Shown here: positions 1-64,000 of the stretch, in pieces
Layout of the letters: every line of letters starts with the position of its first letter
How positions within the stretch are numbered: the stretch's first letter is position 1
Origin: Salinispira pacifica
GTDB taxonomy: Bacteria > Spirochaetota > Spirochaetia > DSM-27196 > Salinispiraceae
NCBI RefSeq assembly: GCF_000507245.1
Contig: NC_023035.1
Coordinates: 2,209,501-2,273,500 of the forward strand
Length of the DNA stretch: 64,000 nucleotides
Reading direction: 5' to 3'
Position numbers and translations under genes: made by a program
The notes under the pieces: generated by a model
The model's database searches: none
Told to the model about the DNA's origin: nothing
Seen by the model: the letters and a program-made list of their open reading frames with translations, nothing else

Positions 1-1
1 G

Positions 2-652
2 GACTGCTTATGGACGGCGTTACGCAAGCGGGGAGTTCCCCGAAAGCTCTATGTCGATAACGGGGCATCATTTAAGGCGCACAGGCTCCAGTTGGGATGT
101 GCTTCGCTGGAAATCGGGCTGCGCTATGCACGGCCGTACCGTCCCCAGGGAAAGGGCAAGATTGAACGGTTCTTTCGTACCGTACGTAGCCAGTTTATCC
201 CCGAGCTGCCTGATGAACTTCCTCTGGATGAGATCAACCGGCTGTTTCACCACTACATTGAAAACGGTTATCACCAGAGGATCCATGGCGGTACGGGGCA
301 GAAGCCCCTGGAGCGTTACCTGCAGGATGCCCATGCCTTGCGAAAAGCGCCGGAGAACTTGCCTGAATACTTTCGAAAACGCGAGGAGCGAACGGTAAAC
401 AACGACCGTACAGTGAAACTCGATGGCCGTTTGTATGAAGCTCCTGCGGGGTTGCTGGGCATGAAAGTCGTCCTGCGGTTTGAGAATTACGACCGGATTG
501 AAGTCTTTCTCGACGATCAGTCCAAGGGATTCTTAAGAGATCTGGATCAGGGAGTGAACAGCCGCATTAAGCGGGACGGCACGGGTCCGGTCATGCCGTC
601 GGCTTCGGGGGGAGCTCTTTTTGAAAAGCTGGGCTCAAAGGCAGGTAGCTAA
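2..652 (+). CDS. DDE transposase, integrase-core type, 5' end outside window
   Basis: Catalytic subunit of a two-gene transposition module that would cut and join transposon ends. The window opens inside the gene: the frame is open from base 2 with no start codon, so the DNA-binding N-terminus and the first catalytic Asp lie upstream. Visible are YVDNGASF (second Asp of the DDE triad, near base 55) and GKGKIERFFRTVR (catalytic Glu, near base 160), followed by a C-terminal part with LDGRLYEAP. This order is that of retroviral-integrase-fold transposases (IS481, TniA/Tn7 relatives). The stop overlaps the next ATG (TAATG), so translational coupling with the ATPase is likely. The family is firm; the particular element is not recognised. 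Confidence 0.85.
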   Translation, partial: DCLWTALRKRGVPRKLYVDNGASFKAHRLQLGCASLEIGLRYARPYRPQGKGKIERFFRTVRSQFIPELPDELPLDEINRLFHHYIENGYHQRIHGGTGQKPLERYLQDAHALRKAPENLPEYFRKREERTVNNDRTVKLDGRLYEAPAGLLGMKVVLRFENYDRIEVFLDDQSKGFLRDLDQGVNSRIKRDGTGPVMPSASGGALFEKLGSKAGS

Positions 653-1458
653 TGGATACGCTGCGCCACCACTTTGGATTCCGGCACGACCCGTTTCCGC
701 AGAATGTAGCGGTAAAGGACCTGTATCCCCTGCCGGCATTGGAACCCCTGCGGCAGCGGGTGTTCTTTGCCCTGGAGCAGAAAGCCATTGCCGTCATCAC
801 CGGAGATGTGGGGTCGGGAAAGTCTACGTCATTGCGCTATGTCTCAAGCAAATGCCATTCGAGTGAGTATGAACTGATTACCATTGTCGGCGGGAACTTC
901 TCACCCATGGAACTGTACCGGCAGATCCTGCTCACTTTCGGCATGAGCTATATGTCGTTCCAGGTATCGATCATGATCTCGAAGATCCGGGAGCTTATTC
1001 TGGAAATTGCATCCCGCAATGTCATCCCGGTGCTGGTAATCGATGAGGCTCATCTGCTGAAACGGTCGGTGTTTACCCAGCTGCATACCCTTGCTCAGTT
1101 TGAATTCGATTCCAAGCCGGTCATGCCGATGATTCTCTGCGGTCAGGATTTCCTGCTCGATCATCTGATGGCTAACTCAGTTCGGCCTCTGGCGTCCCGG
1201 GTGCTGGGAAAGAATCATCTGGAGTCTATTAAGAAGGAGGTGATGGAGGATTACCTGAACCATCATATCACCTTGGCCGGTGGAGCAAAGAAAGTCTTCA
1301 GTGATGAGGCGATCTTTGCCATTCATCAGGGATCCGGTGGTCTCTTGCGAAAAGCCAACTCTCTGGCAAAAACGGCTCTCCTTGCCTGTGCCGGAGATGG
1401 CGGACAGACTGTTTCTGCAGAACACATTCGGGTCGCTTCCACTGAGATATTTATGTAG
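652..1458 (+). CDS. AAA+ ATPase of ExeA/TniB type, transposase partner
   Basis: 268-aa ATPase of the kind that pairs with integrase-core transposases and controls target choice or transposase activity. Walker A GDVGSGKST is at residues 51-59, Walker B LVIDEAH at about 128-134, and a sensor-like ILCGQD follows near 160. The opening HFGFRHDPFPQN is typical of ExeA-like ATPases. It overlaps the transposase stop by one base. An IS5-like element has inserted exactly at its stop codon: the codon is now TAG, and joining across the element restores ATG-TAA, so the protein is unchanged. A role in transposition is inferred from the neighbour; free-standing ExeA proteins of secretion systems share this domain. 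Confidence 0.85.
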   Translation: MDTLRHHFGFRHDPFPQNVAVKDLYPLPALEPLRQRVFFALEQKAIAVITGDVGSGKSTSLRYVSSKCHSSEYELITIVGGNFSPMELYRQILLTFGMSYMSFQVSIMISKIRELILEIASRNVIPVLVIDEAHLLKRSVFTQLHTLAQFEFDSKPVMPMILCGQDFLLDHLMANSVRPLASRVLGKNHLESIKKEVMEDYLNHHITLAGGAKKVFSDEAIFAIHQGSGGLLRKANSLAKTALLACAGDGGQTVSAEHIRVASTEIFM

Positions 1459-1475
1459 GGCCTCCTGAAAAAACC

Positions 1476-2947
1476 CTATGCTGCCATATTACCATACCCC
1501 AATACCACGGGGAAATGAGACTTCGTAATTTTTCGGCTGCGTAGCATAGCTATGATAAAGACGTAAAAAAGATCCTTCCGAATCTTTTCCATGTTCATCA
1601 CCAGCATGATCATGGCCACCTGCGATTCACTGGTCTCAGCAAGCTTTGTCATTAAACGACCCATTGAGTACCGTCGTTTTGCTCTGCCAAATGTCCCTTC
1701 GACAGCTATTCTATCCAGCTCATCCTGACGAGCCAGCTTCTTTCGTTCCCGATTTTCACCACGATCTTTCGGTGGACGACCAAGCGGCGGACCGGATAAT
1801 CTGATTCCCCGTTCCTTGCACCAATTCCGGTTGCCCCTGGTGCGGTAAATCTGATCGGCGTGTATTGATTCCGGATACACACCATATCTGTGCCTGTACT
1901 TTTCAGCCTGCATGACTAAATCACCAGACTCGTTGTATGGATCCCATGAACAGCGATCGATAAACATGTACCCGTCAATATTGGCGGATGAAATCTTCAT
2001 GCCGAACTCAACCGGGGTACCGGCTTTTCCCCTGACGATGGGTCGAATATGGGGTTGGGAGATACTCACAATCCGGCCCGATATTCGATGATCTTTGGAT
2101 TCATACATCAGTGCCTGCTGGCGAAAGACTTCCGAGATAACCAGCATATTCCGGTACTGTTTCCGTGACAGGCTTTTCAAACCGACACCTGCTGCTAATT
2201 GCTCTATATGCCGGAGATTACGGCGTATGTACCCCAGCTGCTTGCGTATTGCCTTGCGCATCTTGTTCTTGCTTGCTCTGCGCTTTTTGATGACCGCCAA
2301 AAAATCCTTTCGCGCTTTCTGCCGGTAGGTTCGGGGTTTTGTCGCCCCCTTGGCCCGTTTTGCGTGAAGAACGTCTATGATGGTTTCCAGTTTTTCCCGG
2401 CTCTCGTTTAAAATCGAAAGATCGGTGGGATATCGAATATCACCGGGTACGCAGGTGGCATCAATCAGAAGCTTTCCGTTGTTTTCTACCTCAGGATTTT
2501 CTTCTTTTTCAGCTTCCGTATCATCTTCAGTTTTTTTTTACGTTCTTCGGCAATAATCAATTCATTTGCGTGAGTGATCATGTCCATGCTGATTCGCTTT
2601 CTGAAATGGACCATCATTGATGGATCAAAAGGAGCCTCATCTTGGTACCCCTGCATTCCGATGAGATATTGCAGGTAAGGCGTCTCACGAATCTGCTCCA
2701 CGGTTTCCTCATCTGTAATTCCTAATTTTTCCTTTATAATCAGGGCACCCAATGCTGTACGGAAACGGATCGCCGGAGCGCCTTGCCCGCTTTCGATAGC
2801 AAACTGTGAGGCGTATTCTGCTTCTAAATCTTCCCAGGGAATTAAATCAGCAAGCTGAACCCAGCGGTTATTGGGGTTCAGTTTGCCTCCAAATGGGAGA
2901 TAGAAATCTTCAAATGAAAGCTGCGTTTTGTCCTCAGTTCTATACAT
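1476..2947 (-). CDS. IS5-family transposase in two frames joined at an A9 slippage tract
   Basis: DDE transposase of the IS5-like element. Frame 1 begins at MYRTEDKTQLSFEDFY (base 2947) after a GGAGGG ribosome site and encodes the N-terminal DUF772-like domain. It runs into nine A residues (minus strand; plus 2531-2539), after which frame 1 ends at 2486. The -1 frame continues as KTEDDTEAEKE and contains the catalytic part: first Asp in LLIDATCVPG (near 2475), second Asp in SIHADQIYRT (near 1860), and Glu in AVEGTFGRAKRR (near 1690). No stop interrupts the -1 frame between the tract and 1476. The A9 run could work by programmed slippage, as in other IS elements, or be a mutation. Confidence 0.8.
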
Positions 2948-3046
2948 AATCCCTCCCGCCAAGAAAACAGGTGCAAGGGTTTTTGCCTGGTTTTCGCAAA
3001 AACCGTGCACTTCATAGTAAGCCTTCCACAAACCCATTCAACGAAC

Positions 3047-4771
3047 TTAGTCGAATCCCCATTTGATTCCGATCTCAGATGCATACTCCCTCAGATTGGG
3101 GGCGGGAATCAGGTTTTGCCAGGGCATAGCGTGTTCGCCAAAGTGCTGGTAGCAGCGAAATAGAAAGAGCAGGTAGTGCATCGGTTCCAGATGATTTGCT
3201 TTGGCCGATTCAATAAGGGTATACAAGGCGGCGGAGGTTTTTGCACCGTGACTTTCAGTATTAAACAGCCACGCTTTGCGTCCCACCACAAACGGGCGAA
3301 TCGCGTTTTCCGCCCGGTTGTTGTCTATGGGGACCGACGGATTATAAAGGTAGATTTCCAGTCGATCGATGAGGTTAACCGAATATGAAACGGCTCTGCC
3401 CAATGCACTCTTGGGAGGAATCCGCTTCCCCTCTTCATACAGCCAGAGGCGAAATGAATCGAACACCGGTTTTGCCCGGTTCTGACGTATGGACAGTATC
3501 TGTTCGCTATCCAGTCCGGATGCATCTTTTTCAATAGCATACAGTTCCCGAATCATCTTCATCGCTTCCTGTGCCTGAGGATTTCGCCGATCCCCCTTGA
3601 GTACGTCATTGAATTTCCGTCTGACATGGGCAAAACAAGCAGCAAGTGTTATCGGCAGATCACTGACCGCAGCCGGGTATGTACCGTAGCCATCACACAT
3701 GAGGGTCCCCGAGAAATTGCCTATCAGTTGCCGTGCCGCATTGGCACCGCGACTGCCGTCTTCATACAAGAATCGAACCAAACGGTGGCCGGCACGCTCG
3801 CCGGCTGCCACCCACATATATGAAGTCCCGTCCTTTTTTATCCCATTGTCCTTCAAGACCCGCAACCGCGTTTCATCGGCGCAGACGACCGGGTAGCGCT
3901 GGAGCTCTGAACCGATCAGATCCACCAGCGGAGCAAAGACATCCGCTGTACGGCTTGCTGCCCGTGCCATGGTCTGCTGGGATATACTGATCCCGCTTCG
4001 TTGCAGCACCCGCTCCTGGCGGTAAAACGGCAGTCCATCGCAATACTTTGATGCAACCACCTGAGCGATAACCGTATCTCCCATGATCGATTTCGGGTAT
4101 ACGGCGGCAGGAGCAGCTGCAGCCTCGACCCCGCAGTTTCCGCAGCTACAGGCATAGGTCTTGCGAACGATCCGCTTTACATAGAATTCGATGGGTTTCA
4201 TCTCAAGCTGCTCGCTTACCTCTTTCCCAATGAGCTGCTTTTCCCGGCCGCACTCACTGCAGATCTTTTGATCCTCAGCGATATCGAGTATTGTCGTTTC
4301 CCGTTCGAGGTCATCTGGTAATCGCTCCCGCTTTCCCCGGGAGGCGGTCTTCTTCTGGTTTTGCGACGGTTTTGAGGTAGATTGAGGCACATCTTCCTCA
4401 AGAGGGTTTTCAGATTGTGGTTGTACCATAAGCATTTCAGCTTCGGTAAAGAGATGAGCGGTTTCCAGTTCGGTAGGCTTCCATTTTTCACTGGACTTAC
4501 CGTATCTACGGGCAAGTTCGATGCGAAGCTTTTCCTCCAGGACCGCCATCTCTTCCCGTGCTTGAGCCATCTCTTCCCGCGTTTGGGCCAGCAGCTTCCT
4601 CGTGAGGATATGTTCTTGCTGTTCCCGGCTGAGCAGGGTGTGAACTGTCGTCAGATCGCGGTTCTGTGAAGCAAGAGCCGTTTCAAGTTGATCGGCTGCG
4701 TCAAGCACAGAGGAATCGTGGGCGCTTGCGCCGTGTGTCCTGATAATCTGTAACAGATCGCGGGCTTCCAT
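3047..4771 (-). CDS. tnpC: IS66 transposase TnpC
   Basis: 574-aa DDE transposase of the IS66 element. Order of parts: an N-terminal coiled coil rich in Glu and Arg (residues 20-100), the zinc-binding segment CSECGREKQ plus CSCGNCG (about 175-225), then the catalytic core with VCADETRLR (first Asp, near 298), MCDGYGTYPA (second Asp, near 355), and the C-terminal IDNNRAENAIRPFVVGRKAW (catalytic Glu, near 490). The length is normal for the family. No clear ribosome site precedes the ATG at 4771; 39 bp separate it from tnpB. Confidence 0.95.
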   Translation of the reverse strand: MEARDLLQIIRTHGASAHDSSVLDAADQLETALASQNRDLTTVHTLLSREQQEHILTRKLLAQTREEMAQAREEMAVLEEKLRIELARRYGKSSEKWKPTELETAHLFTEAEMLMVQPQSENPLEEDVPQSTSKPSQNQKKTASRGKRERLPDDLERETTILDIAEDQKICSECGREKQLIGKEVSEQLEMKPIEFYVKRIVRKTYACSCGNCGVEAAAAPAAVYPKSIMGDTVIAQVVASKYCDGLPFYRQERVLQRSGISISQQTMARAASRTADVFAPLVDLIGSELQRYPVVCADETRLRVLKDNGIKKDGTSYMWVAAGERAGHRLVRFLYEDGSRGANAARQLIGNFSGTLMCDGYGTYPAAVSDLPITLAACFAHVRRKFNDVLKGDRRNPQAQEAMKMIRELYAIEKDASGLDSEQILSIRQNRAKPVFDSFRLWLYEEGKRIPPKSALGRAVSYSVNLIDRLEIYLYNPSVPIDNNRAENAIRPFVVGRKAWLFNTESHGAKTSAALYTLIESAKANHLEPMHYLLFLFRCYQHFGEHAMPWQNLIPAPNLREYASEIGIKWGFD

Positions 4772-4810
4772 ACCGAGAGACTAGCATGGCTGCTTTTAAA
4801 GGTGCAAGAG

Positions 4811-5152
4811 TTAGTACCGGCGAACCGGATGAGCGCGTTCCCAGTCAAGGCCCAATAACAGCCAGCCCAACTGCTCGCCGCTGACTGCCCGGGCTTCCTG
4901 CGGTGTTTGGGGCCACCGGAACTTATCCACTTCAAGCCGTTTGTACCACAGCCCGTAGCCATTGCGATCCCAATACAGGATCTTGATAATATCCCGACGC
5001 CGACCGCAGAACACGAAGTACTGCCCGCTCATGGGATCCAGCGCCAGCTGATGGGCGACAATTCCCGACAGCCCGTTAACAGCTTTTCTCATGTCGGTTT
5101 TCCCGGGAATCAGCCATACCCGTGCAGCAGGATCAAGGTGAAACATCTTCAC
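4811..5152 (-). CDS. tnpB: IS66 accessory protein TnpB
   Basis: 113-aa IS66 Orf2 family protein. The family signature PGKTDMRKAVNGLSG is near residues 16-30, followed by YFVFCGRRRD and KILYWDRNGYGLWYKRLE. It is required together with TnpA and TnpC for transposition in studied IS66 elements, but its biochemical role is not established. The start overlaps the tnpA stop by 4 bp (ATGA type), indicating translational coupling. Confidence 0.95.
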   Translation of the reverse strand: MKMFHLDPAARVWLIPGKTDMRKAVNGLSGIVAHQLALDPMSGQYFVFCGRRRDIIKILYWDRNGYGLWYKRLEVDKFRWPQTPQEARAVSGEQLGWLLLGLDWERAHPVRRY

Positions 5153-5499
5153 TCCCCCTGGCAGGCTGCCGCAATTCTCGTCAGCCGGGAAAGAGAAATC
5201 CGGCCTCGAACATGAACCCGGCTATCGCTGCCGGGCACGTCCATGTACAATCCCTCTGTGTATAGTTCGTATTCTTCCATTCTGCCCAGTGTCCGAAGGT
5301 CGCCCAGACTGGGAAGTTCGACACACTGAAGTTCTTCCGGTTCCTGAACTGCGGGACCGTTCAGCTTTCGATCCCAATAGCCAAAGGCTGAATAGGATAT
5401 ATCGTTTTCCTGACAGAATGACTTTCGACTGGAGGTGTCGCTTGAATAAAACTCTTCAACCAGTTCTCGCCATTGCTCGGCGCTGTGCATCGTACTCAT
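5149..5499 (-). CDS. tnpA: IS66 accessory protein TnpA
   Basis: Small helix-turn-helix protein, first gene of the IS66 operon. The start at 5499 (MSTMHSAEQW) is chosen because AAGGAG lies 8 bases upstream; an upstream in-frame codon at 5520 has no such site. Residues 10-45 (SAEQWRELVEEFYSS, then SFCQENDISYSAFGYW) match the HTH of IS66 Orf1 proteins. Overlaps tnpB by 4 bp. Confidence 0.9.
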   Translation of the reverse strand: MSTMHSAEQWRELVEEFYSSDTSSRKSFCQENDISYSAFGYWDRKLNGPAVQEPEELQCVELPSLGDLRTLGRMEEYELYTEGLYMDVPGSDSRVHVRGRISLSRLTRIAAACQGE

Positions 5500-5648
5500 A
5501 TAATTTCTCCTTGAGCACAATATTGTAGTGATTACTCAGTTTGTCTGTATGGGATTGTGGAGGGCTTACACTTCATACACAAATCCTAGCAGTATTTCAT
5601 TTATATGTATAGGGTTAAGGTTTTTTCAGGAGGCCCTATGTAAATGCT

Positions 5649-5674
5649 ACCCCTGCCGCACAGCGGCAGGGGGT
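5649..5674. terminator. Strong GC hairpin after the transposition module
   Basis: An 11-bp nearly perfect stem (ACCCCTGCCGC with GCGGCAGGGG) around a 3-base ACA loop, 7 bases beyond the IS5-like element. Before that insertion it lay just after the ExeA-type ATPase gene, so it probably ended that operon or marked the transposon end. No run of T follows directly, so intrinsic termination is uncertain. Confidence 0.5.
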
Positions 5675-5733
5675 GCCCTTCGTCAGTTTTACTTGTAAAA
5701 TTGTTTGTCTGTACGTGCGAGGGTTAGGCTAAT

Positions 5734-6468
5734 TTAATGTGCGAAGCTACAGTTCTCGAAAATGTCAGATGCGATCCCGATATTGCGGCAGTGTTTCTTA
5801 ATATCAGTCAGGATTTCCGGCAGATGACCGGATTCATTGATATCACCATAGGCGCGGGCCCATACAATAACCTGATTTTTGTCATCAACTGCAGCGATTC
5901 CATTGTAGCCTTGAATGACCCCATGGGAACTGACCATTTTTGCACTCTCATTGTCAGTGAGATTACTCTTCACCGGTTTGCCTGAGGCACCGAGCCTGTC
6001 ATCGTTCTCTTCCAGCCAGCGGGTGATTTTCTCTGCCTTGGCTTCCAATTTTTTGATCGCTGCAATTTCCTTATCCTGATTGTCAGTTCCTGTTTTCTGA
6101 GCATGCTCATGTTGATGTTTTTCAACCAGGTAGGCGATGGATTTCCTGATGCTTTCGACTTTCTTCAGCAGCTGTGCCTTGGTCCCGCTCCATTCCTTGG
6201 AACAGTTTGATGAGATCTTGCAGCCATCGATAGCAAACATCTCCTTGCCGATGAGGTTTTCTGAATAACAGATGGCAAGCACCTTGGTGAACAATTCGAC
6301 ACATTCTCTATCCATAGATGCAATAAAATCTAAGTCTTCTTCGGATATACTTATTATATAGCGTCCATTTTTATAAAGTGCTTTCCTAAATATCATTTCA
6401 ATATCAGGATCAAGAAGTAATAAGCCATTTATTAAATTTAAATCATTCTCTTCTAATACAATCTTCAT
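5734..6468 (-). pseudogene. Chimeric ORF: short cassette protein fused to a transposase fragment
   Basis: Residues 1 to about 48 (MKIVLEENDLNLING, then ISISEEDLDF) look like a small protein encoded 11 bp after the RelE-type toxin and in the same direction. From IASMDRECVELFTKVL onward the sequence is a diverged internal piece of the same transposase family as the three 509-aa copies further on (shared ENLIGKEMFAIDGCKISSN and SHGVIQGYNGIAAVDDKNQ). It lacks that transposase's first ~110 residues and everything after GIASDI. The frame is open across the junction. I read it as the remains of an insertion that truncated the small gene and probably removed the distal end of the cassette array. A functional product is unlikely. 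Confidence 0.7.
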
Positions 6469-6793
6469 AGCTAATAATCCTATCGTAGATGACGTTTCAT
6501 AAGAATTTCTTCAATATTTCTTCGGCCATCAATTACCGCAAGGATATATACTTTATTGTCTTCGATTTTATACATTACGCGCCAAGGTCCAATTATTAAT
6601 TCCCGATACTTATATATATTTTGCTTTTGTAGTTCAGGAATGATCCGACCCCGATCGGGAAAAGAATCTAATTTTGATGCAGCAGCTTTGATTTTTTCAT
6701 ACTGTTTTATGGCAATATCAATTGATTCAATCGAAATATATTCAATTATTTCTTCTAAATCTTCAACTGCAGTTTTTGTCCAGAATATTTTAT

Positions 6794-8672
6794 GACTCCC
6801 CTGAAAAAAGGTAGGGAATTCCCAAAATTTTGTTGATAGGGTAAAATTCCGCATCGGGGGGAGCGGATGTTTCGAAAGAACGAAGGACATAAGCAGCAGA
6901 GAATGTTTACATCGGTGGACCAACTTCCTGAGACTGCAAGAAAACACCTTGAACAGTCCTGGGCACAGGTTTTCTACCATGAATATTTCTGCAGGATTAA
7001 CGAGGAGGTCTTCTCCGTTCTCTACAGTGATAAGCATTCACGGCCCAACACGCCTATCAATATTCTGGTAGGCTTTGAAACCCTCAAATCCGGATTCGGC
7101 TTAAGTGACGAGCGACTCTATGATCATTTCATGTTTGATCTGAAGTTCCGCTACGCCCTGGGCTTGAAGGACTTTGACGAAGGAAACTTTGAGCTGCGTA
7201 CTATCTACAACTTCCGCTCAGCGGTGAGTGCCTATGAAGAGGAACACAGGGTTAATCTGATTCACAAGGCAAGTGAACAGATAACCGACGAGCAATTGAA
7301 ACAGTTTCAGATAAAAACCGGCCTACAGCGGATGGATTCAACCATGGTGCAGAGTAACATCCGCAAGATGAGCCGTCTGCAGCTGTTGGTAGAAATCATC
7401 CATCGCTTTTACCGTATGCTCAGTGAAGAAGAACAGAAAGCGTATGAGCAGCTGTTTGCCAGGTATGTGAAAGAAGACTCCCTGCACTATTGCTGCCGGG
7501 TGAAACGGGACGAGATGGACGGGCGACTTGAGCAGCTTGGAAAAGATCTATCGACTATGCTGGAATGTTTTGAAGACGTGCACGGAGATGAAAAAGCGTA
7601 CCAGCAGGCCTTCAGGGTTTTTGGTGAACACTTTCGTTTTGAACAGGAATCTATCGTTGTGCGAGAAAGTAAAGAACTCGGTGGTAGCACCTTGCAGTCT
7701 CCTGATGATGAAGAGGCCACCTTCAGGACGAAAAGCAGAGAAAGCTCCCGGGGGTATGGTGCAAATATCACGGAAACTTGCGATGAAGATAATAATCTCC
7801 AACTCATCAGCAGGGTAAGTGTGGCGCCAAACATAACCGATGACCAGCAATTTCTGGCCGAAGATATTGAGAACCTGAAAGAGCGGGAGGGAATCGATGA
7901 AGTGTATACCGATGCGGGGTATACGGGAGAGGCGGCAGCCAAGGCAACAGCAACATATCAGGTAAGCCAGCACGTGAGTGCCATCAAGGGAAGGAAAAAA
8001 GAGAAGACGAGAGTGGGCCTGGAAGATTTCACCGTCACTCGAACCAGTGAAGGAAAGGTGACTGCTATCATCTGTCCAAATGGCCAGGGCGGGGAGCTGC
8101 GGGAAAGTAAAAAAGCAGCAGACCGCTATACCGCCGGGTTTTCTGCCGACGGCTGTCAGGCTTGCCCCTTTGTCAACCAGTGCCCGGCAAAGCGGCTGAA
8201 AAAGCGACCAAGTTATGTTCTTCATTTTACTGCGACCGATTTGCGGGTTGCCGCCACCAGGAAGCAGGTAGCAGAAACAGGAAAAGAGATTACCAATAAG
8301 CGGGCATCAATAGAGAGTACCGTTCGAAGTGTTATTCACCCCTTTGGTGGCCATCTCTGTAAACTACCAGTGCGGGGCAGGCATCGGGTTACCACCATGA
8401 TGGTCTTGAGTGCCATGATGGTTAACATTCGCAGAATCAGGGGATACCTGTTTCCCGAAGATGGGTCAAAACCAATTCCGGATGGATATGCACTCTGTTA
8501 GAAGCGAAAAGGGGAAAGGGAAAGCCCTTCGGGGTGGGGGTACAGATAAATAGCCGGTAAAGAAAGTGGCGGGGGCCCTCCCATAGGGTTATCTCCCCCT
8601 ATGGGGCTGGATTCCCCGACCAATTTTTCCGGGTTTTTTTGAATTTACCATCAAGCTTTTTTCAGGGGAGTC
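6794..8672 (+). mobile_element. IS1182-like insertion sequence, copy 1 (1879 bp)
   Basis: The ends are perfect 17-bp inverted repeats (GACTCCCCTGAAAAAAG and complement). The flanking 6-bp duplication is TTTTAT (6788-6793 and 8673-8678). It carries one transposase gene. A second copy, with the same length, ends and 544-aa protein, lies at 25112-26990, so both insertions are recent. Both copies disrupt cassette genes of toxin type. Confidence 0.95.
6867..8501 (+). CDS. IS1182-family transposase (544 aa), copy 1
   Basis: DDE transposase with an N-terminal DUF772-type domain (FEVLYSDKHSRPN-like segment: VFSVLYSDKHSRPNTPINI, residues 44-62; then ALGLKDFDEGNFELRTIYNF). Catalytic segments are RMDSTMVQSNIRK (first Asp, near 155) and EVYTDAGYTGE (second Asp, near 345). 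A Cys cluster CQACPFVNQCP (near 430) is followed by the C-terminal Glu region SIESTVRSVIHPFGGH. GGGGAG lies just before the ATG. The gene is complete, so the element can probably move. Confidence 0.9.
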   Translation: MFRKNEGHKQQRMFTSVDQLPETARKHLEQSWAQVFYHEYFCRINEEVFSVLYSDKHSRPNTPINILVGFETLKSGFGLSDERLYDHFMFDLKFRYALGLKDFDEGNFELRTIYNFRSAVSAYEEEHRVNLIHKASEQITDEQLKQFQIKTGLQRMDSTMVQSNIRKMSRLQLLVEIIHRFYRMLSEEEQKAYEQLFARYVKEDSLHYCCRVKRDEMDGRLEQLGKDLSTMLECFEDVHGDEKAYQQAFRVFGEHFRFEQESIVVRESKELGGSTLQSPDDEEATFRTKSRESSRGYGANITETCDEDNNLQLISRVSVAPNITDDQQFLAEDIENLKEREGIDEVYTDAGYTGEAAAKATATYQVSQHVSAIKGRKKEKTRVGLEDFTVTRTSEGKVTAIICPNGQGGELRESKKAADRYTAGFSADGCQACPFVNQCPAKRLKKRPSYVLHFTATDLRVAATRKQVAETGKEITNKRASIESTVRSVIHPFGGHLCKLPVRGRHRVTTMMVLSAMMVNIRRIRGYLFPEDGSKPIPDGYALC

Positions 8673-8688
8673 TTTTATGCTCAGCCAT

Positions 8689-8973
8689 TTAGTTTTTCTT
8701 TTTTTTATTCAATTTTGATTCAATTTTTTGAAAAACATCATCCTGTGGGATGACATCACCCTCCCCTATGGATTTTTCGCTTTCAGTGAGCATTTTGAGA
8801 ATTCCTAAGCTGTTTCGCATTTCCTGGTAAGATTCTGTATCTAATAATACCGCTTTAGCTTCACCGTTTTGTGTAATCACTATTGGATTGTGGGTTTCAT
8901 TAACACGCTTAAGCATATCCGCAGCGTTCGTTTTTATGTATGAAATAGGTTTAATATCATCTTTCAAATTCAT
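8689..8973 (-). CDS. Phd/YefM-type antitoxin
   Basis: 94-aa antitoxin, first gene of a toxin-antitoxin cassette. The N-terminus follows the Phd/YefM pattern: ISYIKTNAADMLKRVNETHNPIVIT, split here as ISYIKTNAAD and the PIVITQNGEAKAVLLD strand pair, residues 8-48. The C-terminal half (KMLTESEKSIGEG onward) is charged and would wrap the toxin. Its stop codon abuts the toxin ATG. Family members bind their own promoter as dimers. The partner toxin is split by an insertion sequence, so the antitoxin is now orphaned at this locus. Confidence 0.9.
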   Translation of the reverse strand: MNLKDDIKPISYIKTNAADMLKRVNETHNPIVITQNGEAKAVLLDTESYQEMRNSLGILKMLTESEKSIGEGDVIPQDDVFQKIESKLNKKKKN

Positions 8974-9036
8974 TGATTTGCCCCTCAGTACTAATATGTT
9001 ACTTTATTTGGACTTATTAGTCAATCTGAATTATTC

Positions 9037-9094
9037 ATAACAACCGCTTAACGCGCGCTGCTGACAAGCAGCGTCGCGTTGAAGCGCATGTTAT
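9037..9094 (-). other. attC: attC site of the 178-aa protein cassette (58 bp)
   Basis: Starts ATAACAACCGCTTAACGCG and ends CGCGTTGAAGCGCATGTTAT; the arms are near-complementary with a short GCTGC/GCAGC inner stem. It is the shortest attC of the array. Confidence 0.9.
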
Positions 9095-9102
9095 GTGGAC
9101 TT

Positions 9103-9639
9103 TCATGCAGATTTTCCATTCCTTAGGAAATCCGTGAAAGCTTTAATTTCCTCTGGAGAATAACGTCCAGTCTTTGTTAAAGATGAATCAATTGAGCTAA
9201 TGTATTCTAGAAAAATATTAGTTGGGGAGATAGATGGAAGAAAAGCAAAGACATCATATCCGACATCTATGGTGTGATATGGAAAGAACATATCAAAAAC
9301 AGATAGCCGTTCTGTTATAGATGTTAATAATTGTTCGGTTATAGGAATATTCTTATGATGAAATTCATGTAATTTTTGAGGATTAGGTGTCTCAATTTTT
9401 TTTTGGAGTAGCTGTAAATATGCATTTACATTTTGTGTACCGAAAAGGTTGTATATATTTTTTACTAACTCAAGTCGATTAATTGGTGGTACTTTTGCGA
9501 GCAAGGATGCTTGCGGGAGATTAATGTTATCGTAGCTAATATTCATGGGAGTGAGCTTCATTTTTTGAATTAACTTTTTGGAATATCCAAAGTTCCCATC
9601 ATACAAAATAGATTCAATTATCACTTTATGATAATTCAT
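9103..9639 (-). CDS. Cassette protein of unknown function, 178 aa
   Basis: Single gene of an integron cassette, minus strand, with AAAGGATG upstream of ATG 9639 and its stop 9 bp before its attC. I do not recognise a family. The protein is soluble, without signal peptide or membrane segment. It has a hydrophobic N-terminal half (NLPQASLLAKVPPINRLEL), a polar middle with HEFHHKN near residue 90, and aromatic-rich VFDMFFPYHTIDVGYDVFAF near 113-132. Codon use is AT-rich like other cassettes. Upstream of it sits the insertion sequence at 9730, from whose transposase strand it could be transcribed. Confidence 0.75.
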   Translation of the reverse strand: MNYHKVIIESILYDGNFGYSKKLIQKMKLTPMNISYDNINLPQASLLAKVPPINRLELVKNIYNLFGTQNVNAYLQLLQKKIETPNPQKLHEFHHKNIPITEQLLTSITERLSVFDMFFPYHTIDVGYDVFAFLPSISPTNIFLEYISSIDSSLTKTGRYSPEEIKAFTDFLRNGKSA

Positions 9640-9729
9640 ATCGTTTCATCCTTTTGCTGGTATCTGTAAAACAACACACTCAAATTGTTTATGTACCTGA
9701 CGAAATAAAATGAGAAAAATACATATAAC

Positions 9730-11462
9730 GAGGCTGTAGAAAAAGCCTGCTGCGGCCTCTCTTCATTTTATGCCGGTTCAATATTTTTGGGAAAGTGCAA
9801 AATTCTAAATACCATGACTGTTATGATTAAATCCTTTCATTACCCCGTTTCCTATCGTTCCCTGCTTCCTTCATTTACATGTGGAACATTTTTCATTACC
9901 AGCATAGTTTCAGCTTTCCAATATTGTGTACCAGGCAAAACAAACGCCATTGGGTACTCACCTTTTTTAGCCCTCGTAAAGTGAAATGATTAAGTCCTTT
10001 GGTGCTTCGCAGATGGCCAAACACCGGTTCCACGGTTCCCATACGCCTGGAATACATCGTCCTTGAGGTGGCCGTATCGAATTTCTCTTTAGCCATATTG
10101 AGGAAATCCGGACCTTCAATACTCCGGTGAAAGAAGGTTACCTGACGAAATGGAGTTTGAGGATTTCGAATGCATTTATCTCGAAGAGTACATTCGCGAC
10201 AGACTTTTTCTATCCCTCTGAATCGATCTCCCGTGTATTTCCCATCTTCTGCTTTATAATTTTTCATATTCAACCGGAGTGGATGCCCGGCAGGACAGCT
10301 GGCTGTGTGCTTTTTATGGTTATAGTGAAAGTCTTCCGGTGCAAAATATTTTTTACTGTGAACCGGTCGCCAGTTGGCCGTTTTCTTTTTATGCTCTCCT
10401 GACGATTCAAAGCGCACATCCCGGGACCGAAATTTATTGTCGGGGATGTATGTATCAATTTCATGCTCTATGCAGTATTTCATGTTTACTTCATTGTGAA
10501 ATCCGGAGTCTGCGGTGATGGCTACAGTGTGGACAATATCTTCAGATATCCCTGCATCCTTGCACTGTTTTTCCAGGTCCTGCAGGATCTGTGGTAAATG
10601 GCCGGCTTCATTAATATCACCATATGCATCGGCCCACACGACTATCTGATTTTTGTCATCTACCGCGGCAATTCCATTGTAGCCCTGAATAACACCATGT
10701 GAAGAAAGCATTTTTGCACTTTCATTATCAGTGATATTACTCTTCACCGCTTTGCCCGATGCACCCATGCGGTCATTGTGTTCACTCAGCCAGCTCTCGA
10801 TTTTATCAGCCTTGGCACTCAGCTTTTCTATTGCAGCAGTTTCTTTCTCCAGGTCTTTGTTTTTCGCGCCGTGCAGATCTTCATGCTGATGCTTACCTAC
10901 CAGGAAGGATATTGATTTCCGTATCTTCTCAACTTTCCGCACGAGGTCGGCCTTGGTACCGCTCCACTCTTTTGAACAATTAGATGAAATCTTACAGCCA
11001 TCGATGGCGAACATTTCCTTGCCAATGAGATTTTCTGAATAACAGATGGCCAGAACCTTAGTGAATAGATCAATACACTCTTTATCCATAGACGAAATAA
11101 AATCTGCAATGGTTGTGAAATGCGGATGAGTATCCGCAGATAACGCCATACAGACAATATTCTCATCACAAAACCGGGCTATTCTTCGGCTGCTGGTAAT
11201 TCCCCGTGAGTATGCAAAGAGAATGATCTTCAGAAGAACCGCGGGGTCAAAAGCCGGGGCTCCAGTTTCCTCATTCTGAAAGCGATCATAAAAGACTGAG
11301 AGATCCAATTTCTCACTAAACAAGACATGAAGGGTGTATTCAAAGGTTCCAGGCAAAATCTGCTTGGAAAGTGTAATTGGCAGCATCAGTTGCTGATCGT
11401 ATGAATAGTCCTTGAACCGGGGCATTTTTCCCTCCCATGATGAGCAGGTTCAGTGCGATTGC
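9730..11462 (-). mobile_element. attC-inserted DDE insertion sequence, copy 1, right end deleted
   Basis: The left end GAGGCTGTAGAAAAAG follows the attC bases ATAAC directly, as in copies 2 and 3. The right end is missing: after the shared GTGCGATTGC the sequence jumps into the right half of the attC of an ORF-less cassette. Compared with copy 2, about 148 bp are lost (73 bp of IS end plus the left half of attC), with a 2-3 base GC(C) microhomology at the junction. The transposase is intact, but without its right end this copy should not move by itself. Confidence 0.9.
9896..11425 (-). CDS. IS1182/IS5-type transposase (509 aa), copy 1
   Basis: DDE transposase. The N-terminal DUF772-type domain includes APAFDPAVLLKIILFAYSRG (residues 56-75). 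Catalytic segments are EMFAIDGCKISSN (first Asp, near 143) and TADSGFHNEVN (second Asp, near 298). A Cys cluster CRECTLRDKC lies near 400, with the Glu region GTVEPVFGHLRSTKGL near 470. The same 509-aa protein is encoded at 13294-14823 and 21596-23125. The ATG at 11425 follows a GGAGGG sequence. Confidence 0.9.
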   Translation of the reverse strand: MPRFKDYSYDQQLMLPITLSKQILPGTFEYTLHVLFSEKLDLSVFYDRFQNEETGAPAFDPAVLLKIILFAYSRGITSSRRIARFCDENIVCMALSADTHPHFTTIADFISSMDKECIDLFTKVLAICYSENLIGKEMFAIDGCKISSNCSKEWSGTKADLVRKVEKIRKSISFLVGKHQHEDLHGAKNKDLEKETAAIEKLSAKADKIESWLSEHNDRMGASGKAVKSNITDNESAKMLSSHGVIQGYNGIAAVDDKNQIVVWADAYGDINEAGHLPQILQDLEKQCKDAGISEDIVHTVAITADSGFHNEVNMKYCIEHEIDTYIPDNKFRSRDVRFESSGEHKKKTANWRPVHSKKYFAPEDFHYNHKKHTASCPAGHPLRLNMKNYKAEDGKYTGDRFRGIEKVCRECTLRDKCIRNPQTPFRQVTFFHRSIEGPDFLNMAKEKFDTATSRTMYSRRMGTVEPVFGHLRSTKGLNHFTLRGLKKVSTQWRLFCLVHNIGKLKLCW

Positions 11463-11495
11463 CAATAGGCGAGTCCGTCTCAAACTCCTTGTTAT
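11461..11495 (-). other. attC: attC remnant (right half only)
   Basis: Retains GCCAATAGGCGAGTCCGTCT and the CAAACTCCTTGTTAT end seen in the complete attC at 16211-16319; the left arm was deleted together with the end of the insertion sequence. It should no longer fold into a working attC hairpin. Confidence 0.85.
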
Positions 11496-12149
11496 ATGTA
11501 CTTTTTCATTTTAATTCATATTTTTAATTTATTTCAATATCCTGATTTTTATCTCGTTTCTTTTTCCCTTTATCCGTCACAAACCGGGCATATTATTTTT
11601 TTGTTCTCTTTCATATTATTTGTATTGATCATCATGAATCTGTAATTCAACGAAATGCTCGTGCCTTTGAAAAATTTATTTTTTCTTGCGGGTGGCTTCA
11701 GCGCATGCTTTTATTCTCTGTATCTGTAGGGATGTTTGACCAGGTTAGAATTTATTTTAATTTCTTTGTATTTCCCTTCACGAAGATGGGTATGAAATTT
11801 TGAAACCTTCCGATGCTGAACTATTATTTTATTTTTGAAAATAAATGAGCATCTGCGAATCATTTTAAATTTCATTTTTTAATTTTGGTTCGCCAGGGGA
11901 GCATTTTTATCTGCATTTCACAGCAGTTTTCAGGAATGAATTTATTTTTATTTCCTTTCTCAAAAGCCCCTTCTTTATTCCTAGGGAATTCTTTTCCATA
12001 GAAAGGTCAGCCAAATTTATTTTATTAATTTATGCATGTCACTTTTCTCAGGTAGAATTTTCAAGCTCCTGAGCAACAGTGCGCATTAATTTTTTTTATC
12101 TTCACCACTCTCAAATTTGTAAAAGATCAATCATTCAGCTTGAGTGCAT
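11496..12149 (-). repeat. ORF-less cassette, copy A
   Basis: About 650 bp lying between attC sites and closely similar to copies B-E (15041, 16320, 19138, 23343). It is strongly AT-rich, with T-rich plus and A-rich minus strand. In cassette orientation every frame is cut by frequent stops. Shared blocks include GAGCATCTGCGAATCATTTT, CAGCAGTTTTCAGGAATGAA and GATCAATCATTCAGCTTGAG. No gene, tRNA or clear terminator is seen. Candidates are a non-coding RNA or a promoter-bearing spacer. Confidence 0.85.
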
Positions 12150-12271
12150 ATAACAACGAGTTGAGATGATTTTTCGGCCTGAGCGAAGCGAAGGCTTGGC
12201 ATGCGTTTTTGCCACCGAAGGTGAGCAAAAATCCATGCCAAAGAAAAATTCATTCTCGAACTCTTTGTTAT
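12150..12271 (-). other. attC: attC site of the vapBC cassette (122 bp)
   Basis: Starts ATAACAACGAGTTGAG and ends CTCGAACTCTTTGTTAT. The long inner arms CTTGGCATGCGTTTTTGC and GCAAAAATCCATGCCAAAG pair with each other. Confidence 0.92.
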
Positions 12272-12328
12272 ATAGCATTCAATTATCTACCGAGATAATC
12301 AAACACCAAAATCAGAATTTACTTTTCC

Positions 12329-12742
12329 TTAATTTGTGATTGTCCAATTCTCGATTTCAAGTGACTCGATCCTTTGAAATTCTTTCTCGTTATTTGTCAC
12401 AAGTATAAGATCTCTCGCCCGCGCCTGAGCACCAATGAGCATATCCATATTGCCGATAAGTATTCCTTGATTTTTTAAGTGTGTTCTAATTTGCCCGTAT
12501 TCAAATGCATCTGTACTGGAAAATTCGATAATATCAAATGGAATGAGGAATTCCATGAGGGCATTTCTATTTTGTTCTAGTTTTTCAGGATCTGAGTTCG
12601 CAATGCCAAATTCAAGTTCTGCCAGAGTTATTGTCGATATTCCAATATTTTCTATTCCGATTGATTCAATTCTGTCGAGCATCGCCGGAAATTTATTTTT
12701 TATTAGATAGATGCAAATATTGGTATCGAATAGATAAATCAT
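12329..12742 (-). CDS. vapC: VapC-type toxin, PIN-domain ribonuclease
   Basis: 137-aa PIN-domain RNase, toxin of a VapBC pair; relatives cut tRNA or rRNA in the cytoplasm. Acidic residues expected for metal binding are present: Asp6 in MIYLFDTNICIYL, Glu43 in TLAELEFG, and NMDMLIGAQARARDLILVTNN, whose Asp lies near 99, with the TNN motif near 117. Normal length for the family. The start at 12742 follows the vapB stop by 2 bp, so the genes form an operon. Cassette-borne VapBC pairs are common and may stabilise the array. Confidence 0.95.
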   Translation of the reverse strand: MIYLFDTNICIYLIKNKFPAMLDRIESIGIENIGISTITLAELEFGIANSDPEKLEQNRNALMEFLIPFDIIEFSSTDAFEYGQIRTHLKNQGILIGNMDMLIGAQARARDLILVTNNEKEFQRIESLEIENWTITN

Positions 12743-12744
12743 GT

Positions 12745-12972
12745 CTACAATGTTTCCCGTTCCTGTGGAGCGTCATTTTCACGAGTGAAGTCCAGCTCTG
12801 AGGAAAATTTATCGAATGATTCTCGAAATAGTTTCCAGATTTTATCTTTGGGAATGAGCATTACGATATCATCAATTTTTTTTATAAATACATCGGATCC
12901 TGAAAATCGATATTCTTTGGGTAAGCGAACCGCCTGGCTTTTCCCATTCACAAAGAGTTTTGCTGTATCCAC
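12745..12972 (-). CDS. vapB: VapB-type antitoxin (AbrB/SpoVT-like)
   Basis: 75-aa antitoxin. The N-terminus [19 protein letters not shown] is the swapped-hairpin AbrB-type DNA-binding domain of VapB. The acidic C-terminus ([13 protein letters not shown]) would block the VapC active site. The start is GTG at 12972, supported by GAGGAGG 6-7 bases upstream. An 18-bp perfect palindrome 21 bp upstream is the probable autoregulatory operator. Confidence 0.95.
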
Positions 12973-12992
12973 AAAGCGCCTCCTCTGGAAGG

Positions 12993-13010
12993 TATATATT
13001 GCAATATATA
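12993..13010 (-). promoter_or_regulatory. Palindromic vapBC operator
   Basis: A perfect 18-bp palindrome, TATATATT-GC-AATATATA, 21 bp before the vapB start. VapB-type dimers bind palindromes overlapping their promoter, and the TATATT half can serve as a -10 box. Assignment is by position and symmetry only. Confidence 0.65.
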
Positions 13011-13127
13011 TTATTTGCGCTGAGAGTTCAATTTCTTAGAAGGCGGAAGCTGTAAATTCGAAAATAATTTTGATGGGAAGGGGTATTCTAAATGATTTCT
13101 TCACCCAAAATCCTATGTCTATATAAC

Positions 13128-14933
13128 GAGGCTGTAGAAAAAGCCTGCTGCGGCCTCTCTTCATTTTATGCCGGTTCAATATTTTTGGGAAAGTGCAAAA
13201 TTCTAAATACCATGACTGTTATGATTAAATCCTTTCATTACCCCGTTTCCTATCGTTCCCTGCTTCCTTCATTTACATGTGGAACATTTTTCATTACCAG
13301 CATAGTTTCAGCTTTCCAATATTGTGTACCAGGCAAAACAAACGCCATTGGGTACTCACCTTTTTTAGCCCTCGTAAAGTGAAATGATTAAGTCCTTTGG
13401 TGCTTCGCAGATGGCCAAACACCGGTTCCACGGTTCCCATACGCCTGGAATACATCGTCCTTGAGGTGGCCGTATCGAATTTCTCTTTAGCCATATTGAG
13501 GAAATCCGGACCTTCAATACTCCGGTGAAAGAAGGTTACCTGACGAAATGGAGTTTGAGGATTTCGAATGCATTTATCTCGAAGAGTACATTCGCGACAG
13601 ACTTTTTCTATCCCTCTGAATCGATCTCCCGTGTATTTCCCATCTTCTGCTTTATAATTTTTCATATTCAACCGGAGTGGATGCCCGGCAGGACAGCTGG
13701 CTGTGTGCTTTTTATGGTTATAGTGAAAGTCTTCCGGTGCAAAATATTTTTTACTGTGAACCGGTCGCCAGTTGGCCGTTTTCTTTTTATGCTCTCCTGA
13801 CGATTCAAAGCGCACATCCCGGGACCGAAATTTATTGTCGGGGATGTATGTATCAATTTCATGCTCTATGCAGTATTTCATGTTTACTTCATTGTGAAAT
13901 CCGGAGTCTGCGGTGATGGCTACAGTGTGGACAATATCTTCAGATATCCCTGCATCCTTGCACTGTTTTTCCAGGTCCTGCAGGATCTGTGGTAAATGGC
14001 CGGCTTCATTAATATCACCATATGCATCGGCCCACACGACTATCTGATTTTTGTCATCTACCGCGGCAATTCCATTGTAGCCCTGAATAACACCATGTGA
14101 AGAAAGCATTTTTGCACTTTCATTATCAGTGATATTACTCTTCACCGCTTTGCCCGATGCACCCATGCGGTCATTGTGTTCACTCAGCCAGCTCTCGATT
14201 TTATCAGCCTTGGCACTCAGCTTTTCTATTGCAGCAGTTTCTTTCTCCAGGTCTTTGTTTTTCGCGCCGTGCAGATCTTCATGCTGATGCTTACCTACCA
14301 GGAAGGATATTGATTTCCGTATCTTCTCAACTTTCCGCACGAGGTCGGCCTTGGTACCGCTCCACTCTTTTGAACAATTAGATGAAATCTTACAGCCATC
14401 GATGGCGAACATTTCCTTGCCAATGAGATTTTCTGAATAACAGATGGCCAGAACCTTAGTGAATAGATCAATACACTCTTTATCCATAGACGAAATAAAA
14501 TCTGCAATGGTTGTGAAATGCGGATGAGTATCCGCAGATAACGCCATACAGACAATATTCTCATCACAAAACCGGGCTATTCTTCGGCTGCTGGTAATTC
14601 CCCGTGAGTATGCAAAGAGAATGATCTTCAGAAGAACCGCGGGGTCAAAAGCCGGGGCTCCAGTTTCCTCATTCTGAAAGCGATCATAAAAGACTGAGAG
14701 ATCCAATTTCTCACTAAACAAGACATGAAGGGTGTATTCAAAGGTTCCAGGCAAAATCTGCTTGGAAAGTGTAATTGGCAGCATCAGTTGCTGATCGTAT
14801 GAATAGTCCTTGAACCGGGGCATTTTTCCCTCCCATGATGAGCAGGTTCAGTGCGATTGCAAAATCCCGGCTCGCCTAATGAAATTTTACCATGGTTTTT
14901 CTGGTACTAGAAGAGGACTTTTTCTACAGCCTC
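13128..14933 (-). mobile_element. attC-inserted DDE insertion sequence, copy 2 (1806 bp)
   Basis: The ends are GAGGCTGTAGAAAAAG and its complement CTTTTTCTACAGCCTC. It is inserted in the attC of an ORF-less cassette. The left flank ends ATAAC and the right flank begins AACAACGAG, which rebuilds the intact attC start if AAC is a 3-bp duplication. Copy 3 (21430-23235) has the same length and the same insertion point. Transcription of the transposase points toward vapBC. Confidence 0.95.
13294..14823 (-). CDS. IS1182/IS5-type transposase (509 aa), copy 2
   Basis: Same protein as the copy at 9896-11425, with all catalytic segments present. With both ends intact, this copy and copy 3 are the likely active sources of the element. 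Confidence 0.92.
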   Translation of the reverse strand: MPRFKDYSYDQQLMLPITLSKQILPGTFEYTLHVLFSEKLDLSVFYDRFQNEETGAPAFDPAVLLKIILFAYSRGITSSRRIARFCDENIVCMALSADTHPHFTTIADFISSMDKECIDLFTKVLAICYSENLIGKEMFAIDGCKISSNCSKEWSGTKADLVRKVEKIRKSISFLVGKHQHEDLHGAKNKDLEKETAAIEKLSAKADKIESWLSEHNDRMGASGKAVKSNITDNESAKMLSSHGVIQGYNGIAAVDDKNQIVVWADAYGDINEAGHLPQILQDLEKQCKDAGISEDIVHTVAITADSGFHNEVNMKYCIEHEIDTYIPDNKFRSRDVRFESSGEHKKKTANWRPVHSKKYFAPEDFHYNHKKHTASCPAGHPLRLNMKNYKAEDGKYTGDRFRGIEKVCRECTLRDKCIRNPQTPFRQVTFFHRSIEGPDFLNMAKEKFDTATSRTMYSRRMGTVEPVFGHLRSTKGLNHFTLRGLKKVSTQWRLFCLVHNIGKLKLCW

Positions 14934-15040
14934 AACAACGAGTTGAGCGGCGAGCCGTCAAATTGGCGTGAAAAATGCTCAAGCGAAGCGAAATGCATTT
15001 TTCATGCCAATAGGCGAGTCCGTCTCAAACTCCTTGTTAT
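14934..15040 (-). other. attC: attC site of ORF-less cassette B, with IS copy 2 at its core
   Basis: Runs from AACAACGAGTTGAGCGGCGA to CTCAAACTCCTTGTTAT; the missing AT of the ATAAC start lies on the far side of the insertion sequence (13123-13127). Inner arms GAAAAATGC and GCATTTTTC pair. Confidence 0.92.
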
Positions 15041-15702
15041 ATGTACTTTTTCATTTTAATTCATATTTTTAATTTATTTCAATATCCTGATTTTTATCTT
15101 GTTTCTTTTTCCCTTTATTTGTCACAAACCGGGCATATTATTTTTTTGTTCTCTTTCATATTATTTGTATTGATCATCATGAATCTGTAATGCTTAGAAA
15201 TGCTCGTGCCTTTGAAAAAATTTATTTTTCTTACGGGTGGCTTCAGCGCAGGCTTTTATTTTCTGTATCTGTAGGGACGTTTGACCAGGTTAGAATTTAT
15301 TTTAATTTCTTTGTATTTCCCTTCACGAAGATGGGATTGAAAATTTGAAACCTTCCGATGCTGAACCATTATTTTATTTTTGAAAATAAATGAGCATCTG
15401 CGAATCATTTTAAATTTCATTTTTAAGTGTTCAATTTTGGTTCGCTGGAGAGCATTTTTATCTGCATTTCACAGCAGTTTTCAGGAATGAATTTATTTTT
15501 ATTTCCTTTCTCAAAAGCCCCTTCTTTATTCCTCGGGAATTCTTTTCCATGGAAATGGTGAGCCACATTTATTTTATTAATTTATGCATGTCACTTTTCT
15601 CAGGTAGAATTTTCCAGCTCCTGAACAACAGTGCACATTAATTTTTTTTTATCTTCCCCACTCTCAAATTTGTAAAAGATCAATCATTCAGCTTGAGTGC
15701 AT
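15041..15702 (-). repeat. ORF-less cassette, copy B
   Basis: Second copy of the ~660-bp AT-rich cassette, very close to copy C (16320-16981) over its whole length, with scattered substitutions against copies A, D and E. No convincing reading frame in cassette orientation. Confidence 0.88.
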
Positions 15703-15798
15703 ATAACGACCGCTTGAGCCGCGAGCCGTAATTGGCGCGCGTTCTTGCGAACGCAAGAACCGTGACAATAGGCGAGTCGGTCTCAAAGCGCTTGTTAT
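15703..15798 (-). other. attC: attC site of 410-bp cassette, copy 1 (96 bp)
   Basis: Starts ATAACGACCGCTTGAGCCGC, ends GTCTCAAAGCGCTTGTTAT. Inner arms GCGCGTTCTTGCG and CGCAAGAACCGTG are paired. Identical to the site at 19802-19897. Confidence 0.93.
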
Positions 15799-16210
15799 GC
15801 AGCAATCCAGCCTACTCTAATGGGAGAATTGCAAATACCCATTGAGCAGCCGTCCCTCTATAAAGTTGAATTATTGTAGATTATTGGGAATCCTGCAAGT
15901 CATTTTTCTATTTCTACCTCAAGGGAGAATTAACATTAATCCCGATAGCGAGGGAAAAGTCCAACAAGATCTCGGAATTTATGTTCATCCCGGAATTATG
16001 AACCAAGGGAATTAATTTTTGTAGAGATGATGGAATTACTTTTCGATGCCGAATTATGATCCGGCCCGGATTCCACATTCATAAATCGATGGAGAAAAGA
16101 ACTCCATCCATGAGTTACTGAATCATTGGACAGATTCAGGAATTTAAAAACGAGGGAATTACCAGGAATTAAAGTGCCTGGGAGAAATACAACTCCGGCT
16201 ATTTGTCTGT
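15799..16210 (-). repeat. ~410-bp cassette without a convincing gene, copy 1
   Basis: Identical to 19898-20309 by eye. A minus-strand frame is open across much of it (ending NSIISTKINSLGS at 15996), but its only ATG codons lie inside the neighbouring attC and differ between the two copies, and no ribosome site is seen. Many GGAATTA/TAATTCC repeats suggest a decayed gene or a structured RNA. Confidence 0.75.
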
Positions 16211-16319
16211 ATAACAACGAGTTGAGCGGCGAGCCGTCAAATTGGCGTGAAAAATGCTCAAGCGAAGCGAAATGCATTTTTCATGCCAATAGGCGAGTCC
16301 GTCTCAAACTCCTTGTTAT
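16211..16319 (-). other. attC: attC site of ORF-less cassette C (109 bp, intact)
   Basis: Intact version of the site that carries the insertion sequence in cassettes A, B and E: ATAACAACGAGTTGAGCGG to CTCAAACTCCTTGTTAT. It shows the undisturbed target. Confidence 0.95.
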
Positions 16320-16981
16320 ATGTACTTTTTTATTTTAATTCATATTTTTAATTTATTTCAATATACCGAGTTTTATCTCGTTTCTTTTTCCCTTTATCCG
16401 TCACAAATCGGGCATATTATTTTTTTGTTCTCTTTCATATTATTTGTATTGATCATCATGAATCTGTAATGCTTAGAAATGCTCGTGCCTTTGAAAAAAT
16501 TTATTTTTCTTACGGGTGGCTTCAGCGCAGGCTTTTATTTTCTGTATCTGTAGGGATGTTTGACCAGGTTAGAATTTATTTTAATTTCTTTGTATTTCCC
16601 TTCACGAAGATGGGATTGAAAATTTGAAACCTTCCGATGCTGAACCATTATTTTATTTTTGAAAGTAAATGAGCATCTGCGAATCATTTTAAATTTCATT
16701 TTTAAGTGTTCAATTTTGGTTCGCTGGAGAGCATTTTTATCTGCATTTCACAGCAGTTTTCAGGAATGAATTTATTTTTATTTCCTTTCTCAAAAGCCCC
16801 TTCTTTATTCCTCGGGAATTCTTTTCCATGGAAATGGTGAGCCACATTTATTTTATTAATTTATGCATGTCACTTTTCTCAGGTAGAATTTTCCAGCTCC
16901 TGAACAACAGTGCACATTAATTTTTTTTTATCTTCCCCACTCTCAAATTTGTAAAAGATCAATCATTCAGCTTGAGTGCAT
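16320..16981 (-). repeat. ORF-less cassette, copy C
   Basis: Third copy of the ~660-bp cassette, nearly the same as copy B. No gene, RNA gene or terminator recognised in it. Confidence 0.88.
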
Positions 16982-17088
16982 ATAACGACCTGTTGAGCGG
17001 CGAGCCGTACATGGCGCAAAACTTGCCTGGCGTAGCCAGAAAAGCAAGTTTTGTGACATAGGCGAGTCCGTCTCGAACAGATTGTTAT
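16982..17088 (-). other. attC: attC site of the PIN-like membrane protein cassette (107 bp)
   Basis: Starts ATAACGACCTGTTGAGCGGC, ends CGTCTCGAACAGATTGTTAT; inner arms CAAAACTTGC and GCAAGTTTTG pair. The ATAAC on the gene strand supplies the TAA stop of the gene. Confidence 0.92.
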
Positions 17089-19007
17089 GCACCTCTTATA
17101 GTTCGTTTGATAGTGTTAGCAATCCTATCACTTAGTTTCTTTCTTAATCCTAATAAATTGAATCCAAATAGTATATTTAGTATTCCAATCAAGGCACCAC
17201 CTATTCGTATAACTAGTCGAACAATCCAATTTGAGGGAGGAACATTTTCTGAAAAATAAAATCCAAGAACTACAATAATTGCTAATAATATGACAATAAA
17301 CCAAGAAACTGCAGTACCAATCCTTGAAGCAATTAGTTCAATATTCGAATTGATATTTGAAAGATTCTCAGTGGAGTTGTTTAGATCCTTCTTTAAAACT
17401 TCATTTTCTGCCTTGAAAGGTTCATATTCGCTTGCTGTTTCATTTCTTGCTTCAGTCTTTATTTCTTCAAGTATTTCTTCTGGCGTTTTATCATAAAAAT
17501 TTTCATGATCACCAGAAGTGCGTTCATTTAGTTTTTCGATTACAATTTTATGAGTTCGAAGGAAATAAAATTCATTTTCAGAAATAATATCTTCGTTCTT
17601 TAATCTTTCGATTTTTTCAAGAAAAAGTTCGATGAGTCGCTCTTCTGGTTCTAAGTAATCCTGACACTTAGCAATCAGATTAAGTCTGTTGATATTTTTT
17701 GTTTGAATGGGATTTTGGAGCCATAATATTGTTCCCAAAAACACATCTGTAAAACAAGCGTGGATGTTATAATCTTCAAATTCCTCTTTTTCAAAATCAA
17801 AAGAAGCAAATGCTAAGCCGGAATTGGTAGTTAGAAAAATATATTTAGCTCCAGCAAGGCTTACCGGGGAATCTCCTTTGCGAAGGCGAAAAATATTTGA
17901 GATTGATTTTACATCCTTTAAAACTACTGCACGTTTTTTCCAGTTCTCTGATACATGATTATAATTTTTGTATGAATCGTGGATGCATTTGAATAATTTT
18001 TCTTCATTTATTTGATGGTCCACGTATTCGTTAGGATCGACTTCTATATCGTACTCAATTTTTTCCTTATTTAATTTTGTATTTACTTTTGAAATAAAGA
18101 GAGATAATGCAGCACTTGTATATTCCTTAGCTACAAAATACTTAAGGGCAGGACTTGCAAGCTTTGGATCGTAAGAATCATCTTCGATATATCTTTGACA
18201 GTCATTAAGTATTTGCATGGTTTCTTCATATGTATGCTTAAAAATACATATCTCGCCACCATGACTTTTAATTAATGAAAACAGTTCTTTGAATGCATTT
18301 TCTTTTTCTATTCCTTCGACCCCAATATATTTGAGTATAACTGGAGTATCGATGAAAATTTTTACCTTTTTTAATTTACCCTCGAAGTTTTCAATATTTT
18401 CAAAAGTAATTAGGTTTACTACTAAAGAGCTGACTGTTAAGGAAATTAATTCTTTAGCCAATGGACTGTTTAGTTCAATTAGTTGATCAATGTATTTGCC
18501 AATATGATTCTTTTCAGTTTTCCGAAGCTTTATATCTGCAAATCTCACTCCTTTTTTATAATTAAGCAATATTTGGTAGCTATAGTCGTCAAGAAATGCA
18601 AGAAATATTTTGTAGACCTCCTCTACAGTAAGCTCTGGATTAAATTGAGCAGTCAGAAAACCATGCAAATCCTGGATGAGTGGTGCAGAATCATGTTCAT
18701 AAGATGATAAGTCTTCAAATTGCGAAAGATCTCTTGCAACATGATGTTTACGATTTTGAATAAAAATCATTTTTCGTTTTTTACAGCGATTAAGAATTGA
18801 AATAACTGCATGGTAAGGTATTGGCAGGTTATGAATTTCTAAAAAATCATTAACTATTAAATGTGGATCTATTTCCGAATAATTTCGAGTTTGGAAAATG
18901 TCCTTCATAAAAGGGAGGAATAGTTCAATATAATCCTTTTTTGCTTGTTCAAGCATTATTGAGAGCGCAGAAAGACTATTTAGCAACTTTTGATTCTGAT
19001 TCATCTT
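17085..19007 (-). CDS. PIN-like protein with C-terminal membrane anchor, 640 aa
   Basis: Large cassette protein of no family I recognise with certainty. The start at 19007 (MNQNQKLLN) is chosen for GAGGG just upstream. Residues 1-200 look helical and winged-helix-like, with a basic segment RCKKRKMIFIQNRKHH. A PIN-like nuclease pattern follows: KVKIFIDTPVILKYIG (Asp near 226), HTYEETMQIL (Glu near 262) and YIFLTTNSGLAFASFDF (near 400). A coiled-coil stretch leads to two membrane helices near the C-terminus (WFIVILLAIIVVLGFYF; IGGALIGILNILFGFNLLG). The stop codon TAA is supplied by the attC. A membrane-tethered RNase in phage defence is a reasonable guess, not shown. Confidence 0.75.
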   Translation of the reverse strand, partial: KMNQNQKLLNSLSALSIMLEQAKKDYIELFLPFMKDIFQTRNYSEIDPHLIVNDFLEIHNLPIPYHAVISILNRCKKRKMIFIQNRKHHVARDLSQFEDLSSYEHDSAPLIQDLHGFLTAQFNPELTVEEVYKIFLAFLDDYSYQILLNYKKGVRFADIKLRKTEKNHIGKYIDQLIELNSPLAKELISLTVSSLVVNLITFENIENFEGKLKKVKIFIDTPVILKYIGVEGIEKENAFKELFSLIKSHGGEICIFKHTYEETMQILNDCQRYIEDDSYDPKLASPALKYFVAKEYTSAALSLFISKVNTKLNKEKIEYDIEVDPNEYVDHQINEEKLFKCIHDSYKNYNHVSENWKKRAVVLKDVKSISNIFRLRKGDSPVSLAGAKYIFLTTNSGLAFASFDFEKEEFEDYNIHACFTDVFLGTILWLQNPIQTKNINRLNLIAKCQDYLEPEERLIELFLEKIERLKNEDIISENEFYFLRTHKIVIEKLNERTSGDHENFYDKTPEEILEEIKTEARNETASEYEPFKAENEVLKKDLNNSTENLSNINSNIELIASRIGTAVSWFIVILLAIIVVLGFYFSENVPPSNWIVRLVIRIGGALIGILNILFGFNLLGLRKKLSDRIANTIKRTIRGA

Positions 19008-19028
19008 ATCCCTCATTTTAAAGTGTGC

Positions 19029-19137
19029 ATAACAACGAGTTGAGCGGCGAGCCGTTAAATTGGCGTGAAAAATGCTCAAGAGAAGCGAAATGCATTTTTC
19101 ATGCCAATAGGCGAGTCCGTCTCAAACTCCTTGTTAT
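19029..19137 (-). other. attC: attC site of ORF-less cassette D (109 bp, intact)
   Basis: Same sequence as 16211-16319 apart from a few changes (TTAAATTGG for TCAAATTGG; AAGAGAAGCG for AAGCGAAGCG), so this intact site is a natural variant of the insertion-sequence target. Confidence 0.94.
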
Positions 19138-19801
19138 ATGTACTTTTTCATTTTAATTCATATTTTTAATTTATTTCAATATCCTGATTTTTATCTCGTT
19201 TCTTTTTCCCTTTATCCGTCACAAACCGGGCATATTATTTTTTTGTTCTCTTTCTTATCAATTTTTTTGATCATCCTGATTTCTTACTGTTTTGAAATGC
19301 TTGTGCCTCTGAAAAATATTTACATTTTTGTTGCATGCAGTTGGCTCAGCCAATTTCATTTTTTGCATTTGAAGGGCTGGTCAAACCTGGATCGAATTTA
19401 TTTTAATTTGCTTATATTTTCCTTCACGAAGATTGGTATGAGAACTTTGCTTTCCTGATGTGGAACCGCTATTTCTTTTTTATGAATAAATGAGCATCTG
19501 CGAATCATTTTAAATTGCATTTTTTACTTTTCAATTTTGGTTCGCTGGGGAGCATCTTTATCTGCAATTCACAGCAGTTTTCAGGAATGAATTTATTTTT
19601 ATTTCCTTTCTCAAAAGCCCCTTCTTTATTCCTAGGGAATTCTTTTCCATGGAAATGGTGAGCCACATTTATTTTATTAATTTATGCATGTCACTTTTCT
19701 CAGGTAGAATTTTCCAGCTCCTGAACAACAGTGCGCATTAATTTTTTTTATCTTCCCCACTCTCAAATTTGTAAAAGATCAATCATTCAGCTTGAGTGCA
19801 T
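19138..19801 (-). repeat. ORF-less cassette, copy D (diverged middle)
   Basis: Both ends match the other copies, but bases about 19250-19480 differ strongly while keeping the T-rich composition. The plus-strand frame from 19138 is longer here (106 codons) than in the other copies (about 49), which argues against a conserved protein. Confidence 0.85.
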
Positions 19802-19897
19802 ATAACGACCGCTTGAGCCGCGAGCCGTAATTGGCGCGCGTTCTTGCGAACGCAAGAACCGTGACAATAGGCGAGTCGGTCTCAAAGCGCTTGTTAT
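19802..19897 (-). other. attC: attC site of 410-bp cassette, copy 2 (96 bp)
   Basis: Identical to 15703-15798. Confidence 0.93.
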
Positions 19898-20309
19898 GCA
19901 GCAATCCAGCCTACTCTAATGGGAGAATTGCAAATACCCATTGAGCAGCCGTCCCTCTATAAAGTTGAATTATTGTAGATTATTGGGAATCCTGCAAGTC
20001 ATTTTTCTATTTCTACCTCAAGGGAGAATTAACATTAATCCCGATAGCGAGGGAAAAGTCCAACAAGATCTCGGAATTTATGTTCATCCCGGAATTATGA
20101 ACCAAGGGAATTAATTTTTGTAGAGATGATGGAATTACTTTTCGATGCCGAATTATGATCCGGCCCGGATTCCACATTCATAAATCGATGGAGAAAAGAA
20201 CTCCATCCATGAGTTACTGAATCATTGGACAGATTCAGGAATTTAAAAACGAGGGAATTACCAGGAATTAAAGTGCCTGGGAGAAATACAACTCCGGCTA
20301 TTTGTCTGT
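19898..20309 (-). repeat. ~410-bp cassette without a convincing gene, copy 2
   Basis: Same sequence as 15799-16210. On the plus strand both copies follow an ORF-less ~660-bp cassette, so a two-cassette block appears to have been duplicated. The downstream attC neighbour differs. Confidence 0.75.
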
Positions 20310-20419
20310 ATAACAACCGCTTGAGCGGCACGCCGTTAATTGGCGTGGAGTTTGCCCGCCGCCAGGCGGAAAAGCAAACTCCATGACAATAGGCGTGTCC
20401 GACTCGAAGCGCTTGTTAT
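20310..20419 (-). other. attC: attC site of the zinc-ribbon protein cassette (110 bp)
   Basis: Starts ATAACAACCGCTTGAGCGGC, ends GACTCGAAGCGCTTGTTAT; inner arms GGAGTTTGC and GCAAACTCC pair around a CCGCCGCCAGGCGG tip. Confidence 0.93.
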
Positions 20420-20466
20420 GATTTCAAAATCCCCATATTGTTAATTCAATTTTTATAATTTAAATT

Positions 20467-21402
20467 TCAAGAGTTATCTTGATCGAAATAGTTCTCAATA
20501 ATTGATTTTAACTCTAGCATGCTTACAATAAAGTGCTGAGCTTCTGATGAAGTGAGAGTATACTTCTTTCCAATTTCCTTTTCATATCCGGGAATTTTCT
20601 TTACGAAATCTTCATCGATTACTCCTAAATTGTGTTCGTATAAATGTCTGACTTGGAACATTTTTAAAACAAAATCAAAATTCGAGTGTTGTTGCTGGAG
20701 CAATCCATCTAGTGTTTCATTCAATGCATAAAAATTTTGAAATAGATTTTTTATTCTGGAATGAAAAAGCTCTGGCCTAATTCTCCTGAGTTCTTTTCCC
20801 AAAGCATCAAACGCAGAGATACAATCGGATATAATATGCTTAAAGGAATCCTCTTTAATTTCTGCAGAAATATCGGGTTTTAAGAATATATCTAACTTCT
20901 TTTGCGCCGTATCTATAGATTTCGAAAATATCAAAAAAGCATTAAGATTCTTACAATCAGGACAGCGAGCAAAAACTCCGTAAACAGCAAATTCTAAACC
21001 ACAAGAATTGCATGTGACCTGAGTTTCTAGCTCTTCTTCATTGTAGTAGCTAATCGGAAGTTTCGAGGCGAAGTTGTCTTTTGTCACCTTAAACTGTATA
21101 AAACTATTTCGTGTTTTTCTTTCTAAATCTTTAAAGGACTTGGTTAAATCATCAAGCGCTGGGCGAAGAATTTTTTCATAAACATTATTTAGGGCTACAC
21201 TTTTAGCATATTCCAATTGTGCAGGTGTCCAAAATGTATCTGCAGAACCTTCGTATTCACAATATGGACAATGACAATAATCTGTCGGTAACCCTGTTCC
21301 AGGCTTTAATTTAAAATATCTTTCACATTCTAGACATTCTCGCCCAAGCATTCCATTTTCATCTTTAGGTATATCTACTTCTATGCTGATTTCATCGCTC
21401 AT
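20467..21402 (-). CDS. Double zinc-ribbon cassette protein, 311 aa
   Basis: Unrecognised family. The start at 21402 (MSDEISIEVDIPK) has GGAG 8 bases upstream; an upstream ATG at 21426 overlaps the cassette boundary. Two Cys4-type zinc ribbons are visible: CLECERYF with CHCPYC (residues about 22-48), and CNSCGLEF with CPDCKN (about 130-150). The rest is helical, with RIRPELFHSRIKNLFQNFY and VRHLYEHNLG; the latter resembles segments seen in HEPN or abortive-infection-like helical domains, but that is only an impression. Soluble, no signal peptide. The insertion sequence at 21430 lies immediately upstream. Confidence 0.75.
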   Translation of the reverse strand: MSDEISIEVDIPKDENGMLGRECLECERYFKLKPGTGLPTDYCHCPYCEYEGSADTFWTPAQLEYAKSVALNNVYEKILRPALDDLTKSFKDLERKTRNSFIQFKVTKDNFASKLPISYYNEEELETQVTCNSCGLEFAVYGVFARCPDCKNLNAFLIFSKSIDTAQKKLDIFLKPDISAEIKEDSFKHIISDCISAFDALGKELRRIRPELFHSRIKNLFQNFYALNETLDGLLQQQHSNFDFVLKMFQVRHLYEHNLGVIDEDFVKKIPGYEKEIGKKYTLTSSEAQHFIVSMLELKSIIENYFDQDNS

Positions 21403-21429
21403 CGATAAATCTCCATTGATAATCATAAC

Positions 21430-23235
21430 GAGGCTGTAGAAAAAGCCTGCTGCGGCCTCTCTTCATTTTATGCCGGTTCAATATTTTTGGGAAAGTGCAA
21501 AATTCTAAATACCATGACTGTTATGATTAAATCCTTTCATTACCCCGTTTCCTATCGTTCCCTGCTTCCTTCATTTACATGTGGAACATTTTTCATTACC
21601 AGCATAGTTTCAGCTTTCCAATATTGTGTACCAGGCAAAACAAACGCCATTGGGTACTCACCTTTTTTAGCCCTCGTAAAGTGAAATGATTAAGTCCTTT
21701 GGTGCTTCGCAGATGGCCAAACACCGGTTCCACGGTTCCCATACGCCTGGAATACATCGTCCTTGAGGTGGCCGTATCGAATTTCTCTTTAGCCATATTG
21801 AGGAAATCCGGACCTTCAATACTCCGGTGAAAGAAGGTTACCTGACGAAATGGAGTTTGAGGATTTCGAATGCATTTATCTCGAAGAGTACATTCGCGAC
21901 AGACTTTTTCTATCCCTCTGAATCGATCTCCCGTGTATTTCCCATCTTCTGCTTTATAATTTTTCATATTCAACCGGAGTGGATGCCCGGCAGGACAGCT
22001 GGCTGTGTGCTTTTTATGGTTATAGTGAAAGTCTTCCGGTGCAAAATATTTTTTACTGTGAACCGGTCGCCAGTTGGCCGTTTTCTTTTTATGCTCTCCT
22101 GACGATTCAAAGCGCACATCCCGGGACCGAAATTTATTGTCGGGGATGTATGTATCAATTTCATGCTCTATGCAGTATTTCATGTTTACTTCATTGTGAA
22201 ATCCGGAGTCTGCGGTGATGGCTACAGTGTGGACAATATCTTCAGATATCCCTGCATCCTTGCACTGTTTTTCCAGGTCCTGCAGGATCTGTGGTAAATG
22301 GCCGGCTTCATTAATATCACCATATGCATCGGCCCACACGACTATCTGATTTTTGTCATCTACCGCGGCAATTCCATTGTAGCCCTGAATAACACCATGT
22401 GAAGAAAGCATTTTTGCACTTTCATTATCAGTGATATTACTCTTCACCGCTTTGCCCGATGCACCCATGCGGTCATTGTGTTCACTCAGCCAGCTCTCGA
22501 TTTTATCAGCCTTGGCACTCAGCTTTTCTATTGCAGCAGTTTCTTTCTCCAGGTCTTTGTTTTTCGCGCCGTGCAGATCTTCATGCTGATGCTTACCTAC
22601 CAGGAAGGATATTGATTTCCGTATCTTCTCAACTTTCCGCACGAGGTCGGCCTTGGTACCGCTCCACTCTTTTGAACAATTAGATGAAATCTTACAGCCA
22701 TCGATGGCGAACATTTCCTTGCCAATGAGATTTTCTGAATAACAGATGGCCAGAACCTTAGTGAATAGATCAATACACTCTTTATCCATAGACGAAATAA
22801 AATCTGCAATGGTTGTGAAATGCGGATGAGTATCCGCAGATAACGCCATACAGACAATATTCTCATCACAAAACCGGGCTATTCTTCGGCTGCTGGTAAT
22901 TCCCCGTGAGTATGCAAAGAGAATGATCTTCAGAAGAACCGCGGGGTCAAAAGCCGGGGCTCCAGTTTCCTCATTCTGAAAGCGATCATAAAAGACTGAG
23001 AGATCCAATTTCTCACTAAACAAGACATGAAGGGTGTATTCAAAGGTTCCAGGCAAAATCTGCTTGGAAAGTGTAATTGGCAGCATCAGTTGCTGATCGT
23101 ATGAATAGTCCTTGAACCGGGGCATTTTTCCCTCCCATGATGAGCAGGTTCAGTGCGATTGCAAAATCCCGGCTCGCCTAATGAAATTTTACCATGGTTT
23201 TTCTGGTACTAGAAGAGGACTTTTTCTACAGCCTC
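21430..23235 (-). mobile_element. attC-inserted DDE insertion sequence, copy 3 (1806 bp)
   Basis: Same ends, length and orientation as copy 2. The left flank is CATAAC, belonging to the zinc-ribbon cassette boundary, and the right flank is AACAACGAG of the attC of ORF-less cassette E. The implied target duplication is again AAC. Confidence 0.95.
21596..23125 (-). CDS. IS1182/IS5-type transposase (509 aa), copy 3
   Basis: Same protein as at 9896-11425; complete, between intact IS ends. Confidence 0.92.
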   Translation of the reverse strand: MPRFKDYSYDQQLMLPITLSKQILPGTFEYTLHVLFSEKLDLSVFYDRFQNEETGAPAFDPAVLLKIILFAYSRGITSSRRIARFCDENIVCMALSADTHPHFTTIADFISSMDKECIDLFTKVLAICYSENLIGKEMFAIDGCKISSNCSKEWSGTKADLVRKVEKIRKSISFLVGKHQHEDLHGAKNKDLEKETAAIEKLSAKADKIESWLSEHNDRMGASGKAVKSNITDNESAKMLSSHGVIQGYNGIAAVDDKNQIVVWADAYGDINEAGHLPQILQDLEKQCKDAGISEDIVHTVAITADSGFHNEVNMKYCIEHEIDTYIPDNKFRSRDVRFESSGEHKKKTANWRPVHSKKYFAPEDFHYNHKKHTASCPAGHPLRLNMKNYKAEDGKYTGDRFRGIEKVCRECTLRDKCIRNPQTPFRQVTFFHRSIEGPDFLNMAKEKFDTATSRTMYSRRMGTVEPVFGHLRSTKGLNHFTLRGLKKVSTQWRLFCLVHNIGKLKLCW

Positions 23236-23342
23236 AACAACGAGTTGAGCGGCGAGCCGTCAAATTGGCGTGAAAAATGCTCAAGCGAAGCGAAATGCAT
23301 TTTTCATGCCAATAGGCGAGTCCGTCTCAAACTCCTTGTTAT
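23236..23342 (-). other. attC: attC site of ORF-less cassette E, with IS copy 3 at its core
   Basis: Same as 14934-15040. Its ATAAC start is split by the insertion sequence and lies at 21425-21429. Confidence 0.92.
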
Positions 23343-24003
23343 ATGTACTTTTTCATTTTAATTCATATTTTTAATTTATTTCAATATACCGAGTTTTATC
23401 TCGTTTCTTTTTCCCTTTATCCGTCACAAACCGGGCATATTATTTTTTTGTTCTCTTTCATATTATTTGTATTGATCATAATGAATCTGTAATTCAACAA
23501 AATGCTCGTGCCTTTGAAAAATTTATTTTTTCTTGCGGGTGGCTTCAGCGCATGCTTTTATTCTCTGTATCTGTAGGGATGTTTGAGCAGGTTAGAATTT
23601 ATTTTAATTTCTTTGTATTTCCCTTCACGAAGATGGGATTGAAAATTTGAAACCTTCCGATGCTGAACTATTATTTTATTTTTGAAAATAAATGAGCATC
23701 TGCGAATCATTTTAAATTTCATTTTTAAGTGTTCAATTTTGGTTCGCTGGAGAGCATTTTTATCTGCATTTCACAGCAGTTTTCAGGAATGAATTTATTT
23801 TTATTTCCTTTCTCAAAAGCCCATTCTTTATTCCTCGGGAATCCAATTCCATATAGTTGGTCAGCCCAATTCATTTTATTAATTTATGCATGTCACTTTT
23901 CTCAGGTAGAATTTTCAAGCTCCTGAGCAACAGTGCGCATTAATTTTTTTTATCTTCCCCACTCTCAGATTTGTAAAAGATCAATCATTCAGCTTGAGTG
24001 CAT
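23343..24003 (-). repeat. ORF-less cassette, copy E
   Basis: Fifth copy of the ~660-bp cassette, a mosaic of features of copy A (CTTGCGGGTGGCTTCAGCGC) and copy C (TACCGAGTTTTATCTCG). No gene recognised. Confidence 0.87.
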
Positions 24004-24101
24004 ATAACAACGAGTTGAGCGGCGAGCCGTCCATTGGCATGCGTTTTTGCGAAGGCAAAAACCATGATCAATAGGCGAATCCGCCTCAAACTCTTTGTTA
24101 T
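24004..24101 (-). other. attC: attC site of the Fic cassette (98 bp)
   Basis: Starts ATAACAACGAGTTGAGCGGC, ends CCGCCTCAAACTCTTTGTTAT; inner arms GCGTTTTTGC and GCAAAAACC pair. It supplies the stop codon TAA of fic. Confidence 0.92.
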
Positions 24102-25111
24102 GTTCCGATTTTTAATATTTCCATCAATTCTTTGTTTATAAATATATTCTCATTTCCTATTTTATATAATTCTAAAATTCCTAAATCTGAGAGAGTATGC
24201 AGATATCTTGATGCAGCTTTTCGTTCGACATTAAGTTCTCTGGTTATAAATTCAATTTTGCAGTATGGATGAAGAAATAATGATTCAACTAGCTCTTTTG
24301 AGTAGATTTTATGTGCATCTGTTTTAATCAATTCAATTGTTGAATCCAGACTGGACCGTATTTTGCGTATCTTTTTAATGGTATCAGTTGCAGTCAGTTC
24401 AATTCCCTTCAATATGAATACTATCCATTCCTCCCATTCATTTGTTTGAGTAACTTTTAATAAAAGCTCATAGTATCTTTTCTTATTTCTTATGATATAG
24501 GAGCTTAAATACAATATAGGAATTTCTAAATATCCATTCAAAATCAAATAGAGTATATTTATTATCCTACCAGTCCGACCATTTCCATCATAGAAAGGAT
24601 GGATGGATTCAAATTGATAATGCAGGATAGCCAACTTCGTTAAGCTTCCTTCACCTTCATGTATATATTTTGTAAGATTTTCTAATAATGATCTAATTAA
24701 ATCGTTGTTCTCTGGTGGTGTATAAATCACTTCATTCGTCTTATCGTTAATTAACGCTGTACCGGGATTAGATCTGATCCCAGCTTCATTTTGTACAATA
24801 ATTTTTTGCAGATCGATTATATCATTTACGGATAGTAGATTTCTCTTCTGGATTTTCATAAATCCTTCATACAATGCTTCTCGATAATACAAAACTTCTT
24901 TCGTGGCAGGGTCAATTTTCTTTGTTGTGACGGATACAGCCTTATATAACTCATCTCTTGTAGTAATTATATTTTCAATTTCAGAACTGTCTTTCGATTC
25001 TTGCAAGACTATTGCATTAATTAATATTGATTGGTTAGGAATTATATTTGCAATTCCTTTTAATTCAGAGATAGCTGAGACAGCTTGATTTTCAGCTTTT
25101 AATATTTCTAT

Positions 25112-26990
25112 GACTCCCCTGAAAAAAGGTAGGGAATTCCCAAAATTTTGTTGATAGGGTAAAATTCCGCATCGGGGGGAGCGGATGTTTCGAAAGAACG
25201 AAGGACATAAGCAGCAGAGAATGTTTACATCGGTGGACCAACTTCCTGAGACTGCAAGAAAACACCTTGAACAGTCCTGGGCACAGGTTTTCTACCATGA
25301 ATATTTCTGCAGGATTAACGAGGAGGTCTTCTCCGTTCTCTACAGTGATAAGCATTCACGGCCCAACACGCCTATCAATATTCTGGTAGGCTTTGAAACC
25401 CTCAAATCCGGATTCGGCTTAAGTGACGAGCGACTCTATGATCATTTCATGTTTGATCTGAAGTTCCGCTACGCCCTGGGCTTGAAGGACTTTGACGAAG
25501 GAAACTTTGAGCTGCGTACTATCTACAACTTCCGCTCAGCGGTGAGTGCCTATGAAGAGGAACACAGGGTTAATCTGATTCACAAGGCAAGTGAACAGAT
25601 AACCGACGAGCAATTGAAACAGTTTCAGATAAAAACCGGCCTACAGCGGATGGATTCAACCATGGTGCAGAGTAACATCCGCAAGATGAGCCGTCTGCAG
25701 CTGTTGGTAGAAATCATCCATCGCTTTTACCGTATGCTCAGTGAAGAAGAACAGAAAGCGTATGAGCAGCTGTTTGCCAGGTATGTGAAAGAAGACTCCC
25801 TGCACTATTGCTGCCGGGTGAAACGGGACGAGATGGACGGGCGACTTGAGCAGCTTGGAAAAGATCTATCGACTATGCTGGAATGTTTTGAAGACGTGCA
25901 CGGAGATGAAAAAGCGTACCAGCAGGCCTTCAGGGTTTTTGGTGAACACTTTCGTTTTGAACAGGAATCTATCGTTGTGCGAGAAAGTAAAGAACTCGGT
26001 GGTAGCACCTTGCAGTCTCCTGATGATGAAGAGGCCACCTTCAGGACGAAAAGCAGAGAAAGCTCCCGGGGGTATGGTGCAAATATCACGGAAACTTGCG
26101 ATGAAGATAATAATCTCCAACTCATCAGCAGGGTAAGTGTGGCGCCAAACATAACCGATGACCAGCAATTTCTGGCCGAAGATATTGAGAACCTGAAAGA
26201 GCGGGAGGGAATCGATGAAGTGTATACCGATGCGGGGTATACGGGAGAGGCGGCAGCCAAGGCAACAGCAACATATCAGGTAAGCCAGCACGTGAGTGCC
26301 ATCAAGGGAAGGAAAAAAGAGAAGACGAGAGTGGGCCTGGAAGATTTCACCGTCACTCGAACCAGTGAAGGAAAGGTGACTGCTATCATCTGTCCAAATG
26401 GCCAGGGCGGGGAGCTGCGGGAAAGTAAAAAAGCAGCAGACCGCTATACCGCCGGGTTTTCTGCCGACGGCTGTCAGGCTTGCCCCTTTGTCAACCAGTG
26501 CCCGGCAAAGCGGCTGAAAAAGCGACCAAGTTATGTTCTTCATTTTACTGCGACCGATTTGCGGGTTGCCGCCACCAGGAAGCAGGTAGCAGAAACAGGA
26601 AAAGAGATTACCAATAAGCGGGCATCAATAGAGAGTACCGTTCGAAGTGTTATTCACCCCTTTGGTGGCCATCTCTGTAAACTACCAGTGCGGGGCAGGC
26701 ATCGGGTTACCACCATGATGGTCTTGAGTGCCATGATGGTTAACATTCGCAGAATCAGGGGATACCTGTTTCCCGAAGATGGGTCAAAACCAATTCCGGA
26801 TGGATATGCACTCTGTTAGAAGCGAAAAGGGGAAAGGGAAAGCCCTTCGGGGTGGGGGTACAGATAAATAGCCGGTAAAGAAAGTGGCGGGGGCCCTCCC
26901 ATAGGGTTATCTCCCCCTATGGGGCTGGATTCCCCGACCAATTTTTCCGGGTTTTTTTGAATTTACCATCAAGCTTTTTTCAGGGGAGTC
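25112..26990 (+). mobile_element. IS1182-like insertion sequence, copy 2 (1879 bp)
   Basis: Same ends and length as the copy at 6794-8672. Flanked by the 6-bp duplication TTCTAT (25106-25111 and 26991-26996). Inserted in fic. Confidence 0.95.
25185..26819 (+). CDS. IS1182-family transposase (544 aa), copy 2
   Basis: Same protein as at 6867-8501, complete. It is transcribed opposite to the fic gene it interrupts. Confidence 0.92.
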   Translation: MFRKNEGHKQQRMFTSVDQLPETARKHLEQSWAQVFYHEYFCRINEEVFSVLYSDKHSRPNTPINILVGFETLKSGFGLSDERLYDHFMFDLKFRYALGLKDFDEGNFELRTIYNFRSAVSAYEEEHRVNLIHKASEQITDEQLKQFQIKTGLQRMDSTMVQSNIRKMSRLQLLVEIIHRFYRMLSEEEQKAYEQLFARYVKEDSLHYCCRVKRDEMDGRLEQLGKDLSTMLECFEDVHGDEKAYQQAFRVFGEHFRFEQESIVVRESKELGGSTLQSPDDEEATFRTKSRESSRGYGANITETCDEDNNLQLISRVSVAPNITDDQQFLAEDIENLKEREGIDEVYTDAGYTGEAAAKATATYQVSQHVSAIKGRKKEKTRVGLEDFTVTRTSEGKVTAIICPNGQGGELRESKKAADRYTAGFSADGCQACPFVNQCPAKRLKKRPSYVLHFTATDLRVAATRKQVAETGKEITNKRASIESTVRSVIHPFGGHLCKLPVRGRHRVTTMMVLSAMMVNIRRIRGYLFPEDGSKPIPDGYALC

Positions 26991-27065
26991 TTCTATTGTT
27001 TCTGTTTTTTCTTTTGGAGGTGGAAGGAATGGTAAATCATTATAAGCTTTCTTCGGGTCAAACAT

Positions 27066-27180
27066 TTTATGTACCAATAATTCAATTTTAGGTACATACT
27101 TTTATTCTATGTACCATTTTTTTCTATTTGCGTACATTTTAATTCATGTATGCACCAAAAATCAATATTTGGGTACAAAC
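27066..27180 (-). promoter_or_regulatory. Repeated GTAC motifs upstream of fic
   Basis: Between fic and its cassette boundary lie TGTACC (27070), GGTACA (27091), TGTACC (27110), CGTACA (27131) and GGTACA (27172). The first two form an inverted pair and the third repeats the first. Such clustering suggests an operator, perhaps for the winged helix at the C-terminus of this Fic protein. The binding protein is unproven. Confidence 0.5.
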
Positions 27181-27201
27181 ACACATTAATTTTGCGTGAA
27201 C

Positions 27202-27323
27202 ATAACAACGCGTTGAGCAGTTTTTTCGGCCTGAGCAAAGCGAAGGCTTGGTGCGGATTTTGCCGCCGGCAGGCGAGCAAAATTCCGTGCCAAAGGAAAA
27301 ACCTGTCTCGAACGCCTTGTTAT
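27202..27323 (-). other. attC: attC site of the first cassette (122 bp)
   Basis: Starts ATAACAACGCGTTGAGCAG, ends TGTCTCGAACGCCTTGTTAT; inner arms TTGGTGCGGATTTTGC and GCAAAATTCCGTGCCAA pair around a CCGCCGGCAGGCG tip. Confidence 0.93.
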
Positions 27324-27330
27324 GTGCTCA

Positions 27331-28110
27331 CTAACTGAATTCAGTTTTAAAGTGAGTATATTTTTTTATACTTATATTATTTAACCATTCAATTTTACGT
27401 TTAATATCATTTAAGATGCCGAAATTATTTTTTTCTGTGTAAAAAATGTCAACATACGGTAATCCAGTGATTATAAGTCCATCAAATACATCAGAATCTT
27501 TTAGCTTGTCTCCTTTATTTTGATATTTTTCATAAAGAAAAAATGCTTGTAGATAAAGCGTCTTTATATCTTTAATATAGTCATTATCCATATATTTATC
27601 AGTCAATTTTAAATGTTCAGTCGGTCTTAGTAGTGATAGTTGAGTTACAACGTAGTCATTAATAAATTCTTTTAATAATTTTTTATCGCTGTTTATCATA
27701 AATTTATAAACATTTGATATTCCAATTTTTTGATCAGTCCGAAGTTGTTCGACAATTGCCCGAAACTCTTCTGAATTGAAATAAAATTTCATTCTTTTTG
27801 AGTCTTGAAGACAAACCTGACTTAGCGAAAATAATTCTGGTGGAGTGTGATTATTATCTATTAATATTTTGAGTTCATTATCCAGGAGCTGGTTAAAGGG
27901 TTTTAAGATTATAAAATGATATTTTAGAGATAGATCTATGAGCTCTTCAATTAAACCTTGATAACTCGATAATTCAACCAGAGTCATGGCTGGCAAATAG
28001 AATACATAATCATCTGGAACATTTTTGTGTATAACCGCAATATCACCTTTGAGCCAGTCGCTAATTATATTTGTGTCTAGTAGTACTCTAATGATCTTAC
28101 CTCGATGCAC
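27331..28110 (-). CDS. PIN-domain protein in the first cassette, 259 aa
   Basis: PIN-fold nuclease, longer than VapC. Acidic residues: Asp12 in VLLDTNIISDWL, Glu46 in MTLVELSSY, and DSDVFDGLIITGLPYVDIFYT near 212 with TEKN after it. The central ~140 residues are helical and unrecognised. No antitoxin gene accompanies it. The nearest ATG (28110) lies 1 bp inside the attI junction; GAGG falls after it and would suit a non-ATG start near ATCATT, so the true start is uncertain. Being first in the array, it is best placed for expression from Pc. Confidence 0.75.
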   Translation of the reverse strand: MHRGKIIRVLLDTNIISDWLKGDIAVIHKNVPDDYVFYLPAMTLVELSSYQGLIEELIDLSLKYHFIILKPFNQLLDNELKILIDNNHTPPELFSLSQVCLQDSKRMKFYFNSEEFRAIVEQLRTDQKIGISNVYKFMINSDKKLLKEFINDYVVTQLSLLRPTEHLKLTDKYMDNDYIKDIKTLYLQAFFLYEKYQNKGDKLKDSDVFDGLIITGLPYVDIFYTEKNNFGILNDIKRKIEWLNNISIKKYTHFKTEFS

Positions 28111-28115
28111 ATAAC
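28111..28115 (-). other. attI: attI recombination core
   Basis: GTTAT on the minus strand where the first cassette joins the integrase side. It is found by position: last core before intI and no paired attC arm on the integrase side. The full attI extends toward intI and cannot be delimited here. Confidence 0.7.
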
Positions 28116-28117
28116 AT

Positions 28118-28147
28118 ATTCTATCCCAGATTTATTTTGTTAATCAA
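28118..28147 (-). promoter_or_regulatory. Candidate cassette promoter Pc
   Basis: TTGATT (28147-28142) and TAGAAT (28123-28118) are separated by 18 bp on the minus strand, with the -10 box 2 bp from the attI core. It would drive the first cassettes. A second, weaker candidate, TTGGTA-N17-GATATT, lies farther upstream. Confidence 0.55.
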
Positions 28148-28305
28148 TTCAGAAATAATCTTTTTATCATAAAGAAGGAATAATATCCAATATTGATGGT
28201 TTTCTACCAATTTCTTCTGCTTATATTCATTAGCAATCAATCATTCAGATGAATCCTCCGGTGTTTATAGAGTCAGCGTCAATGAATAACCAAGGAGGCT
28301 GGAAA

Positions 28306-29673
28306 ATGTATAAAAACATTAATCCTGAATTTCGAATACTTCTGAAAAAACTGTACAAGGTTGGAGACAAATTTCTAAAATATTATGAGCATTGGGTATG
28401 GATGTTCAATAATTATCGAATGAGTGGCCTGGTTGACGGGGATTTCGAGACACAACTTGAATCATGGATTGAGTATATGGCACCGCATAAGGAGGAATGG
28501 CAGCTCGACCAGGCCAGAAAGGCTGTAAGCATCTATCGACGGCATTTTCTTTCGAATGATGTAAAGTACGCCGGTTCTCAAAATCAAACCGGCAAGACCT
28601 GCGAAAAATCTACGGTAAGCAAAATTGCCGACAATTCCGGCAAACAGGAACAGAGCACAGCGTCTGAAGAGGAGAACAATCGCCGCTCTCCTGCAGAAGG
28701 ATCTTCCATTGATGACTGGTTCCAGCTTGAATCCGAGGCAACCAGGGAACTGCGTTTGCAGCAGAAATCATACAGCACGGAAAAGGCATACCTCTACTGG
28801 CTGCGCTATCTAAAGTATCACACCAAAGAAAAGCCTGTTTCAGAATTGTCTGAGCAGGACGTTCGCGACTTTCTCACCTATCTATCTGTGGAGAAAGGAA
28901 TCGCAGCCTCAACCCAGAAACAGGCTTTCAACTCCCTGCTGTTTGTGTACCGGTACATCCTACATATCGATATAAACGATCTTCAATCGGTTATCCGGGC
29001 GAAAAAAAAACGCAGACTCCCTATCGTGCTGTCCCTGGAAGAGATTTCGAAAATTGTGGGGAGTATGGTTCCGCCATATTCACTTATGTGTAAAATCATA
29101 TATGGAGGCGGGCTGCGGCTGAATGAATGTGTGAATTTGCGAGTGAAGGATGTACAGCTGAACGAATGTGTTCTGACTGTACGCTCCGGGAAGGGAGATA
29201 AGGACCGTCAAACCCTGCTCTCCCAATCGTTAATTTCAGATCTCGAAAAACACATTAATGGTATACGGGCGTTATTTGAGCTTGACCGGAGAGAAAACCG
29301 TAACGGAGTGGCATTGCCGGGAGCACTGGAGCGGAAGTATCCGGATGCCGGGAAGGAATGGGCGTGGTTCTGGCTGTTTCCGGCACAGAAGCTGTCGGTG
29401 GATCCAAGGTCTGAAATTGTCCGCCGGCACCATATATACCCGGGATCACTTCAAAAACGCTTTAAAACCGCTCTGGGGGACAGCGGCATTCCGAAACAGG
29501 CGAGTGTACACAGCCTGAGGCACAGTTTCGCCACCCATCTCATTGAGAACGGCTACGATATCCGGACAGTCCAGGAACTTCTGGGTCATTCAGATGTATC
29601 AACCACCATGATCTACACCCATGTGGCCACAAAGAATAAACTCGGAGTGGTAAGCCCGGCGGATCGGCTGTAA
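28306..29673 (+). CDS. intI: Integron integrase, tyrosine recombinase with long N-terminal extension
   Basis: Site-specific recombinase that inserts and excises cassettes at attI and attC. Catalytic residues of the family are visible: Arg in YGGGLRLNECVNLRVKD, HSLRHSFATHL, and LLGHSDVSTTMIYTH with the nucleophile Tyr. The integron-specific insert is present (ALERKYPDAGKEWAWFWLFPAQ and VDPRSEIVRRHHIYPGSLQK, split over the region near residues 345-385). The start at 28306 has AAGGAGG 7 bases upstream. At 455 aa it is ~120 aa longer than usual: residues 1-90 carry a second helical DNA-binding-like segment (WQLDQARKAVSIYRRHF), and 90-140 are polar and probably unstructured. Confidence 0.96.
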   Translation: MYKNINPEFRILLKKLYKVGDKFLKYYEHWVWMFNNYRMSGLVDGDFETQLESWIEYMAPHKEEWQLDQARKAVSIYRRHFLSNDVKYAGSQNQTGKTCEKSTVSKIADNSGKQEQSTASEEENNRRSPAEGSSIDDWFQLESEATRELRLQQKSYSTEKAYLYWLRYLKYHTKEKPVSELSEQDVRDFLTYLSVEKGIAASTQKQAFNSLLFVYRYILHIDINDLQSVIRAKKKRRLPIVLSLEEISKIVGSMVPPYSLMCKIIYGGGLRLNECVNLRVKDVQLNECVLTVRSGKGDKDRQTLLSQSLISDLEKHINGIRALFELDRRENRNGVALPGALERKYPDAGKEWAWFWLFPAQKLSVDPRSEIVRRHHIYPGSLQKRFKTALGDSGIPKQASVHSLRHSFATHLIENGYDIRTVQELLGHSDVSTTMIYTHVATKNKLGVVSPADRL

Positions 29674-29706
29674 TTATCAGTCGGTTGCAATTAACAAGCC
29701 AAGGCG

Positions 29707-29727
29707 CAACGACCCCGAGCCGGGGCT
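29707..29727. terminator. GC hairpin after intI
   Basis: CCCCG-AGC-CGGGG hairpin about 35 bp after the intI stop and before the convergent DUF1761 gene. No T run, so termination strength is uncertain. Confidence 0.4.
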
Positions 29728-29755
29728 ATGGAGCCCTCACATGGACATTTCCATG

Positions 29756-30169
29756 CTACAGATAAAATGCAACAACCGTCATTATCCCGATAAAAACAAT
29801 CTCGAAACCGGTGTTAATCATAAACACCTGCCTGTTTGTTTCCCCCCACAGAACGGATTTAACTGTATTTGCTATGCCGAAACCAAGGTATACAACTGCA
29901 GCGAGAATCAGTGCAAACCCCAGTGAGGAAACATCCACCAGATTCAGGAAAAGGTCCAACGCATATCCGAAAATGAATGCAAAAAGCAGGGAATATGCAT
30001 AGCCGGAACCTGCGGTCTTCTGCATCTCATCCATCTTTTTCTTATCATCCGGGTCAATACCCATTCCATTCATCCAGGCTTTTCCAAAAAGCGGTCCGTA
30101 CCAGAGCATTCCGAGGACCATATTAAGGCCGCCGGCGATGAAAATCACCCAAATATTAACATTCAACAT
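29756..30169 (-). CDS. DUF1761 membrane protein
   Basis: 137-aa integral membrane protein of the DUF1761 family; function unknown. Four hydrophobic segments: NIWVIFIAGGLNMVLGMLWY (residues 4-23), YAYSLLFAFIFGYALDLFL, LGFALILAAVVYLGFGIA and VFMINTGFEIVFIGIMTVVA. The family's WYGPLFGKAWM follows the first helix. The start at 30169 has GGAGG 8 bases upstream. Confidence 0.88.
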   Translation of the reverse strand: MLNVNIWVIFIAGGLNMVLGMLWYGPLFGKAWMNGMGIDPDDKKKMDEMQKTAGSGYAYSLLFAFIFGYALDLFLNLVDVSSLGFALILAAVVYLGFGIANTVKSVLWGETNRQVFMINTGFEIVFIGIMTVVAFYL

Positions 30170-30194
30170 GTACAACACCTCCTATAGTCTTGTG

Positions 30195-30686
30195 TCAGCT
30201 GTGTTTTGGCATATTCTTCGCATACTCAGTAGCATCGATAGTCTCCGGAAAATCGCTTAGTGTTAGGGGAACAATACTCTTACCCAAACTGCTCAGCCAA
30301 TCACGGGCATTATCCAGATGATAAAAGACCTCCCAGCGGAACACATCCTCCACACCATTGTATTGTTTGCGCAGTATATATTGGATAATTGATAAAATCT
30401 CTGGCCGGGTAATGTATGCTATGTATAACGCACGATAATACTTTGCCAATTCAATGCTCAATTCTTGGAGACGATCTGCCGTCCTGGGCGTCTGGAGTCC
30501 CCATTCGGTACAGTTGAACACCACGGTCTTTTCCTTGTCGGGTTTTTGAGCAACCCGTTGAGAGAGGATGTTGGAGTATATTTCCGCACACTGGTAATTC
30601 CAGGATCCGCTTAGACTTATCAGAGTGACATCTTCGCGGAAAGCAAATGAAAAGGCACCATGGGGCGGTTGCAATCGTTCGGCCAT
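30195..30686 (-). CDS. Hypothetical cytoplasmic protein, 163 aa
   Basis: Not recognised. The start at 30686 (MAERLQPPHGAF) has GGAGAG 7-8 bases upstream. Alternating hydrophobic strands and helices (VTLISLSGSWNYQCAEIYSN; KTVVFNCTEWGLQTP; YRALYIAYIT) look like a small alpha/beta fold of STAS or SpoIIAA type, only as a pattern impression. No signal peptide. It precedes the DUF1761 gene by 25 bp and may share its transcript. Confidence 0.7.
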   Translation of the reverse strand: MAERLQPPHGAFSFAFREDVTLISLSGSWNYQCAEIYSNILSQRVAQKPDKEKTVVFNCTEWGLQTPRTADRLQELSIELAKYYRALYIAYITRPEILSIIQYILRKQYNGVEDVFRWEVFYHLDNARDWLSSLGKSIVPLTLSDFPETIDATEYAKNMPKHS

Positions 30687-30810
30687 TTTCAACTCTCCGA
30701 ATAGCCAAAGAATACTCCATTTGCGGTGGGAAATCAAAATATACGTTAGTTATTTGCTAATCATTTCCGCCGGACCATTTTCTCTTCCTCATACCATCGT
30801 CGTTAATTTG

Positions 30811-31290
30811 CTACTCTGTATTTCGTTCATCATCCTCCATTAGAATGCCCTCGGTTTCTACTGTAACTGTGGAAAATACTCCGTACTGACGGCGCACTGC
30901 AGAACCTGTGGGTGCCCTTCCACTACCCTGGTTTTCAAATACATCAATTTGGACGATCCGATCAGGGTCTGAGTCCTCATTGAGCATTCTTGTATAATCA
31001 TCCGGATATTTTTTTATAAGGGATGTGATGGCGCGTTCAAGACTTGATACATCCTGGTCGGTCATAATTGACGGATCTGCGAACATTTCCCGGGTCACCC
31101 CGAACTTGGCGTAGTAGTTCAGGTGCTTGTCCGCAGGAATTTGATAAATTCCATCCCGAATATCGCCGTAAACAGGTTCCGGCAAACCGTTGTTCGCATA
31201 CTGTACAATCTGTCGCGAGGCGGGTTGGCAGGATAATAACAAAAGCACCAGAAAAATCGTTGCGATAACACCGCCATTTACTGTGTTCAT
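30811..31290 (-). CDS. Putative lipoprotein, 159 aa
   Basis: The start is placed at 31290 (MNTVNGGVIATIFLVLLLL) because a signal peptide with lipobox LLSC (Cys21) follows. The mature part carries YGDIRDGIYQIPADKHLNYY and KFGVTREMF and ends in a charged tail MEDDERNTE. Family unknown. Spirochaete lipoproteins are often anchored in the periplasm or on the surface. Upstream in-frame codons give an implausible start. Confidence 0.75.
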   Translation of the reverse strand: MNTVNGGVIATIFLVLLLLSCQPASRQIVQYANNGLPEPVYGDIRDGIYQIPADKHLNYYAKFGVTREMFADPSIMTDQDVSSLERAITSLIKKYPDDYTRMLNEDSDPDRIVQIDVFENQGSGRAPTGSAVRRQYGVFSTVTVETEGILMEDDERNTE

Positions 31291-31570
31291 TGCGCACCTT
31301 CCGATAGTCGTCAAAAAAAAGCCATTGATGATCAAATGATTCATAATCACGAATGTGTTTTGAGACTGTATATACACGTTAATTTGAAAGAGGAAAGATA
31401 TGCAACATAAAGAATCGAATCTGGTATGACCAATTTTAGTTATTCAGTAAAATCAGTAAGGCAAAATACCGGAAGACTTATATGCGAAAGATTTTTCGCC
31501 CCATCCCTGTCATTTTGCGCTCGCCGGCTCGCGCCGAGGCCTCCGCTTCAAGTCCCATCATCTCATATAC

Positions 31571-31610
31571 AAAAAAAAGGACCACAACCGATGGATGTGG
31601 TCCTTTTTTC
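31571..31610. terminator. Bidirectional terminator of tRNA-Val
   Basis: AAAAAAGGACCACA, a short loop, then TGTGGTCCTTTTTT: a 12-14 bp stem flanked by A and T runs, so it can work on both strands. It lies just past the tRNA-Val 3' end. Confidence 0.9.
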
Positions 31611-31614
31611 GTGA

Positions 31615-31687
31615 TGGGCGAAGAGGGACTTGAACCCCCGACATCCTGCTTGTAAGGCAGGCGCTCTCCCAGCTGAGCTATTCGCCC
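31615..31687 (-). tRNA. tRNA-Val (anticodon TAC)
   Basis: Read on the minus strand: acceptor GGGCGAA pairs with TTCGCCC; D-arm GCTCAGCTGGGAGAGC; anticodon arm CTGCCTTACAAGCAG with TAC at the centre; T-arm GGGGGTTCAAGTCCC; discriminator A. 73 nt; CCA is not encoded. Confidence 0.98.
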
Positions 31688-31756
31688 GTACTTATGCCGG
31701 CTGCCGAACTGCTGATCTCAGGTGCCTCTGAGGCAGCTCTCTTAGCGACGAGGAAG

Positions 31757-31786
31757 AACATACCAGAGGCGGGTGAGTGTTGTCAA
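31757..31786 (-). promoter_or_regulatory. Sigma-70-type promoter of tRNA-Val
   Basis: TTGACA (31786-31781) and TATGTT (31762-31757) with 18-bp spacing, about 70 bp before the tRNA. Confidence 0.75.
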
Positions 31787-31961
31787 CGCTCTTTTACAAT
31801 TTTTTTGAAGTTTATTACATTGTGTATGCTTGTGCTCGCGTGGTAGTATCCTGAGGAAAATGCTGCGAATCAGCTGGAATTTTTCATGTGATTTCGGGTT
31901 CCCCGACGGGGGTTCCGGTTTCAGCACAGCCTATTCTTTTCATCCTGGAGTTGTACAGATT

Positions 31962-33986
31962 ATGAGTTCAGAACATATCAGAAATATCGGAATTATGGCC
32001 CATATTGATGCGGGCAAGACAACCACTACAGAGCGGATTCTTTTTTATACCGGGAAGAGTCACCGGATTGGTGAGGTGGACCAGGGTTCTGCCACCATGG
32101 ACTGGATGGCCCAGGAACAGAATCGGGGCATCACCATTACCTCTGCCGCCACAACGTGTTTTTGGAAGGATTATCAGATTAATATTATCGATACTCCCGG
32201 CCATGTGGATTTTACCGCAGAGGTGGAGCGTTCTCTCCGCGTGCTTGACGGTGCCGTTGCGGTATTTTGTGCAGTGGGTGGTGTTGAACCCCAGAGTGAA
32301 ACGGTGTGGCATCAGGCTGACAGCTATGAGGTGCCCCGCATTGCTCATGTAAACAAGATGGACCGAATCGGTGCGGATTTTTACGCCGTGCTGGATGAAA
32401 TGCGCAGCAAGTTCAAGTGTAATCCTGTGGCGCTGCAGATTCCCATCGGGGCCGAGAATGAATTCGAAGGTGTTATTGATCTGATACGGATGAAGGAACT
32501 GCATTTTTCCGGTCCCGAAGGGCGTACGATTGACGAAAACCCGATCCGGGAGTCCATCGCCGGACAGGCCGCAGAGTATCGGGAGAAACTTCTGGATGAA
32601 CTGAGCCAGCATTCGGATCAGCTCACGGAGCTGTTCCTGGAAGGCCAGGATATTCCGGAGGATCTGATTCAACGCGTACTCAGGGATCAGACCCTTGCCC
32701 AGACGCTCATTCCCGTCACCTGCGGAGCATCGCTGCGAAATATCGGCGTACAGCCCCTTATGGACAATATCATCTCGTATCTCCCCGAGCCTACCGACCT
32801 CCCCCCCATCCCGGGCCGTCATGTGAAGAAGGACGAACGGGTACTGGTTGAGCGAAGCATTGAGGGTGACCCCCTTGCGCTGATTTTCAAAATCCAGTTT
32901 GACCCCAATGCCGGGGCAATGTGTTTTTTCCGGGTGTACTCCGGCGAGTTCACGTCGGGAAAAGCGGTCTACAATATCAGCAAGGGCAAACGTGAGCGGA
33001 TCAACAGAATTTACCGAATGCACGCCAACAGTATCGACCAGGTGGACAGCATCAAGGCCGGAGATATCGGGGTGATTGTGGGGTTCAAACTTGCCCAGAC
33101 CGGAGACAGCATCGGCAGCGAAGGGCATCAGGTTCTGCTGGAGCAGATGCATTTTCCCGAGCCGGTAATATCATCCGCCATTGAACCCCGAACCCTCAGC
33201 GACCGGGATAAACTGAAGAACACCCTGGACCTTCTGGCCCGGGAAGACCCCACCTTTTTCTGGAAAGAGGATGACGATACCGGTGAACTGATCATCCGGG
33301 GAATGGGCGAGCTGCACCTGGAGGTGATGACTACCCGGATCAAGGACGATTACAAGGTGGAGGCCAAGATGGGCAAACCCCAGGTAACCTATCGGGAGAG
33401 CATTTCCGCCGAGGTCACACACAGCGAGAGTTTCTCCAAACTTGTGGCCGGCAAGGAGCAGACCGCCGGTGTAACCATCCATGTGAGCCCAGCAGGACGG
33501 GGCGGTGGGAACTCAGTAACATCAGCCATCAGCGATGATTCCATTCCCGGGGAAATGAAAGCCGCCGCCATGCGCGGGCTTGAGACCAGCCTGGGTGGAG
33601 GAATTCATTTCGGTTACCCCTGCATAGATATCAATGTGAAGCTTCTCAGCATGGATTTCGATCCCGAAACATCCACCGAATTTGCCTTCGAGGCTGCCGC
33701 CAGTATGGCCTTCGACAGGGCAACCAGCGATGCATCGCCGGTGATGCTTGAGCCGGTGATGAAGATCGATATTATTGCTCCCAAGGAGTTCATTGGAGAC
33801 GTGGTTTCCAGCATGACCAAGCGGGGAGGCATTGTTCAGGAGATAGAAAGCCGGGCCAGTGTTGAACATATCCATGCCCAGGCGCCGCTGGAAAAGATGT
33901 TCGGCTATTCCACCGGCCTTCGAAGCATCACCCAGGGCCGGGGAACATTTGCCATGGAGTTCAGCCATTTCCAGCCTCGAAGCTGA
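31962..33986 (+). CDS. fusA: Translation elongation factor G
   Basis: 674-aa translational GTPase that moves tRNA and mRNA after peptide transfer or splits ribosomes during recycling. G1 [13 protein letters not shown] is at residues 13-25; the G2 region includes [12 protein letters not shown]3 DTPGH is near 82; G4 NKMD is near 136. Domain II-V follow, ending in the [21 protein letters not shown] segment typical of EF-G domain V. The start at 31962 is the conserved position ([12 protein letters not shown]). Spirochaetes are known to carry two specialised EF-G forms; which role this one has is not evident. It is not next to ribosomal genes. Confidence 0.95.
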
Positions 33987-34069
33987 TCCGTGGACTGATT
34001 CGTGGGTTGAGCAGGATCGGCTGGGGAAAAGGCTGGATGTAGAGTATTCCGGAAGACGAGGAAAAATCG

Positions 34070-34654
34070 ATGGGAGAAACCGGAGCCGCCGGTGACGGCG
34101 GTACCAAAGACCGTATTCTCAACAGTTCTCTCAGTCTGTTTGCAGATAAGGGGTATGCCGCAGTTTCCGTGAGTGAGATCTGCAGCAGCTGCGGCATTAC
34201 CAAGCCGAGTTTGTACTATCATTTTCAGGGGAAAGAGGGGCTGTTCAGGTCAGCGGGAGAGTATGCGCTGGAGCTGTTCACTAACGCGTACGGGGGAGCG
34301 TTCATCTATTCCGGGGATATTATTTCCGGAATCCAGGGGCTTTTCACCGCCTTCCACCGTTTCAGCGGAGATTTTCCGGAAGCACACCGGCTGCTGTTCG
34401 CCCTGCTTTTTTCAGATCCCCACAGCCATGAGAGGCGGCTGGGCGGTGCATCGGCCGGAGAACTTCGCAAGGCCATAGAAACATTTTTTCAGGCCGCCGC
34501 CGCGGGACATGGCAATCTGAATAATAAACTGAGCGTACTGCCCATGAACTTTCTCGGCACGGTGTGGGCGTTCACCCGGCTATCCTCCCCGGATGCCGGT
34601 GAGCAGCAGCTACAGCTGGCAGCCAAAACTTTTCTACACGGGGTGTTCTCATGA
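34070..34654 (+). CDS. TetR-family transcriptional regulator
   Basis: 194-aa one-domain repressor. The HTH is at residues 28-50, ending GITKPSLYYHFQGKEGLF; the C-terminal ligand-binding part is unspecific. It starts 83 bp after fusA and overlaps the next gene by 4 bp (ATGA), so the two are translated together. Targets and ligand cannot be inferred. Confidence 0.92.
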   Translation: MGETGAAGDGGTKDRILNSSLSLFADKGYAAVSVSEICSSCGITKPSLYYHFQGKEGLFRSAGEYALELFTNAYGGAFIYSGDIISGIQGLFTAFHRFSGDFPEAHRLLFALLFSDPHSHERRLGGASAGELRKAIETFFQAAAAGHGNLNNKLSVLPMNFLGTVWAFTRLSSPDAGEQQLQLAAKTFLHGVFS

Positions 34655-34914
34655 CATGCCGCAGGGGCTGCGCCGCATGCTGCATAGCACCCTCTATTTC
34701 CTCCCCCATCCCGGGTATGCCCCGGGGAAAGCCAGCAGGGGTTCCCTGCATCAATCTCGATGAAAATTTGAACTGCCGCATTCACGGCACAGCAGAGTAT
34801 CCTGTTGTGTGCAGAAACCTTCAACCCCGCCCTGATATGTGCGGAGAATCCCGGGATCAGGCTCTCCGCTATCTCACCCGCCTTGAACAGGAAACCCTGC
34901 CCCCGTCATCCTGA
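34651..34914 (+). CDS. YkgJ-family cysteine-cluster protein
   Basis: 87-aa protein with the YkgJ-type Cys pattern: CRRGCAACC at residues 3-11, then CINLDENLNCRIHGTAEYP and VCRNLQPRPDMC. The family is thought to bind zinc or an iron-sulphur cluster; function unknown. Overlaps the TetR gene by 4 bp. Confidence 0.88.
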   Translation: MTCRRGCAACCIAPSISSPIPGMPRGKPAGVPCINLDENLNCRIHGTAEYPVVCRNLQPRPDMCGESRDQALRYLTRLEQETLPPSS

Positions 34915-35079
34915 AAAAGCGGCACGTGTTTTTATCGGCGGGAAATTGCCATGACTATTGACTATACCTACCGTTCGGTATATGTTTGGATAGTGATTCG
35001 AGAATGCTGCTGCACCGACTCCCGCCCGGTGTGGGCAGCTTGCCCGGTCTTTACAGACCGTGAAAAAATAGGAGAGACT

Positions 35080-36534
35080 ATGTTGATGACACAACCTGCG
35101 CTTGCCCGGCATGAAGGGCTGATTTACCATGTATTTCCTCTGGGGCAGACCGGAGCGGCGAAAAGCAGCCGGGAGGCGTTCAGTACTGCCAAAAACATCC
35201 GGGAATTTGCTGGCTGGATTCCCCATTTGAAGGATATAGGTGTGGATGCGGTGCTTTTCGGCCCCCTCACCCACTCCGGCAGCCACGGATACGACACGGT
35301 GGACCTTCTTTCAATTGATCCCCGTCTGGGCACCCGGGAGGATGTGAAGTGGCTGTTTGACCGTCTTCATGAGGCTGATATTGCAGTGGTTCTTGATGCG
35401 GTGTTTAATCATGTGGGAAGGGAATTTTCTGCCTTCCGGGATCTTGCTCAGCGCAGGGAGGATTCCCCCTACCTGAACTGGTTCAGCGATGTGAATTTTC
35501 AGGCTGACTCACCGTTCGGCGACGGATTTTCCTACGGGACCTGGGACGGGCATGCCTCTTTGGTTAAACTGAATGTGCTGAATCCCGAGGTTCAGAAATA
35601 TCTGTGGTCCGCACTGGAGTTCTGGATTATGGACCTGGGTATCGACGGATTGCGGATGGATGCCGCAGATGTAATCTCCCCGGAAATCTGGCCTCTTCTG
35701 AGAAAAACCGCAGACGACATGTACAGGAACCGGACGGATGCCGTGGGCAGACCTCCGTTTACCCGGGAAGGATTCTGGATTATGGGTGAAATGGTGTTCG
35801 GAAATTATGCCGATATCTGCGCACCGGGAATGCTGGACAGCATCACCAATTATGAACTGTACAAGGGCCTTCACAGCAGCCACAACGATGGAAATTATTT
35901 CGAGCTTGCGTGGACGCTGAAGCGGCAGTTCGGCGAACAGGGCATCTACCGGGACCTGAAGCTCTACACCTTTGCCGATAATCACGACGTGAGCCGCATC
36001 GCCAGCATCCTGGACCGCCCGGAACATATCTATCCCCTGCATATTCTTCTGTTCACCGTTCCCGGCCTGCCTTCCCTCTACTACGGCAGCGAGACCGGTG
36101 TTCCGGGCAGTAAAGGCAGGGACGATTGGGAGCTTCGCCCGGTCCTGGACCACTCGGAGCTTCAGATTCACGGCAGCCACGGGGACCTCCTCTACGAGAT
36201 CACCCGCCTCCGGGAGATCAGAGCCAGGACCCCGGCTCTCAGAGACGGAGAATACCGGGAACTTTCGGTGGATCACCGGCTGTTTGCCTTTTCCAGAGTA
36301 CTTTCGCCTGAGAATTCCCATGGTGAAGCGGGCGACGAGTGCATAGTGGCGGTGAACTCCGACGAGAGTACCCGGACGCTTTCCATTCCCGCTGAGAGGC
36401 TTCAGGGAAGCCGTTACCGGGATCTTCTCAACGGAGGCGATGTTGTGCAGATCTTCACCCGGGAGGACGGCTTGAGAGTTCTTGAGCTGCCGGTTCACCC
36501 TTGCTGGGGTGCGGTCCTTCAGCGGATCGAGTAA
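35080..36534 (+). CDS. Glycoside hydrolase family 13 enzyme (alpha-amylase type)
   Basis: 484-aa cytoplasmic enzyme acting on alpha-glucans or maltodextrins. Start at 35080 with AGGAGA 5 bases upstream. Conserved GH13 regions: DAVFNHVG (I, near residue 105), GLRMDAADV (II, nucleophile Asp near 194), IMGEMVFG (III, acid/base Glu near 237) and FADNHDV (IV, Asp near 303). The C-terminal beta domain ends CWGAVLQRIE. No signal peptide. Exact specificity (amylase, maltogenic enzyme, glucosidase) is not decidable from this. Confidence 0.93.
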   Translation: MLMTQPALARHEGLIYHVFPLGQTGAAKSSREAFSTAKNIREFAGWIPHLKDIGVDAVLFGPLTHSGSHGYDTVDLLSIDPRLGTREDVKWLFDRLHEADIAVVLDAVFNHVGREFSAFRDLAQRREDSPYLNWFSDVNFQADSPFGDGFSYGTWDGHASLVKLNVLNPEVQKYLWSALEFWIMDLGIDGLRMDAADVISPEIWPLLRKTADDMYRNRTDAVGRPPFTREGFWIMGEMVFGNYADICAPGMLDSITNYELYKGLHSSHNDGNYFELAWTLKRQFGEQGIYRDLKLYTFADNHDVSRIASILDRPEHIYPLHILLFTVPGLPSLYYGSETGVPGSKGRDDWELRPVLDHSELQIHGSHGDLLYEITRLREIRARTPALRDGEYRELSVDHRLFAFSRVLSPENSHGEAGDECIVAVNSDESTRTLSIPAERLQGSRYRDLLNGGDVVQIFTREDGLRVLELPVHPCWGAVLQRIE

Positions 36535-36867
36535 GAGTTTTCCCTCAGGGCCCCGCTCCGCAGAGGCCCGCAGCAGATGCCCGGTGCCGGCCAGCAGCAA
36601 ACGCACCCGGTAAAGGTCCGGCGCCGGCCCGGAAAAGCCCCCGGGAAATGTGCTTTCATCAAAATCTCATATTCCGGGATTTTTCATTTGACAGCAGTAT
36701 GAAACGGGTGGAAGATTTATGTAACATCATGTGACTTTGCACCTGCGGAATGCGGGTCTTGTGCATCTCTATGAGACCCGCTGGTGGGGTACGCCGGCGG
36801 GTTAAGAATTTATCCCTCTTTTCTGGTTCACCCCCGCCCACAGCGGTGTGCAGAAAAGGAAGGGATT
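36535..36867 (+). promoter_or_regulatory. 333-bp leader region before EF-G II, with hairpin
   Basis: No gene is seen. A perfect 8-bp stem, GCGGGTCT (36752-36759) with AGACCCGC (36774-36781), lies about 90 bases before the EF-G II start, after a TTGACA-like box near 36688. It may be a 5' leader structure of the downstream gene. The first 130 bp are GC-rich without features. Confidence 0.4.
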
Positions 36868-38949
36868 ATGAGTTTCAGGACCGAAGACATCAGGAATATC
36901 GCGGTCGCTGGCCACGGCGGTACGGGGAAGACAACCTTTGTTGAGAACCTGCTGTTTGACGGCGGCGCAATCGACAAGCCGGAGACAGCGGAGTCGGGAA
37001 AATCCGTCAGCGATTTCACCGATGAAGAAATTTCCCACAACATGTCCATTCACACCTCCCTGTCCCATATTTTCTGGAAGGATCATAAGATCAACATTTT
37101 GGATACTCCGGGTTCAGCGGATTTTGTGGGTGAGGTGGTAGCTGCCTTCAGAACCGCCGAAAGCGCAGTAATCATGGTGGATGCCGAAAGCGGTGTGCAG
37201 ATTGAAACCATCAAACTGTGGCGTCGCCTTGAAGCACGGGATGAACCCAGAATTGTTTTTATTAATAAGATGGATAAGGATCGTGCGGATTTTAACCGCA
37301 GCATTGAAGATCTGGAACAGAAATTCGGAAAGCAGTTTGTTCCGGTAACCATTCCCATCGGAAGCGGAAGCGACTACAAAGGGATTATCGATCTTATTCA
37401 CATGAAAGCATATCTCAGCCCCGGAAGCGGAAAGAAGTCCAAGCCCTCGGATATCCCCGCCGAGCTGAAGGAGATGGCCCAGGAATATCATGAAAAAATG
37501 GTTGAGGCGGCGGCCCTGGGCGATGATGATCTCACAGAAAAATATCTGGAAGAAATGGACCTTACCGTTGACGATGCCATCAAGGGCTTAACCGAAGACC
37601 TGGTGGAAGGAAAAGTTGTTCCGGTTTTCTGCGGCTCGGCACTTCTGAACAGCGGTATAGCGGCTGTTCTGGATTTTCTGAATATTGCAGCTCCCGCACC
37701 CACGGGGATAGATGAAGTACGTTTCGACCTTGAGAAGAAGGAGCATCATACCCCCATCTCCCAGGAAGGAGAGTTCAGCGGGTTCTGTTTTAAAACCAGC
37801 ATCGATCAGTATGCGGGCAAACTCAGCTTTATCAAGGCGGTTACCGGCTGCCTTTCCCCGGACCAGGAAGTGTACAATATCCGGGAACGGAAGAAAGAGC
37901 GGATCAGTAAAATTTACATGAGTCTTGGTAAGAAGCTTGAAGAAGTGGACAGCCTCTGCGCCGGCGATTTGGGCATCATTTCCAAAATCCCCAGCGCCCA
38001 CACCAACGATACATTCAGCGCAGAGGATCATGAACTCATATATAAACCCCTGCAGCTGCCCCAGCCGGTTCACAAGCTTGCCATCAGCGCCGGAAGCAAG
38101 AAGGATCAGGATAAGCTGGGCGAACAGCTCCAGCGGGCTGCGGAAGAAGATAAAACGCTTTCCCTGAATTTTGACAGCGAAACCAAAGAAACCGTGTTCT
38201 CCGGAATGGGTGAGCTGCATCTGAACCTGATTTTCGAAAAAATCAAGGCGGCCACCAAGATCGAGGTTGTTACCAAGACACCACGGATTGCCTACCGGGA
38301 AACCATCACCCGGCCTGCAGAAACAGAATTCACCCACAAGAAGCAGACCGGCGGTCACGGTCAGTATGCCCGGGTGAACATGCGCTTCCGCCCCCTTGAG
38401 CGGGGTGAAGGATTTGTTTTTAAAAATGTGATCCGCGGAGGATCCATCAGCAAGGGGTACATGCCGGGTATCGAGAAAGGGCTGCTTGAAGCCATGGAGG
38501 AAGGTCCCCTGGCAGGTTATCCCGTTGTGGATCTTGAAGCTGAAGTGTACGACGGAAAAGAGCATCCGGTGGATTCCTCGGAAATGGCCTTCAAAATGGC
38601 GGCAAAGGGGGCCTTAAAAGAGGCGTTTGAAAAAGCGGCGCCCAAACTTCTGGAACCCTTCGTGGAACTGCATGTGTTCGTGGAAGATCAGTATATGGGA
38701 GATGTACTCAGCGACCTCAGTTCGAAACGCGGTCGGGTTCATGCCCAGAACGATCTGGGCGGCGGTATTATGGAGATTGTTGCCGAAGTGCCCCAGGGTG
38801 AACTGATGCGCTATTCCATCGATCTGCGCTCAATCACCAGCGGAACCGGAGGCTTTGAGCTTGAGTTCTCCCACTACGAGCCGGTGGCCGGAAAAATCGC
38901 AGATAACATTATTGCGGAAGCCAGGGCCCTCAGCGAAGAAGAATCGTAA
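36868..38949 (+). CDS. EF-G-like GTPase (EF-G II type)
   Basis: 693 aa, second EF-G paralogue. G1 is GHGGTGKTTFVE instead of AHIDAGKT, G3 DTPGSADF, G4 NKMDKDRADF, which is the signature of the EF-G II group found beside a canonical EF-G in many bacteria. Domain IV contains KKQTGGHGQYARV, and domain V ends RYSIDLRSITSGTGGFELEF. AAGGAAGGGATT before ATG 36868 decides the start. Roles proposed for EF-G II differ between organisms; a translational role is likely but not specified. Confidence 0.93.
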   Translation: MSFRTEDIRNIAVAGHGGTGKTTFVENLLFDGGAIDKPETAESGKSVSDFTDEEISHNMSIHTSLSHIFWKDHKINILDTPGSADFVGEVVAAFRTAESAVIMVDAESGVQIETIKLWRRLEARDEPRIVFINKMDKDRADFNRSIEDLEQKFGKQFVPVTIPIGSGSDYKGIIDLIHMKAYLSPGSGKKSKPSDIPAELKEMAQEYHEKMVEAAALGDDDLTEKYLEEMDLTVDDAIKGLTEDLVEGKVVPVFCGSALLNSGIAAVLDFLNIAAPAPTGIDEVRFDLEKKEHHTPISQEGEFSGFCFKTSIDQYAGKLSFIKAVTGCLSPDQEVYNIRERKKERISKIYMSLGKKLEEVDSLCAGDLGIISKIPSAHTNDTFSAEDHELIYKPLQLPQPVHKLAISAGSKKDQDKLGEQLQRAAEEDKTLSLNFDSETKETVFSGMGELHLNLIFEKIKAATKIEVVTKTPRIAYRETITRPAETEFTHKKQTGGHGQYARVNMRFRPLERGEGFVFKNVIRGGSISKGYMPGIEKGLLEAMEEGPLAGYPVVDLEAEVYDGKEHPVDSSEMAFKMAAKGALKEAFEKAAPKLLEPFVELHVFVEDQYMGDVLSDLSSKRGRVHAQNDLGGGIMEIVAEVPQGELMRYSIDLRSITSGTGGFELEFSHYEPVAGKIADNIIAEARALSEEES

Positions 38950-38969
38950 GACGCAGCGGATGAATTGCA

Positions 38970-39007
38970 GCGCCCCCGGGGTCTCAAGGCCTGAGGGGGC
39001 GTTTTAT
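38970..39007 (+). terminator. Rho-independent terminator of EF-G II
   Basis: GCGCCCCC and GGGGGCG(T) form an 8-bp GC stem followed by TTTTATATT, 20 bp after the stop codon. Confidence 0.85.
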
Positions 39008-39112
39008 ATTGTGTCAGTCTTTCTTTTCAGTGTTTCTTTTCCACTGTGTCTGGCTGACACATTTACTGCATCATTTTTGCCCCGGATATTCAGAACTGCT
39101 CAGGTATCATGA

Positions 39113-40468
39113 TTATTCACGTTCGCCCATGGGAATGAAGGGGCGTGCGCCCAGCACGTTTTTGTAGGCCGGACGGTAGATTCGGCTTCCCAGGGAAAGC
39201 TCTTCCAGGCGGTGGGCGCACCAGCCTGCTATCCGGCTCACGGCGAAGATGGGGGTGAACAGTTCCTCGGGAATTCCCAGCATGCTGTACACAAAACCGC
39301 TGTAGAAGTCCACGTTGGGGCTTATCACCTTTTCGTTATGCTTCACCTCGGCAAAGGCTTTGGGGCTCAGTTCCTGGATGAGCTCATAGAGGCCGTACTC
39401 CTCCTGTATTCTGCCCCCCACATTTTCCGCAAGGCTTTTCGCCTTCTCTTTCAGCAGCACCGCCCGCGGGTCACTGGCGGTGTAAATTGCATGGCCCATT
39501 CCGTAGATCAGACCTGAACCGTCGTGGGCTTTGCCCTGAAGGATCTTTTTCAGATATCCAAGCACCTCTTTCCGGTTGGACCAGTCCTGAACATTGTCTT
39601 TAATGTTATTCACCATCTCCCGCACACGGTTGCTTGCACCGCCGTGCCGGGAACCTTTGAGACTTCCCACCGCAGCGGCGATGGCAGAATATGTATCGGT
39701 GTAGGCAGAAGTCACCACATGCACGGTGAACGCTGAGTTGTTTCCCCCTCCGTGCTCAGCGTGGAGCACCAGGGCCAGATCCAGAAGCTCCGCCTCAAGG
39801 GGGGTGTATTCCCCGGTGGGACGTATCATGTGGAGAAAATTCTCGGCGGTGGAAAATCCCGGGTTTTGGGCATGGATAATCAGACTTTCATTGTTGTAGA
39901 AGCGCCGCTTCGCCTGGTAGCTGTATGCAACCATGGCGGGAAAACGGGCGATCAGCTCTATGCTCTGGCGAAGCACATTTCGGATGCTGTTTTCTTCCGG
40001 ATTATCGTCATAGCTGTAGGTGCCCAGGGTTGCCATTCCCAGTTTGTTCATAATATCCGGACTGGGGCTGCGGAGTATGATGTCCTCCCAATAGCCGGGG
40101 GGCATGGTTCTCCGGCCGCCGATCAGCTTGGTAAAATCTTCATGCTGTGTCCTGGAGGGAAGACGGCCGAACAGCAGCAGATAAATCACTTCCTCGAATC
40201 CGAATCTTCCCTCACTCTGGAAGTTGTCCACAATATCCTTGATATTAATACCCCGGTACCGGAGACGCCCTTCCACGGGAATCTTTTCGTTTTCATCCAG
40301 AATATATCCGTGGACGTCACCGATTTCAGTCAGACCCACAAGCACCCCGGTTCCGTCTTCATTCCGGAGCCCCCTCTTCACGCTGTACTTTTGATACTCA
40401 GATGCATCAATCACCTGGGGGGTCTCGATGAGTACTGCATGGTCATCGAGAAATTGGGCTTCATTCAT
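39113..40468 (-). CDS. gltA: Citrate synthase
   Basis: 451-aa enzyme joining oxaloacetate and acetyl-CoA. Catalytic segments: HAEHGGGNNS (His near 239), GMGHAIYTASDPR (His near 326) and NVDFYSGFVY (Asp near 387). An N-terminal extension of about 40 residues precedes the VKRGLRN segment, as in the group of long bacterial citrate synthases. AAGGA lies 8 bases before the start. Preceded by trmB in the same direction (75-bp gap); a TATACT box in that gap may give it its own promoter. Confidence 0.96.
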   Translation of the reverse strand: MNEAQFLDDHAVLIETPQVIDASEYQKYSVKRGLRNEDGTGVLVGLTEIGDVHGYILDENEKIPVEGRLRYRGINIKDIVDNFQSEGRFGFEEVIYLLLFGRLPSRTQHEDFTKLIGGRRTMPPGYWEDIILRSPSPDIMNKLGMATLGTYSYDDNPEENSIRNVLRQSIELIARFPAMVAYSYQAKRRFYNNESLIIHAQNPGFSTAENFLHMIRPTGEYTPLEAELLDLALVLHAEHGGGNNSAFTVHVVTSAYTDTYSAIAAAVGSLKGSRHGGASNRVREMVNNIKDNVQDWSNRKEVLGYLKKILQGKAHDGSGLIYGMGHAIYTASDPRAVLLKEKAKSLAENVGGRIQEEYGLYELIQELSPKAFAEVKHNEKVISPNVDFYSGFVYSMLGIPEELFTPIFAVSRIAGWCAHRLEELSLGSRIYRPAYKNVLGARPFIPMGERE

Positions 40469-40543
40469 ATTGAGATTCCTTCATTTTGGGATATTTATAA
40501 GTATATCACAGGGATTAATGCATGTATATACAGGCCGTTTTGC

Positions 40544-41248
40544 TCAGGACTTCCGGCGGTAAAACAGCTCCCTGATAATGTGATTCTTGTCCAGCCCTTT
40601 TTGTTCAAATGCCGTGGAAGGACGCCACGCAAGAGCATCAGCATAGCCGTCGTACCGGTTTTCCAGATCCGGATGGGCCCCCAGATGCTCTTTCATCCAC
40701 CGGGCATAATCCTCCCAGTCGGTCACCATATAGATGTACCCGTCCATCTTCACCCGGGGCACCAGCAGATTCAGAAAATCAGTCTGAACAAGACGGCGCT
40801 TGAAATGCCGCTTTTTTGGCCATGGATCGGGAAAGAAAATATGGACACCGGAGAAGCTTTCCCGGGGGATCATATATTTCAGCACTTCCACCGCATCATG
40901 TTCGATAATCTTCAGGTTGTTCAGGCCCATGCTTTCGATCTTTGAAAGCACCGATGCAACACCCGGTACATGCACCTCGATGCCGAGGTAGTTGATGCCG
41001 GGATTGCCTGCAGCCAGTTCAAGAGTGGCATGACCCATACCGAATCCGATCTCCAGAACCACCTCACCGGGTTCGGGAAACAGCCCGGCGGGATCGGTTT
41101 CTTCCGGTCTGAAAGAAATGCCGTGGACGGGCATGAGCCTGCGGTACTCTTCCTCCCGCTTATCGCTCATCCGGCCTTTTCTTCGGACAAAGCTGCGCAC
41201 CTGGCGTTTACCGCCGCCGTCGTATACCGGCTGATGTTTTGAACTCAT
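40544..41248 (-). CDS. trmB: tRNA (guanine-N7)-methyltransferase
   Basis: 234-aa SAM enzyme that methylates G46 of tRNA. SAM motif VVLEIGFGMGHATLE (near 64-78), YLGIEVHVPG (near 91), and the family signature FFPDPWPKKRHFKRRLV (near 137-153). GGAG lies 9 bases upstream of ATG 41248. It begins 6 bp after ptsP, so the two form an operon. Confidence 0.96.
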   Translation of the reverse strand: MSSKHQPVYDGGGKRQVRSFVRRKGRMSDKREEEYRRLMPVHGISFRPEETDPAGLFPEPGEVVLEIGFGMGHATLELAAGNPGINYLGIEVHVPGVASVLSKIESMGLNNLKIIEHDAVEVLKYMIPRESFSGVHIFFPDPWPKKRHFKRRLVQTDFLNLLVPRVKMDGYIYMVTDWEDYARWMKEHLGAHPDLENRYDGYADALAWRPSTAFEQKGLDKNHIIRELFYRRKS

Positions 41249-41254
41249 AGTGAA

Positions 41255-43651
41255 TTACTCCGTGTCCTGTCCGGGCATAATGTGCTCCCGGATGTAGGAA
41301 TGAACTTCGTCCAGCCGCTTCATCTCCCGCATGGATTTGGCGATTCCTTCACAGCGTTCCGCGCTGAGGCCGGCGACCCCTTCTTTCAGTTTGAGAATCC
41401 GCTTCGGGTCCACGGAAAATTTTCGAATTCCCGAACCGATAAAATAGGGAAGCAGGGCCGGGTCACTGCCCGCCTCGCCGCACACCGACAGGCTGGAGAT
41501 TTTATCTCCCACGGAATCGCTGATGCGCTGAATCACCCGGAGCACCGCAGGATGATAGGGTTTGTACATCTGTTCCACCCGTTCATTGGTACGGTCAACC
41601 GCCAGCAGATACATTATCAGGTCATTGGTTCCGATGGAAAGAAAATCACTGATCTCCGCCAGGTCGCCGGCAATTTCAGCAGCGGCTGGAAGTTCGATCA
41701 TCGCCCCCAGACTGGGATCTTCACAGAAATCCATCTTGTCTTTTTTCAGATCCTCCATGGAACGGTACACCAGATCTCTTGCGGCAAGGTACTCTTCCAC
41801 GCTGCTGATCATGGGGAACATGATTCCCACATTGTAGCCGCAGCCCGCCCGGAGAATGGCGCGTATCTGTTCGGTGAAAATATCTTCATTCCCCAGGGAA
41901 AAGCGGATGCCCCGGTAACCCAGGAAGGGGTTTGCTTCCCGGTGTTCGGGATTATAGCCGATCAGCTTATCCCCGCCCACATCCAGGGTGCGGAAGAGAA
42001 CCGGTTTCTTCCCCATGGGTTCAAGCACTCTGCGGTAAATGCCCGTCTGTTCCTCTTCCGATGGGAAATCATTCCGCACCAGGAAGGGGAATTCACTGCG
42101 GTACAATCCTATGCCTTCGGCTTTCTGATCCACCGCATTCTTCACATCCTGAACCAGGTTCACATTGGCATGGATCTCCACCGAAATATTGTCGGTAGTC
42201 TTGCTCCGTTCGGGAATATCGATACGGATTGCCGGCTCGGGGAGTTCGTCGGCCTTCAGCTGGCGGAACTCATCCAGGGCGGCCTGCCGGGGGTTTACAA
42301 ACAGCTTGCCCCCTTCCACATCGATCACCATGGGAACTTCATCCTCAAGCTCGAGAATTCCCAGCTCCTTCACGAAAATTGCCGGAAGATTCAGGCTTCG
42401 TGCAAGGAGGGCCACATGTGCTGTTTCTCCTCCCCCCAGCATTACCAGACCTTCCGCTTTCTCGGCGGCGAATTTCACCACCTCCGATGGGAAAATGTCC
42501 GCTGCCACGATGATCTGCCCGGAAAAATCCCGTCGGATATGATGACCCTGATAATTCAGATTTCGCACCAGCCGGTGTCCAAGATCCAGAACATCCTGGG
42601 TTTTTTCCTGAACTCTGGGATTGGACTGGGATGCGAACAGTTCAACATAATCGTTCACCACATTCTGAATGGCCTCTTCGGAACTTTTACCCTCTTCAAT
42701 CTGGGTCTGCATGGCCCCGGAGAAATTCTCATCCCTGAGCATAAGCATATGGGCCGAGAAGATAATATCTGCGACTTCGGCTATGGAATCCCCCAGACTT
42801 CGCTGGATATCTTCAAGCTGCTCCTTGGTGCTGCTGAGGCTCATGGCAAAACGGGTGAGTTCTTCAGTCACCGCTTCCCGCTGATCATCCTGGCTGTGCC
42901 GTTTTTCCGCCCCGGACAAAATATTTGAATCAGCTGTAAGCAAAGGGTCATCTATATGAATGCTGCCGTCGGGTGCTTTCATCTTCCGGAAACTTTGGGC
43001 TTTTCGTCTCAGGACAAAACTTTCACCAATGCACAGTCCTCTTCCTGCCCCTATTCCCTGAATCACCGGCGGCAGTTTGACCGCATCCTGCAGTCCCCGC
43101 TCCTGGTAGAGTTCCATGAGTACTTCCGCATTTTCCAGCACCGAGGCCAGCTGGGATGCAATTGCCCTGAGAGCCCGGGTATCCTGGCGGGTGAAGTAGT
43201 TGGGTTCCTTATGCTGGAGGGTGATTACCCCGATCTTGTTCACCCCTCTTCTGATGGGTACGGCGAGAAAGGCTTCATAGTTTTCTTCCGCACTTCCGGG
43301 CACGGCCTTGAAAAAGGGACTCTGGCTGGCCTTGCCCTCCCGGATGGGCCGGATTTCCTTATAGGATATTCCGGTAATGCCTTCACCGATGGAAAGCTCA
43401 AGGGTATCGATGAGTTCGCTGTTCAGCCCCTTGGTGGCCCGGAGTATCAGACTGTCCTTATGGCTGTCATACAGGTACACCGAACACACATGGCTTCGCA
43501 TATGCTGGGAGACCATCTCCACCACATCCACAAGAAATTCCTGTATGGATCCTTTTTTTTCGAAAATTGCCGTGAGCTCGGCCATATTGCAGAGAAGATC
43601 AAAACTTCTGTCATCTCTGGATTTTGATGTTTTAGTTGTTTTCTGTTTCAT
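41255..43651 (-). CDS. ptsP: PEP-protein phosphotransferase with GAF domain (enzyme I-Ntr type)
   Basis: 798-aa phosphotransferase passing phosphate from PEP to an HPr-like carrier, in signalling rather than sugar uptake. Residues 25-175 form a GAF sensor domain (SIGEGITGISYKE; FLAVPIRRGVNKIGV). Then follow the enzyme I domains: VMLGGGETAHVALLARS with the phosphorylated His, DVGGDKL, and the PEP-binding barrel with SIGTNDLIMYLLAVDR. The start at 43651 (MKQKTTKTSK) is preferred to an in-frame TTG at 43744; neither has a strong ribosome site. Lies in an operon with trmB. Confidence 0.93.
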   Translation of the reverse strand: MKQKTTKTSKSRDDRSFDLLCNMAELTAIFEKKGSIQEFLVDVVEMVSQHMRSHVCSVYLYDSHKDSLILRATKGLNSELIDTLELSIGEGITGISYKEIRPIREGKASQSPFFKAVPGSAEENYEAFLAVPIRRGVNKIGVITLQHKEPNYFTRQDTRALRAIASQLASVLENAEVLMELYQERGLQDAVKLPPVIQGIGAGRGLCIGESFVLRRKAQSFRKMKAPDGSIHIDDPLLTADSNILSGAEKRHSQDDQREAVTEELTRFAMSLSSTKEQLEDIQRSLGDSIAEVADIIFSAHMLMLRDENFSGAMQTQIEEGKSSEEAIQNVVNDYVELFASQSNPRVQEKTQDVLDLGHRLVRNLNYQGHHIRRDFSGQIIVAADIFPSEVVKFAAEKAEGLVMLGGGETAHVALLARSLNLPAIFVKELGILELEDEVPMVIDVEGGKLFVNPRQAALDEFRQLKADELPEPAIRIDIPERSKTTDNISVEIHANVNLVQDVKNAVDQKAEGIGLYRSEFPFLVRNDFPSEEEQTGIYRRVLEPMGKKPVLFRTLDVGGDKLIGYNPEHREANPFLGYRGIRFSLGNEDIFTEQIRAILRAGCGYNVGIMFPMISSVEEYLAARDLVYRSMEDLKKDKMDFCEDPSLGAMIELPAAAEIAGDLAEISDFLSIGTNDLIMYLLAVDRTNERVEQMYKPYHPAVLRVIQRISDSVGDKISSLSVCGEAGSDPALLPYFIGSGIRKFSVDPKRILKLKEGVAGLSAERCEGIAKSMREMKRLDEVHSYIREHIMPGQDTE

Positions 43652-43809
43652 GTGGTTTGCACCATTCGTTCTCGTAATCGTATCTGCGGATATCTGCCCT
43701 GGGACAGTTTCCACTGTTTCATCATCATAGAGGAAAAACGTCAATTTGAGTAGTCACAGTTTCAGTTTGACACAAGCCTGTTTACCTGCCCGGCCTGCCG
43801 CCGGTTGAG

Positions 43810-46800
43810 TCAGCCGGCAATTGTGGACAGACGATCCCGCAGGTATTCGCTTTTTTCCTTCAGACCCACCTTGCTGGTATCAACCAGGAGAACTTCCGGC
43901 CGCTTGGGATCGATTTTCACCGCTCCTCCGCTGGTGCGGATCAGTTCCATTATTTTATTGATATTCAGCTTGGCGACCTTGGCGAAATGTACCTCCGCAG
44001 TTCCTTTCCGCTCCCGGAGCATGGAGATATTCAGATCCCGGCACAGCACCCTGATCTCCGCCAGACTGAGCAGACTTGCAACCTCTTCAGGGATGGGACC
44101 GAAACGGTCGGCGATTTCTGAGTGTACGGCGTCAAGCAGCTCCTGGGTATTCACCGCTGCAATCCGCTTGTACACCTCCATCTTCTCCATGGTGTCGGAA
44201 ATGTAGCTGTCGGGGATGAATCCCGTGTACTCCATCTCCAGATACACCTCCTGAAGATCCTCTTCGCCCAGATCGCTGAGCCGCCGGATCGCCTGATCCA
44301 GAAGTTTCAGATAAAGATCAAAACCGATGCTGTAGATATCTCCGCTTTGCTGACTTCCCAGAAGATTTCCCGCACCCCGGACCTCAAGGTCCTTCATGGC
44401 AATCTTGAAGCCGGACCCCAGTTCCGTATGATCGCTGATAATCTGCAGCCGCTTCATGGCCAGCTCACTCAGGGCTCTCTGTTCCGGATAGAGCAGGTAG
44501 GCGTATGCCAGACGCCCGCTTCGCCCCACCCGTCCCCGAAGCTGATACAGCTGGCTGATGCCGTACATATCGGCCCGGTCAATAATAATGGTATTTACAT
44601 TGGGGATGTTGATTCCGTTTTCAATGATGGTGGTTGCCACCAACACCTGGAAGCCCCCGTGCACAAAGCGGTGCATAATATCCTCAAGCTCGTGGGGGCT
44701 CATCTGACCGTGGGCAACATCCACCATCACTTCAGGCACCGCATTCTGGAGGAAGAGCTGGACGTTTTCCAGGGTCTCCACCCGGTTATGCAGATAGAAC
44801 ACCTGGCCGCCCCGTTCCACCTCATTCCGGATCGCTTTGGCAACCAGTTCTTCATTGAAGGCTTCAACATGGGTTTCTATGGGCCTTCGGTTATGGGGGG
44901 GCGTTTTCAGCAGACTCATATCACGGATTTTCAACAGACTCATGTGCAGAGTCCTGGGGATGGGGGTTGCCGACATGGTGAGACAGTCTATGCTCGCCTT
45001 CAGTTCCTTCAGCCGCTCCTTGTCCTTCACACCGAAGCGCTGCTCTTCATCTATCACCAGCAGACCCAGATTCTTGAACTGCATATCTTTCTGAATGATT
45101 CTATGGGTGCCCACCACCATATCAATCTCCCCGGAAGCAAGTCCCTCCAGGGTCTGGCGCTGATCTTTCCGGCTCACAAGACGGCTCATCATCCTGATTT
45201 TAATGGGAAATTCCGCCGCCCGTTCCAGCAGGCTTTCATAATGCTGTTCCGCCAGAATCGTGGTGGGGGCAAGAAAGGCAACCTGCCTGCCCGAGCTCAC
45301 CGCTTTAAACGCCGCCCGCATGGCAATTTCAGTTTTTCCGTATCCCACATCTCCGCATACCAGCCGGTCCATGGGCACCGGCCGTTCCATATCGGCCTTC
45401 ACCTCATCAATACAGCGAACCTGATCCTCCGTTTCTTCGAAAGGGAACGCAGCCTCAAACTCAATCTGCCACTCGTTATCCGGGGGGAATGCGTAGCCCG
45501 ATGCCTTTTTCCGCCGGCTGTAGAGGGTGAGCAGCCTCTCGGCAAGGTCCTCCACATGTTTGGATACCTTGGATTTCCGCTTCTCCCAGCTCTTTCCCCC
45601 GATGGTATCCAGCCTGGGATCGGCGCCCTGGCTTCCGATGTAACGTTGAATCAGGTTTACCTGTTCAATGGGAACGAAAATATATTCTTCCTTGGCATAT
45701 TCAAGTTTGATATAATCCCGCTCGTTCCCTCCGGCGGTGATGCGCTGGATGCCCCGGAAGCGTCCGATCCCGTGATTCACATGCACCACGTGATCGCCTT
45801 CATCCAGCTCCACAAAACTGTCGATGGCTTCGCTCTTCACCTTCTTGACAGACTTGGGCACCCGCCGTTTCCGGCCGAACACTTCGTTCTCGTGAATCAC
45901 CATCACGGAAAGATCCTGAATGCTGAATCCCGATGAGATACTCTCTGCCAGAATGGTAATATCGTAGTCTTTCAGAAGATGCTCAAGACGGGAGCGCTGA
46001 ACGTCCGAATCCGCAAGGAGATAGATGCTGTACCCCGCCTGAAGCATGTTTTCCAGCTCTTCCTTGAAAAAGCTGATATTGCCGAAGAAGCTCCGTGCAC
46101 CCGCAGAATCAAACTGGATCTGGGATGCTGCGGGCTGAAGCTCCGCCCGGCGGCTGCGGTCTATAGGAGCCACCTCCTGAAGCAGGGGGTTCTCCTCTTC
46201 GCTGCCGAGCTGCCCGCTCACATGCTGCTCGGGATGGGCCGATTTGAGCAGGGGCATGCGCACCGGCCGGTGGATTTCATTCTCCAGGGTCTCAAGTTCA
46301 AACAGCAGCCGCTCGGGCCGGGGCAGCGGTTCGCCATGCCTCAGCTTGCGGTACATTCCCCCGTATTCACGGTGAAGACTCTCTTCCGCGCTGTAGCAGC
46401 GCTCATATTCGGCGATGAATCCGATGCTTTTCTCCCCCAGGTAATCCAGAATGCTGGCCTGCTCATCTTCGGGAAACGCCAGGGGGAAAAACCGCTCATG
46501 CCCCTCCTTTCGGGGAATAATCCACTGATCAATGATCTCTTCCCGCTGATGCCTGAGCTCCGGAAGCTGCTCCAGGCGGGAGCTGAGAACGGCAATGCGC
46601 TCCTCATCCCAGACAATTTCGCTGCTTGGGCGGATGGATATCTGTTTCAGTTCATCAATGGAACTCTGGCTTCCCGCATCGAAACGGCGGATCTGCTCGA
46701 TTTCATCCCAGCCGAACACGATCCGCACCGGGTTTTCATCCCCCGCCATATACACATCGCACACCTCCCCTCTCAGGGCGAACTCCCCGGGGACCGAAAC

Positions 46801-47310
46801 TCTCTGCACCCGCATGTAGCCCAGTTTCTCCAGAGCCCGGGCGAACTCACCGGGATCAAAACTCATCCCCCGGGAGACCTCGATGTACCCCGCCCTGAGA
46901 TACCCGGGAGGCGGCAGGGGCGACAGAAAACTGCGGAGTCCGCAAAACACCACATCTATGCTTCCGTCAAGAATTCCATCCAGCACCCTGAGCCTCCGGC
47001 CGAACATAGGAGAGTTGGCGGGAACCGTGCGGTAGGGAACGGTGCCCCACCAGGGAAGAATGGCGGTGTTCAGCCCGAAACGCTCAAGGTCGTCGGAAAG
47101 AGCCTCCGCCTCCTTTTCGGTGGGCAGCACAATGAGCAGCGGTGCATTCAGACGTTCCCGGGTTTTCGCGAAAATCATGCTCAGAAGACCGCCGTGCACC
47201 CCGTAGAGGTGCAGGGGGTACATATTCTTCTGCATGGCTGCGAAAAGTTCCTTATAAGGCCGGTATGCCTTTAACAGGGGTGAAAAACTGGAATACAATA
47301 ATGATTTCAT
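43810..47310 (-). CDS. mfd: Transcription-repair coupling factor
   Basis: 1166-aa ATP-dependent translocase that removes stalled RNA polymerase at DNA lesions and recruits UvrA. N-terminal UvrB-like region (LLIVLPTEKEAEALSDDLERF), RNAP-binding domain (DHVVHVNHGIGRFRGIQR), RecG-like helicase core with GDVGYGKTEIAMRAA (Walker A), DEEQRFG (Walker B) and QLRGRVGRSGR (motif VI), then the C-terminal domain with MEKMEVYKRI. Full length for the family. Confidence 0.97.
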   Translation of the reverse strand: MKSLLYSSFSPLLKAYRPYKELFAAMQKNMYPLHLYGVHGGLLSMIFAKTRERLNAPLLIVLPTEKEAEALSDDLERFGLNTAILPWWGTVPYRTVPANSPMFGRRLRVLDGILDGSIDVVFCGLRSFLSPLPPPGYLRAGYIEVSRGMSFDPGEFARALEKLGYMRVQRVSVPGEFALRGEVCDVYMAGDENPVRIVFGWDEIEQIRRFDAGSQSSIDELKQISIRPSSEIVWDEERIAVLSSRLEQLPELRHQREEIIDQWIIPRKEGHERFFPLAFPEDEQASILDYLGEKSIGFIAEYERCYSAEESLHREYGGMYRKLRHGEPLPRPERLLFELETLENEIHRPVRMPLLKSAHPEQHVSGQLGSEEENPLLQEVAPIDRSRRAELQPAASQIQFDSAGARSFFGNISFFKEELENMLQAGYSIYLLADSDVQRSRLEHLLKDYDITILAESISSGFSIQDLSVMVIHENEVFGRKRRVPKSVKKVKSEAIDSFVELDEGDHVVHVNHGIGRFRGIQRITAGGNERDYIKLEYAKEEYIFVPIEQVNLIQRYIGSQGADPRLDTIGGKSWEKRKSKVSKHVEDLAERLLTLYSRRKKASGYAFPPDNEWQIEFEAAFPFEETEDQVRCIDEVKADMERPVPMDRLVCGDVGYGKTEIAMRAAFKAVSSGRQVAFLAPTTILAEQHYESLLERAAEFPIKIRMMSRLVSRKDQRQTLEGLASGEIDMVVGTHRIIQKDMQFKNLGLLVIDEEQRFGVKDKERLKELKASIDCLTMSATPIPRTLHMSLLKIRDMSLLKTPPHNRRPIETHVEAFNEELVAKAIRNEVERGGQVFYLHNRVETLENVQLFLQNAVPEVMVDVAHGQMSPHELEDIMHRFVHGGFQVLVATTIIENGINIPNVNTIIIDRADMYGISQLYQLRGRVGRSGRLAYAYLLYPEQRALSELAMKRLQIISDHTELGSGFKIAMKDLEVRGAGNLLGSQQSGDIYSIGFDLYLKLLDQAIRRLSDLGEEDLQEVYLEMEYTGFIPDSYISDTMEKMEVYKRIAAVNTQELLDAVHSEIADRFGPIPEEVASLLSLAEIRVLCRDLNISMLRERKGTAEVHFAKVAKLNINKIMELIRTSGGAVKIDPKRPEVLLVDTSKVGLKEKSEYLRDRLSTIAG

Positions 47311-47352
47311 TAATCCATCCGATAATGGTAGTAGTGTATATAGGGGAATTTC

Positions 47353-48306
47353 ATGCTGATAAAACAGATTGCGCGCTTTGTACTTATGACCATAACCTTT
47401 GCCCTGGGTTCAACCCTCTGGGCCGCCGATGGTGTTGAACTGAATATCCGGCTGTATAATCAACAAATATACTTTCCCGAGGATCCGGTAGAAATCCGGG
47501 TCACCATCCGGAACGACGGCAGCGATGCGTACCGGTTCCGTCTGGCAGATGATCGGCTTCACAATATCGATTTCGATGTCCGGGATATGGACAACATGAA
47601 TACTCCGCCAAGCGATAATTTTATCAGAGTGGAGGCAGGGGCGCAAAGGGTATTTTACCGGGATATTGACCTGCTGCCCGGGGAAGAATTTTCCTTCATT
47701 GAAACATTGAACGATTACCGCAGCATCTCCGACGGAATATACATGGTCCGTGCAGTTTTTTACCCCGAACTCCGTGGGGGAAGCAGCACTCAGCACAGCA
47801 TCCGCTCCAACAGCCTCACTCTTTCAGTACGGGAGGGATTCCGAAGAGATGAGGCCGGCCTGATCCGTGTGGAGGAAGCGGTTGAACAGGAGCTGCAGAA
47901 TGCCGCCCTTGCACCGGATGAAGTGGTGGCCTATACGCTTGAAGCGCGAATGCATTCCCGGAAGGAGCAGTTCCTTCAGTATCTTGATATCGAACGCCTG
48001 TATACAGATGAAGCCCGGAGAGAACGGGAATACACCCGAATGTCAGCCTTTGAACGAAGAAACGTTCTTCAGGAGTACCGGGATGAACTCTGGAATGCGG
48101 AGACCGGTGAAGGCATCAGCCTGATCCCCATGAAGTATGAAATCCTGCAGACCAGCTACAACCCCAACCGGGGAAGCGTGACCGTTGAACAGCGCTATGA
48201 TCAGGGAGAATATATCGAAATAAAAAGATTCACATACGAACTCGAACGACGGGACGGAATTTGGTATATTGTACGCTATCAGGTCATAAATCTGGGAACC
48301 GAATAA
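47353..48306 (+). CDS. Secreted hypothetical protein, 317 aa
   Basis: A signal peptide (IARFVLMTITFALGSTLWA, cleavage near residue 25) is followed by an Ig-like beta domain (VELNIRLYNQQIYFPEDPVEIRVTI split around residues 29-52; then RNDGSDAYRFRLADD), as in proteins that measure rather than catalyse. The C-terminal ~130 residues are helical and charged, ending with a beta strand pair. Periplasmic. Family not recognised; 1 bp separates it from the next gene, so they are co-transcribed. Confidence 0.82.
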   Translation: MLIKQIARFVLMTITFALGSTLWAADGVELNIRLYNQQIYFPEDPVEIRVTIRNDGSDAYRFRLADDRLHNIDFDVRDMDNMNTPPSDNFIRVEAGAQRVFYRDIDLLPGEEFSFIETLNDYRSISDGIYMVRAVFYPELRGGSSTQHSIRSNSLTLSVREGFRRDEAGLIRVEEAVEQELQNAALAPDEVVAYTLEARMHSRKEQFLQYLDIERLYTDEARREREYTRMSAFERRNVLQEYRDELWNAETGEGISLIPMKYEILQTSYNPNRGSVTVEQRYDQGEYIEIKRFTYELERRDGIWYIVRYQVINLGTE

Positions 48307-48307
48307 T

Positions 48308-49072
48308 ATGAACATACTTATTGTAAGCCCCGAACCCTCAGACAGGGATAAACTTCAAAATCTCCTCCGGGATTTTCAGCGGGATGATGTGCATCTATTC
48401 CAGTATTTTCACCCCCTGAAAGCCATCGACAACCTCGATGAAATTGCCCCGGACTACATCTTCTGGAGCGTCACCGACTTCCCCCTGCACTGGAAAACCT
48501 GCATCCCCATCTGCCGGGAAACACCGGAGCTGGAACATGTGGGAATGATACTCTATTCCGGACAGCAAATAGAATCCAAGGAACAGGACAAGGCCGCCGC
48601 ACTGGCGGTTATCGCTATTATCCAGCAGGGACTGGACGGCCCCGAAACCCCTGATGTTCTCACAGAAATTCTTCCACGGCGCATCAGTGAAGCCCCCGCC
48701 ACAGGGCTGGATCTCCCCTACACCGGACCCGGCGGAGAACCGGCGGCTGCCAGCCTTCCCGGAGAGTATCGCCCCTCCCAGGATGAACCCATCACCCTGC
48801 TGATGACCCATCCGCTGAGTCTGAAACTCCTGAAAGCCAGAGTCCTGGAACTCAGTCCCGATTACCTCTGTCTCAGCGGATTGGGAGAAAACGATCTGAA
48901 GAATCTGCCCTCGGGATGCATTTTCAAAGGCTGCAGACTGAAAATCAGGGACTACCGCATCACTCTGGATCTGAGGCTGGGAGAGACCGGAACACAGACC
49001 GAAATGCTGATCCAGGAACCCGGCGGAGAGTATCTGCAGGTTCTGCATCAGCTTCTCCATGTTCCGGCCTGA
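48308..49072 (+). CDS. Degenerate receiver-like protein with PilZ-like C-terminus, 254 aa
   Basis: Residues 1-115 resemble a response-regulator receiver (MNILIVSPEPSDRDKLQNLL; PDYIFWSVTDFP; VGMILYSGQQ), but the acidic pair is reduced and the usual phospho-acceptor Asp position reads Ser in IFWSV, so phosphorylation is doubtful. A Pro/Gly-rich linker (125-160) leads to a beta-rich end (LMTHPLSLKLLKARVLELS; CIFKGCRLKIRDYRITLDL) that looks PilZ-like but lacks the classical RxxxR. A regulatory role is possible. Co-transcribed with the gene upstream. Confidence 0.7.
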   Translation: MNILIVSPEPSDRDKLQNLLRDFQRDDVHLFQYFHPLKAIDNLDEIAPDYIFWSVTDFPLHWKTCIPICRETPELEHVGMILYSGQQIESKEQDKAAALAVIAIIQQGLDGPETPDVLTEILPRRISEAPATGLDLPYTGPGGEPAAASLPGEYRPSQDEPITLLMTHPLSLKLLKARVLELSPDYLCLSGLGENDLKNLPSGCIFKGCRLKIRDYRITLDLRLGETGTQTEMLIQEPGGEYLQVLHQLLHVPA

Positions 49073-49187
49073 AATCTCCGCACAGGCTGAAGCTGGCGAA
49101 CTGCTAAAACTCCTGCAATAATATCAACTCTTCAGTTTGTTCCGCCGGCGAAGATATATTACAATGTTTTCAGAAGGGAGGATGATC

Positions 49188-49502
49188 ATGCGATACTTAA
49201 CATGGTTCCCGGTGGAACAGCAGCTGCCTCAGATAAGCAGTGTACCTGATTATGAAAACAAGGGTATAGAATATCAGGGCTCCCCCCGCAAGCACCCCTA
49301 TGATTCCCAGCGGATTCTGCTATTGGCACACCTCTTCGAAAAAGAGCAGCAGATCTGTTACGATTTCTCTCTCAACGATGTACTCCATATCGAAGAGCTG
49401 GAAAATGTGGTCAGCTTTGAAGGCGAATCCATCCGGCTGCTGAGGATTTGGGTACGCAAAGGCTCACAGGCGTTTCAGCTCACCCCCATGGAAGTCCATT
49501 GA
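49188..49502 (+). CDS. Hypothetical protein, 104 aa
   Basis: Start at 49188 (MRYLTWFPVEQQLP), with GGGAGG 6 bases upstream. Small soluble protein without known domain; mixed strand and helix, with RILLLAHLFEKEQQICYDF in the middle. No signal peptide. Coding is likely from the ribosome site and codon use. Confidence 0.65.
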   Translation: MRYLTWFPVEQQLPQISSVPDYENKGIEYQGSPRKHPYDSQRILLLAHLFEKEQQICYDFSLNDVLHIEELENVVSFEGESIRLLRIWVRKGSQAFQLTPMEVH

Positions 49503-49679
49503 TATCCAGGGGCAGTGCACCAAAGCTTGTAAAACAGCCTGATTCGACAACGGCGGATGAAAACCGCCGCCAGCGATGGCGGTGGGCCTAAAGTGCAGCG
49601 CTATATATGCCCCCGAAAAAGCAGCGAAAACACTCTTCACAAGCTTCTGTGCACTGACTAAATTTTCCCAAAAACCATA

Positions 49680-49708
49680 TTGACAGTTTTTTTCCAATCC
49701 TGTACATT
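49680..49708 (+). promoter_or_regulatory. Sigma-70-type promoter of tRNA-Asn
   Basis: TTGACA (49680-49685), 17-bp spacer, TACATT (49703-49708), about 20 bp before the tRNA. Confidence 0.8.
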
Positions 49709-49728
49709 CACCTTCGTCGTCAAGACGT

Positions 49729-49801
49729 TCCCCTGTAGCTCAGCTGGTAGAGCAAATGACTGTTAATCATTGGGTCGTTGGTTCGAGTCCAACCGGGGGA
49801 G
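49729..49801 (+). tRNA. tRNA-Asn (anticodon GTT)
   Basis: Acceptor TCCCCTG with CGGGGGA, D-arm GCTCAGCTGGTAGAGC, anticodon arm ATGACTGTTAATCAT, T-arm TTGGTTCGAGTCCAA, discriminator G. CCA is not encoded. Its last 18 bases recur at the end of each downstream repeat. Confidence 0.98.
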
Positions 49802-49806
49802 CTAAA

Positions 49807-49842
49807 AAAGATCGGTTACCGAAAGGTGACCGATCATTTTTT
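49807..49842 (+). terminator. Terminator after tRNA-Asn
   Basis: GATCGGTTACC-GAAA-GGTGACCGATC followed by ATTTTTTAT: an 11-bp stem with GAAA tetraloop and T run. It stands between the tRNA and the first repeat. Confidence 0.9.
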
Positions 49843-49854
49843 ATGTCCAACACT

Positions 49855-50029
49855 GGACTCGAAGCTCCCGAAAGGCGCGAACGCTGTGAGCGCGCATCTT
49901 CAGGATGAAGATGCAGTGAGGGGGACGGCCTGCAGCGAAGCCACAGGACGTGGCTGAGTGGAAGGCGAGTCCAACCGGGGGAGTAAAAAAAAGCTGTTCG
50001 GGTTTATCCCGGACAGCTTTTTTTATTTT
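49855..50029 (+). ncRNA. tRNA-Asn-linked structured repeat, unit 1 (CsrA-sponge candidate)
   Basis: Predicted RNA module in a 185-bp tandem repeat. The outer stem is GGACTCG with CGAGTCC. Inside, hairpin 1 (49894-49914) has an 8-bp perfect stem and the loop AGGAU closed by C-G (CAGGAUG). Hairpin 2 (49939-49955) has a 6-bp perfect stem and the loop AGGAC (CAGGACG). Both match the CAGGA(U/C/A)G loop motif that CsrA/RsmA binds in CsrB-type RNAs. The module ends with the 18-base tRNA-Asn 3' copy (49966-49983) and a terminator (stem AAGCTGTTCGGG, T7). This unit differs from the others by CCCGAAAGG and by lacking ATG before GACTCG. Transcription, by read-through from tRNA-Asn or its own promoter, is inferred. 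Confidence 0.6.
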
Positions 50030-50039
50030 CGCAGAAGAT

Positions 50040-50214
50040 GGACTCGAAGCTCCCGAACGGCGCGAACACTGTGAGCGCGCATCTTCAGGATGAAGATGCA
50101 GTGAGGGGGACGGCCTGTAACGAAGCCACAGGACGTGGCTGAGTGGAAGGCGAGTCCAACCGGGGGAGTAAAAAAAAGCTGTTCGGGTTTATCCCGGACA
50201 GCTTTTTTTATTTT
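50040..50214 (+). ncRNA. tRNA-Asn-linked structured repeat, unit 2
   Basis: Same structure, exactly 185 bp after unit 1. Both AGGA-loop hairpins are unchanged; differs by CCTGTAACG in place of CCTGCAGCG between the hairpins. tRNA 3' copy at 50151-50168. Confidence 0.6.
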
Positions 50215-50224
50215 CGCAGAAGAT

Positions 50225-50399
50225 GGACTCGAAGCTCCCGAACGGCGCGAACACTGTGAGCGCGCATCTTCAGGATGAAGATGCAGTGAGGGGGACGGCC
50301 TGTAACGAAGCCACAGGACGTGGCTGAGTGGAAGGCGAGTCCAACCGGGGGAGTAAAAAAAAGCTGTTCGGGTTTATCCCGGACAGCTTTTTTTATTTT
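50225..50399 (+). ncRNA. tRNA-Asn-linked structured repeat, unit 3
   Basis: Identical to unit 2 by eye, 185 bp later; tRNA 3' copy at 50336-50353. Confidence 0.6.
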
Positions 50400-50409
50400 C
50401 TCACATGAT

Positions 50410-50584
50410 GGACTCGAAGCTCCCGAACGGCGCGAACGCTGTGAGCGCGCATCTTCAGGATGAAGATGCAGTGAGGGGGACGGCCTGCAGCGAAGCCACA
50501 GGACGTGGCTGAGTGGAAGGCGAGTCCAACCGGGGGAGTAAAAAAAAGCTGTTCGGGTTTATCCCGGACAGCTTTTTTTATTTT
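50410..50584 (+). ncRNA. tRNA-Asn-linked structured repeat, unit 4
   Basis: 185 bp later. AACGCTG replaces AACACTG, which keeps pairing with CAGTG through a G-U pair; TCACATGATG replaces CGCAGAAGATG before the outer stem. Both hairpins unchanged. tRNA 3' copy at 50521-50538. Confidence 0.6.
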
Positions 50585-50594
50585 CGCAGAAGAT

Positions 50595-50766
50595 GGACTC
50601 GAAGCTCCCGAACGGCGCGAACACTGTGAGCGCGCATCTTCAGGATGAAGATGCAGTGAGGGGGACGGCCTGCAGCGAAGCCACAGGACGTGGCTGAGTG
50701 GAAGGCGAGTCCAACCGGGGGAGCTAACAAAATCCCATATGCTGCTAAGCATGTGGGATTTTTTTA
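50595..50766 (+). ncRNA. tRNA-Asn-linked structured repeat, unit 5, with a different terminator
   Basis: 185 bp later with both hairpins unchanged. The tRNA 3' copy (50706-50723) is followed by GCTAACAAAA like the tRNA itself, and by a terminator of unrelated sequence (AATCCCATATGCT with AAGCATGTGGGATT and T7). Confidence 0.6.
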
Positions 50767-50772
50767 TACTCA

Positions 50773-50877
50773 TACAAGGTGGACTCGAAACCATATCGTG
50801 CGTACCGCAGCGGCATGGGCCGATGCGAGTAACGTATGAAAGATCCCGGGTGCGAACGCTGTGAGGGTGTATCCGGA
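50773..50877 (+). repeat. Decayed remnants of the 185-bp repeat
   Basis: TGGACTCGAA recurs near 50781, and GGTGCGAACGCTGTGAG near 50850 matches the core of the units. The hairpins and tRNA copy are lost. Confidence 0.6.
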
Positions 50878-51120
50878 TTACTGTACCTGAGGGCTTTCAA
50901 CCTGTTCTATGAGAATCTCCAGCCCGAACACGGCATATTTTTCCAGATACTCCGCCCCGCCTTCGGGAGTTTCGCCCAGGAAATTTCTGTACCAGTCAAG
51001 AAGGCGGTACTGATCCAGACTCATCAGCACGGTATCGGGATTTTTGCCCCGGGACTGTGCTTCATGAAGCTGTCGGTATATTTCGGCTATCAGTTCTTCC
51101 GGCCGGATTGTGGTTTCCAT
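50878..51120 (-). CDS. Hypothetical small protein, 80 aa
   Basis: Acidic soluble protein, MRPEE-like start (METTIRPEELIAEIYRQLH), helical throughout, with SLDQYRLLDWYRNFLGE and EYLEKYAVFGLEILIE. Not recognised. GGAGG lies about 15 bases upstream, somewhat far. Coding is supported by composition and by its position on its own between the repeat array and the pyrophosphatase gene. Confidence 0.65.
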   Translation of the reverse strand: METTIRPEELIAEIYRQLHEAQSRGKNPDTVLMSLDQYRLLDWYRNFLGETPEGGAEYLEKYAVFGLEILIEQVESPQVQ

Positions 51121-51193
51121 TGTCTGTAATAATACACCCTCCGGAGTATTCCATCCAGAGGGCGGGATTCAGTCTGTATCAGAATGCACATAC

Positions 51194-53368
51194 CTATTTG
51201 AGAATAAAATCCAGCAGGTTGTATTTTTGAAAGATGGATACGGTGATGAGAGAGACAACCGCCATAATTTTGATAAGGATGTCCAGAGAGGGGCCGACGG
51301 TGTCTTTCAGCGGATCGCCCACAGTATCGCCGATTACCGCCGCAGAATGAGCCTCTGAACCTTTTCCTCCGTGGTGGCCCTGTTCTATGTACTTTTTCGC
51401 ATTATCCCAGGCTCCCCCGGAATTGGCGGTGAACAGAGCCAGCATGATGGCGCTCAAGGTGGTTCCGATGAGCAGTCCCCCCACGAAATCCGGTCCAAGG
51501 AGAAAACCCGTGACGATGGGGGTGAGCACGGCAATGAGAGCCGGAACTTTCATTTCAGAGATAGCCCCGGCAGAACTGATTTCTATGCATTCCCGATAGT
51601 TAGGTTTTTCTTCTCCGGTGAGGATCAGGGGATTTTCCTTGAACTGCTTCCGCACTTCCTGAACCATTTTCCTGGCGGCATTGGCCACCGCATCGATGAG
51701 AATACCGCTGAACAGATAGGGAAGCGCCGCGCCCACCAGGGCTCCGGCAAGGATCAGAGGATTGATCATGTTGAGCACCAGGCCGGTGAAATCCCCGGCA
51801 GTCTGGGGGCCCACCTGGCTGTATAGAAAGCTGGCAAAAAGGCTCAGGGCGGCCAGCGCCGCAGAGCCGATGGCGAAGCCTTTGCCGATTGCCGCAGTGG
51901 TATTGCCCACGGAGTCCAGCTCATCGGTGATTTCCCGCACCCGTGGCGCCAGTTTCGCCATTTCGCTGATTCCTCCGGCGTTGTCGGCTATGGGGCCGTA
52001 TGTGTCCACGCTGACGGTTGAAACGACGAAGCTCAGCATGCCGATGGCCGCCATCGCCACACCGTACAGCCCTGCCAGGGAGTGTGCACCGATTACCGCG
52101 AGGCTGAGCACCAGCAGGGGCCAGAATGTTGATCTCATCCCTGCAGCCAGGCCCTGGGTGATGTTCAGGGCGGTACCTTCCCGGCTTGCCTGGGATATTT
52201 TTTTGGTGGGTTTGAAATGATAGCTGGTGAAATGCTCAGCAAGCTGACCGATAAGGATTCCGGTTGCAATTCCCAGAACCGCCGCAAGCCAGGGACTTAT
52301 CCAGCCGGCCGCGAACCCGATCACTTCAAGCTGGGCTGAAGCGGAGCCGCCGAATATATACCAGGTAAGAACGGCGGTGGATACGAGAGTGATCGCCGCC
52401 GAGCTGAACACCGAGACATTCAGCTCCCGGTGGGGGTTTTCTCCGGTTTTCTTCACAAGTAGGAAGAGGATGCCGAGAATACTTCCCAGAATGCCCAGAG
52501 CGGCGAAAAACAGGGGGTAATTCAGCATATTTGTCATAAGGTTATTACTGAACTCAATTCCCTGGGAAATGTTCGTATAGTACATATATGCAGTGAGAAC
52601 CACGCTGGAGATAATGGCACCCACATAGCTTTCCAGCAGGTCGGCGCCCAGACCGGCGACATCTCCCACATTGTCCCCCACGTTGTCTGCAATGGTTGCG
52701 GGATTTCTGGGGTCATCCTCCGGGATATGAGCTTCGGTTTTCCCCACCAGGTCTGCTCCCATGTCCGCAGCTTTGGTGTAGATTCCTCCGCCCACCCGGT
52801 CGAACATGGCAATTACCGAACAGCCCAGGGCGTACCCGGAAACGGTCATGGTGAAGGGGATAAAGTTTACTCCCAATGCATTCTGGATGATTTTCATGTT
52901 GGCGGGGTCAGTCTGGCCCAGAATTTTTCCGAAGATCAGGTAGATCAGCAGAAGTCCCAAAAGGGAAAAGCCCCCAACGCTGAGCCCCATGACGCTTCCG
53001 CCCCGGAAGGCAACTTTCAGAGTATCTCCAAGTTTTTCGGTGAGACGGGCCTTGTTGGATACCCGCACATTTGAGAGGGTGGCAATTTTCATGCCGATCC
53101 AGCCGGCAGTGGCTGACATGAGGGCGCCGAGTATGAACGTAACGCCGGTGTACCAGCTGACCAGAAGGCTAAGGGCGATGGCAATGAATACGGCAATGGA
53201 AAAGATCACCTTGTATTCATGCCGGATAAACGCATCGGCCCCGTCCTGGATGGCCGCCGCTATCTCTTTCATTGCTTCCGTGCCGGCATCCATCCGCCGT
53301 ACACCGTAATAATTGATGGCAGCAAAGCTCAACGCTGCAACAATTCCAACAATTACCAGTCCAAACAT
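51194..53368 (-). CDS. hppA: Membrane-bound ion-pumping pyrophosphatase
   Basis: 724-aa integral membrane enzyme with about 16 helices, coupling PPi hydrolysis to H+ or Na+ export. PPi-binding segments: [20 protein letters not shown] (residues about 190-209), [21 protein letters not shown], and the C-terminal [22 protein letters not shown] carries Ala where K+-independent enzymes have Lys, so it should be K+-dependent. The pumped ion cannot be decided here. Confidence 0.95.
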
Positions 53369-53546
53369 CGCGGTCCCCTTCGCATCGAAATTTTCCGGCT
53401 GATGACTGACATGCTGCGGTCACCGGGGATGAGGTACATTACCCCGGCATGCAAATTGCCGTATACTGGGTAAAATGATAGCATTGCCTCAATACCCTTG
53501 CAATGTTTTTCCATGCAGGGAATAGCTGAAATAAGGATATATCATC

Positions 53547-54184
53547 ATGCAGGATATACGGATACGGAATGATATCTCGGCAAGTGCATCACCGCTGCTG
53601 GATGAGCTCAATGAATTTCACAACGGCCTTGAGGATTTCACCCCAGTGGACCGGGCGGTTCTGATGTTCATTCAGCGGGGCGGCAGAGGCAACCAGGGCG
53701 AACTTCTGCTCATCGAGAAAAAGCGGGGCCTGGGAGCGGGCAAATACAACGGTCCCGGGGCAAACTGGAAGCCGGAGAGAGTTTTCGTCAGGCAGCCATA
53801 CGGGAATGCCGGGAGGAGGTGGGCCTCACCCCCGTCGATCCGGAACTCCGGGGAAGGCTGTTTTTCACCTTCAGCGACGGATACCGGATGTACGGTGAAG
53901 TTTTCTGGGCATATGACTGGTCGGGTGAAGAGACTGAAACCGATGAAGCCCGGCCGTTCTGGCAGAGCGCCGCGGACCTGCCCTATGAGAACATGTGGGC
54001 GGATGACAGGCTTTGGATGCCCCAGGCCCTTCTGGGGAATCATTTCTCGGCGGCCTTTTATTTTGATGAAGATGAGCTCATCAGTTCACGAATGGATATT
54101 GATTTCCGCTCAGGTCCGCCTGCCATGCCCCGGCGGGATGGGGTTCTGCTCTATGAATCTGGCAAGGATAAACAGCAGATCTGA
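53547..54184 (+). pseudogene. Nudix hydrolase (8-oxo-dGTPase-like), frameshifted
   Basis: The N-terminal part, to KYNGPG, is in one frame (ORF from 53547). The rest, with [21 protein letters not shown] and [17 protein letters not shown], is in another. One G is missing in the GGGG run at 53757-53760. With a fifth G the sequence reads [20 protein letters not shown] then REEVGL, a complete Nudix box of the MutT/MTH1 type. Either the gene is freshly inactivated or the base was lost in sequencing. Its end overlaps the convergent cobalamin gene by 75 bp. Confidence 0.85.
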
Positions 54185-54796
54185 CAGCCGATTAATATAA
54201 TTCTGCACAAGACGGTAGTATTCGGTGGAAAGGCTCTGCATGAACGAGATGAAGTGCCGCTCAACTCTGCGGCACACGGTGCGAGCAACATCCAGCCGGG
54301 CGCTTCGCTCATCGTCCCCGGGGATAATAAAGCCGTCCAGCCTGATGTGAGCAATATACCGTTCCTCGCTGGTTTCCAGTCCGGCGATTATCTCATTGAG
54401 ATAGTCCACCCAGGCATGCTCATCCTTATCCAGAGGGCGTATTTTGTTGATGCCGCTCAGGGGGGTTGCGATCAGGGCGGAAATATTCTGAAGTTCTTTC
54501 TGTATCTCCCTGATTCTGCTTTTCAGCTGGCCGTGGAGCTGCAGGGTGTCAGCCTGGTTTTTCTCCCCGCCGGGTTTTTCACGGCGGGAGTTCTCCCGGG
54601 CGGGCTTTTCCGGAATTCCCTGTTCTCCGGGTTCGGCAAGGGCTGCCCGAGCCATCCCGATAACCGAGACCAGTTCATCTATCTCCCCCAGCACGGTGAA
54701 GACCGGCTCGGATTTATACCGGCGCTCCCCGCCGAAAAGACTGCTTTTCCCGGTATCCCCTCCCCGGGTTGTAATCATGGAAAAATCTATTGCCAC
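54110..54796 (-). CDS. Cob(I)alamin adenosyltransferase, PduO type
   Basis: 228-aa enzyme making adenosylcobalamin from cob(I)alamin and ATP. ATP-binding start [20 protein letters not shown] (residues 9-28), [16 protein letters not shown], and the C-terminal [11 protein letters not shown] with [13 protein letters not shown] charged insert (about 55-80, [17 protein letters not shown]) is unusual for the family. The start is GTG at 54796 with GGAGG just upstream. Confidence 0.93.
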
Positions 54797-54917
54797 ACAT
54801 CCCTCCTTGAGGTCCTTCGGGAAGAAAGACCATATGTGTACTGCTGCAATATACCCAGCTGAGATGAGAAAGCAAGAGTGGAATGTAAAAAAAGCACCGG
54901 CCTGAGAGGCTGGGGAT

Positions 54918-55904
54918 CTATACGTGATTTCCCTGATAATCCTGGATCTTGGACATGGTCCGCAGTTTCTTCATGGCCTTTTCCTGAATCTGACGCACCC
55001 GCTCCCTGGTTATTCCAAGATACTTCCCCGTCTCTTCCAGGGTGAACGGACCTTCTCCGGCAAGTCCGAAGCGAAGCTGAATAATCTTCATTTCCCGTTC
55101 CGAAAGCTGGCGCAATACTTCATCCAGAGTATCCTGCAGAGTGAGGTGAAATACCCTGTCGAAGGGTTCTTCTGAATTGCTGTCCATGATCAGATCCGCA
55201 AGGGTGGTCATGTTATCGTCATCAACGGTGGTATCCAGGGATGCCGTCTCCTGACTGAGCTTCATAATATCCCGGATTTTGTCCGGGGGAAATTCAAGGT
55301 ATTCGGAAAGCTCATGAACATCCGGATCCCGCCCCAGTTCCTGGGTGAGATGTTTGGCAACGAAATAGCATTTTTTAATGGTATTCAGCATGTGGATGGG
55401 GATGCGGATCACCCGGCCCTTGTCTGCCAGGCTTTTGATGATAGCCTGCCGGATCCACCAGGTCCCGTATGTGGAAAATCTGCATCCTTTGGTGTAATCG
55501 AAGCGTTCAACCGCTTCAATGAGTCCGATGTTTCCTTCGTCAATCAGATCCAGCAGGGATAATCCCCGGTGCTGAAATTTCTTGGCGATGGAGACCACCA
55601 GGCGGAGATTGGCGTTGATCATCTTGTTTTTATAAAAACGGAACATCTCTTCCGTCTCATCAAGCATGCGCTGGTCAACGGAGTCGTCTTCGTTCTGCAG
55701 TGCTTCCCTGAGTACGGCCATCTCTTCACGCTTCCGTGCGATCTTTTCTCCGAGATCCTTTTCTTCATGAACTGTCAGAAGGGGATAGTGGGCAATCTGC
55801 TTCAGATAAAGAGCCAGCAGATCGGTATCGTAGCCTCCGGGAGTTGCCTGTTCGTCCTGATTTAATCGTGTGGAGGGATCAGCCTGTGCAAGTGCATTAT
55901 TCAT
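54918..55904 (-). CDS. Sigma-70 family sigma factor, group 2 (RpoS-like)
   Basis: 328 aa. Region 1.2 LALYLKQIAHYPLLT; region 2 NLRLVVSIAKKFQHRGLSLL, then DLIDEGNIGLIEAVERFDY and GCRFSTYGTWWIRQAI; region 3 RIPIHMLNTIKK; region 4 EETGKYLGITRERVRQIQEKA. It lacks the long region 1.1 and the insert of primary sigma factors, so it is an alternative, stress-type sigma. The start at 55904 has GGAAGG 6 bases upstream. Confidence 0.93.
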   Translation of the reverse strand: MNNALAQADPSTRLNQDEQATPGGYDTDLLALYLKQIAHYPLLTVHEEKDLGEKIARKREEMAVLREALQNEDDSVDQRMLDETEEMFRFYKNKMINANLRLVVSIAKKFQHRGLSLLDLIDEGNIGLIEAVERFDYTKGCRFSTYGTWWIRQAIIKSLADKGRVIRIPIHMLNTIKKCYFVAKHLTQELGRDPDVHELSEYLEFPPDKIRDIMKLSQETASLDTTVDDDNMTTLADLIMDSNSEEPFDRVFHLTLQDTLDEVLRQLSEREMKIIQLRFGLAGEGPFTLEETGKYLGITRERVRQIQEKAMKKLRTMSKIQDYQGNHV

Positions 55905-56058
55905 ATTGTACCTTCCATTCTCTCGAGAGGTTTTGAAACATCCTTGTTCCAAGGGGACAAGTACCTTAAGGCTAAGTGTAATTCATAAAACTTCAAAGTC
56001 CAGGGAAAACACAGTTTTTTTCCATAAAATAACAGGTTTTTCACAATATATGCACCAA

Positions 56059-56958
56059 TCAGCGGGGGGCGGTGTTGGGATCCAGATATCTGCCTTCCTT
56101 CCAGACGCTGAAATATACCTGTACATCCGGCAGAAGAGGACTTGCCCCAAGTTCACCGATCAGCTGCCCGGTGGTCAAATCGTCTCCCTGATTGACAAAG
56201 AGTCGCCTGTTTCCCCCGTAAATATAGATATACCCCCGGGGGTTCTGAACAAACACCACATTCCCCAGGGTTGAATGGGGACCGCTGTATACCACCCGGC
56301 CGGGGCCCACGGAATTGATGGCATCTCCGGGGTTTCCCTTGATCACAATGCCGGGAAATTTCCCGGCAAAGCTGTAGCGTTCCCCTTCGTGGGGCCAATA
56401 CAGTCCGTCGCCCCCGCTGCTGGGTTCACTGGTGAGAATGGTTCCTTCCCGGGCGGGCTGGTCGCCCCCGGAGGAAGCGGAGTTCTGATCGTCTTCCGAT
56501 GTGCCGGCTTCCGCTGCAGGAGAATCGTTGCCGTTATCTGCTGTGCGGGTCTCTTCTTCCGGGTTCGCTGTAAGTGCCCGGACTCTGATTATCTGTCCCG
56601 GCTTAATAATGCTGTCTTCCTGAATATTATTAATGCGCAGAAGTTCTTCCATGCTCATGCCGGTTCGCCGGGAGATACTGAACAGAGTATCGCCCACAAG
56701 AATTTCATAATCACTCAGCGGGTATTCGGGTGAGGACTGCTCGGGAATCTCCAGAGTCTGTCCCACTTTGAGGTTACGAACATCATCAATGCCGTTGATG
56801 CTCATGAGGGTATTCAGTTCTATATTGTAACTGCGGGAAATTGAATAGAGGGTATCTCCGGACTTCACCGTATATTCTATTTCCTCAGCCACCGCCGTGG
56901 AAGAGGAAAGAAGTATCAAACTAAGCAGTACAGCTGTCGTACCAAGGTTTCGGGGCAT
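56059..56958 (-). CDS. LysM protein with degenerate M23-like domain
   Basis: 299 aa. Signal peptide (residues 1-24), two LysM peptidoglycan-binding modules (EYTVKSGDTLYSISRSYNIE near 27-46; DYEILVGDTLFSISRRTGMS near 82-101), an acidic Ser/Gly-rich linker, then an M23/LytM-like beta domain (GDAINSVGPGRVVYSGPHS; GELGASPLLPDVQVYFSVW). The metal ligands are missing: the usual HxH reads VQVYF. It therefore probably binds or activates rather than cuts peptidoglycan, like EnvC or NlpD. Start at 56958 with GGAGG 7 bases upstream. Confidence 0.9.
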   Translation of the reverse strand: MPRNLGTTAVLLSLILLSSSTAVAEEIEYTVKSGDTLYSISRSYNIELNTLMSINGIDDVRNLKVGQTLEIPEQSSPEYPLSDYEILVGDTLFSISRRTGMSMEELLRINNIQEDSIIKPGQIIRVRALTANPEEETRTADNGNDSPAAEAGTSEDDQNSASSGGDQPAREGTILTSEPSSGGDGLYWPHEGERYSFAGKFPGIVIKGNPGDAINSVGPGRVVYSGPHSTLGNVVFVQNPRGYIYIYGGNRRLFVNQGDDLTTGQLIGELGASPLLPDVQVYFSVWKEGRYLDPNTAPR

Positions 56959-57049
56959 GTAAAGTCCTCCTGGCGTCTCGTGAATAACTTCGGCAGAAAT
57001 AGGCCACAAATCAAGTTCCAGTTGTACTAAAATAGGCTGGGAGATGTAC

Positions 57050-59098
57050 ATGGAAAACCTTTCGCTGATCATCATTGAGGACGACGCCATCATCGGTATG
57101 GATCTGAAAAGACGCTTGAACAAGATGGGAATTCTATCGGTGCAGATTTTTGCCAATGCCCAGAAAGCCCTGCAGCAGCTGCGGAATGAAAGCTGTGATC
57201 TGGTTCTCATGGATATCGGTCTCCCCGGGGAAATGGACGGTGTGGATGCCGCAGCAATTATCCGCCAGCAGTACCATATTCCCGTTGTGTTTGTCACCGG
57301 ATTTGCAGATGAGAAAACACTGAACCGGGCCCGCCTGGCCGAACCCGCCGGCTTCATTCTTAAACCGTTCAAGGAACATGAAATTTACGCCACCATCACC
57401 ATTTCCATTTACCGCAACCGGATGGAAGGTCGACTGCGGTCCCAGCAGGAAATGCAGGGGGAAATTCTCAATCACATTCAGGACGGAATTATAACCGTCG
57501 GGTCCGATTATCTGATCCGCTATACCAATCCCAAGTCCGAAAAGATGCTGGCTGTAGACAGCTATGGAAGTGAAAAGGAGCTGGGACATTACTCGGATGA
57601 GCTGAAGAGCTTCTGTCAGGAGCTGACGGGGAAGGAAGAAGGGTACACCAGGACCTGGGACAACTACCTGCTGAATCTCCGGCAGGGTATTCGGATTGTT
57701 GATATTTCCATCACCAAAATTCATCTGCCGCCCGAAGCCCAGCGGGAGGAGGATCGGGGATTTCTGGTGGTTCTTCATGATAAAACCCAGCTCAAAACCA
57801 TGGAAGCCCAGGTTGCATATCATGAGTCCCACGACCGCCTTACCGGACTGCTGAACAGGAGTGAATTTCAGGCGATTCTGGAGCAGGAGCTGGAAAACGG
57901 ACTTGAAGATTCCCGGCATCGCAGCCTGGTTTTTTTTGACATAGATCAGTTTACCCTTCTCAACGAAATCAGCGGTCATCTGGCAGGGGATGAATTACTG
58001 AAGCAGATCTCCAAACGTCTGGAGGTATATTTTGAAACCTCACCGGCGATTTCCCGTCTGGGAGATGATGAGTTTGCAGTGATTCTCCAGGGGGACAGCC
58101 CCGGGAACATGGAAAAACAGGTCAAGGGGTTTTTAAAGGAGTTGAACCGGGAGAAGTTCAACTTTCAGGACTCACAGTTCCCCCTGAGCATCACCGCAGG
58201 CATGTGCCACTTCTCGCGGGAGCTTCTGAACTCCCACCTTCTGCTCAGTATCGCCATCGACGCGAACATTCTGGCCAAGGGCGAACAGGGCACCACCTTC
58301 AAGGTGCTCACCCTGGAAGACGAAGTGCTGATGAAGCGCAGGGGTGAACTCCGCTGGATATCCACCATAACCGACTCCCTGGAGCAGAACCGATTCCTCC
58401 TCTACTTCCAGCCCATCATTCCCCTTCAGAAGAACACGGGGCTGGTTAACAAGGTGGAAATACTGATCCGCATGCTGGATGAGAACAATGAACTTGTCCC
58501 TCCTGGAGATTTTATCCCCGCTGCGGAACGGTATAATCTCATGCACCTTGTTGACCGATGGGTGATTCACCGGCTGCTGAGCAATTTCGCCCAGGCAGAG
58601 AAGGCGGTGGGAGTGGAATGTCCCATCTTCTGCATCAATCTGTCCGGGGCTTCCATGCTCAGCAGCGATCTGGATATATTCATCAGCTCGGAAATTGAAC
58701 GCTACGACATCGATCCGAAACGGATCTGTTTCGAAATAACCGAGACATCGGCCATTTCCAACATGTCCAACGCCACCACCCTGATTTCCAGCCTGCGAAG
58801 CTACGGATGTCTGTTCGCCCTGGATGACTTCGGCAACGGATTTTCCAATTTCAATTACCTGCGCTACCTTGAGGTCGACTATTTGAAAATCGACGGAAGT
58901 TTCGTCCGCAACATGGATACCAATCCCATCAGCCGGGCCATGGTTGAGGCGATCAACAGTCTCTCACAGGCTGTGAACAAGAAAACCATTGCCGAGTTCG
59001 TGAGCAACCCCCAAATTCTGCGGATTCTCACCGATATCGGGGTACATTACGGACAAGGCTACGCCATCGGAAAACCCCGGGCGTTACTGGAAAATTAA
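57050..59098 (+). CDS. Response regulator with PAS, GGDEF and EAL domains
   Basis: 682 aa, c-di-GMP signalling. Receiver at 1-120 with acidic pair D11/D12, phospho-acceptor D55 in LVLMDIGLPGE and Lys in FILKPF; PAS-like segment near 130-240; GGDEF domain near 255-420 with the altered motif LGDDEF; EAL domain from about 430 with EILIR, ETS, ALDDFGNGFSNF and DGSFVR. The EAL acidic residues look present, so phosphodiesterase activity is likely; cyclase activity is doubtful. Start at 57050 with GGGAG upstream. The next gene encodes a kinase, probably its partner. Confidence 0.93.
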   Translation: MENLSLIIIEDDAIIGMDLKRRLNKMGILSVQIFANAQKALQQLRNESCDLVLMDIGLPGEMDGVDAAAIIRQQYHIPVVFVTGFADEKTLNRARLAEPAGFILKPFKEHEIYATITISIYRNRMEGRLRSQQEMQGEILNHIQDGIITVGSDYLIRYTNPKSEKMLAVDSYGSEKELGHYSDELKSFCQELTGKEEGYTRTWDNYLLNLRQGIRIVDISITKIHLPPEAQREEDRGFLVVLHDKTQLKTMEAQVAYHESHDRLTGLLNRSEFQAILEQELENGLEDSRHRSLVFFDIDQFTLLNEISGHLAGDELLKQISKRLEVYFETSPAISRLGDDEFAVILQGDSPGNMEKQVKGFLKELNREKFNFQDSQFPLSITAGMCHFSRELLNSHLLLSIAIDANILAKGEQGTTFKVLTLEDEVLMKRRGELRWISTITDSLEQNRFLLYFQPIIPLQKNTGLVNKVEILIRMLDENNELVPPGDFIPAAERYNLMHLVDRWVIHRLLSNFAQAEKAVGVECPIFCINLSGASMLSSDLDIFISSEIERYDIDPKRICFEITETSAISNMSNATTLISSLRSYGCLFALDDFGNGFSNFNYLRYLEVDYLKIDGSFVRNMDTNPISRAMVEAINSLSQAVNKKTIAEFVSNPQILRILTDIGVHYGQGYAIGKPRALLEN

Positions 59099-59124
59099 GG
59101 TAAAAATCAGCAGGGGGAAATGAT

Positions 59125-59805
59125 ATGGAACATATCAGTCTGGAGAATCACCGGCAGATCATGTCTGAACTGCTGCACCGGGTGAAAAACAATTTTCAAC
59201 TGATTCTGAGCCTGGTGAATTTGCAGAATGATTTCGGCAAGGATCTGAGCCGGGACGAAAGCAGCAACCGGCTGCTCAGCAGGGTGCATGCGGTGGCATC
59301 CATTCAGGAGCTGGTGTACAGCTATCAAACCTCCCCCGCTTTCATTCCCAGTGAAATGCAGGAAGGCCGGCAGTACATGTATTTCCCTGATCTGCTGGAT
59401 AAGAATATTCATTTTCTAACCGGACTCTACGGGGATGGTCTATCAATGGAAGGCATTACAGTCGATGCCGTTCCTGCACTTCTGGAGAGCCACGATGCGG
59501 TGGCCATGGCCATCATTGTGAACGAGCTCATACTGAATGCCCTGTGTCACGGCATTCCCGGGAACAATCCCTCGTCGTTTTCCCTGAAGATCATCTGTGA
59601 AGCCGATGACCGGGAGTACCGCCTTCTCCTGGAGCAGAAGGGGAACAGCTGCCCGGTTGAAGAAGGCCTTCCCGCCGAACAGAGAATGGGTACCATGCTC
59701 ATAGAAAATTATGCCGCCCAGATCGAGGGAAAAGCGGAATATCGGCCCCTTCCCCGGGGGCTGGATATTCTTCTCAGCTTCCCTTCCCGGCGTTTTGTGC
59801 GATGA
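59125..59805 (+). CDS. Histidine kinase without sensor, HisKA_2 type
   Basis: 226-aa soluble kinase. The phospho-acceptor His18 is in LLHRVKNNFQLILSLVNLQ (HisKA_2), and the ATPase domain contains IIVNELILNALCHG (N box). No transmembrane or sensor region precedes the His, so its input must come from partner proteins. It lies 26 bp after the GGDEF/EAL response regulator, in the same operon. Its 3' end overlaps the convergent methyltransferase gene by 32 bp. Confidence 0.9.
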   Translation: MEHISLENHRQIMSELLHRVKNNFQLILSLVNLQNDFGKDLSRDESSNRLLSRVHAVASIQELVYSYQTSPAFIPSEMQEGRQYMYFPDLLDKNIHFLTGLYGDGLSMEGITVDAVPALLESHDAVAMAIIVNELILNALCHGIPGNNPSSFSLKIICEADDREYRLLLEQKGNSCPVEEGLPAEQRMGTMLIENYAAQIEGKAEYRPLPRGLDILLSFPSRRFVR

Positions 59806-60532
59806 ATATGGGTTTCTGACTTTCTGCATGGGCGGGTGAACCGTCGAAATCGTCAAAAATTTCCCTGATCTGAAACCCGCAGCGTTCCAGCCAGGCCGAT
59901 ATCTCATGAATTTCATACACACGCTGAACGTGCAGCTCACTGAGCCGCTTCCCGCCGTGGTGGATGGTGAAGCGGGTTTTTCCCAGTCCCTTCCGGCGGT
60001 TGAATCTGGTGTCCTGGGTGATGTAGCCCCCGGGAATCTCTATGGTTTCCCGTACTCCGTGGTAGACCCGGTATATCTCCGGGGTGTTCATATCGAACAT
60101 CAGGATGCCGCCTTCCGGCAGCTGACCGCCGAGATGGGTAAAGAGGGCCTGCAGATCCTCTTTTTCCAGAAGATAATTGATCACATCGTAGGCCATGAAT
60201 GCCATGGCGGCCGGGGCGGGAAATCGGGTATGGACAATGTCGCCCTGAATGAAAACCGGGGGATTTTCCAGCCCTTCAGCTGCATCCCGGGCCTGCGCCA
60301 GCATCTCGGCACTTACGTCGATACCGAACACCGGGTACCCCCGTCCGGCCAGCTCGATGCTCATGAACCCGGTGCCGCATCCCAGGTCCCCCACCCCCCG
60401 CTGCCGGGAGGCCCTGGCAGCTTCTGTGTACCAGTTGTCGATCAGCTTGAGATAATCCAGGGAGTACTCCTGCCAATGATGGCGGTAGTAGCTGCTGAGA
60501 TGGGTATAGGGTCGTATTGATTCATTGTTCAT
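59774..60532 (-). CDS. SAM-dependent methyltransferase
   Basis: 252-aa class I methyltransferase. SAM motif GVGDLGCGTGFMSIELA (residues about 40-56), then YPVFGIDVSAEML and FIQGDIVHTRF. The substrate is unknown; the family includes small-molecule and tRNA enzymes. No clear ribosome site at ATG 60532, which faces the helicase gene. Confidence 0.88.
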   Translation of the reverse strand: MNNESIRPYTHLSSYYRHHWQEYSLDYLKLIDNWYTEAARASRQRGVGDLGCGTGFMSIELAGRGYPVFGIDVSAEMLAQARDAAEGLENPPVFIQGDIVHTRFPAPAAMAFMAYDVINYLLEKEDLQALFTHLGGQLPEGGILMFDMNTPEIYRVYHGVRETIEIPGGYITQDTRFNRRKGLGKTRFTIHHGGKRLSELHVQRVYEIHEISAWLERCGFQIREIFDDFDGSPAHAESQKPIFIAQNAGKGS

Positions 60533-60552
60533 TAGCGGTCATTATACATCCA

Positions 60553-62562
60553 ATGCGGCTGAATGCGGACACTATTCACACACGACTTGAGCGAATCGAA
60601 AAAATGCAGGGGTCGGACCCGGGCTTCGCCCTGCTTGCGGTGCTTTCCTTCATAGAGGCATTTATCCGGGAAGCCCTGGAAGAGTTTTCTTCAGCCCAGA
60701 CCATGCCCGATCTCCTTGAACGCTTCGGCAGACTTCGCAGCGGCGAACAGAATTACCGCCTTCAGCAGGACGGGGTTGCCCGGGAGCTTCTTCATTATCA
60801 GAAGCTGGCCAATACGGTGAGACACCATTTCAGCGAAATTACCCAGGAAGAGTTCCAGGGGGCTCTCTACAGACTGTTTGACTTTCTCGACGGGCTGAAT
60901 ATTCAGGATGAGTCTCTCAAGGAGCGGCTGAAACGGCTGGACGACTCCCTGAAGGTGTGGAAGGGGCACAGAAGCCATTACGATGACTTTTCCGAGCTTC
61001 TGGAAACCGGCTTCCGGCTGGCCCGGAGCATGCAGAAAACCCGGGAACTTGAAAAACAACTTGAACAACAGAGCCTGTCGGCGGAGAGTCTGAAATACGT
61101 CCAGGCCATGCAGCGCATCAGCTCGTACAGCCGAAGCCGCCGGGCTTTTGAGCGAAGACTGATCGAGCCCAGTCCGGAACAGGAACAGGTGCTGGCCCGG
61201 ATCCGGAATGACCGGGATTTCCTCATCACCGGAGCTGCGGGAACGGGAAAAACACTGGTGCTGATTATGGCAGTTGAGCAGTATGTCCGTTCCCTCAGCG
61301 GGGAGCTGGACCTGGGTCAGTTCAGCCGGGGCCCCCTGCCGGTAACCCTTCTCACCTACACATCAACCCTTGCCAAATACAATAAGTACCTGGCATCTCT
61401 TTTGAAATATCCCCGTCTCCAGCTGTTCATACGAACCGTGGACAGTTTTCTGAACCGGGAAGTGGAACAGTGGCTGCCGGGCAGAAACATTGTGTACAAC
61501 AGCCGGGAATACGGAGCTCTGTTCCGCCGGGTGTATAACCCTTCCTGTTCGGTGGATCCGGAAAGCTGCCTGGAGGAGATAGAACAGTACATATTTGCCC
61601 ACAATGTCAGCAGAGATATTTATATTGATGAGGGCATCGTACGGAAAGGCAGAAGTTTCACGCTGAATGAAGAGCAGCGCCGCATGATCTGGGGAATCCG
61701 GGACAGTTTTGCCGCACTCATGGAAGACGAACGGATGTACACCAGAAATTACGCGCGGGTGCGGCTGGTTGAGGAGCTGGAAGCTGCCGCAGAGCGGGGG
61801 CTCAGCATCGGCGAGGAGGGCAGAATATTTGTGGATGAGATCCAGGATCTCAACCGTGCAGATCTTCAGGCCTTAAAGCTGCTCTCTCCCGGGGGTATTG
61901 TGATGGCCGGAGACAGGGAACAGAGCATCTTTCTGGGCGGATTTTCTTTCAAGGCCAGCGGTGTGTCTGTGCAACGGGGAGGCAGTGCGATTCTGAAACA
62001 GAACTTCCGCAACAGCCGGGAGATTCACCGCATCGCTTCCCTGCTCCGGGAAGAGAACGCCCCGGATGAACAGGCAGTGGTACTCCGTCACGGACCGCCG
62101 GTTGAACTGTTTACCAGCAGCGAATACCAGTCCCTGCTGAACCGCCTGGGCGAACGCTGCTCCTTCGCCCTGGAATACCTCAGTTACAGTCCGGAAAACC
62201 TCTGTATTGCAGCCCCCACCTCCCGGGATTTACAGGCCGTGCAGCGGATGCTTCAGGAGCGGGGCATGGACTCAATCTCCATTAAGGACCGGAACTTCTC
62301 GTTCTCCCAAAGCAGCGGCATCAGGCTCTCCACCCTTCACTCAATCAAGGGGCTGGATTTCGCCGGAGTGCTGGTGTTCATTCCCGGGGGGATCTGGACC
62401 GGGAAGGAAGAGGATCCCAGGCTGAAGCAGAATCTTCTCTATGTGGCGTCCACCCGGGCCATGGAACTGCTCTGGTTTTTCACCTCCGATCATCCGGATA
62501 CCCGAAAACTCAACAGCTTGTACGCAGGCCTGGCCGAAGACTACCCTTCAAGCCAGGACTGA
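60553..62562 (+). CDS. Superfamily 1 helicase, UvrD-like
   Basis: 669 aa. The first ~200 residues are helical and charged, with no known domain. Then ITGAAGTGKTLVLI (Walker A, near 226), VDEIQDLNRADL (Walker B, DExQD type, near 427), MAGDREQSIF, LKQNFRNSREIHR, STLHSIKGLDFAGVLVF (motif V) and NLLYVASTRAMELLW (motif VI). A role in DNA or RNA unwinding is firm; pathway unknown. ATG 60553 is used, since the frame before it has only non-ATG codons. Confidence 0.9.
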   Translation: MRLNADTIHTRLERIEKMQGSDPGFALLAVLSFIEAFIREALEEFSSAQTMPDLLERFGRLRSGEQNYRLQQDGVARELLHYQKLANTVRHHFSEITQEEFQGALYRLFDFLDGLNIQDESLKERLKRLDDSLKVWKGHRSHYDDFSELLETGFRLARSMQKTRELEKQLEQQSLSAESLKYVQAMQRISSYSRSRRAFERRLIEPSPEQEQVLARIRNDRDFLITGAAGTGKTLVLIMAVEQYVRSLSGELDLGQFSRGPLPVTLLTYTSTLAKYNKYLASLLKYPRLQLFIRTVDSFLNREVEQWLPGRNIVYNSREYGALFRRVYNPSCSVDPESCLEEIEQYIFAHNVSRDIYIDEGIVRKGRSFTLNEEQRRMIWGIRDSFAALMEDERMYTRNYARVRLVEELEAAAERGLSIGEEGRIFVDEIQDLNRADLQALKLLSPGGIVMAGDREQSIFLGGFSFKASGVSVQRGGSAILKQNFRNSREIHRIASLLREENAPDEQAVVLRHGPPVELFTSSEYQSLLNRLGERCSFALEYLSYSPENLCIAAPTSRDLQAVQRMLQERGMDSISIKDRNFSFSQSSGIRLSTLHSIKGLDFAGVLVFIPGGIWTGKEEDPRLKQNLLYVASTRAMELLWFFTSDHPDTRKLNSLYAGLAEDYPSSQD

Positions 62563-63422
62563 ATTTTCTCCACCCGCTTGGAAGTTTCCGGGTGGGAGCG
62601 CAGCAGACGCTCCAGCGCAGCTCCGCCGCCGGATTCTGGAGCTCTTCCGCCGAACATGCTCCAGCTCATCCGCTGCTGCATCCAGTCCAGACGGTTCAGC
62701 GCAGAGGCCAGCGCCCGCGGATTGGTGCTGATTTTCACCGCACCGTAGTCGGCGCCGTACTCTCTCAGACGCATTACCGCCCGCTCGAGAATCACCGCTG
62801 CGAACCCGCCGATTGAGAGAATCAGCAGCGCCGACAGCAGCGGGAGGAAAAACAGCAGCAGGGGGGCGAAAAGGATGAGAAGGCCCAGCATGCTGGGGAT
62901 GCGGGTATATATCATTCTGAATCGGGCCAGAAGGTTAAGAAGCAGAAGATCCCGGTTCTTGATATGCATGAACTCATGGGCCAGAACCGCTTCAATTTCT
63001 TCCCGGGGAAGGGAACTGAACAGGCTTGAGCTGACAATGATTCCCGGCCCCCGGGTGGTTTCAACCGCGGCGGCATTGGCTATGGGAGAATTGCTCATAT
63101 ACAGATCCGGGGACCTTTCCAGCCCTGCCCTGCGGCTGAGACCGTCGATTATATGCTGAAGCTCAGGGTTGCTGCCGGCTGATACCGGAACCACTCCCTG
63201 GAGATTCCCAGGGTCAATCCGGAGACCGCCGAAAAGCATCCCGCTGACGGCCATGAGTACCAGCATGAAGAGGGTGAATTCCATTCCCAGCAACACCACC
63301 GGCACCAGAAAAAAGGCAAGTGTGAGCAGTGCGCTGAGAATATTCATGCCGTGTTTGCTGTACAGAATTCGTTTCACATCATCGGCTGCAGACCGCCGTT
63401 CCGTTGTTTCCTTAATAGACAT
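62541..63422 (-). CDS. htpX: HtpX-like membrane zinc protease (M48)
   Basis: 293 aa. Two N-terminal membrane helices (ILSALLTLAFFLVPVVLLG; FTLFMLVLMAVSGMLFGGL), an active site HEFMHIKNRD (HExxH, near 148), two further helices (LLILFAPLLLFFLPLLSAL), and a Glu ligand probably in REYGADYGAVK. Family members degrade damaged membrane proteins. Its end overlaps the helicase end by 22 bp (convergent). Confidence 0.92.
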   Translation of the reverse strand: MSIKETTERRSAADDVKRILYSKHGMNILSALLTLAFFLVPVVLLGMEFTLFMLVLMAVSGMLFGGLRIDPGNLQGVVPVSAGSNPELQHIIDGLSRRAGLERSPDLYMSNSPIANAAAVETTRGPGIIVSSSLFSSLPREEIEAVLAHEFMHIKNRDLLLLNLLARFRMIYTRIPSMLGLLILFAPLLLFFLPLLSALLILSIGGFAAVILERAVMRLREYGADYGAVKISTNPRALASALNRLDWMQQRMSWSMFGGRAPESGGGAALERLLRSHPETSKRVEKIQSWLEG

Positions 63423-63824
63423 CTACGCAGAAACCTCCGCATATATTGTGCAATTTTTGTACCAACAATCGAAACTAGGCAATATCCGGGCATATTTCTC
63501 CCTGTAGTGGATTGAAACACCTCCGCCCATGGCGTTTTTACGCCCTTCTTGCATTTTTTGCATTCCCTTATCGGTACATAGCGGCTGCTTGCGAACGGAT
63601 TACGGCGGAATCCAATGCGGATTCGGGGTGAAATACCCCAGATCACCGGGAACCGGTCTTTCGTCTGCGTCAGAAGGACACAGATCACTGTGAATCCGGC
63701 GGATGTCCGTGATTTCCAGGCCTATGGTTTGACATGGGCTGGATGTTTTGATGATACTGAGTATTCAACTCCGGCTCTTGGGAACAGCACCCAAAGCCCG
63801 TATTAATTCACCAGGAGGATGCCC
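63423..63824. other. 402-bp intergenic region, no gene recognised
   Basis: Divergent space between htpX and the lipoprotein gene. A minus-strand frame over 63374-63688 contains a CKKCKK pair but overlaps the htpX start and has no ribosome site. I see no clear promoter, terminator or RNA gene. Confidence 0.5.
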
Positions 63825-64000
63825 ATGCATACCCGAAACTCAGCTGTGACAGCAGGCAGAACACATCAATTATGGAAACCGGCAGCAGCCGTTATTATGC
63901 TGATATTCGCCCTTGTCTCCTGCACCACAGCTTCGGATTCTTTGGATGCCGGCAGCGCTACGGACAACGGTTCCACGGCCTTTATTCCCCAGGATAGCCG
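63825..64000 (+). CDS. Lipoprotein, N-terminus only (window edge)
   Basis: 58 codons are visible. Start at 63825, 6 bases after AGGAGG. The signal peptide has a hydrophobic core (AAAVIMLIFALVSC) with lipobox LVSC, Cys33, followed by a Ser/Thr/Gly-rich linker. The function domain lies beyond the window. Confidence 0.8.
   Translation, partial: MHTRNSAVTAGRTHQLWKPAAAVIMLIFALVSCTTASDSLDAGSATDNGSTAFIPQDS

What the first reader, a model, noticed from the sequence alone, without database searches (positions are those of the whole stretch)
49784..50723. tRNA 3' end repeated six times: a spirochaete parallel to E. coli tyrT linked repeats
The last 18 bases of tRNA-Asn (49784-49801) recur perfectly at 49966, 50151, 50336, 50521 and 50706, spaced 182 then 185 bp. 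As I recall, E. coli tyrT is followed by about three 178-bp repeats that each contain the tRNA 3' end and give rtT RNA. The same design with unrelated sequence suggests either convergent evolution of tRNA-linked RNA arrays or repeated site-specific integration of a tiny element at the tRNA end.
Basis: partly seen in the sequence, partly recalled or inferred. Interest (0 to 1): 0.75.

Follow-up and report, generated by a model that had tools for sequence, protein, structure and literature searches.

The report
tRNA-linked RNA repeats with CsrA hairpins
Behind a tRNA gene of a spirochaete sit five copies of a small folded RNA that carries the typical binding hairpins of the global regulator CsrA; related copies follow tRNA genes in many spirochaetes and some other bacteria, and lose those hairpins in the few checked genomes that lack CsrA, so the purpose of 'tRNA-linked repeats', unexplained since 1978, can now be tested.

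Summary
In detail: the tRNA-Asn 3' end (49784-49801) recurs exactly at all five stated places. Each ~185-bp unit starts with a reverse complement of the tRNA T-arm, holds two hairpins with CAGGA(T/C)G loops (the CsrA/RsmA recognition type), and ends with the 18-nt tRNA copy plus a terminator. The genome has a second, diverged array behind tRNA-Pro. A covariance model finds the element in 86 of 392 genomes sampled from the phylum and in 'Deltaproteobacteria' MAGs, nearly always behind a tRNA, sometimes behind tmRNA; the copy follows the local tRNA. Covariation is overwhelming (31 of 33 pairs). GGA-loop hairpins occur in 87 of 94 units from csrA-bearing genomes and in 0 of 8 from three csrA-less genomes. 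The design is that of the E. coli 'tRNA-linked repeats' (PMC8144298), of which three (RrA, RrB, RrF) bind CsrA in vitro; the model ranks E. coli repeats among its top, but weak, hits. Best reading: a TLR array that binds CsrA, transcribed by read-through from the tRNA. Transcription, CsrA binding and sponge action are inferred.

The parts
49680..49708 (+). sigma-70-like promoter of tRNA-Asn (TTGACA-17-TACATT)
   Evidence: consensus match only. No promoter-like site was listed inside the array
49729..49802 (+). tRNA-Asn(GTT)
49784..49801 (+). tRNA 3' end (C56 to discriminator), the source of the copies
49810..49843 (+). terminator T1 between tRNA and first unit
49854..49983 (+). unit 1: anti-T-arm 49854-49863, GGA hairpin 1 at 49894-49914, GGA hairpin 2 at 49939-49955, tRNA 3'-end copy 49966-49983
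50039..50168 (+). unit 2 (tRNA copy 50151-50168)
50224..50353 (+). unit 3 (tRNA copy 50336-50353)
50356..50394 (+). terminator behind unit 3; near-identical sequence stands behind units 1, 2 and 4
50409..50538 (+). unit 4 (tRNA copy 50521-50538)
50594..50723 (+). unit 5 (tRNA copy 50706-50723, followed by CT as in the tRNA itself)
50729..50762 (+). different terminator closing the array
50780..50865 (+). remnant of a sixth unit: anti-T-arm TGGACTCGAA (50780-50789) and GCGAACGCTGTGAG (50852-50865), hairpins and tRNA copy lost
   Evidence: read; not scored by the model

Best explanation
The array is a set of tRNA-linked repeats (TLRs). Each unit encodes a ~130-nt RNA closed by a helix between its 5' end (complement of the T-arm) and its 3' end (copy of the tRNA 3' end), with two hairpins that show A(N)GGA in the loop. 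RNA polymerase that starts at the tRNA-Asn promoter sometimes reads through the terminators and makes unit RNAs; these bind the CsrA dimer (csrA lies next to fliW in this genome) and take it away from mRNAs, so that free CsrA falls when tRNA synthesis is high. Shown here: array, second array, conserved fold with covariation, link to tRNA or tmRNA, GGA loops, their absence from csrA-less genomes. Inferred: transcription, processing, CsrA binding, titration, coupling to growth.
For: Rfam scan: CsrB and PrrB/RsmZ are the best non-tRNA hits on the array (E 7e-5, 2e-4; below gathering score); CsrB run on the own genome picks this array and the second one. Asn and Pro units: 15 of 33 pairs change on both sides and none breaks; on 120 distinct units 31 of 33 pairs do, covariation score 0.672 against 0.176 shuffled and at most 0.082 slid. 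GGA-loop hairpins: 122 in 12775 nt of units against 33 in 182000 nt-strand of flank; shuffled units 13 of 1880. csrA-bearing genomes 87 of 94 units, csrA-less G056, G281, G377 0 of 8 units, which still keep anti-T, tRNA copy and compensated stems. Terminator between tRNA and first unit in 54 of 75 loci (shuffles 1 of 375), behind the unit in 39 of 71, the layout of E. coli RrB, which is made by read-through and binds CsrA in vitro (PMC8144298, passages). Some deltaproteobacterial units hold two or three GGA modules inside one closing helix. csrA and fliW present here.
Against: No transcript or binding data. G-U pairs are rare (39 of 2604 cells, A-C 15) whereas host tRNA acceptor stems show 44 G-U of 539 and no A-C: odd for selection on RNA alone, and it leaves a DNA-level cause for the perfect stems. 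About a third of hairpin-2 loops read CGA instead of GGA. Terminators stand before the units and no promoter was found. The csrA link by genome is weak: 80 of 332 csrA+ and 6 of 60 csrA- genomes carry the element (p 0.017, not corrected for kinship), and G268 (99% complete) and G400 keep GGA loops without a csrA hit; G403 also lacks a csrA hit and was not scored. The 8 csrA-less units come from 3 genomes of 2 families, and the models were built from GGA-bearing units. Most csrA-bearing spirochaetes sampled lack the element. FliW already offers a CsrA antagonist. The 19 E. coli TLRs in tRNA operons are predicted not to bind CsrA.
Confidence: 0.6

Rival explanations
1. A tiny mobile or site-specifically inserted DNA element. 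The direct copy from C56 to the tRNA end is an att-like duplication; tandem units are repeated insertions; the hairpins act in single-stranded DNA, and CsrA sites are cargo or coincidence.
For: The copy keeps a fixed start in the T-loop and ends at the tRNA end: usually 18 nt, 21-22 nt where CCA is encoded in the deltaproteobacterial MAGs. Cores nearly alike behind different tRNAs of one genome: G233 Arg/Trp 0.88, G315 Ser/Ser 0.96. Stems almost free of G-U. Orthologous empty site in G013.
Against: No ORF or recombinase in the units. The anti-T-arm also matches the local tRNA, which simple insertion does not give. GGA loops vanish with csrA while the rest stays. G-U exceeds A-C 39 to 15, so the sense strand is the folded one.
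Confidence: 0.18
2. A cis-acting element of tRNA transcripts: the anti-T-arm can pair with the real tRNA T-arm or with the copy, so that read-through transcripts switch between folds and tRNA or tmRNA maturation is controlled, with CsrA as the modulator.
For: The anti-T-arm usually also complements T54 and T55, which the copy lacks: 24 of 38 scored loci by two bases, 11 by three or four. Units follow tmRNA too (L135, L163, L166).
Against: A terminator separates tRNA and unit in 54 of 75 loci, and the later units of an array lie far from the tRNA; the covarying closing helix pairs the anti-T-arm with the copy.
Confidence: 0.13
3. Mutational by-product: tandem duplication from the tRNA end, kept alike by gene conversion and hairpin correction, without function.
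For: Direct repeats often include the terminator (L200); the units are near-identical here; stems are near-perfect.
Against: 31 of 33 pairs covary across a phylum, loops stay A(N)GGA while stems change, and in the sample loops are absent where csrA is missing in a whole lineage.
Confidence: 0.07

Closest known systems
E. coli tRNA-linked repeats (tyrT/tyrV, lys and arg operons; rtT RNA)
   Same: Unit behind a tRNA, 18-19 nt copy of the tRNA 3' end at its 3' end, tandem or dispersed, complementarity between the unit 5' part and the copy; lysQ and lysV repeats also carry a 13-nt anti-T-arm.
   Different: No two GGA hairpins of this kind; copy starts about one to two bases later (A57/A58); predicted not to bind CsrA (PMC8144298); similarity of the tyr repeats to my model weak (E 0.019-0.076).
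E. coli RrA, RrB, RrF (TLRs of rRNA operons)
   Same: Stable RNA, T1, small RNA with GGA loops, T2; made by read-through; bind CsrA in vitro (PMC8144298). RrB is the model's best E. coli hit (E 0.013).
   Different: Behind 5S rRNA, single copy; the model's closing helix is poorly matched there (alignment).
CsrB/CsrC, RsmX/Y/Z
   Same: GGA in hairpin loops, loop text CAGGA(U/C)G as recalled for CsrB.
   Different: Own genes with own promoters (recalled), no tRNA link; below Rfam gathering scores; described as widespread in Gammaproteobacteria (PMC7652899, passages).
3'ETS-leuZ and other tRNA-derived sRNAs
   Same: sRNA from a tRNA transcript (PMC8144298 Introduction).
   Different: Acts by base pairing; no repeat and no tRNA copy (recalled).
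Elements integrated at tRNA 3' ends
   Same: Direct repeat from the T-loop to the tRNA end.
   Different: No recombinase, about 130 bp, inverted copy at the other end.

Membership tests
tRNA-linked repeats (TLR) | lies directly behind a tRNA or rRNA gene | tested here: met
   52 nt behind tRNA-Asn; family-wide 110 of 124 hits have a same-strand tRNA upstream, 4 more follow tmRNA, the other 10 are contig edges or have a T-arm-like 3' end upstream
tRNA-linked repeats (TLR) | 18-19 nt at the 3' end identical to the 3' end of the upstream RNA | tested here: met
   5 of 5 units; family-wide at least 17 nt in 92 of 110
tRNA-linked repeats (TLR) | one to five units per locus | tested here: met
   five units plus a remnant
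tRNA-linked repeats (TLR) | common descent with the E. coli repeats | tested here: inconclusive
   6 of the top 10 unfiltered hits in six E. coli loci are sense-strand TLRs, E 0.013-0.095; default filters over ten loci: 3 hits, two of them TLRs
CsrB/RsmZ CsrA-sequestering sRNAs | Rfam gathering score | tested here: not met
   CsrB 25.9 of 71 bits, PrrB_RsmZ 28.8 of 44 bits
CsrB/RsmZ CsrA-sequestering sRNAs | several GGA motifs in hairpin loops | tested here: met
   ten hairpins in five units
CsrB/RsmZ CsrA-sequestering sRNAs | binds and titrates CsrA | not testable with these tools
   needs gel shift and genetics
CsrB/RsmZ CsrA-sequestering sRNAs | dedicated regulated promoter | tested here: inconclusive
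   none found inside the array by a sigma-70 consensus scan
tRNA-integrated mobile element | att-like direct repeat at the tRNA 3' end | tested here: met
tRNA-integrated mobile element | encodes a recombinase | tested here: not met
   no plausible gene in 49854-50732 among the ORFs (one antisense 133-aa frame over the repeats, 50393-50794)

The most novel reading that the evidence does not exclude
TLRs are an old, cross-phylum family of retargeting CsrA-binding RNAs: an RNA core that spreads among tRNA and tmRNA genes, takes both of its ends from the new host RNA (inverted T-arm in front, 3' end behind), and ties CsrA activity to stable-RNA synthesis. E. coli RrA, RrB and RrF are late members that kept CsrA binding, and the other E. 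coli repeats, like those of csrA-less spirochaetes, lost it.
Probability: 0.3. Interest if true: 0.92.

Novelty: new variant of a known kind. Interest (0 to 1): 0.8.

Why it matters
PMC8144298 states that TLRs, known since 1978, have no known function. The comparative data here give a specific hypothesis: in Spirochaetota and some deltaproteobacterial lineages the repeats carry covarying CsrA-type hairpins that are missing in the sampled lineages without csrA. That would add CsrA-binding RNAs to organisms that have the FliW route (FliW role: PMC7652899) and link translation capacity (tRNA, tmRNA, rRNA synthesis) to a global post-transcriptional regulator. The exact re-matching of both ends to each host tRNA is also a puzzle of genome evolution.

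Tried and rejected
Rfam membership: no hit at gathering score for the array except the tRNA; sub-threshold sRNA and miRNA hits were treated as chance. DNA search of relatives with the whole unit found only short pieces, so a covariance model was needed. Occupation of tRNA-Asn in relatives: of 48 loci scanned only the own one carries units, so there is no strain series for repeat number. tRNA-primed reverse transcription was considered (the 18-nt copy resembles a primer-binding site) and dropped: the copy starts at C56, before the modification at 58 (recalled) would stop copying. Integron attC sites and IS110 bridge RNA were considered from memory and dropped for lack of their motifs; not tested. 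A link to csrA by genome presence alone was judged weak. Literature searches without a report of such elements in spirochaetes: (only the held open-access library; listings, plus passages of four papers). Counts are lower bounds: at most 8 candidates scored per genome, strict filters, not all matches listed. I fetched 60 regions from the listed places, not all of them. In my own table the nearest upstream tRNA was taken without a distance limit inside the fetched stretch.

Full report
Observation. The 18 last bases of tRNA-Asn recur exactly five times at the stated places, 182 and then 185 bp apart. The unit (TRF period 185) occurs only here in the genome.

Anatomy. Read, each unit is: TGGACTCGAA, the exact reverse complement of ten bases of the tRNA T-arm (from T54 on); a core with two hairpins, GCATCTTC-AGGAT-GAAGATGC and AGCCAC-AGGAC-GTGGCT; the 18-nt tRNA copy; a terminator. 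A promoter-like site stands before the tRNA and none was listed inside the array. Unit 5 is followed by another terminator and a remnant of a sixth unit. A unit with its terminator folds better than all of 200 shuffles (z -6.9).

First lead. A permissive Rfam scan gave CsrB (E 7e-5) and PrrB/RsmZ (E 2e-4) on the array, below the curators' cut-offs. The CsrB model run over the own genome found this array and a second one. The second lies behind tRNA-Pro(GGG): five units of about 188 bp with the same plan, an anti-T-arm and a copy that match tRNA-Pro, and loops CTGGATG or CCGGATG. Between the two arrays 15 of 33 pairs changed on both sides and none broke.

Family. A covariance model of the ten units (R1) hit 63 of 392 genomes drawn from the phylum at E<=0.01. 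A second model from 124 hits (R2) hit 86 of 392 at E<=0.001, in 42 of 167 genera. Named carriers from a pattern scan include Treponema spp., Spirochaetaceae, Breznakiella homolactica, Gracilinema caldarium, a Brevinematales MAG and several 'Deltaproteobacteria' MAGs. Six of those MAGs have 5 to 14 matches each, and 20 of 395 genomes from the phylum of one of them match at E<=1e-5.

tRNA link. Of 124 hits, 110 have a same-strand tRNA upstream, 82 of them within 120 nt, mostly 45-75 nt; 15 amino-acid types occur. A copy of at least 17 nt is found for 92 of 110 and an anti-T-arm of at least 9 nt for 106 of 110. Of the 14 others, 4 units in 3 loci follow tmRNA (L135, L163, L166), some lie at contig edges, and some have a T-arm-like 3' end upstream that ARAGORN did not call. 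In the deltaproteobacterial MAGs, whose tRNA genes encode CCA, the copy runs to the CCA and is 21-22 nt long. The copy thus ends where the RNA ends. The anti-T-arm often extends over T54 and T55, which the copy lacks.

Fold. On 120 distinct units 93% of cells pair, 31 of 33 pairs show changes on both sides, and the covariation score is 0.672 against 0.176 in shuffles and at most 0.082 when slid. This alignment was fitted to the model, so the counts lean towards it; the structure itself came from RNAalifold on the ten-unit MAFFT alignment. The stems change freely while the loops stay mostly CA(N)GGA(N)G in hairpin 1 and CA(G/C)GA(N)G in hairpin 2.

CsrA. The own genome has csrA directly behind fliW. 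GGA-loop hairpins with at least five pairs occur in 87 of 94 non-redundant units from genomes with csrA, and 35 have two. Shuffled units have one in 13 of 1880; the first 1000 nt of the fetched loci have 33 in 182000 nt-strand, units 122 in 12775 nt. Six element-bearing genomes have no csrA over the cut-off. In G056, G281 and G377 the elements keep tRNA link, copy, anti-T-arm and stems (in G056 the P2 helix differs between its two units by a compensated change), but 0 of 8 units has a GGA- or CGA-loop hairpin; in G056 both hairpins are gone. In G268 and G400 the units keep the loops (4 of 4 units). Genus mates of G268, G400 and G403 have csrA, so an assembly gap or recent loss is possible; this is not shown. 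Weakly matching units from csrA-bearing genomes (14 taken by hand as a control for low scores): 7 have a GGA-loop hairpin and 11 a GGA- or CGA-loop one.

Results against. G-U pairs make 39 of 2604 cells and A-C 15, while acceptor stems of the host tRNAs show 44 G-U of 539 and no A-C. The excess of G-U over A-C fits the sense strand, but the low total suggests that stems are also perfected at the DNA level. Genome-level co-occurrence with csrA is weak and not corrected for kinship (80 of 332 against 6 of 60, p 0.017). One deltaproteobacterial MAG, G440, has elements but no csrA over the cut-off; its completeness is not known here.

Spread. Mean core identity is 0.585 between loci of one genome, 0.514 between the same tRNA in different genomes, and 0.466 otherwise; nearest neighbours are in the same genome for 25 of 96 units. 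Examples are G233 Arg against Trp (0.88) and G315 Ser against Ser (0.96), where the ends follow the local tRNA. Cores therefore seem to move or convert between tRNA genes while their ends are matched to the new tRNA. The mechanism is open.

Empty site. Of 48 loci fetched around tRNA-Asn matches only the own one has units. In G013 the same small downstream gene (46% identity) follows tRNA-Asn after a single terminator-like hairpin (read).

Comparison with the known. PMC8144298 (Introduction read in full; other passages) describes E. coli tRNA-linked repeats: 22 in ten loci, each with 18-19 bp of the upstream 3' end, function unknown; RrA, RrB and RrF lie between two terminators of rRNA operons, are made by read-through and bind CsrA and Hfq in vitro; the other 19 score below 0.01 in a CsrA-ligand predictor. 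I fetched ten E. coli K-12 stretches and found tyr, lys and arg repeats with copies of 18-19 nt. R2 with default filters gives 3 hits at E<=10 in ten stretches, of which RrB (E 0.02) and RrF (0.14) are TLRs and the third overlaps argV. With filters off on six stretches, 6 of the top 10 are TLRs. This is suggestive of kinship, not proof. The phrase 'tRNA-linked repeats' occurs in 2 papers of the library.

Conclusion. I file the array as a TLR array by its defining features and propose that it works like a CsrA-binding RNA, as RrB does. It is not a member of the Rfam CsrB or RsmZ families.

Noticed in passing
G000:C1:3216618-3217507 (L094:3119-4008): Second array, five units behind tRNA-Pro(GGG), followed by a different terminator and a degenerate sixth unit with its own tRNA 3'-end copy.
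   Followed up: yes
window 49517-49660: A ~140-bp imperfect inverted repeat (AGTGCAC-AAAGCTTGT ... ACAAGCTT-TGTGCACT) with an inner GC-rich hairpin directly upstream of the tRNA-Asn promoter; looks like a separate small structured element.
   Followed up: no
L371, L372, L373 (deltaproteobacterial MAGs G441, G445): Units in which two or three GGA-hairpin modules are nested inside one closing helix behind tRNA-Ser or tRNA-Val.
   Followed up: partly
L135, L163, L166: The same elements behind tmRNA genes, with a copy of the tmRNA 3' end.
   Followed up: partly
family-wide, hairpin 2: About a third of hairpin-2 loops read A-CGA-N instead of A-GGA-N (e.g. ACACGATGT in 14 of 98), almost only G or C at that position; the meaning is unknown.
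   Followed up: no
L179 (G004:C67), L175 (G326:C40), L115 (G344:C1): Units behind a T-arm/acceptor 3' end for which ARAGORN calls no tRNA; possibly broken or interrupted tRNA genes.
   Followed up: no
window 50878-51120 (-): Conserved small protein (80 aa) without a Pfam match, kept next to tRNA-Asn in G013.
   Followed up: partly

Follow-up and report, generated by a model that had tools for sequence, protein, structure and literature searches.

Identification of Structured Tandem Units Behind tRNA-Asn

The tRNA-Asn gene of Salinispira pacifica is followed by a tandem array of near-identical repeats, which raises the question of what these repeats are and whether the GGA-bearing hairpins within them titrate the regulator CsrA, as a preliminary description of this locus had proposed. 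Within the window (the whole 64-kb stretch of DNA that was analyzed, from a genome of 3,782,798 bp in a single contig), we identified five units behind tRNA-Asn that are spaced at exactly 185 bp and are 97-99% alike, in agreement with that description (Table 1). The first bases of each unit, GGACTCGAA, are the reverse complement of the tRNA T-loop (TTCGAGTCC), and its last bases, CGAGTCCAACCGGGGGAG, copy the tRNA-Asn 3' end. The preliminary description was silent on both the copy and the complement.

A hairpin scan recovered all ten loops as they had been described: CAGGAUG on an 8-bp stem in hairpin HP2 (GCATCTTC-AGGAT-GAAGATGC) and CAGGACG on a 6-bp stem in hairpin HP3 (AGCCAC-AGGAC-GTGGCT). 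On the plus strand of the window, hairpins with an NGGAN loop and at least five Watson-Crick pairs comprise these ten and one further GGGAA hairpin, with no others, against a mean of 1.3 per window expected from dinucleotide shuffles. Two such hairpins in one shuffled Asn unit occurred in 0 of 20,000 shuffles, and the fold of the unit has a z-score of -4.2. The ten loops are indeed constant; however, only 5 of 130 columns vary among the five units, so that loop constancy between such nearly identical copies is uninformative, and the evidence for selection comes from the other arrays described below. A closing stem GCUCCC/GGGAGU, seen in the minimum-energy fold of the Asn unit, was rejected as the family helix because it is not common to the other arrays, whereas the helix formed with the T-loop complement is.

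The inter-unit terminators are symmetric (A-run, stem and T-run) and therefore do not fix the strand, which the preliminary description had given as the one with T-run terminators; the strand of the array is set by its tRNA linkage and by the tRNA promoter. No promoter was predicted between the Asn units by consensus scan; RNAs of the CsrB/RsmZ kind have a promoter of their own under BarA/UvrY (GacS/A) type control.

Table 1. Features of the tRNA-Asn array and related elements in the window.
Feature	Position	Strand	Basis or remark
Sigma-70-type promoter of tRNA-Asn (TTGACA-17-TACATT)	49680..49708	+	Consensus scan
tRNA-Asn (GTT), anchor gene	49729..49802	+	ARAGORN; Rfam 69.5 bits
Terminator-like hairpin, tRNA-Asn/unit 1 interval	49804..49841	+	
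Unit 1 (5' complement of tRNA T-loop to copy of tRNA 3' end)	49855..49983	+	
Unit 2	50040..50168	+	
Unit 3	50225..50353	+	
Unit 4	50410..50538	+	
Unit 5	50595..50723	+	
Hairpin HP2, loop AGGAU, unit 1	49894..49914	+	Copies at 50079, 50264, 50449, 50634 (+185, +370, +555, +740)
Hairpin HP3, loop AGGAC, unit 1	49939..49955	+	Copies at 50124, 50309, 50494, 50679 (+185, +370, +555, +740)
tRNA-Asn 3' end copy (CGAGTCCAACCGGGGGAG), unit 1	49966..49983	+	Present in all Asn units
Symmetric terminator after unit 1	49986..50024	.	Repeats at 50171, 50356, 50541
Terminator after last unit	50729..50766	+	Differs from the inter-unit ones
Decayed sixth unit: GGACTCGAA start, HP1-like GGTGCGAACGCTGTGAGGG, no closing tail	50781..50875	+	
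Truncated unit behind tRNA-Val (31615-31687, -)	31474..31555	-	Covariance model, E 0.002

The Units Belong to a Structured RNA Family Linked to Spirochaete tRNA Genes

The S. pacifica genome has seven tRNA genes (Asn, two Pro, Met, and three Leu) that are followed by such units, with 26 clear ones in all. In a scan of the sequence downstream of its tRNA genes, the layout of the Asn array recurred at Pro-GGG (five units), Pro-CGG, Met, Leu-TAA, Leu-GAG, and Leu-CAG. Despite differing stems, the units behind these tRNAs follow a common plan of P1, HP1, HP2, P3, and HP3, in which P1 is the T-loop complement paired with the tail copy and HP1 has the stem GCGC-GA...GA-GCGC. HP2 presents a GGA loop in all eleven distinct units, at seven tRNA loci and on unrelated stems (AGGAU, UGGAU, AUGGAA, CGGAC, AGGAC, CGGAA, AGGAA, UUGGAU, and AUGGAU), and HP3 does so in 8 of the 11, the other three having ACGAY.

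Several variants of this plan were observed. The Pro-CGG array has units of ~229 bp with an extra fourth hairpin, whose loop is GGA in some copies (GGCGC-UGGAA-GCGCC) and AGAAA in another. Behind tRNA-Phe there are three shorter, divergent units with tRNA-Phe tails. In the window, the decayed sixth unit of the Asn array holds a different hairpin module (GCGTACCGCAGCGGC...GCCGATGCGAGTAACG), which recurs near C1:2447700 and has a related version in the Leu-GAG array; of the unit behind tRNA-Val, the P1 5' strand and HP1 are left, and the remainder grades into unrelated sequence.

A covariance model (R2) was built from the eleven distinct S. pacifica units; the tRNA-Phe units do not match it. In its alignment both partners have changed in 16 of 25 pairs, a value reached in 0 of 500 shuffles, and covariation was 0.418 vs 0.157 in shuffles. 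R2 gives 26 strong matches in S. pacifica itself and matches 117 of 297 Spirochaetia genomes, many of them below E 1e-15, as well as a few genomes in other classes of Spirochaetota. Among 54 distant-family homologues, both partners have changed in 24 of 25 pairs, and pairing holds in 93.6% of cells, compared with 27-42% after sliding partners, these counts being biased towards R2 because the alignment was fitted to the model. The compensatory changes that the preliminary description had proposed to look for by covariance-model search are present. A plain DNA search of 60 relatives matched only tRNA ends: at the level of sequence the identity is too low, and it takes a structure model to see the family. 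Rfam 15 at gathering thresholds returned only tRNA in the window and 20 loci, with no such family, and a literature search turned up no relevant report of an RtT-like or tRNA-linked RNA in spirochaetes. Judged from these comparisons of sequence, the element is a previously uncatalogued structured RNA family behind many spirochaete tRNA genes. The isolated tandem sponge of the preliminary description gives way to a family spread across spirochaete tRNA genes.

To assess the coupling of each element to its own tRNA, we took the 64 distinct elements that the model found immediately behind a tRNA, at a distance of mostly 40-70 nt; the tRNAs concerned are those for Leu, Met, Ala, Ser, Pro, Arg, Gln, Asn, Gly, Thr, Trp, Glu, and Lys. 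An exact complement of the T-loop of the own tRNA stands at the start of 51 of the 64 (permuted mean 10.4, maximum 21), and 57 of the 64 carry a copy of the own-tRNA tail with at least 13 of 16 positions matching (permuted mean 3.8, maximum 12). The pattern of T-loop, 56-86 bases, and complement was found in 129 of 297 Spirochaetia genomes, and a reversed control pattern in almost none. Many pattern matches in f16 genomes were rejected as elements, being in fact tandem tRNA-Ser clusters.

Distribution of GGA Loops and csrA

The genome of S. pacifica encodes csrA (94 bits), on which the proposed role depends, together with fliW (125 bits), in the arrangement flgK-flgL-fliW-csrA. Its CsrA aligns to solved CsrA/RsmE over the core and has a C-terminal extension, which we take to be that expected of a FliW-controlled CsrA.

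In csrA-bearing genomes, units detected by tRNA tail plus complement and filtered by strand carry a GGA hairpin in 52 of 54 cases, vs 22% of shuffles, and the same holds for 21 of 21 loci in such genomes that were found by pattern and missed by the model. Among near-full units of csrA-bearing genomes, taken from the families f32, f41, f44, and f45 and from two genomes outside the class, a GGA hairpin is present in 50 of 51 and two are present in 30; the loops are GGA penta- or hexaloops, often ANGGAN hexaloops. Comparable elements in other phyla have a GGA hairpin in 13 of 57 cases. An A(N)GGAX loop on a stem is the recognition rule of Csr/Rsm proteins, with the ANGGAX hexaloop as the highest-affinity form for RsmE and AGGAX pentaloops weaker (PMC4005645). 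The loops of the family fit this rule, most S. pacifica ones being AGGAX pentaloops. In the window's own order HP3 usually has ACGAN instead of AGGAN, CGA and GGA alternating at one position, and ACGAN loops should not bind CsrA.

Eight genomes that lack csrA (G056, G099, G125, G145, G155, G163, G096, and G231) keep the element and have lost the GGA hairpins (1 of 11 units, that one an artefact loop). The first six of these belong to genus g27, with 71-75-nt forms that lack HP2 and HP3 and have variable apical loops; the loops of the other two include ACUU and ACCU (G096) and AGUAG and UAAC (G231). The minimal g27 form consists of P1, an HP1-like stem, and P3 only. The difference in GGA hairpins between csrA-bearing and csrA-less genomes has a Fisher p of 4e-9, to be read with non-independent units and few, phylogenetically clustered losses of csrA, about two of them independent. 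One counter-example, G267, lacks csrA even at E<=10 and keeps GGA in several units. Element and csrA also co-occur per genome (106/11/116/64, p = 1.5e-7, phylogeny not controlled), and many csrA-bearing genomes, including Borrelia-like small ones, have no detectable element. Taken together, the conservation of GGA on wholly different stems, the presence of csrA and fliW, and the loss of GGA in most csrA-less genomes considerably strengthen the predicted CsrA-titrating role of these tRNA-linked loops.

Comparison With Known RNAs

Besides the tRNA, the best matches on the Asn array at a relaxed Rfam threshold were PrrB/RsmZ (RF00166; 28.8 bits, E 2e-4, gathering 44) and CsrB (RF00018; 25.9 bits, E 5e-5, gathering 71), both below gathering. 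Like CsrB/CsrC and RsmX/Y/Z, the units combine several hairpins, each a stable stem with an A(N)GGAX loop, with an intrinsic terminator downstream, and they share the CAGGA(U/C)G loops of CsrB. Unlike these RNAs, each of which is a single sRNA gene, they are multicopy at tRNA genes and carry a tRNA 3' end and its complement, and the organisms that bear them use FliW. The units, which the preliminary description had called CsrB-type, are not members of the CsrB family, the frame being that of an RtT-like tRNA-tail repeat: they probably resemble CsrB/RsmZ in action and are not CsrB homologues by any test applied here.

The E. coli RtT/RttR element (RF00391) has the same frame, with ~178-bp repeats of the tyrT operon behind tRNA-Tyr, in which the complement comes first and the tRNA 3' end copy last, but its hairpin loops are GCA/ACA, not GGA, and it is not known to bind CsrA. 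RtT is a stable RNA processed out of the tRNA transcript. At gathering, RF00391 matched neither the window nor the 20 loci, while the E. coli control matched. Sponges made from tRNA 3' external transcribed spacers, such as 3'ETS-leuZ, are likewise decoy RNAs that derive from the part of the transcript 3' of a tRNA; 3'ETS-leuZ pairs with sRNAs, and the target of the units would be a protein. In Campylobacter jejuni, a flagellated bacterium with FliW, RNA titration of CsrA is exerted by the flaA mRNA (PMC4894983), so that the sponge there is a flagellin mRNA, whereas here the candidate is a tRNA-linked non-coding RNA. Leptospira genomes have no csrB/csrC homologues (PMC8668096). The earlier statement that no CsrB-like RNA is known in spirochaetes needs a caveat, as a candidate Csr-type ncRNA of Leptospira biflexa is mentioned at second hand (PMC8668096, citing Iraola 2016).

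A Putative CsrA Decoy and Its Alternatives

The best explanation, which we regard as probable, is that the units are CsrA-titrating decoy RNAs made from tRNA genes. The steps that we infer run from transcription through CsrA binding and titration to a link with growth and a direction of control. The tRNA promoter would drive the tRNA and then the units by read-through of leaky terminators, or a unit might be transcribed from its own start. Each unit would yield a structured RNA of ~120 nt, closed by the helix between T-loop complement and tRNA 3' end copy, and presenting CsrA with one or two hairpin loops of the A(N)GGAX type; paired GGA loops ~40 nt apart would fit the two sites of a CsrA dimer. 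With arrays behind several tRNA genes, several dozen sites would be available to titrate CsrA off its mRNAs, alongside the action of its protein antagonist FliW, and with 26 units, free CsrA would be expected to fall as tRNA transcription rises. Against this explanation, terminators stand between the tRNA and the units.

A different role for an RtT-like tRNA-tail RNA, for instance in tRNA 3' processing or the stringent response, with ASGAN loops that serve another protein or a tertiary contact, seems to us improbable, though it is the strongest of the alternatives. It would accommodate the ties of closing helix and tail copy to the own tRNA, the frequent CGA of HP3, and the existence in Clostridia, Collinsella, Patescibacteria, and E. 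coli of comparable elements whose loops lack GGA; it leaves unexplained why only csrA-bearing spirochaetes have a near-invariant GGA in HP2 and why most csrA-less ones lack it.

The arrays could also be DNA-level elements, that is, remnants of small mobile elements that insert at and regenerate tRNA 3' ends and are amplified by direct-repeat recombination, with a functionless RNA. Direct copies of the tRNA 3' end do bound each unit, and near-identical tandem copies suggest recent expansion. Furthermore, an extra model match in S. pacifica (C1:2447812) is a unit preceded by a tRNA-Arg(TCT) 3' tail, ~11.7 kb from the tRNA-Arg gene at 2436037, from which it may have been separated by insertion or rearrangement. 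However, compensatory changes in five RNA helices and conserved loops require selection on RNA, and the units, which are 71-150 nt, contain no integrase or transfer gene and no ORF conserved across them, so that we consider this origin quite unlikely. Least plausible of all is a mainly cis-acting role as terminators or attenuators of read-through from tRNA genes, which would suit the strong hairpin with T-run behind every unit and a unit 5' strand whose complementarity to the T-loop could let it base-pair with the tRNA as this is being made, but which does not account for the GGA hairpins and the csrA link, given that terminators alone would suffice.

A Wider Class of tRNA-Tail Elements

A pattern scan of genome contigs found repeated tRNA tails outside spirochaetes, with at least 66 matches, mostly in Clostridia; Collinsella, Pseudobdellovibrio, Patescibacteria, and Auribacterota are also among the matches listed. 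Such non-spirochaete elements (e.g., L254, L260, L273, L312, L322, and L344) have the same layout of tRNA tail and T-loop complement, without the GGA pentaloop pattern. The occurrence of tRNA-tail repeats in several phyla indicates that a broad class exists, within which CsrA-type loops mark the spirochaete branch. This is apparently an unnamed, bacteria-wide class to which the E. coli RtT belongs. It is conceivable, and we put it forward tentatively, that spirochaetes couple CsrA activity to tRNA transcription through a decoy-RNA branch of this class, in which only RtT has been named, with branches that differ in the partner of their loops and with loops that are lost along with csrA.

Control of CsrA in bacteria that have FliW is considered to be exerted chiefly by protein (PMC7652899, PMC4894983). 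If the decoy explanation is true, the spirochaete family would add an RNA arm to the FliW-CsrA circuit and would tie this circuit in a new way to tRNA synthesis and hence to growth. The csrA-less lineages that keep the element without GGA hairpins offer a ready natural experiment, and, with the tRNA-tail class present in several phyla, the long-standing puzzle of the E. coli tyrT repeats can be tested by comparison.
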